Below, in pieces: positions 1-33,040 of a DNA stretch of 33,040 nt. The DNA comes from Reyranella sp. (lineage in GTDB: Bacteria > Pseudomonadota > Alphaproteobacteria > Reyranellales > Reyranellaceae): contig JAIETA010000069.1 of the NCBI GenBank assembly GCA_019745575.1, positions 1 to 33,040 of the forward strand, read 5' to 3'. Made by a program: the position numbers and the translations under genes. Positions within the stretch are counted from its first letter, which is position 1. Each line of letters begins with the position of its first letter. The notes below the pieces were generated by a model that did not search any database, was not told the origin of the DNA, and saw only the letters and a program-made list of their open reading frames with translations.

Positions 1-1
1 G

Positions 2-508
2 CAGCCGGCACCGGCCGTGGGCCAGCCGGCGCAGCAGGCCGCGCCGGCACCAAAGAACTTCACCGAAGTCGTGGCGCTGTTCGAAGCCAAGCGCGAGGCG
101 CGGCTGGTCAACTACCTGTTGCACCATGTCCACGAGGTGCGCTGCGAACCGGGACTGATCGAGTTCCGGCCAGAACCGCAGGCACCGCCCGATCTGGCGT
201 CGCGCCTGAGCGACTGCCTGAGCCGCTGGACCGGCCGGCGCTGGATCGCCTCGGTGTCCAGCGATGCCGGCCGGCCGACACTGGCCGCGCAGAAGGCCAG
301 CAAGGCCGACGACCTGCGCAGCCAGGCCGAAGGCCATCCCATGGTTCAGGCCATTCTGAAGACATTCCCCGGCGCCAAGCTCGACGCTGTCCGGCGCAAG
401 AACGAACAGGCTTCCCTGGTGGCGGGGCTCGCAGGTCCGCCCGACGAGGAGCCGCCCCCGGCCGAGGAATACCCCGCCGACGACGATGTTCCGGAAAGCG
501 AGTTCTGA
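2..508 (+). CDS. dnaX: DNA polymerase III subunit gamma/tau, C-terminal part (truncated by left window edge)
   Basis: Open frame from the window edge; Pro/Ala-rich linker then tau-like C-terminal domain (FTEVVALFEAKREARLVNYLLHHVHEVRCEPGLIEFRP); followed by ybaB-recR, the classic dnaX-ybaB-recR order. Confidence 0.85.
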   Translation, partial: QPAPAVGQPAQQAAPAPKNFTEVVALFEAKREARLVNYLLHHVHEVRCEPGLIEFRPEPQAPPDLASRLSDCLSRWTGRRWIASVSSDAGRPTLAAQKASKADDLRSQAEGHPMVQAILKTFPGAKLDAVRRKNEQASLVAGLAGPPDEEPPPAEEYPADDDVPESEF

Positions 509-837
509 TGTTCGACAAACTCAAGGATCTTGGCGGCCTGATGCAGCAGGCGCAGGCCATGCAGCAGAAGGTCCAGGAGCTGCAGGCAGGCCTTGAACGG
601 CTGGAGATCGTGGGCACGTCGGGCGCCGGCCTGGTGAAGGTGACCGTGAACGGCAAGAACGAGATGCGACGGGTTGAGATCGACTCCTCGCTGTTCGTGC
701 CGGCCGACAGGGGCGTGGTCGAGGACCTGATCGTGGCCGCCTGCAACGATGCGCGGGCCAAAGTCGAACAGGCGGTCCAGGAGCAGATGAAGTCCATCAC
801 CGGCGGCCTGCCGTTGCCGCCGGGCTTCAAGTTCTAG
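508..837 (+). CDS. ybaB: YbaB/EbfC family nucleoid-associated protein
   Basis: [26 protein letters not shown]... and [10 protein letters not shown] tail typical of YbaB; ATG overlaps dnaX stop (TGATG). Confidence 0.95.
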
Positions 838-851
838 ACGCCACGGCCCAG

Positions 852-1445
852 ATGAACGGCGCCGAGATCGAACGCCTGATCCAGTTGCTGGGCCGGTTGC
901 CCGGCCTCGGCCCGCGGTCGGCGCGTCGCGCGGCACTCCATCTCCTGAAGAAACGCGAAACCCTGATGCAGCCGCTCAGCGCCGCCCTGGCCGATGCGGC
1001 GCGGGCCATCCGGGCCTGCTCGGTGTGCGGCAACCTCGATACCGTCGATCCCTGCACGATCTGCGCCGATCCGAGGCGCGACGCCGGCCTGATCTGCGTC
1101 GTCGAGGATGTCGGCGACCTCTGGGCCATGGAACGCGGCAAGATATTCCCCGGGCGCTATCACGTGCTGGGCGGGTCGCTGTCGGCGCTCGACGGTATCG
1201 GGCCGGACGAACTCAACATTGCGGCGTTGGTCAAGCGCGTGGCGGCCGGCGGCATCCGCGAGGTGATCATGGCGACCAATGCCACGGTCGACGGCCAGAC
1301 GACCGCGCACTATCTCGCGGAGCGGCTCGCCGAATGGAATGTACCCCTGACCCGCCTCGCCCACGGCGTGCCGGTGGGCGGCGAACTCGACTGGCTGGAC
1401 GACGGCACGCTGGCAACCGCCCTCAAGGCCCGGCGCGCCCTTTGA
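852..1445 (+). CDS. recR: Recombination mediator protein RecR
   Basis: [24 protein letters not shown] HhH motif, C4 zinc motif ([16 protein letters not shown]), Toprim segment ([15 protein letters not shown]). Confidence 0.97.
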
Positions 1446-1455
1446 GACCCGACCG

Positions 1456-2058
1456 GTGAGCGCCGAAGCCCTGGCCGCGATCGCCGTCGCCCTCGGCGCC
1501 GGCTGGGCCAGCGGGCTCAACGCCTATGCGGCGGTGCTGGTCCTGGGCAGTGCCGAGCGTCTGGGCCTTGTCAGCCTGCCGCACGGCCTGCAGGTGCTGG
1601 CCTCGCCCTGGGTCCTGGCCGTGGCGGCCGTGCTGTTTGCCCTCAATTTCCTGGCCGACAAGGTTCCCTATGTCGACAGCGTCAACGATGCGCTGCAGAC
1701 CTTCGTGCGCATTCCGGCGGGCTTCCTGTTGGCCTATGGCGCGGCGGGCGGGCTGAGCCCCGAGGTCGCGGTCATCGCGGGCCTGCTGGGCGGCACCCTG
1801 GCGGCCGGAACGCACATCGCCAAGACAGGCTCGCGGGCCCTCATCAACACCTCGCCGGAGCCATTTAGCAACATCGCGGCCTCGCTCGCCGAGGACGTCA
1901 CCGTGATCGGTGGCCTGGCGCTGGCGATTGCGCATCCCATCACGTTCTTGTGTCTGCTGGCCGTCTTCGTGGCCCTGCTGGTCTGGCTGCTGCCCAAGCT
2001 CGTGCGGCTCGCCTTGGTACCGCTCCGGCGGCTGGTCGGCCGGCGGCAAAAGCCTTGA
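1456..2058 (+). CDS. DUF4126 domain-containing membrane protein
   Basis: GTG start; GWASGLNAYAAVLVLGSAERLGLVSLP and multiple hydrophobic helices, resembling DUF4126 proteins. Confidence 0.75.
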   Translation: MSAEALAAIAVALGAGWASGLNAYAAVLVLGSAERLGLVSLPHGLQVLASPWVLAVAAVLFALNFLADKVPYVDSVNDALQTFVRIPAGFLLAYGAAGGLSPEVAVIAGLLGGTLAAGTHIAKTGSRALINTSPEPFSNIAASLAEDVTVIGGLALAIAHPITFLCLLAVFVALLVWLLPKLVRLALVPLRRLVGRRQKP

Positions 2059-2142
2059 AGTCCATGGTGCCTATCGACCTTTGGCGGATGAACGGCCGCT
2101 TTCCTTCGGCTGCGGGAAGGTTACACTTGGCTTCCTGAATCC

Positions 2143-2877
2143 ATGTTCATCAGACAAAACATCCAGACCCTGCGGTTCTTCCGCACCACGCCGGCGATGC
2201 GCTGCCCGTATCTGCCGCACCGGCTGGAGACGAAGCTTGTCACCGAGCTCAGCGGGCCGGATGCGATCTCTCAGCACGATACCCTGACCGACGCGGGCTT
2301 CAGGCGTTCTCACCACTTCGTCTACAAGCCGCTATGCGACGGCTGCCGCGCCTGTGTGCCGGTGCGTATCAGGGTGCGCGATTTCGAACCGAGCCGCGCG
2401 CAACGGCGGATCCTGCGGCGCAACGAGCACGTCCACGCCGTCGAGACCCAGCCGCTGGCGACGGGCGAGCAATACGCCCTGTTTTCGCGCTACGTGCTGA
2501 CCCGGCACCGGGACGGCGACATGGCCGACATGGATTTCGACGACTACCGCGCCATGGTCGAGGAAAGCCCGGTCGACACGGCCATCATCGAGTTCCGTGA
2601 CGATTCGGCGGACGGCCGGCTGGTGGGCGCCTGCCTCGTCGACTGGCTGTCGAGCGGCGTCTCGGCAGTCTACAGTTTCTTCGACCCGCAGGACCCGCGG
2701 CGCGGGCTGGGCACTCACATGATCGCCTGGCTTGCGAACGCAGCCGCGCGGCGCGGCCTGCCCTACGTCTACCTGGGCTACTGGATAGCCGACTCGAGCA
2801 AGATGGCCTACAAGCGCGCCTTCCGTCCGCTGGAATTCTTCGGTCCCGAGGGATGGACGGAGTTGCCTACAGGCTAG
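2143..2877 (+). CDS. bpt: Aspartate/glutamate leucyltransferase (arginyl/leucyl-tRNA-protein transferase, N-degron pathway)
   Basis: CPYLPHRLETKLVTEL, HHFVYKPLCDGCRACVPVRI, RRNEHV, VYSFFDPQDPRRGLGTHMI and YLGYWIADSSKMAYK motifs. Confidence 0.93.
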   Translation: MFIRQNIQTLRFFRTTPAMRCPYLPHRLETKLVTELSGPDAISQHDTLTDAGFRRSHHFVYKPLCDGCRACVPVRIRVRDFEPSRAQRRILRRNEHVHAVETQPLATGEQYALFSRYVLTRHRDGDMADMDFDDYRAMVEESPVDTAIIEFRDDSADGRLVGACLVDWLSSGVSAVYSFFDPQDPRRGLGTHMIAWLANAAARRGLPYVYLGYWIADSSKMAYKRAFRPLEFFGPEGWTELPTG

Positions 2878-3027
2878 GCAAATGCGGCCGGATGGAGCGA
2901 CTTGACGCACCCGGCAACTCGCCGAAGCCGGCCCAAAGGCTAGCCTAGTCCTACAGACCGCGTTATCAAGGAGCGCCTCGGCGCGAGACCGGGGAGCCCA
3001 CAAGAAGAACTCGCCCAGGGGAGACGG

Positions 3028-3573
3028 ATGCGCCTTTTGCTGTCCTTCAGTGCGCTCATCGACGCCATGAACGAGAAGATCGGTCTGGTGTGCAACTGGC
3101 TCGTGCTGCTGGCCTGCGTGGTCAGCGCCGGCAACTCCATGGTCAGATACGCCTACGACCAGAGCTCCAACGCCTGGCTCGAGGTGCAGTGGTACATGTT
3201 CGCCGTCATCGTCATGTTCGGCGCCGCCTATACGCTGCGTAAGAACGAGCATGTCCGCGTCGACATCTTCTACATGACGCTGAGCCGCCGCGGACAGCTG
3301 TGGATCGACATTCTCGGTACCCTGGTCTTCCTGATCCCGACCTGCACCATCCTGGCCTGGCTGAGCTGGCCGTTCTTCATGCAATCCTACAACGTGCTCG
3401 AGCACTCATCGAACGCCGGCGGCCTGCTGCGCTGGCCGATCAAGCTGGTGCTGCCGCTGGGCTTTGCCCTGGTGGCGCTGCAGGGCCTTTCCGAACTGAT
3501 CAAGCGCGTGGCGTTCCTCAACGACTACGCCGTCGACAGTCTCGAAGCCCACTACGAGAGGCCGACGCAATGA
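3028..3573 (+). CDS. TRAP transporter small permease subunit (DctQ/TakQ-like)
   Basis: Small 4-TM protein (WYMFAVIVMFGAAYTLRKNEHVRVDIFY) directly upstream of and overlapping the large permease. Confidence 0.92.
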   Translation: MRLLLSFSALIDAMNEKIGLVCNWLVLLACVVSAGNSMVRYAYDQSSNAWLEVQWYMFAVIVMFGAAYTLRKNEHVRVDIFYMTLSRRGQLWIDILGTLVFLIPTCTILAWLSWPFFMQSYNVLEHSSNAGGLLRWPIKLVLPLGFALVALQGLSELIKRVAFLNDYAVDSLEAHYERPTQ

Positions 3574-5177
3574 TGATTCCGCTCGATTGGATGCCGCCGC
3601 TGATGTTCGGCGGCCTCGTCGTCTTCATGCTGATCGGCTTTCCCGTCGCCTTCTCGCTCTGCGCCGTCGGGTTCTTTTTCGGCTTCCTGGCCATCGACAT
3701 GGGCTATTTCACGATGGCCTTCATGCAGGCCATCCCCGGCCGTGTGTTCGGCAGCATCCTGTCCAACGAGCTGCTGCTCGCCATCCCGTTCTTCACCTTC
3801 ATGGGTGCAATCCTCGAGAAATGCGGCCTCGCCGAGGACATGCTGGAATCGATGGGCCAGCTGTTCGGGCCCATCAAGGGCGGACTGGGATACTCGACCA
3901 TCATCGTCGGCTTCATCCTCGGTGCCATCACCGGCACGGTGGCCGCACAGGTGATCGCCATGGCGTTGATCACCCTGCCGGTGATGATGCGCTACAGGTA
4001 CGACATGCGCTACGCCACGGGCGTGCTGGCGGCGTCGGGCACCATCACCCAGCTGGTGCCGCCTTCGCTGGTGCTGGTCGTGCTGGCCGACCAGCTCGGC
4101 CGGTCGGTCGGCGACATGTATCTCGGCGCCTGGGGCCCCTCGCTGATGCAGATCGGCCTGTTCGCCCTCTACACGTTTTATCTCACGCTCATAAAGCCCG
4201 AAGCCCTGCCGCCCGTGCCGCGCACGCTGTTCGGCCGAGCTCTTCTGGTCAAATGCGCCTGGGGCATCATCCCGGCGGCGGTGCTGATCTTCCTTGTGCT
4301 GGGCACCATCATGATGGGCCTCGCCACGCCGACCGAGGCCGGCGCCATGGGCACCATCGGGGCGATCGTGCTGGCTGTCGTCAGGAACGCTCCGCTGACC
4401 AGATTCGATCAGGTCGTGTTCGGCGTCGGTTGCGTGTCGGCCATCATCGGAGCGCTGATCGGAACAGTCGCCTTCAAGTCGCTTCCGTTCCAGATCGCCT
4501 TCACCTTCATGTTCGCGTCTGTCATCTGGCTGTGCTGGCGAGCCTGGCAGTTCAAGGAACTGCGCGACCTCATCATCCAGGCCATGCAGGCGACCATGCG
4601 CATCACCGCGATGGTGGCCTTCATCCTGGTCGGCGCGACCTGCTTTTCGATCTCGTTTGCCGGCGTCGATGGCGGCCATTGGGTGGAACACCTGCTCACC
4701 GGCCTGCCGGGCGGCGTCTGGGGCTTCCTGATCGTCGTCAATCTGTTCGTCTTCTTCCTGGCGTTCTTCCTCGACTTCTTCGAGATCGCCTTCATCATCG
4801 TGCCGATGCTGGCCCCGGTGGCCCAGAAGGTCCTGACGCCGGTGGTCGGCGCCGATGCGGCGCTGATCTGGTTCGGCGTCATGCTCTGCGTGAACCTGCA
4901 GACGTCGTTCATGCATCCGCCGTTCGGCTTCGCCCTGTTCTACCTGCGCAGCGTGGCGCCCAAGGAGGTCAAGAGTTCGGACATCTACTGGGGGTCCATC
5001 CCCTGGGTCGTTCTGCAGCTCATCCTGGTGGCGATCGTGGTGGCGGTGCCGCAGTCGGTGACCCTCTTCCTCGACAAGCCGCACGGCCGCGACCCGACGA
5101 AGATCGAACTCAAGATCGAGGTGCCCAAGGAAGACGACATGCCGCCGGCGTTCAGCTTGCCGCCACCCAGGAACTGA
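3570..5177 (+). CDS. TRAP transporter large permease subunit (DctM/TakM-like)
   Basis: MMIPLDWMPPLMFGGLVVFMLIGFPVAFSLCAVGFFFG...; 535 aa; start overlaps dctQ stop (ATGA). The longer ORF call from 3300 over-extends upstream. Confidence 0.93.
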   Translation: MMIPLDWMPPLMFGGLVVFMLIGFPVAFSLCAVGFFFGFLAIDMGYFTMAFMQAIPGRVFGSILSNELLLAIPFFTFMGAILEKCGLAEDMLESMGQLFGPIKGGLGYSTIIVGFILGAITGTVAAQVIAMALITLPVMMRYRYDMRYATGVLAASGTITQLVPPSLVLVVLADQLGRSVGDMYLGAWGPSLMQIGLFALYTFYLTLIKPEALPPVPRTLFGRALLVKCAWGIIPAAVLIFLVLGTIMMGLATPTEAGAMGTIGAIVLAVVRNAPLTRFDQVVFGVGCVSAIIGALIGTVAFKSLPFQIAFTFMFASVIWLCWRAWQFKELRDLIIQAMQATMRITAMVAFILVGATCFSISFAGVDGGHWVEHLLTGLPGGVWGFLIVVNLFVFFLAFFLDFFEIAFIIVPMLAPVAQKVLTPVVGADAALIWFGVMLCVNLQTSFMHPPFGFALFYLRSVAPKEVKSSDIYWGSIPWVVLQLILVAIVVAVPQSVTLFLDKPHGRDPTKIELKIEVPKEDDMPPAFSLPPPRN

Positions 5178-5202
5178 ACCCGTCGTTCACGACGGCGCCA
5201 AG

Positions 5203-5236
5203 ACAAAAAAAGCCCCGCCTGCCGGCGGGGCTTTTC
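5203..5236. terminator. Rho-independent, probably bidirectional terminator between convergent dctM and dctP1
   Basis: aaaaaaAGCCCCGCCtgccGGCGGGGCTtttctctt: GC hairpin flanked by an A-tract on one side and a T-rich tract on the other. Confidence 0.85.
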
Positions 5237-5252
5237 TCTTGTCCGGGCCGCC

Positions 5253-6350
5253 TTACGAGGCGATACGGCGGAGATTGAAGTTGTCGAACGAGAACTCGGC
5301 GGTGCGGAACCACTCGACCTCGGCGTTGCGGAACGGCTTCAGGCTGTCGTAGATCTTCTTGAACTTCGGATTCTGCGCCGACAGTTCGTCATAGTACTTG
5401 TAGGCCTCGTTGAAGCAGGCCTCGAGCACCGTGTTCGGGAAAGGCTTGAGAACGGTGCCCGCCGCCACGAGACGGCGCAGCGCCGCCGGATTGCCGGCAT
5501 CGTACTTCGGCACCATCCAGCTCGTGACGAGGCCGCTGGCGGTCTCGACCATCGCCTTGTAGGGCTTGGGCAGGGTCTCCCAGGCCTTCGAGTTGATGTA
5601 CATCGAGCCCACCGAGGCGCCTTCCCACCAACCCGGGTAGTAGTAGTACTTCGCGACCTTGTTGAAGCCGAGCTTCTCGTCGTCGTACGGGCCGACCCAT
5701 TCGCAGGCGTCGATCGTACCCTTCTCGAGAGCCGGATAGATGTCGCCGCCGGCGATCTGCTGCGGCACGACGCCAAGGCGCGTCAGGATCAGGCCGGCGA
5801 AGCCGCCGACCCGGAACTTGAGGCCCTTCATGTCGTCCATCGAGTTGATTTCCTTGCGGAACCAACCGCCCATCTGGCAGCCCGTGCCGCCGAACGGGAA
5901 CGACACGATGTTGTAGTCCTTGTAGAACTCGTTGATCAGCTGGCTGCCGCCGCCGTGATAGAGCCAGGCGTAGTACTGCCGCTGATTCATCGAGAACGGC
6001 AGGCCGGTCTCGAACACGAATGACGGATCCTTGCCGAAATAGTAGTAGGCCGCAGTCTGGCCCATTTCGACGGTCGCGTTCTGGATCGCGTCGGCAACTT
6101 GCAGGCCGGGAACGATTTCACCCGCGGCGAAAACGCGGATCTGGAACTTGTTGTCCGACATTTCGCCGATCATCTTGGCGAAGAGTTCGGCGCCGCCGTA
6201 AAGCGTGTCCAACGACTTCGGGAAGCTCGACGTCAGGCGCCACTTCACCTCCGGCATGCTCTGGGCAATCGCCGGCGCGGCGAGTGTCGTTGCGGCAGCA
6301 ACGCCCGCAGCGCCCACGCCTGCGGTCTTGATGAATTTTCTACGCTCCAT
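5253..6350 (-). CDS. TRAP transporter substrate-binding protein, TakP-like, copy 1
   Basis: MERRKFIKTAGVGAAGVAAATTLAAPAIAQ Tat-like signal; VKWRLTSSFPKSLDTLYGGAELF, VVPQQIAGGDIYPALEKGTIDACEWVGPYDDEKLGF. Confidence 0.93.
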   Translation of the reverse strand: MERRKFIKTAGVGAAGVAAATTLAAPAIAQSMPEVKWRLTSSFPKSLDTLYGGAELFAKMIGEMSDNKFQIRVFAAGEIVPGLQVADAIQNATVEMGQTAAYYYFGKDPSFVFETGLPFSMNQRQYYAWLYHGGGSQLINEFYKDYNIVSFPFGGTGCQMGGWFRKEINSMDDMKGLKFRVGGFAGLILTRLGVVPQQIAGGDIYPALEKGTIDACEWVGPYDDEKLGFNKVAKYYYYPGWWEGASVGSMYINSKAWETLPKPYKAMVETASGLVTSWMVPKYDAGNPAALRRLVAAGTVLKPFPNTVLEACFNEAYKYYDELSAQNPKFKKIYDSLKPFRNAEVEWFRTAEFSFDNFNLRRIAS

Positions 6351-6493
6351 ACGTTTCTTCCTCCCTAAGACGGCCCTCATGGCCGAGCAATGGGCAAAGA
6401 CTGGCACGCGAGAATCGGTTTGAAAAGTGCTTCCCCCCGCCAATTACCTTAAAAATATGCAATGTCCGCTACTGCACAAAATCGCGGCAGCCA

Positions 6494-6524
6494 AAGAAAA
6501 GGCCCCGCCGAAGCGGGGCCCTTC
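6494..6524 (-). terminator. Rho-independent terminator downstream of dctP2
   Basis: Minus strand reads GGCCCCGCttcgGCGGGGCC followed by TTTTCTTT. Confidence 0.85.
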
Positions 6525-6547
6525 CACCGGCCACGCCGGGTTCGATG

Positions 6548-7654
6548 TCAGAGCTTGTTGGCCGCCGACTGACGCGCCATGAAGTTGTCGAAACCGCCTT
6601 CGGCAACACGCGACCACAGTACGCCGTCGCGCCGGAAATCCTTCCAGCTGTCGAAGATCTTCTTGAAGTTGGGCGACTTGGCGCTCGTCTCCGCATAGAC
6701 CTCGTTGGACGCATTGAAGCACGCCTCGAGCACGGACTGCGGATACGGCGCCAGCTTGGTGCCGCCGGCCACCAGTTCCTTCAAGGCTTTCGGGCTTGCC
6801 GCATCGTACTTGGCGACCATCCAGGTGTTGGTCATGGCGGCGGCTGACCGGACGATGGCCTGATAGCTCTTCGGCAGCTCGTTCCACTTGTCGAGACCGG
6901 TGAACAGATGGAGCGTCGCACTGCCTTCCCACCAGCCGGGATAGTAGTAGTTCGGCGCTACCTTGTTGAAGCCGAGCTTCTGGTCGTCGTAGGGGCCGAC
7001 CCACTCGGCGGCGTCGATCGTGCCCTTCTCGAGTGCCGGATAGATATCGCCACCGGCAATCTGCTGCGGCACCACGCCGATCTTGGCCATCACCTGCCCG
7101 GCGAAGCCGCCGATGCGCATCTTGAGGCCCTTCATGTCATCGACGGACTTGATCTCCTTGCGGAACCAGCCGCCCATCTGCGCACCGGTATTGCCGGCGG
7201 CCAGGCCGAAGATCTTGTAGTCCTTGTAGAAGTCGTTCAGCGCCTGCTCGCCGCCGCCCTGCGTCAGCCAGGCATCCTGCTGGCGGGTGTTGAGGCCGAA
7301 CGGAATAGCCGTGCCGAAAGCGAACGCCGGGTCCTTGCCGAAGTAGTAGTAGGATGCCGTATGCCCCATCTCGACCGTGCCGTTCTGGATGGCATCGGCG
7401 ACCTGCAGGCCGGGGACGATTTCGCCGGCGGCGAAAACGCGGATCTGGAACTTGTTGTCGGTCGCCTCGGCGACCGCCTTGGTGAAGGTCTCGGCACCGC
7501 CGTAGAGCGTGTCGAGCGACTTCGGGAAGCTCGACGTGAGCCGCCACTTGAGTTCCGGCATCGACTGAGCGATCGCCGGCGCGGCGAGCGAAGTCGAGGC
7601 GGCGACGGCAGCACCACCGACACCGGCGGTACGAATGAACTTGCGACGTTGCAT
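6548..7654 (-). CDS. TRAP transporter substrate-binding protein, TakP-like, copy 2
   Basis: MQRRKFIRTAGVGGAAVAASTSLAAPAIAQSMPELKWRLTSSFPKSLDTLYGGAETF...; closely related to copy 1 over its length. Confidence 0.93.
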   Translation of the reverse strand: MQRRKFIRTAGVGGAAVAASTSLAAPAIAQSMPELKWRLTSSFPKSLDTLYGGAETFTKAVAEATDNKFQIRVFAAGEIVPGLQVADAIQNGTVEMGHTASYYYFGKDPAFAFGTAIPFGLNTRQQDAWLTQGGGEQALNDFYKDYKIFGLAAGNTGAQMGGWFRKEIKSVDDMKGLKMRIGGFAGQVMAKIGVVPQQIAGGDIYPALEKGTIDAAEWVGPYDDQKLGFNKVAPNYYYPGWWEGSATLHLFTGLDKWNELPKSYQAIVRSAAAMTNTWMVAKYDAASPKALKELVAGGTKLAPYPQSVLEACFNASNEVYAETSAKSPNFKKIFDSWKDFRRDGVLWSRVAEGGFDNFMARQSAANKL

Positions 7655-7759
7655 GGAGAAAACCTCCCGGGTTTTTCGTCTATTTAACACTGTTTTGCTG
7701 TGCGGATATTCCGCCAAGGCGCGGGTTTATGACATGCCGCCCAGGCTTTGGGAAGGCCG

Positions 7760-8563
7760 TCAGAAAGACAGGAAAATCAGGGCCAAAGAGCCGATGGCGA
7801 TACGATACCAGGCAAAAACCGCGAAGCTGTGCCGGCTGATGAAGTGCACGAAGGCACGGACCACGAGCGCCGCCGAAACAAAGGCCACGACGAAGCCCAG
7901 AGCGATCACCGCGCCGCCGTCCCAGTTCAAGGCCGACCAGTTCTTGTAGAGATCATAGACAGTGGCGCCGAGCATCGTGGGCATCGCCAGAAAGAACGAG
8001 AACTCGGCCGCCGTGGCACGGTCGACGCGAAACACGCGGGCCCCCATGATCGTCGCGCCGGCGCGCGACACGCCCGGCACCATGGCGAGACACTGGCAGA
8101 GGCCGATCAGAAGCGCGGTCTTGAGGTCGACATCGTCGAGCGACTTGATGCGCGGACGCTGGGCGAAGCGCTCGATGACGAGGATGATCACGCCGCCCAC
8201 GATCAGCGCGACCGCCACGACCGTGGGATTGAACAGGACCGACTTGATGTACTTGTGGGCGAGCACGCCGATGATCGCGGCGGGCAGAAAAGCCACGACG
8301 ATCGCCATCGCAAAGCGCACTGCCGGCCGATCGCGGCGCAGGACGCCGGCCGCCGTATTCCAGACCTTCTGCCGATAGAGAAAGCACACGGCGAGAATCG
8401 CGCCGAGCTGGATCACGATCTCGAAGACCTTGCCGGGCGGCCCCTCGAAGTGCAGCAGTTCCGCGGCAAGAATGATGTGCCCCGTCGAGGAGACCGGCAG
8501 GAACTCGGTGAGGCCTTCAACGACGCCGATCAGCACCGTCTTCCAGATCAGCGTCAGGTCCAT
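7760..8563 (-). CDS. uppP: Undecaprenyl-diphosphate phosphatase
   Basis: GVVEGLTEFLPVSSTGHIIL and PGVSRAGATIMGARVFRVDRATAAEFSFFLAMPTMLGA signature motifs. Confidence 0.95.
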   Translation of the reverse strand: MDLTLIWKTVLIGVVEGLTEFLPVSSTGHIILAAELLHFEGPPGKVFEIVIQLGAILAVCFLYRQKVWNTAAGVLRRDRPAVRFAMAIVVAFLPAAIIGVLAHKYIKSVLFNPTVVAVALIVGGVIILVIERFAQRPRIKSLDDVDLKTALLIGLCQCLAMVPGVSRAGATIMGARVFRVDRATAAEFSFFLAMPTMLGATVYDLYKNWSALNWDGGAVIALGFVVAFVSAALVVRAFVHFISRHSFAVFAWYRIAIGSLALIFLSF

Positions 8564-8568
8564 GCCCG

Positions 8569-10809
8569 TCAATCCTTGAAGCGTTTGGCCCGTGGCCAAC
8601 CCTTTTCGGGCATGCGGCCCGCCTGGGCCCGCTCGCCGCGCCAGAACTTCAGCTCGCCTGCCTCGATCGTACGGTTCGCCCAGGAAAGCCCGTCGGCGAG
8701 CCTGAACGCCTGCGCGTCGGCCAGGCGGTCGCCCTTCGACTTCTGCAGCAGCACGCCCCGTCCTCGTGCCATCTCGGGAACCTGTTCGATCGGGAAGATC
8801 AGCAGCTTGCGTCCCTGGCTCAGCGCCGCCACCGAGTCGGCTGCCTGCGGTACGATGGAAAACGCGACGGCCGTCTCCTTGTCCGCGAGATTGAGCGCCT
8901 GCTTGCCGTTCTTGGTCTGCGCCACGACGTCGTCTTCGGGCACCACGAAACCCCGGCCGGCATCGGAAGCCACCAGAAAGCGGCGACCGCCTTTCAAGAC
9001 CTCGATCTGCACGATGTCCTGTTCGTTGCCCAGTTCGATCATCAGCCGGATCGGCTCACCGTGGCCGCGAGCGCTGGGCAGCTTGTCGCACGGCAACGTG
9101 TAGAATCGGCCGTTGGTGCCGAACACCAGGATCTTGTCGGTGGACTGGGCGTGCACGGCGAAGCGCGGCCCGTCGCCCTCCTTGAACTTGAGATCGGCCG
9201 CTTGCTTTTCGTCGAGATGGCCCTTGGCGGCGCGAATCCAGCCCTTGTCCGAACAGACGACCGTGATCGGCTCGCGCTCGACAAAATCCTCCACCGCATG
9301 CTCGATCTCGGCGGGAGCGTCGCCGAGCTCGGTGCGGCGGCGGCCCAACGCCGTCTTGCCGCCGAACTTGCGCTTCGTCTCCTGGACCTCGGCGGCAATC
9401 GCCTGCCACTGGAGCTTCTCGTCCTTGAGCAGCGCCTTCAACTCCTTGCGCTCGGCCGAGAGCTTCTTGTGCTCACCCTTGATCTCGAACTCCTCGAGAC
9501 GACGCAGCGCGCGCAGGCGCATGTTGAGGATCGCCTCGGCCTGCGTATCGGTAAGCCCGAAGGCCTTGATCATCTTCGGCTTGGGCTCGTCCTCCTCGCG
9601 GATGATCTTGATCAGCCGGTCGAGGTTTAGATAGGCGATCAGATAACCTTCGAGGATCTCCAGCCGCCGTTCGATCGCTTCCAGCCGGAACGTCGAGCGC
9701 CGCACAAGGACCTCGCGCCGGTGGTCGAGGAAAGCCTGCAGCGCTTCGCGCAGATCCATCACCCGGGGCGTGTTGTCCTTGTCCAGAACGTTGAGGTTCA
9801 AAGGGAAACGGATCTCGAGATCGGTCAGCCTGAAGAGTTGCTCCATCAGCAGCTCGGCCGGCACGTTGCCGGTCCGGGGCTCGAGCACGATGCGCACGTC
9901 GTCGGCCGACTCGTCGCGCACATCCTCCAGGATCGGGAGTTTCTTGGCGTTGATGATCTCGGCGATGCGTTCGATCAGCTTGCCTTTCTGGACCTGGTAG
10001 GGAATCTCCGTCACGACGATGCGGTATTGTCCGCGCGGCAGCTGTTCGACGCTGTAGCGCGCACGCAGCCGGAAGGCGCCGCGCCCGGTTCTGTAGGATT
10101 CGACGATCGAGTCGCGCGGTTCCACCAGCAGACCGCCCGTCGGGAAGTCAGGTCCTTTCACCAGATCGACCAGCGTGTCGATTCGGGCGTTCGGCGTCTT
10201 GATGAGATGGAGCAGTGCGTCGCACAGTTCGCCCGCGTTGTGCGGCGGGATCGAGGTCGCCATGCCGACGGCGATGCCGGCCGCACCGTTGGCCAGCAGG
10301 TTTGGAAAGCCGCCCGGCAGCACCACCGGTTCCTCGGTCGAGCCGTCGTAGTTGGGGCGGAAGTCGACGGCGTTCTCGTCGATGCCGGCGAGCAGCGCCT
10401 CCGCCACCTCGGTCAGACGTGCCTCGGTGTAGCGCATGGCCGCCGGGTTATCGCCATCGATGTTGCCGAAATTGCCCTGGCCCTCGATCAACGGATAACG
10501 GGCGGCGAAATCCTGGGCGAGACGGACCAGCGCGTCATAGATCGACTGGTCGCCGTGCGGGTGATACTGGCCGATCACGTCGCCGACAACACGCGCGCTC
10601 TTCTTGAAGGCGCTGTTGGGATCGAGCCGCAACTGACGCATGGCGTACATCAGACGGCGATGCACGGGCTTCAGGCCGTCGCGGACGTCGGGCAGTGAAC
10701 GCGCCATGATGGTCGACAGCGCGTAGGACAGGTAGCGTTCCTGGAGCGCCTGTCCGAATTGCACGGGCTTTACCGCAGCGAGCGGAACGACGTTGGTGCG
10801 TTTTGCCAT
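8569..10809 (-). CDS. parC: DNA topoisomerase IV subunit A
   Basis: [61 protein letters not shown]; ParC-length C-terminal domain. Confidence 0.93.
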
Positions 10810-10860
10810 CGACGGGACTGGAGAGGGGCCGGTCGCGATTCGCGCCGCGACCATTGTTGC

Positions 10861-11577
10861 TTAGCGTTGAAGCGTTTCCATAAATCTCGTCCGCGCGGGA
10901 GGCAAGGGCTTGTTGTGAGGCCAAAAGACATGCCGCTCGAGGAAATATCCCGTCAAATCGAGCCCCTGGCGCAGTTCGGCGTCGTCGGAGGGCAACCCGC
11001 CGGTGGACAGAAATGCCGGCAAGGCCAGCAGCTTCTCCTTGTAGGGGCCGGCAGCGGCCCGTGACACCGCCCGGCCGGTCTTGGGCGAAACGTAGGCCAG
11101 ATCCTCCGCTGTGCCGGTCGCTGCACATTTTTCCAGATCGAGACCGTACCCCAGCTCCTGCAGCAGACCGAGCTCCAGCCGGACGTAGATCGCCGGCCAG
11201 CCGGGGTGACCAAGTCCTGCCAGAAAGGCGCGGAAGCCGTCGAACATGGCAGGATGTGGCTCACGCTCGGGCAACGCGGCGTCGACCACGGCGCAGGCGG
11301 CGGAAAGCCCGGCCAGTTCGACGGCGTCGTCGAGCACCCGCGCAGCATTGGGCTCGCGCAGCTCGCCGGCGTAGTTGCCCAGCTGATCGGACAAGCGCGC
11401 GCGCCAGCCCACCTCGACGACGTTGCCCGCCTGCCAGACCGGGCTGGCGCGCCGCGAGCCGCCGCCCGGCACGAAGCCCGCGTGACGTCCGTGGGTACGG
11501 GTCAGGAGTGACACGATGAGGCCGCTTTCGCCGTGGGCGCGTGCCGCCAGCACGATGCCTTCGTCGCTCCAGTCCAT
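10861..11577 (-). CDS. recO: DNA repair protein RecO
   Basis: MDWSDEGIVLAARAHGESGLIVSLLTRTHGRHAGFVPGG; typical position after era. Confidence 0.92.
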   Translation of the reverse strand: MDWSDEGIVLAARAHGESGLIVSLLTRTHGRHAGFVPGGGSRRASPVWQAGNVVEVGWRARLSDQLGNYAGELREPNAARVLDDAVELAGLSAACAVVDAALPEREPHPAMFDGFRAFLAGLGHPGWPAIYVRLELGLLQELGYGLDLEKCAATGTAEDLAYVSPKTGRAVSRAAAGPYKEKLLALPAFLSTGGLPSDDAELRQGLDLTGYFLERHVFWPHNKPLPPARTRFMETLQR

Positions 11578-11625
11578 GACCCGGGTATGCCGCGTTTCGC
11601 AGGCCTGCGCCAGCCGCCGACGACG

Positions 11626-12546
11626 CTAGGGCTCGTAGTCGAGACCGATGGCCCGGTAATGTGCGGGGTTGTCGGCCCAGCGTTCGCTCACCTTGACATG
11701 GAGGAAGAGGTGCACCGGTCGCTCCAGCATCTGACCGAGCTCATGCCGCGCCCGGGCCCCGATCTGCTTGATGCGGGCGCCGCCCTTGCCTAGGAAGATG
11801 GCGCGCTGGCCGTCGCGCTGCACGTGGATCGTCTGCTCGATGCGCACGCTGCCGTCGGCGCGATCCTCCCATTTGTCGGTCTCGACGGCCGCTTCGTAGG
11901 GCAGTTCCTGGTGCAACTGCAGGAACACCTGCTCGCGCGTCACTTCGGCGGCGAGCAGGCGCAAGGGCAGGTCGGCAGCCTGGTCTTCCGGATATAGGAA
12001 CGGCCCGGCCGGCAGCCTGGCCGCCAATGCCGTGAGCACGTCGGCAATGCCATCCTGCTTGAGCGCGCTCACCATGAAGGTGCGTTCGAACGGTACCAGG
12101 GCATTCAAGTCGGACGTCAGCGACAGCAGCGCCTCGCGCGGCACGAGATCGATCTTGTTGAGAATCAGAAACCGCGGCGCCTTCGACTCTTTCAGTCGCT
12201 CGACGATCGCCCGCGTCTCCTGGCCAATACCACGCTCGGCGTCGACGACCAGGGCGACGAGGTCGGCATCCTCCGCCCCCTGCCAGGCCGCTGCCACCAT
12301 GGCGCGCTCGAGCCGGCGCTTGGCGACGCGAAAAATGCCCGGCGTGTCGACCAGGATCACCTGTGCTCGTGCACCACCGGGCAGGTCGGCCATGGCAATG
12401 CCGATCACGCGCATGCGCGTGGTCTGAACCTTGGGCGACACGATGCTGACCTTCGAGCCGACCATGGCGTTGACCAGCGTCGACTTGCCGGCGTTGGGAG
12501 CGCCGACAATCGCCACGAAGCCTGCGTGGGTGGCCGATGCCGTCAT
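11626..12546 (-). CDS. era: GTPase Era
   Basis: GAPNAGKSTLVNAMVG G1, VDTPG G3, NKIDL G4, KH-domain IFLGKGGARIKQIGARAR. Confidence 0.97.
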   Translation of the reverse strand: MTASATHAGFVAIVGAPNAGKSTLVNAMVGSKVSIVSPKVQTTRMRVIGIAMADLPGGARAQVILVDTPGIFRVAKRRLERAMVAAAWQGAEDADLVALVVDAERGIGQETRAIVERLKESKAPRFLILNKIDLVPREALLSLTSDLNALVPFERTFMVSALKQDGIADVLTALAARLPAGPFLYPEDQAADLPLRLLAAEVTREQVFLQLHQELPYEAAVETDKWEDRADGSVRIEQTIHVQRDGQRAIFLGKGGARIKQIGARARHELGQMLERPVHLFLHVKVSERWADNPAHYRAIGLDYEP

Positions 12547-13301
12547 GTCCGGCCCACCCGGTCGAGCAGCGCGATGGCGGCCAGCCGTTCGGCCTCGCGC
12601 TTGCTGCCGCCACGCGCCTGAGCGGGTTCGTGCCCCCGGATGGCAACTTCGACGACGAACAGCGGCGCGTGCGGCGGTCCTTCACGGCCGACCTCGCGAT
12701 AGGCCGGCAGCGGCAGACGCCGTCCCTGAGCCCATTCCTGCAGCGCTGTCTTGGGATCGCGCGGCGCCGCCGCGTGATTGGTGACCAGATCGCCCCACAG
12801 TCGCTCGACGCAGGCTGCGGCGGTCACAAAACCTGCATCGAGGAAAACGGCGCCCAGCAGCGCCTCGAAGGCATCGGCCAGGATGGTCGGCCTCACCGAT
12901 TGGCCTTGCGCGCGCTCGGAGTCGCCCAGCCGGATGAGAGCGCCAAGCCCGATGGCCGTGGCGATATCGACCAGGGTCTCGGCGCGCACCAGAGCGGCAT
13001 GGCGCCGTGCCAGCTCGCCTTCATGTTCGTGCGGAAAGCGTCGCAGCAACAGATCGGCCATGGCGAGCGACAGGACCCGGTCGCCGAGGAATTCCAGCCG
13101 TTCGTTGCCATGCGGGAAGGCCACCTTAAGATCGGATCGGCGATCGAGGGCGCCACGATGGGTGAGCGCCTCGGCGGCCAACTCGGCGCGCTTGAAGACG
13201 TGGCCGATCATTCCAGCCAAGGCCGCCAGCTCGACGTCGGTCGGCTTCAGTGGATCGCCATGAAGAAACGATTGAAGCGGATCGCCTGCGGCCATTTCCA
13301 C
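12543..13301 (-). CDS. rnc: Ribonuclease III
   Basis: NERLEFLGDRVLSLAMADLLL signature; dsRBD with GGSKREAERLAA; overlaps era start (ATGA). Exact start uncertain (13301 or 13295). Confidence 0.95.
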   Translation of the reverse strand: MEMAAGDPLQSFLHGDPLKPTDVELAALAGMIGHVFKRAELAAEALTHRGALDRRSDLKVAFPHGNERLEFLGDRVLSLAMADLLLRRFPHEHEGELARRHAALVRAETLVDIATAIGLGALIRLGDSERAQGQSVRPTILADAFEALLGAVFLDAGFVTAAACVERLWGDLVTNHAAAPRDPKTALQEWAQGRRLPLPAYREVGREGPPHAPLFVVEVAIRGHEPAQARGGSKREAERLAAIALLDRVGRT

Positions 13302-14071
13302 GGCTCCAACCAGCCGGCAACGGCGGGGTCGTGCGAGAAGAAAATGAACTCGGCCCGGCCCACGAGATTTTCCGAAGGCACATACCAGCCAAGCTGATCG
13401 CGATCGCGAGTCGAACCGGAGAAGTCCCGCAGCATCAGCCGTGTGCGGCTGTCCAGGGAATCGTCGCGGTTGTCGCCCATGACGAAGTAGCTGCCGGCAG
13501 GAACAAGGAATTCCGGCGTGTTGTCGGCCGGGCCGCTGTCGTTGTACTCGAGCACCGTGTAGCGGCGGCCGTTGGGCAGTTGCTCACTGTACAGCGTGCC
13601 CTTCTGGTAGTGGCCGTTGGCGCCGCGCACATAGTCGCCGACGCGCAGGCGGGGCACAGCCGTTCCATTGATGTTGAGCACGCCACTTATCATCTGGATG
13701 CGGTCACCCGGCATGCCGACGATGCGCTTGATGTAGTCGGTGCGGTTCGCTCCCTGCCCCTGGTCGCCGGGATACTTGAACACCGCCACATCGCCACGCT
13801 GCGGCGGGCTGTCGAAGACACGGCCCGGGAAGAGCCCCATGGAAAACGGAAAGGAGTGCTTGCTGTAGCCGTAGGAGTACTTCGAGACGAACAGGTAGTC
13901 GCCGACCAGCAGGGTCGGAATCATCGAGCCACTCGGGATGTTGAACGGTTCGATGGCGAAAGTGCGCACGACCAATGCGATCAGCACGGCATAAACCACC
14001 GTGCGGACGGTTTCCCCCCACCCGCCGGCCTTGTCCTGTCCTCGCTTACGACGCTCAGCCACGTCCGTCAT
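13247..14071 (-). CDS. lepB: Signal peptidase I
   Basis: FNIPSGSMIPTLLVGDYLFVSKYSYG (catalytic Ser box), DYIKRIVGMPGDRI, YFVMGDNRDDSLDSR. Confidence 0.96.
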   Translation of the reverse strand: MTDVAERRKRGQDKAGGWGETVRTVVYAVLIALVVRTFAIEPFNIPSGSMIPTLLVGDYLFVSKYSYGYSKHSFPFSMGLFPGRVFDSPPQRGDVAVFKYPGDQGQGANRTDYIKRIVGMPGDRIQMISGVLNINGTAVPRLRVGDYVRGANGHYQKGTLYSEQLPNGRRYTVLEYNDSGPADNTPEFLVPAGSYFVMGDNRDDSLDSRTRLMLRDFSGSTRDRDQLGWYVPSENLVGRAEFIFFSHDPAVAGWLEPWKWPQAIRFNRFFMAIH

Positions 14072-14179
14072 CGCCGTTCCAGTTCAAACGAGCCGCGCCT
14101 ATAGCAGGGCTGGTCGCCGCTGTCTCCCGCTGCGGCACCGGCATGGGAGCCTTGCAAACGGGCGGCACCGGACGGCCGC

Positions 14180-14581
14180 TCATGCTCCGGGCACGGCGGT
14201 GATGATCACGAACGCCTGCGCCAGCGGGTATTCGTCGGTCAGGGTCAGGTCGATTTGCGGCGACAATCCGGCCGGCGTTATTTCCTGCAGCCGGGCCAGC
14301 GCACCGCCCGTGAGAGCCATGGTCGGCTTGCCGCCGCGCTGGTTGACGACGCCCATGTCGCGCCAGAAGACGCCGCGGCGGAAGCCGGTTCCCAGGGCCT
14401 TGGAGCACGCCTCCTTGGCGGCGAACCGCTTGGCGTAGCTCGCGGCCCGCGTGGCCCTGCCTTCCGAGCGCTTCTGTTCAGTCTCGGTGAAAATGCGCAG
14501 GACGAACCGGTCGCCGAAGCGGTCCAGCGACTTTTCGATCCGCCTGATGTCGACCAGATCGTTGCCGATGCCGATGATCAC
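14180..14581 (-). CDS. acpS: Holo-[acyl-carrier-protein] synthase
   Basis: [36 protein letters not shown]..., [19 protein letters not shown] start overlapping pdxJ stop. Confidence 0.94.
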
Positions 14582-15330
14582 CCCGCAGCTCCCGGCGCCC
14601 GGGCGGCGTCCATGATGCGCCGCATCTCGCGGATCGCCGCTTCGAGGCCGACGAAAATGGCCTCGCCGATCAGGAAGTGGCCGATGTTGAGTTCGCGCAC
14701 TTCGGGAATCGCCGCCACCGGCCCGACATCGCCGTAGCTCAGTCCGTGGCCGGCGTGGCACTCCAGGCCGAGCCGCGCGCAGAGCGCCGCCGCCTTCTGC
14801 AGTCGCACCAGCTCCGCCTGCTTGGCCTCGCCGTCGAGCTCGCAGTAGCGGCCGGTGTGCAGTTCGACGACCGGCGCGCCCAGCGCCACGGCCGCTTCGA
14901 GTTGACGCGGATCGGCTTCGATGAACAACGAGACCCGGATACCGGCGTCGCTCAGGCGGGCGACCATCGGCTTCAGATGGTTGTGCTGGCCCGCCACATC
15001 GAGGCCGCCTTCGGTGGTCCGCTCCTCCCGCTTCTCGGGAACGATGCAAGCCGCATGCGGGCGGTGGCGCAGCGCGATGTCGATCATCTCCCCGGTCGCC
15101 GCCATTTCGAAGTTGAGCGGCACCTTGAGGTCGCGCATCAGACCCGCGATGTCCTCGTCGACGATGTGCCGGCGATCTTCGCGCAGATGCGCGGTGATGC
15201 CATCGGCGCCGGCGGCTTCGGCCAGGCGCGCGGCCCGTAACGGATCCGGCAGGTGGCCGCCGCGCGCGTTGCGCACCGTCGCCACGTGATCGATATTCAC
15301 TCCGAGACGCAGGCGGGAATGCGCTGACAT
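14578..15330 (-). CDS. pdxJ: Pyridoxine 5'-phosphate synthase
   Basis: [45 protein letters not shown]. Alternative starts at 15348 (ATG) or 15369 (TTG). Confidence 0.95.
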
Positions 15331-15365
15331 ACGCTGCTTTCGCTCCATGGAGATGTCGGAAGCCG

Positions 15366-17555
15366 TCAATTGCGGGCGCGCTCGACGGCGTTGATGGCAG
15401 GCGTCGCGCGCAGCGCGGCGGTGATGTCGGCGAGATGCTTCACGTCCGCCACCTCGACGTCGATCACCATGTCGAAGAAGTCCATGGAGCGATTGACGAT
15501 GCGCAGGTTCGAGATGTTGCCTTCATGCCGGGCGATCACCGTCGACAGGCTGGACAGGCTGCCCGGCTGGTTGGAAACCGTGATCTTCAGCCGGCCGGTG
15601 TAGACGGTCGCCGCGCCCTCTCCGACGGAGTCCCAGCCGACGTCTATCCAGCGCTCCGGTGCTTCCGAGAAGCTCTCCAGCGTGGCGCAGTCGATCGTGT
15701 GGATGGTCACGCCCTTGCCCGTGGTGATGATGCCGACGATGCGGTCTCCGGGCAGCGGGTGGCAGCAACGTGCAAAATGCAGGGCCATACCAGGGATCAG
15801 GCCGCGGATCGCGATCTGCCCGGCTTCCTTGCGCCCCCGCCCGCCCTCGCCGGCCTTGGCGCTCTTGTTGCGCGCGCGCGAGATCGGCACGACGTCGGCG
15901 CCACCGCCCCGCGCGCCGGCGCGCGGCTGCTTGAGCCCCGGGTACACCGCCGTCAGAACCTCGCGCGCGCCGACCAGCCCGGCGCCCACGGCGGCGACCA
16001 GATCGTCGGTAGTCGTCTGCTTGAAATTGGCGCGCACGCCGTCGAGGCCCTTCTCTGTGACCTCGTAGCCCTCCTCATGGAAGGCCTTGTCGAGCAGCGA
16101 CTTGCCGAGCTGGATGTACTGTTCGCGCTGGCGGGTACGGATGAAACGCCGGATGGCCGCCTTGGCCTTGCCGGTGACCACGAACCGCTCCCACGTCGGC
16201 GACGGCGTCTGCGCCTTCGACGTGACGATCTCGACCTGGTCGCCGTTGGCGAGCTGCGTGCGCAGCGGCAGCATGCGGCCGTTGATCTTGGATCCGACGC
16301 AGGTGTCGCCGACCTGGCTGTGAACGGCATAGGCGAAATCGATCGGCGTGGCGCCACGCGGCAGGGCGATCAGCTTGCCCTTGGGCGTGAAGCAGAAGAC
16401 CTGATCCTGGAACATCTCGAGCTTGGTATGCTCGAGGAACTCCTCGGCGTTTGGCGCCTTGTCGAGAATGTCGATGAGACTGCGCAACCAGGCATACTGC
16501 GGCGCATCCGTTGACGGGCCGCCCTGCTTGTAGATCCAGTGGGCGGCGACGCCGCGCTCGGCCTGATCCTGCATTTCGCCGGTGCGGATCTGGATCTCGA
16601 TGCGCTGGCCGAGCGGTCCGATGACTCCAGTGTGCAGCGAACGGTAGCCGTTGGGCTTGGGCACGGAGATGTAGTCCTTGAAGCGCTGCGGCAACACCTG
16701 ATAGCGGCCGTGCAGCAGGCCGAGGGCCTGGTAACACTGCGCGACGTCGTCGACGATGATGCGGAAGGCCATGATGTCGGCCAGCTGCTCGAACGACACG
16801 TTCTTCGTCTGCATTTTGCGCCAGATCGAGTAAGGCATCTTCTCGCGCCCCGACACCTGGGCGGCGAGCCCGCCTTCCTTCAAGGTCTTGATCAGCTCGC
16901 CTTCGATCTGCGGCACCAGCCGCTCGCCGCGCTCGCGCAGATACCCCTGGCGCGCCAGGACCGACGCCCGGCCGTCCGGATTGAGCTCGGCGAACGCCAG
17001 CTCTTCGAGCTCGCGCTTCACCTTCTCCATGCCGATGCGCGAGGCCAGCGGTGCATAGAGGTCCATGGTCTCGCGGGCGATGCGCTTGCGGCGCGCCGGC
17101 TCCTTGATGTGATGCAGGGTCCGCATGTTGTGCAGGCGGTCGGCCAGCTTCACGAGCAGGACGCGGATGTCCGACGACATCGCAAGCACCAGCTTGCGCA
17201 GGTTCTCGGCTTCCTTGGTGCTTTCCGACTGGATCTCCAGCCGCGACAGCTTGGTCACACCATCGACCAGACGGGCGATGTTCTCGCCGAACAGGCCGGA
17301 TATCTCATCGCGCGTCGCGTCGGTGTCCTCGAGCGTATCGTGCAGCAGCCCGGTGACGATCGAGGCAGTATCGAGCCGCATCTCGGCCAATATGCCCGCC
17401 ACCTCGACGGGATGCGAGAAATAGGGGTCGCCCGAGGCCCGGAGCTGGGTGCCGTGCTTTTTCAGCCCGTAAACGTAGGCGCGATTGAGCACGTCCTCGT
17501 CCGCTTCCGGATCGTAGGACTGCACGCGTTCAACGAGCTCGAACTGACGAATCAT
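15366..17555 (-). CDS. Bifunctional (p)ppGpp synthetase/hydrolase (RSH family)
   Basis: HD hydrolase motif ([10 protein letters not shown]), synthetase region ([22 protein letters not shown]), TGS and C-terminal ACT domains. Confidence 0.96.
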
Positions 17556-17640
17556 GGCAATTCCGCATTATATGGTGCGGATTGCGTCTACTCCACGACG
17601 ATTGCGCGGCTGCCCGGCCCGGCCGAGCCGCGCCGAACGC

Positions 17641-18003
17641 CTATTCTGCGACGTCGTCTTCCTCGGCCATCGGCAGCGCCTTCGGCTGGGCGGCCTCGGC
17701 ACCGCCCTGCGCCAGGGCCGCGGCCAGCTCCTGCTCGAGTTCGGCCATCTCGTTGACCTCTTCGGGCTTGTCGATGTCGGCGTGCTTCTGCATTCCGGAG
17801 ATCAGCGAGTCCTTGAGGGTCGCCTGGTCCAGCTTGGAGTCGGCGATCTCGCGCAGCGCAACGACGGGATTCTTGTCGCGGTCGCGGTCGAGCGTGATCT
17901 GGGCGCCCGCGGAGATGTCGCGCGCGCGCTGGGCGGCGAACATGACGAGTTCGAAACGGTTGGGGATCTGCGTGATGCAGTCTTCGACGGTAACGCGCGC
18001 CAT
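17641..18003 (-). CDS. rpoZ: DNA-directed RNA polymerase subunit omega
   Basis: MARVTVEDCITQIPNRFELVMFAAQRARDISAGAQ; adjacent to rsh. Confidence 0.95.
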   Translation of the reverse strand: MARVTVEDCITQIPNRFELVMFAAQRARDISAGAQITLDRDRDKNPVVALREIADSKLDQATLKDSLISGMQKHADIDKPEEVNEMAELEQELAAALAQGGAEAAQPKALPMAEEDDVAE

Positions 18004-18086
18004 GGCGACCTCTGATTTCCCGGGAGCGGCGGGTTATACGCGCCCCTCGCCAAAACGCAAGGGTCGGCAGGCCTGTCCCGGGCGGG

Positions 18087-18608
18087 CTATTCGCGCTCTG
18101 TGGCCTGGTCGTCCGGCAGGGCGGCCAGCAGCGCCTGGATCGTCTGGCCGGTCACGGGATGGCGCCAACCCGGGGCAAGATCGGCCAAGGGCCTGAGGAC
18201 GAAGGCGCGGCCGGCCAGCCGGGGGTGGGGCAATGTCGCCGCCCCCGGCGCGCCGGCGGCTATTTCTCCATGAAAATCCAGTAAATCCAGATCGATGATC
18301 CTGGCGGCATTGGCGACCGTCCGGACCCGTCCAAAGGCCCGTTCGACGTCGTGCAGGGTCTGCAGGAGTTCATTGGCTTTCAGGCTGGTTTCGACCTCGG
18401 CCACGGCATTCTGATACCAGGGCTGGTCCGAGGCCGGCACCGGCGCCGTCCGATACCAGGGTGACATCCTCCGAACCCGCACGCCCCTCTGCCCAAGGTC
18501 TCGAAACGCCGCCAACAACGTCGCGCGCGGCGGGCCATGGACCGGGTGGTCGAGATTGCCGCCGGCGCCTATGAAAATGGGTCTACGCTCCACGTTTTCC
18601 ACCAGCAA
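18087..18608 (-). CDS. folK: 2-amino-4-hydroxy-6-hydroxymethyldihydropteridine diphosphokinase
   Basis: PIFIGAGGNLDHP, SPWYRTAPVP, QPWYQNAVAEVET, RIIDLDLLDFHG, LPHPRLAGRAFVLRPLADLAP. Confidence 0.94.
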   Translation of the reverse strand: MLVENVERRPIFIGAGGNLDHPVHGPPRATLLAAFRDLGQRGVRVRRMSPWYRTAPVPASDQPWYQNAVAEVETSLKANELLQTLHDVERAFGRVRTVANAARIIDLDLLDFHGEIAAGAPGAATLPHPRLAGRAFVLRPLADLAPGWRHPVTGQTIQALLAALPDDQATERE

Positions 18609-18747
18609 TAACCTCCAACCCCTTGTGATCTATGAGATAATAGCCTAGACTTCATCCGCGGTCGGAAAAGTGTGGGTTACGTAACTCCTGCCGCTACATA
18701 AATTTTTCGCTCCCTCTGCGTATATTCTTCAAAAAAGGATAACCGCC

Positions 18748-19386
18748 ATGAAAGGCAATTTTTACGAGAACGAGCGCGTCGCGCTCTTCATCGATGGCGC
18801 CAACCTCTACTCGGCCGCCCGGGCTCTGGGCTTCGACATCGACTACCGCCGCCTGCTCAAGGTTTTCCGCGAAAAGGGACGGCTGGTCCGTGCCTACTAC
18901 TACACGGCGCTGGTCGAGGATCAGGAGTATTCGCCGATCCGGCCGCTGATCGATTGGCTGGACTACAACGGCTACACCATGGTGACCAAGCCGACCAAGG
19001 AATTCACCGATGCCATGGGCCGGCGCAAGATCAAAGGCAACATGGACATCGAGCTTGCCATCGACGTCCTCGAGATGGCCGAGCACCTGGACCACGTGAT
19101 CCTGTTTTCCGGCGACGGCGACTTCCGCCGTCTGGTCGAGGCCGTGCAGCGCCGCGGGCTCAGGGTTTCCGTCGTCAGCACCATAAAGTCCTCGCCGCCG
19201 ATGGTGGCCGATGAGCTGCGCCGCCAGGCCGACGACTTCGTCGAGCTCTCCGAGCTGGCGCCGCTGATCGCGCGCAACCCGTCGGAACGCGCGCCGCGCC
19301 CCGCCGTGGCGGCCTCGCTCAACGGCCGCGACGCGGATGGCGAAATGGACGACGCCCCGTCCGAGCAGCTGATGCGGTCGGCCTGA
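18748..19386 (+). CDS. NYN/LabA-like PIN-superfamily protein
   Basis: VALFIDGANLYSAAR, KGNMDIELAIDVLEMA, VILFSGDGDFRRLVEAVQRRGLRVSVVS acidic-site motifs. Confidence 0.92.
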   Translation: MKGNFYENERVALFIDGANLYSAARALGFDIDYRRLLKVFREKGRLVRAYYYTALVEDQEYSPIRPLIDWLDYNGYTMVTKPTKEFTDAMGRRKIKGNMDIELAIDVLEMAEHLDHVILFSGDGDFRRLVEAVQRRGLRVSVVSTIKSSPPMVADELRRQADDFVELSELAPLIARNPSERAPRPAVAASLNGRDADGEMDDAPSEQLMRSA

Positions 19387-19399
19387 CAGCCGCGATCCC

Positions 19400-20053
19400 G
19401 TGGCGCCGTCCGGGTTCGAAGAGCCGCCGCTCGACTGTCCACGCTGCCCCCGGCTCGTTGCGTTCCTGCACGAGCTTCGGGCGGCTCACCCCGACTGGAA
19501 GAACGCCCCCGTCCGTTCGTTCGGCGATCTCGATGCACGCCTGCTGATCGTGGGGCTTGCGCCCGGCATGCGCGGCGCCAACCGCACCGGCCGGCCGTTT
19601 ACCGGCGACTACGCCGGCGACCTCCTCTACGCCACCTTGCTGAAGTTCGGCTTCGCCGCCGGAACCTATGGCGCCGATCCAGCCGACGGCCTGCGCCTGG
19701 TCGATTGCCGGATCGCCAATGCCGTGCGCTGCCTGCCGCCCGAAAACAAGCCCGTCCCGGCTGAATTCACGGCCTGCCGGCCGTTCCTGCAATCGGAGAT
19801 CGCAGCCATGGCGAACGCCCGGGTCGTGCTGGCGCTGGGCAAGGGGGCGCATGACCAGATCCTGCGGGCCCTCGCCGTCCGTCCGGCCGGCGCCTACCCC
19901 TTCATCCACGGCAGGATGCACCAGCTGCCCAACGGCCTTCGGCTGGCCGACAGCTATCACTGCTCGCGCTACAACACGAACACCGGGCGGCTCACGACGG
20001 CGATGTTCCACGACGTGTTCGCCGCCGTCCGGCAGGTCCTGCCGCCGGTCTAG
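19400..20053 (+). CDS. Uracil-DNA glycosylase, family 5 (UDGb)-like
   Basis: LLIVGLAPGMRGANRTGRPFTGDYAGDLLY, NAVRCLPPENKPVPAE, SYHCSRYNTNTGRLT motifs; Cys pairs (CPRC) suggesting an Fe-S-type UDG. Confidence 0.88.
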   Translation: MAPSGFEEPPLDCPRCPRLVAFLHELRAAHPDWKNAPVRSFGDLDARLLIVGLAPGMRGANRTGRPFTGDYAGDLLYATLLKFGFAAGTYGADPADGLRLVDCRIANAVRCLPPENKPVPAEFTACRPFLQSEIAAMANARVVLALGKGAHDQILRALAVRPAGAYPFIHGRMHQLPNGLRLADSYHCSRYNTNTGRLTTAMFHDVFAAVRQVLPPV

Positions 20054-20284
20054 CCTGCCTCCGCGGCGGGCCCAGCCTTTCAAATCCGGCCCAAACGCGC
20101 CGACGGATATCTGGCTCTCCGCACGCCGGAAAGCCAATTACGCCGGGCTTTTTGCCCGCTGCCCGGGCCCACCTGAAACGCGGATATGTTGGGCCCCGGA
20201 TTGGGCCCGACCTCGGGATAAGCCTTGTTTGACAGGCTTTTACGCGTCTCGCTTGTTCTTCGTTCGCGCAGGCACCGGCGCGCC

Positions 20285-20482
20285 CTGTGCCCAGGGCGTC
20301 GTTAAGTGCCTGTTCCCACGTCGTTATTCGGCGTGTGGTGGAGACGGGGTCGTTCTTGGGACTGTCCACGGGTCAGGACCCGTGGCGGCTGCACCTGGCC
20401 ATAGAGGCGACCCGCGGGCGTGCCGCGGGAGGTCGTGCCGACATGAAAAAGGCCGGCGCGGTCCTGGCGCCAGCCTGGCACA
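20285..20482 (+). ncRNA. ssrS: Candidate 6S RNA (SsrS)-like structured RNA
   Basis: Terminal stem GTGCC(c)AGGGCG...CGC(cag)CCTGGCAC; 5'-side hairpin CACGTCG/CGGCGTG (20317-20335); apical hairpin CCACGGGTC/GACCCGTGG (20366-20385) followed by CGGCTGCACC; 3'-side hairpin CCCGCGG/CCGCGGG (20411-20429). Resembles the 6S layout; not verified by covariance model. Confidence 0.55.
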
Positions 20483-20556
20483 ATTCCTAGCACACTCCTG
20501 CTGAACCTGCTCATCACATCTGCGTGAACCCATGCGGGCAGCGACGGCGTCCCGTC

Positions 20557-21033
20557 CTAGCGGAGCGCCGCCTCGACGGCCTCGGTGATCTCGCTGGACC
20601 TCGGCCGCACCCGGCTCGGCCAGGCGCCGAGCAGGCTGCCGTCCTTGCCGATCAGGTATTTGTGGAAATTCCACTTGGGCGCGGCGCCCTCGCCGGCCTG
20701 GGCGGCAATCCAGCCATAGAGCGCGTGGGCGTCCGGCCCGATCACCTTCTGCTTGGCGGTGAGCGGGAAGCCGACGTCGTACATGCTCTGGCAGAACTTG
20801 GCGATTTCCGCCTCGCCGCGCGGCTCCTGCGCCCCGAAATCGTTCGACGGCACGCCCAGCACCACGAGGCCCTTGGGGCCGTAGGTCTCGTGCAGTTCCT
20901 GCAGGTCGGTGTACTGCGGGGTGAATCCGCAATACGAGGCGACGTTCACCACCAGCACAGCCTTGCCGGCGAAGTCCTTGAGGTCGAGCGGCTTTCCATC
21001 GATCGCGGTGAACGAGAAGTCGTGTGCCGACAT
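20557..21033 (-). CDS. Glutathione peroxidase family protein
   Basis: GKAVLVVNVASYCGFTPQYTDLQELHETY, VLGVPSNDFGAQEP, KWNFHKYLIGKDG motifs; Cys in place of selenocysteine. Confidence 0.94.
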   Translation of the reverse strand: MSAHDFSFTAIDGKPLDLKDFAGKAVLVVNVASYCGFTPQYTDLQELHETYGPKGLVVLGVPSNDFGAQEPRGEAEIAKFCQSMYDVGFPLTAKQKVIGPDAHALYGWIAAQAGEGAAPKWNFHKYLIGKDGSLLGAWPSRVRPRSSEITEAVEAALR

Positions 21034-21034
21034 G

Positions 21035-21727
21035 TCAGGTCTCCTCAGGGCCTTCAGAGGCCTCATCGTCATAGCGTTGTTCCAGCCATGGATCGCCGTA
21101 ATTGTGATAGCCGCGCACTTCCCAGAAGCCGGGCTTGTCGAGGACCGAGAATTCGACCCGCTTGATCCACTTGGCGCTCTTCCAGAAGTAGAGCTTGGGG
21201 ATCACCACCCTGAGCGGCCCACCATGCTCGCGGCTGATCGGCTCGCCGTTCCAGCTCCACGCCAGCAGCACGTCGGCGGCGGCGAAGTCTTCCAGCGGCA
21301 CGTTGGTCGTATAAGTGTCGTAGGAATGGAAGATGACATGCCGGGCGTCCGCCTTGGGCTTCACCCGGGCGATCAGGTCGCGGGCACTCACGCCTTCCCA
21401 TTCGTTGTCGTAGCGCGACCACGCCGTCACGCAGTGGATGTCGCTGGTGAGCCGGGTCCTGGGCAGGTCGGTGAACTCGCCCCACTTCCAGGTGGTCGGC
21501 GTCTCGACCGCGCCATCGACGAACAGGCGCCAGGCATGGGTGGGAATCTCCGGCTGGACGCCGAGATCGAGCACCGGCCAGGTTTCTACACGCCGCTGGC
21601 CGGGCGGCAGACGCTCCTGACGCACCGCCGTCTTGCCGGTCAGCAGCCGGCCTTCCTCGGCCCACTTCTGTTTGCTGTCGATCAGCTTGCTCTTCAGCTT
21701 GCCGAAAAGAGTGACGTCGTCGGACAT
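21035..21727 (-). CDS. Sulfite oxidase-like molybdopterin-dependent oxidoreductase (YuiH-type)
   Basis: WRLFVDGAVETPTTWKWGEFTDLPRTRLTSDIHCVTAWSRYDNEWEGVSARDL with candidate Moco-ligand Cys; EHGGPLRVVIPKLYFWKSAKWIKRVEF; no evident signal peptide. Confidence 0.9.
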   Translation of the reverse strand: MSDDVTLFGKLKSKLIDSKQKWAEEGRLLTGKTAVRQERLPPGQRRVETWPVLDLGVQPEIPTHAWRLFVDGAVETPTTWKWGEFTDLPRTRLTSDIHCVTAWSRYDNEWEGVSARDLIARVKPKADARHVIFHSYDTYTTNVPLEDFAAADVLLAWSWNGEPISREHGGPLRVVIPKLYFWKSAKWIKRVEFSVLDKPGFWEVRGYHNYGDPWLEQRYDDEASEGPEET

Positions 21728-21735
21728 GCGAACCT

Positions 21736-23271
21736 TCAGATGCTGCGCCCCGCCTTTTCCCAATATGGGGCGCGCAGCTTGCGTTTGAAGATCTTCCCCG
21801 AGTCCTCACGCGGAAGTGCGGCGCTGAACTCGACGACCTTCGGGACCTTGTAGCGCGCCAGATGCCCGGCCAGATAGGCCCGCACTTCGTTGGCATCGAG
21901 TGCCGCCGCCGCAACGGGCTCGACGTAGGCACAGATCTGCTCGCCGAATTCCTCGTCAGGGATGCCGAAGACGGCGCAGTCGCGCACGCCCGGCATCTGG
22001 ATCAGCGCCGACTCGATTTCCGCCGGATAGATGTTCACGCCGCCGGAGATGATCATGTCGCGCTTGCGGTCGCACAGGAACAGGAACCCGTCGGCGTCGA
22101 GGTAGCCCACGTCGCCCACCGTCACCAGATCGCCGAGCGCCACCTCGCGCCGCTTGGCGTCGTCGTTGTTGTAGGTGAACTCCGAGAGATGCGGTCCGCG
22201 GACATAGATCTCGCCGATCTCGCCCTGCTTCACGTCCTGGCCTTGTTCGTCGACGATGCGCAGCGTGCCGCCGGGCACCACGCGGCCCACCGTACCGGGC
22301 TTGCGCAACGCCTCTTCCGAGCCGTGCCACACCACGACCCCGGTCTCCGTCGCGCCGTAGTACTCGTTGATGACCGGCCCCCACCACTCGATCATCTGCC
22401 GCTTCACGGCGGGTGCGCAGGGCGCTGCGCCATGGCTGACGAAGCGCAACGACGTGACGTCGTAGCGCTGGCGGACCGCCTCGGGCAGTCGCAGCAGGCG
22501 GACGAACATGGTCGGCACGATGTGCATGTGGCTGACCTTGTGCGCCGCGATCAGCCGCAGCATGTCCTCGGCCTCGAAGCGCGGCTGGAGGACGACATGC
22601 AGGCCGAGCCGGGCGCTCGCCATGCCGTAGGCCGCCGGCGCCGAGTGATACATGGGCCCGTTCATCAGCACGACGATCGCCGGGTCGGGCCTCAATCCCC
22701 AGTAGGCCGCCGCCTCCTGTCCTGCGAGCGCCTGCTGTTCGGGCGTGCTGGGGCGCCGGCGCACGCCCTTGGGGCGGCCGGTCGTGCCGGAGGTGTAGAT
22801 CATGCTGCCGCGCGCCAGCCTGGGCGGCGCCGTCCGCGGCGCCGAAGCCGCGACGAAGGCCTCCCACAACGCGGTGCCGGCCGGCGCCTCCCGCCGCTCC
22901 CCGGTCACGTTGTAGGCCGCCGCAATCTCCTCCGGTGTCGGCACGACCAGCACTTTTACGCCGGCCGGCACACCTGATGCGATCTGCGCCAGGAGGTCGC
23001 TGTGGGCGACCAGCACCTTGGCGGCGCTGTCGCGGAGGATGTAGTCGGCTTCGTCGGGCGTAAAATGCCAGTTGATCGGCACGGCGTAGGCGCCGAGCTG
23101 GCTCGCCGCCATGTTGACTTCGAAGGTCGCGAAGTCGTTGCGCAGCATCAACGCCACGCAGTCATCCTCGCCGACCCCAAGCGCCGACAGGCCGCCGGCG
23201 GCGCGCGCCGCGTTGCTCTGGATCTCGGCCCAGCTCCGAAAGCGCACGCCCGCCGTAACGCCAGCCTCCAT
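21736..23271 (-). CDS. Acyl-CoA synthetase / AMP-dependent ligase
   Basis: YTSGTTGRPKGV AMP-binding motif, EYYGATETGVV, GDVGYLDADGFLFLCDRKRDMIISGGVNIYPAEIE, SGKIFKRKLR. Upstream ORF extension to 23601 rejected. Confidence 0.93.
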   Translation of the reverse strand: MEAGVTAGVRFRSWAEIQSNAARAAGGLSALGVGEDDCVALMLRNDFATFEVNMAASQLGAYAVPINWHFTPDEADYILRDSAAKVLVAHSDLLAQIASGVPAGVKVLVVPTPEEIAAAYNVTGERREAPAGTALWEAFVAASAPRTAPPRLARGSMIYTSGTTGRPKGVRRRPSTPEQQALAGQEAAAYWGLRPDPAIVVLMNGPMYHSAPAAYGMASARLGLHVVLQPRFEAEDMLRLIAAHKVSHMHIVPTMFVRLLRLPEAVRQRYDVTSLRFVSHGAAPCAPAVKRQMIEWWGPVINEYYGATETGVVVWHGSEEALRKPGTVGRVVPGGTLRIVDEQGQDVKQGEIGEIYVRGPHLSEFTYNNDDAKRREVALGDLVTVGDVGYLDADGFLFLCDRKRDMIISGGVNIYPAEIESALIQMPGVRDCAVFGIPDEEFGEQICAYVEPVAAAALDANEVRAYLAGHLARYKVPKVVEFSAALPREDSGKIFKRKLRAPYWEKAGRSI

Positions 23272-23276
23272 CGCAC

Positions 23277-24476
23277 TCACTCCCGGATCACATCGCCGAT
23301 CAGCTTGAAGCCGGCACCGTCGAACTGCTGCAGGCGCAGCGCCTTGTAGGGCCGGTAGTCGGTCGGGCTGGTGTCGAGCGTCACGCCCGGCAGGGTGAGC
23401 GGCGTGGTGTAGCCTTTCAGGCTGGCCGCCTGGCGCATCAGGTTCTCGCGCGTGAGTTCGTCGCCGCAGCGACGCAGCAGGTCGGCGACGATCATGCCGT
23501 AGCTGTAGCCCGCCGACACGAAGGAGTCGTTGGCATTGAGTTCGGGCACCCACTTCCTGGCCCAGGCGAGATAGGCCTTCATGCCGGCATCGTCGTCCCA
23601 CGACGGATCGCCCGGGCTCTTGGCGTTGGCAGCGGTGATGACGCCCTTGGCCGCCTCGGCGCCGGCCGGCCGCAGCACGCCCGGCACCGACGACGAGCCG
23701 ACCGGCAGGTACATTTGCGGTTTCCAGCCGAGCTCGGCGGCTTTGCGCATCGCCTGGGTGGCGTGCTTGCCGGTCGCCGCGATGAAGAAGGCGTCGGCAT
23801 TCGACGCGCGAAGCTGGATGATCTGCGAATCGACCGTGGGATCGGTGGTCTCGTAGGTGACCTCGCTCACGATCTGCGCCGCCTTCGGGCCGAGCCCATG
23901 ACGGAAGCCCTCGACGTAGTCCTTGCCGAAATCGTCGTTCTGCCGCAGCACGGCGATGCGCGCGTTCGGCATCGACGACAGGATGTGGCGGGCGTAGACG
24001 GCGCCTTCGGTGTCGTAGGCGATCATGCCCATCATCGTCCAGGGATAGGTCTTGGGCTCGTTCCAGGCGGACGCGCCCGACAGGATCAGGAGCTGCGGCA
24101 CCTTCTTCTGGTTGAGGTAGCGATGGATGGCGCGATTGGTCGGCGTGCCGATGGTGTTGACGATGGCCAGCACGTTGTCGCGCTCGACGAGCTGGCGGGT
24201 GCCCTCCATGGTCTTGGGCGGGCTGTAGCCGTCGTCGAGCGACAGCAGCGTCACCTTGCGGCCGTTGATGCCGCCCTGCTCCTCGTTCAGCGACTTGAAG
24301 TAGGCGATTTCGGCCTTGCCGACGCCCGACAGCATCGACAGCGGCCCGCTGTAGGGCATGGTCTGGCCGAGCCGGATTTCGCTGTCGGACGCACCGGGGT
24401 CGTACTTCTTCTGGGCGAACGCCGGCGCCGCCGCGATCGCACCGGCAGCCACGAGGACGGTGAAGAGCGTCTTCAT
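23277..24476 (-). CDS. ABC transporter substrate-binding protein (branched-chain amino acid/aromatic-type, periplasmic binding fold I)
   Basis: MKTLFTVLVAAGAIAAAPAFAQ signal; EIRLGQTMPYSGPLSMLSGVGKAEIAYFKSLNEEQGGINGRKVTLLSLDDGYSPPKTMEGTRQLVE. Confidence 0.92.
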   Translation of the reverse strand: MKTLFTVLVAAGAIAAAPAFAQKKYDPGASDSEIRLGQTMPYSGPLSMLSGVGKAEIAYFKSLNEEQGGINGRKVTLLSLDDGYSPPKTMEGTRQLVERDNVLAIVNTIGTPTNRAIHRYLNQKKVPQLLILSGASAWNEPKTYPWTMMGMIAYDTEGAVYARHILSSMPNARIAVLRQNDDFGKDYVEGFRHGLGPKAAQIVSEVTYETTDPTVDSQIIQLRASNADAFFIAATGKHATQAMRKAAELGWKPQMYLPVGSSSVPGVLRPAGAEAAKGVITAANAKSPGDPSWDDDAGMKAYLAWARKWVPELNANDSFVSAGYSYGMIVADLLRRCGDELTRENLMRQAASLKGYTTPLTLPGVTLDTSPTDYRPYKALRLQQFDGAGFKLIGDVIRE

Positions 24477-25114
24477 CTGGCCTTTCCTCCCTTGCTCTTG
24501 TTGCTCATCGCTCCCCTGAACATCAGCAGACCATGGAAGCCGGCAAGCGCCTTGCGGTCGGGGCCGTGTCCCAGCATGCCCGCCTTGGCGAGCATGACGA
24601 TGCCATGAGTGCCGGCCCACAGCGACCAGCCAAACAGCACCGGATCGACATCGATCAGCCCTTCTGAGGCCATGTCCTCGGCCTGGCGGGTAATGAAGGT
24701 TCGGGCACGCCGCGCCGCCTCGGCAAGATCGGGGTGCTCATCGCCGATCGGCTGATCGATTTCGAACATGATCCGATAGTCGTGGGGACGTTCGAAGGCG
24801 AACCGCAGGTAGGCGTCGCCGACCTGCCGTGCGCGATCCAAGGCACCGTCGCCTTTGGCGACGGCGGCCTCCAGGGCGTCGGCAAACCGCGTGAAAGCCT
24901 GGGCGCGGACCGTCGCCAGGATGTCGGCCTTGTCCTTGAAGTAGCGGTATGGAGTCTTGGGGCTGCAGCCCAGGGCCTCGGCGAGCTGGCGCATGGTGAC
25001 GCCTTCGTAGCCGAACCGGGCAAAGCGCTCCGTCGCGACCCGGCAAAGCTCGGCGCGGAAGTCGGCGATGTCCTTGTCGGTCAGATACCGCGGCACGTCA
25101 GTCTTTCCATACAC
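24473..25114 (-). CDS. TetR/AcrR family transcriptional regulator
   Basis: N-terminal HTH FARFGYEGVTMRQLAEALGCSPKTPYRYFKDKADIL; GTG start; stop overlaps downstream SBP start. Confidence 0.92.
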   Translation of the reverse strand: MYGKTDVPRYLTDKDIADFRAELCRVATERFARFGYEGVTMRQLAEALGCSPKTPYRYFKDKADILATVRAQAFTRFADALEAAVAKGDGALDRARQVGDAYLRFAFERPHDYRIMFEIDQPIGDEHPDLAEAARRARTFITRQAEDMASEGLIDVDPVLFGWSLWAGTHGIVMLAKAGMLGHGPDRKALAGFHGLLMFRGAMSNKSKGGKAR

Positions 25115-25122
25115 ACTGTGTA
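25110..25122. promoter_or_regulatory. Candidate TetR autoregulatory operator palindrome
   Basis: TACACAcTGTGTA perfect 6+1+6 palindrome at the 5' end of the TetR gene. Confidence 0.45.
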
Positions 25123-25154
25123 CGAAAAGACGACCCTGCGGTCAATGGTGCACT

Positions 25155-25283
25155 CCTCCCTGCGCAAAGCGCGGGGAGGTGTCGGCGTCATACGCCGACG
25201 GAGGGGTCATGAGTCACGTGCCGGACTCTTGACCCCTCCGCCCGCGAAGACGCGGGCACCTCCCCTCGTATGACGAGGGGAGG
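25155..25283. repeat. Palindromic multi-hairpin intergenic element (REP/MITE-like)
   Basis: Five consecutive stem-loops: 25155-25179 (11 bp, one G-U), 25181-25199 (8 bp), 25200-25239 (15 of 16 bp), 25240-25257 (7 bp), 25259-25283 (11 bp), arranged symmetrically A-B-C-B'-A'. Confidence 0.85.
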
Positions 25284-25291
25284 AAAAAAAC

Positions 25292-26464
<1,173 letters not shown>

Positions 26465-26507
26465 GATCTGTCTGCCTTGCCTGATAGAAGTGGGGGAAGC
26501 GCGGAAG

Positions 26508-26951
26508 TCAGGACGCCGGGCCCAACTTGACGTTGAGGCTGATCAGCTTCCATTCACCGTCCGACGGAATGAAGCTCAGATTGAAGTTTACCCGGGTCGG
26601 CTCGGTCGGAAAGTAGCCCTTTACGACAAGCTTGCCCTCGCTGTCGATCGCCGGCGCCGGAACATAGGTCGGCTTCATCGCTGCCACGATATCGATGTCG
26701 ATGCTCTTCTCGTTGAATTCCTTGAAGGCTTCCTTGAGCTTCTCGACGCTGAACTGCTGGCGGAACGGCTTCGACAGTTTGGCATGGAACACCGCATAGT
26801 TGCCCGTCAGGTTGGCGTCGTTGAACGACAGCAGCGCCGACTTTACCAGCGCCTCCAGCGGGCTTTCGGCCGGGACCTTCGCCTGCGCCATGGCCGTCGA
26901 GGCGGCAGCCAGCACAACGAGCGCGCCGACGAGCCGAGCGATCATCGACAT
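26508..26951 (-). CDS. Small secreted/periplasmic protein of unknown function
   Basis: Signal peptide [24 protein letters not shown]; about 147 aa; mature part not recognised with confidence. Confidence 0.75.
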
Positions 26952-27018
26952 CCGACATCCTCCTCCCGTCACTTTAGCTCGCCTACCTGACCTTGCGAAG
27001 CCGGCCGCCCAATGTCCG

Positions 27019-28376
27019 CTAAAGCAGGAACACGGTCGCGAGGCCGAGAAAGGCCAGGAAACCGATGACATCCGTCACGGTCGTCAGGAACACGGTGGAC
27101 GACACCGCCGGATCGATGTGGAACTTCTTCAGGCCGAGCGGGATCAGCGTGCCGGCCAGCGCAGCGGCCACGAGGTTGCAGACCATGGCCGCGGCGATCA
27201 CGGCGCCCAGCCGCCAGTCGCCGTACCAGGCGACCACGCCGGCGCCCATCAGGAGCGCGAAGACCAGGCCGTTGAGACCGCCGACCGCCGCCTCTTTGGT
27301 GACGAAGCGCAAGGCGTTGGCGGCGGTCAGTTCGCCCATCGCCAGCGCACGCACCGCCACCGTCACCGTCTGGGTGCCGGCATTGCCGCCCATCGACGCC
27401 ACGATCGGCATCAACACGGCGAGCGCCACGATCTGCTCGATGGCGCCTTCGAACTGGCCGATCACGAACGACGCCAACACCGCCGTCGCCAAATTCACTG
27501 TAAGCCAGGCGGCACGCAGCCGCGCGGTCCGGACGGTATCGGCATGCATGTCGTCGACGCCGACGCCGCCCATCTTCAGCAGATCTTCCTCGGCCTCGTC
27601 GTCGATCACGTCGACCACATCGTCGACCATGATCACGCCCTCCAGCCGGCCGTCGTCGTCGACGACCGGGCACGACACGAGATTCTTGTCGCGGAAGATG
27701 TGGGCGACCTCGGCCTGGTCGGCGGTCGCCGGCACCGACGGAATGTCGGGATCGACGATGTCGAGGATCGGCACCGGCCGCTTGGCGCGCAGCATCCGGC
27801 CGAGCGGCACGGCGCCACGCAGCCGGCCGGCCGCGTCGACGACGAAGATGTCGTAGACGTCGTCCGGCAGGTCGCTGGACTCGCGACAATGATCGATGAC
27901 CTCGCCTACGGTCCAGTCGACCGGGACCTTGACCAGCGAGCGCTGCATGAGCCGCCCGGCGGTGCCTTCCGGGTAGGCCAGGGCGCTTTCGATGTCGGCC
28001 CGCTCGTCGGGCGGCAGTTCGGCCAGGACTTCCCGGCGCTCGGCCTCGGGCAGATCCTCGAGAATGGTCGCCGCATCGTCGGCCTCGAGTTCATGCGCGG
28101 CCGCCGCGATGTCCTTGCTGTCGAGCTGGTCGAGGACGTCCTCGAGCACCTCCTCGTCCAGTTCGGTCAATGCCTCGGGATCGAGGTCGCGCTTGAGGAT
28201 GCCGACGAGCTTTTCGCGTTCCGCCTCCGTTACCTGCTCGAGCACCGATGCCTGGCCGGTGGCGCTGAGGCCGGCCAGGAGTGTCCTGACGTCGTCGGCC
28301 CTGTCCTCGGCAAGCGCGGCCTCGACACGCCGGACAAGCTCGGGCGGTACCTCGTCGAGGACGTCGGCCTCGGTGC

Positions 28377-28380
<4 letters not shown>
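27019..28380 (-). CDS. mgtE: Magnesium transporter MgtE
   Basis: N domain with [40 protein letters not shown] pair, and TM region ([23 protein letters not shown]). Confidence 0.95.
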
Positions 28381-30659
<2,279 letters not shown>

Positions 30660-30681
30660 GCTCGTCTCCCGCCTGTATCAA

Positions 30682-30708
30682 CAAAAAGGGCCGCCCGAGG
30701 GCGGCTTC
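30682..30708 (-). terminator. Rho-independent terminator downstream of tRNA-Leu
   Basis: Minus strand GCCGCCCtcGGGCGGC followed by CCTTTTTG. Confidence 0.8.
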
Positions 30709-30741
30709 TCTGTATCACCTTTTCGTTCGAACCGGCGAGTT

Positions 30742-30826
30742 TGGTGCGGCCAAGAAGACTCGAACTTCCACGCCTCGCGGCACTAGCACCTCAAGCTAGC
30801 GCGTCTACCAATTCCGCCATGGCCGC
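30742..30826 (-). tRNA. tRNA-Leu (anticodon GAG)
   Basis: GCGGCCATGGCGGAATTGGTAGACGCGCTAGCTTGAGGTGCTAGTGCCGCGAGGCGTGGAAGTTCGAGTCTTCTTGGCCGCACCA: 7-bp acceptor stem, anticodon loop TTGAGGT, long variable arm, GTTCGAGTC T-loop, encoded CCA. Confidence 0.97.
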
Positions 30827-30926
30827 GCCGGTTCGATGGGGCGGGGGATACCAAATCGACCCCGCAGTGGCAAGGAGCGACGCACCGCCCCTTGCGTCCC
30901 GGCCCGGAAGCATCGAATTTGTCGCA

Positions 30927-31607
30927 ATGGGCAAGCCGGAATGGCGCATATCCGAGGGCGCGGTGCCTTACGCCGAGGCGCTGGCGGCCATGGAAGCTCG
31001 CGTGGCCGACATTCGGGCCGGGCGCGCGGGCGAGCTGGTCTGGCTGCTGGAGCACCCGCCGCTCTATACGGCCGGCACCAGTTCGATGGACCGCGACCTG
31101 TTGCAGCCCATGCGCTTTCCCGTGCACGTCGCCGGCCGCGGCGGCCAGTACACCTACCACGGGCCCGGCCAGCGGGTGGCCTACGTCATGCTCGATCTCC
31201 GGGCGCGGCGGCAGGACGTCCGCCGCTTCGTCTCCGATCTCGAGGAGTGGACCATTCGCACGCTGGCACGCTTCGCCGTGGCCGCCGAGCGCCGGCCCGG
31301 CCGCGTCGGCGTCTGGGTGGTGCGGCCCGACAAGCCGCCGCTGCCCGACGGCACGTCGCGCGACGACAAGATCGCCGCCATCGGCGTGCGCATCCGCCAC
31401 TGGGTGTCGTTCCACGGCCTCTCGATCAACGTCGAGCCCGACCTGTCGCACTATCAGGGCATCGTGCCCTGCGGCATCGCCGACCATGGCGTGACGTCGC
31501 TGGTCGATCTCGGCCTGCCGGTCACCCTGGCCGATCTCGATGTGGCGCTGGCCGGGACCTTCGCCGAAGTGTTCGGGGACGCTGTCAGGCCGTCGGCAGC
31601 TGCGTAA
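30927..31607 (+). CDS. lipB: Lipoyl(octanoyl) transferase
   Basis: [73 protein letters not shown]. Confidence 0.95.
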
Positions 31608-31866
31608 AACCCACCGGCAGAACATCGAGATCGACCGGCTCCACGTCGACGGTGTCGACCCGGGCCATCGCCGGGCCGCGCCGGCAGGCGCCGATCATCT
31701 CTCCCACGGCCTGATCGTCGCCGACGATCAGGGCTTCGACCGTGCCGTCGCTGCGATTGCGCACCCAACCCGCAAGGCCGAGCCGTTTACCCGTGGTGAT
31801 CGCCCAGTCACGATAGCCCACGCCCTGCACCCGGCCCGTGACGGTGAGGCGGGCTTGCAGCGCCAT
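31585..31866 (-). CDS. acyP: Acylphosphatase
   Basis: [47 protein letters not shown]. Confidence 0.95.
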
Positions 31867-31870
31867 CGGT

Positions 31871-33040
<1,170 letters not shown>

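Follow-up and report, generated by a model that had tools for sequence, protein, structure and literature searches.

A 129-bp palindromic element of Reyranella sp. was found to consist of two inverted units separated by a short spacer, and to be one copy of a repeat family that is dispersed through its own genome and its genus, and is present or absent at orthologous sites. Relatives of the element hold, between the same ends, a gene for a DUF559 protein, and the clades of this protein track the type of unit end. The reading that we favour, with a probability of roughly 0.62, is that the element is a gene-less, non-autonomous derivative of a DUF559 mobile element, the nuclease of which would mobilise the repeats in trans; mobilisation by DUF559 and all the biochemical steps are inferred.

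The palindromic element and its dispersed copies

The element occupies positions 25155–25283 (no strand assigned) of the window, i.e. the whole 33,040-nt stretch of DNA that was analysed, and has the arrangement A-B-C-B'-A'. Its left unit (25155–25209, + strand) comprised hairpin A (CCTCCCTGCGC-AAA-GCGCGGGGAGG, 25155–25179, + strand), a TG, hairpin B (GTCGGCGT-CAT-ACGCCGAC, 25181–25199, + strand), which lies within the second loop of this triplex-type unit, and a third tract GGAGGGGTCA (25200–25209, + strand). The right unit (25230–25283, − strand) was reversed, with its third tract at 25230–25239, hairpin B' at 25240–25257 and hairpin A' at 25259–25283. Between them was a 20-nt spacer (25210–25229, no strand assigned), the equivalent place of which is occupied by the DUF559 gene in gene-bearing relatives. 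On the + strand the element folded at −111.1 kcal/mol versus a mean of −62.1 for shuffled sequences (z −12.3), giving exactly five hairpins, and the − strand fold had a z of −10.2 against shuffles. The five hairpins, which had been predicted from sequence alone, thus held as written. The pattern CCTCCCN{4,30}GGGAGG occurred twice in the window, both times inside the element, against 0.13 expected. The element is real and far removed from what chance would give, and it exists in more than one copy. An Rfam search of the window (4227 families, gathering threshold) gave no match at the element, the only match in the window being a tRNA at 30745–30826. On inspection of the sequence, a GTAG tag was absent from either strand of 25155–25283 and an unpaired terminal CGTC tag was absent from the element, CGTC being present solely inside the hairpin B tips.

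Each half of the element is a ~55-nt unit of hairpin A (C[CT]TCCC…GGGGA[AG]G), TG, hairpin B and GGAGGGGTCA, in which the A foot GGGGAGG, read backwards, gives the third tract GGAGGGG. From the sequence we infer that this mirroring of the A foot is the signature of an intrastrand-triplex (PIT/BoxC/TM) repeat; triplex folding itself is also an inference. Both the GGAGGGG/GGGGAGG mirror and the DUF559-bearing form had been missed by the original prediction. The right unit was the sole strict intrastrand-triplex match in the whole window, and the left unit, which otherwise fitted the pattern, was missed by the strict scan because of one T mismatch in its A stem. Among the copies a GGAGG foot was accompanied by a GGAGG tract in 304 of 309 cases, and a GGAAG foot by GATGG or GAAGG in 20 of 20, never by GGAGG (304/5/0/20 as a foot/third-tract covariation table); since the GGAAG-foot variant may be one lineage, the Fisher value should not be taken as a probability.

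The third tract of the left unit is also the left arm of what had been described as a central hairpin C, and this part of the original prediction was refined: hairpin C is the junction at which two inverted unit ends meet. In some copies, including the GGAAG-foot variants, its pairing was broken (GATGGGGTC versus GACCCCTCC) and the internal match of each half was intact; the match within the half is therefore the one that is kept. Neighbouring units faced each other through their C ends in 151 distinct pairs, mostly with spacers of 20–27 nt, and A-facing pairs and tandem arrangements were rarer. Hairpin B had 178 distinct tips and 65 distinct stem arms, with stems of 5.4 pairs on average versus 2.6 when the 3' halves were swapped. 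The proposed compensatory evolution of the stem tips was thus borne out in part, the tips varying yet staying paired; a set of hairpin tips and half-unit types recurred across the copies, suggesting that ready-made hairpins might have been exchanged in addition to point-by-point compensation.

The element is intergenic, lying just past the stop codon of an ivd-like acyl-CoA dehydrogenase gene (25292–26464, − strand); the next gene downstream encodes a tetR-family regulator (24473–25114, − strand), the true start of which may be a GTG near 25096. The A-run at 25284–25290 becomes, on the ivd-transcribing strand, a run of T's that precedes the hairpins, and for this reason it is not a normal terminator; the earlier statement that the T-tract sits on the wrong side for one was correct.

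A blastn search with the element gave 79 matches at about 45 distinct places in its own assembly (4.9 Mb, 364 contigs, 90.7% complete). Many of these copies were at contig ends and hence undercounted, and the true copy number is probably higher. When folded, the copies had a common five-hairpin layout and differing stem tips. A covariance model (R1) built from 17 copies was used for detection only; the structure chosen for it by RNAalifold had an alternative inner pairing, because the hairpin tips were misaligned, and was not adopted. With this model the family was detected in all 61 Reyranella genomes searched, and matches elsewhere in the class were few and weak. In a scan of named contigs most of the hits were Reyranella records (Reyranella massiliensis, Reyranella aquatilis and Enhydrobacter aerosaccus among them), and some of the contigs from other taxa may be mis-binned or chance matches. 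A single-copy curiosity, which would have refuted the original prediction, is rejected by the ~45 places in its own genome and the 61/61 congeners.

To the left and right of the element, the tetR and ivd flanks, when joined with the element removed, matched uninterrupted in 29 congeners. The tetR and ivd matches were 5–20 bp apart in close relatives versus about 150 bp in the element's own genome, the only one among the genomes sampled in which the insertion at this site was seen. Eight of 16 other copies of this genome had at least one uninterrupted orthologous site in a congener. A REP/MITE-like mobile family, as had been proposed, is supported by the dispersed copies with conserved pairing and by the empty sites in 29 congeners; target duplications, which had been named as further support for it, were not found. 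None was visible at the window site, where the relatives were at 80–92% identity and exact ends could not be fixed.

A DUF559 gene between the same ends

In three copies (L197, L253 and L196, the last masked by N) the C arms were about 410–430 nt apart. L197 and L253 contained an ORF of ~115 aa in the space between the inverted units, and the L197 ORF matched Pfam DUF559 at 8.5e-41. DUF559 was found in 47 of the 61 Reyranella genomes, at 1–9 copies or fragments each; the search gave no match in the other 14, all of which carried the repeats. A single-contig, 99% complete genome (G075) had 55 model matches, both strands counted, and no DUF559 match, and here the repeats persist without a resident DUF559 gene. 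Nor was DUF559 matched in E. coli (control genome), a species with triplex repeats (PMC4666352).

Among the 30 best Reyranella DUF559 loci, 13 had a window-type unit pointing inward on both sides (relaxed pattern), including the single DUF559 copy of the element's own genome (L292 = G000:C172, gene at complement of 123–473), and most of the others were flanked by sister unit types. An inverted repeat across the two flanks (score ≥18) was detected at 27 of 30 DUF559 loci of the genus and 17 of 29 of the class, against none of 223 shifted intervals in DUF559 loci and none of 400 in the window. A strict triplex scan of 87 DUF559 genes, drawn from genus, class and phylum samples (Pseudomonadota), found an inward unit on one side or both of 74, with 34 of these having units on both sides; in shifted intervals the figures were 18/420 and 0/420, respectively. 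Coding sequence was commoner in these control intervals than in true gene flanks, a bias that favours the contrast. Inward triplex units were found at none of 30 Y1-transposase loci of the genus, even though these were tested with wider flanks. Outside Reyranella, units were often on one side only of DUF559. The DUF559 protein tree tracked the unit end type with 5 changes (minimum 4, shuffled mean 11.9), and none of 200 shuffles was as low.

Five of five gene-bearing elements tested by joining their flanks were missing at the orthologous sites of several congeners, and at these sites the unit pair was missing along with the DUF559 gene. One intermediate copy (L219) had a recognisable remnant of the gene. 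In the spacers of gene-less copies the word CAGTC was enriched (20 of 136 versus 6.4 shuffled) but longer words from the gene ends were rare, and the idea that these spacers are clear DUF559 remnants is only weakly supported.

At three orthologous sites (L384, L387 and L403) a lone hairpin A was present in one species where another held a DUF559 element; it looks like a deletion scar. Hairpin A as a target-site duplication was rejected, the A and A' of gene-bearing copies matching as inverted, not direct, repeats. At three other loci (L290, L293 and L294) the DUF559 frame continued into the flanking repeat, giving tails DPPPRPSPSGGG or PHLTSPPGGEEH.

A solved relative of the DUF559 protein was 3HRL (E 1.8e-28). 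An AlphaFold model of the L197 protein, built on a three-sequence alignment (mean pLDDT 76.8), matched the homing endonuclease I-Bth0305I as well as 3HRL, and to a lesser degree E. coli Vsr; from this model DUF559 is predicted to be a nuclease of the Vsr/I-Bth0305I fold. Residues invariant in the three aligned sequences included E16, D45, E56, D58 and H62, as expected of an active PD-(D/E)XK-type nuclease; activity is inferred. The DUF559 protein VsrA of Caulobacter provokes a DNA-damage response upon loss of a cytosine methylase, and has been interpreted as a likely enzyme of mismatch repair (PMC12907096).

Proposed mode of spread, rival explanations and known systems

In the mechanism that we propose, each half of the element is an intrastrand-triplex-type (PIT/BoxC/TM) unit with an extra hairpin in its second loop, and the two inverted units are the ends of a transposon-like element, the full-length form of which carries one gene, for the ~115-aa DUF559 nuclease. 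The window copy is without the gene, with just the ends and the 20-nt spacer remaining, and the nuclease would most likely be supplied in trans, e.g. from the contig C172 copy of its own genome. The nuclease would recognise the folded unit ends and cut or nick the DNA there, and repair or strand transfer would then put a copy into a new intergenic site. Against mobilisation by DUF559 are the absence of a target duplication or exact ends, the 14 of 61 genomes having the repeats without a DUF559 match, the triplex repeats of E. coli, also without such a match, the one-sided units outside Reyranella, and the rarity of longer gene-end words in the spacers of gene-less copies. A bolder reading, slightly less likely than not, is that DUF559 represents a class of bacterial mobile element in which a Vsr/homing-type nuclease mobilises DNA bounded by inverted triplex units, and that non-autonomous and decayed copies of this element make up the widespread orphan PIT/BoxC/TM repeats of Pseudomonadota.

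The main rival, which we rate as unlikely but possible, makes DUF559 a homing-type parasite: it would insert into the spacer between triplex units that were already paired, and the pairs would have spread in some other way. This view is favoured by the inclusion of a homing endonuclease among the closest folds, by the many gene-less pairs and by the genomes that have pairs but no DUF559. Such a parasite would be expected to leave the pair behind, whereas the orthologous sites of gene-bearing copies lacked the pair too; this does not exclude it. The tracking of end type by DUF559 clades also counts against it, although homing would fit that as well. In a scenario that we consider improbable, the units, as triplex or hairpin DNA, would be hot spots for replication slippage and recombination; copying errors or gene conversion would have spread them, and DUF559 genes would be passengers trapped between them. 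In its support, genome instability in E. coli has been associated with triplex repeats (PMC4666352), the copies show shuffling of half-unit types and of hairpin tips, and the lone A hairpins resemble deletion scars; however, the capture of passengers leaves unexplained why a single gene family has units beside it in 74 of 87 cases, why the Y1 loci have none, and why clade and end type go together.

Two further explanations have less in their favour. A host RNA or terminator serving ivd or tetR is suggested by very stable intergenic hairpins directly past the ivd stop codon, but there was no Rfam match, the junction was empty in 29 congeners, the T-tract was on the wrong side, and earlier work, as reported in PMC4666352, saw neither promoter nor terminator activity in PIT repeats; we regard it as very improbable. 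The pair of inverted palindromic units around a short spacer is the REPIN layout, and a RAYT (Y1 tyrosine transposase) could then be what moves the element, but no Y1_Tnp match was obtained in the element's own genome, none of 30 Y1 loci of the genus had a unit, and there was no GTAG tag, leaving almost no room for this explanation.

The studied triplex repeat is TM_ECO of E. coli, earlier called PIT or BoxC, with the structure CCCTCTCCC-loop-GGGAGAGGG-TTA/CCG-GGGTGAGGG (Holder et al. 2015, PMC4666352). The Reyranella repeats resemble it in having a pyrimidine stem, a purine stem and a mirror-image purine tract on one strand (A may be T), and in being intergenic, of many copies and sometimes in inverted pairs. 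TM_ECO has stems of 9 nt and just 3 nt (TTA or CCG) in its second loop, whereas the second loop of the window unit is the variable hairpin B of 18–19 nt, and the strict TM_ECO definition is not met. In the literature consulted PIT/BoxC/TM repeats are described as orphans that lack a mobility gene, and the main survey of triplex repeats never found mobility functions around them (PMC4666352), whereas the Reyranella ends bracket DUF559 genes. REPs and REPINs with RAYTs are likewise inverted palindromic doublets with a short spacer, dispersed, intergenic and associated with an enzyme family (PMC3116915, PMC3733652); unlike them, the window family has no GTAG tag or linked Y1 transposase, and its enzyme gene lies between the ends and is of another fold. 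The CGTC-tagged REPs of alphaproteobacteria, from the same class, are head-to-head dimers and reportedly lack a dedicated transposase (PMC3733652), but the window element is without their unpaired terminal tag. With the DUF559/Vsr-like nucleases (3HRL, Caulobacter VsrA and I-Bth0305I) the gene-bearing form shares Pfam family and fold; VsrA differs in being described as a likely mismatch-repair enzyme and not as part of a mobile element (PMC12907096). Sinorhizobium RIME and A-B-C mosaic repeats, and other MITEs, are also mosaics of palindromes in alphaproteobacterial intergenic DNA, a likeness drawn without sequence comparison.

Triplex repeats and DUF559 nucleases were each already known. Their linkage was not found in the open-access literature searched, mostly by titles and abstracts; subscription papers and preprints were outside the search, so it may have been described elsewhere. 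Hundreds of bacterial genomes are known to contain intrastrand-triplex repeats, with neither an enzyme nor a route of spread assigned to them, and the linkage provides a concrete, testable candidate. If DUF559 mobilisation is true, 'Vsr-like' DUF559 genes, including that of Caulobacter VsrA, would become parts or descendants of selfish elements, and the REPIN/RAYT layout would recur in a second system that uses a different enzyme fold.

Other repeats in the copies and at the junction

Five copies of the element's own genome (L008, L009, L016, L017 and L018) were nested in a larger element of ~194–238 bp with outer terminal repeats TA-GAGTCTTTCCGAC…GTCGGAAAGACTC-TA, the TA being a target duplication as in IS630/Tc1-type MITEs. 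The outer repeat occurred 39 times versus 5 in a reversed control, and L051 had the same outer repeats with a different inside. The sequence AGTCTTTCC at 25100 of the window was considered as a remnant of this outer terminal repeat and rejected, being present in the empty sites of relatives. At contig ends of the same genome (L020, L022, L026, L027 and L292), hairpin A tips were interrupted at CTAG beside the contig end, and the interrupting sequences recurred between contigs, as if an insertion sequence favoured the hairpin tip. Small extra hairpins such as GCGCCTTCAGAGGCGC were nested in loops or stems of the element in L012, L026, L032, L034 and L042.

At 25110–25122 of the window, upstream of tetR, there is a palindrome TACACACTGTGTA that is kept in near-identical form in congeners and is likely to be the operator of the tetR-family regulator. 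A perfect 12-bp stem AAAAGCCCCGCCTGCCGGCGGGGCTTTT at 5208–5235 is likely a two-way terminator. Congeners carried other long palindromes (GGAGCGCGGGCC… and GGGAGCGCGCCACTCC…; the 1301–1500 region of L102, and L095, L162 and L184), both at the same ivd–tetR junction and elsewhere, which belong to a different repeat family from the window element.
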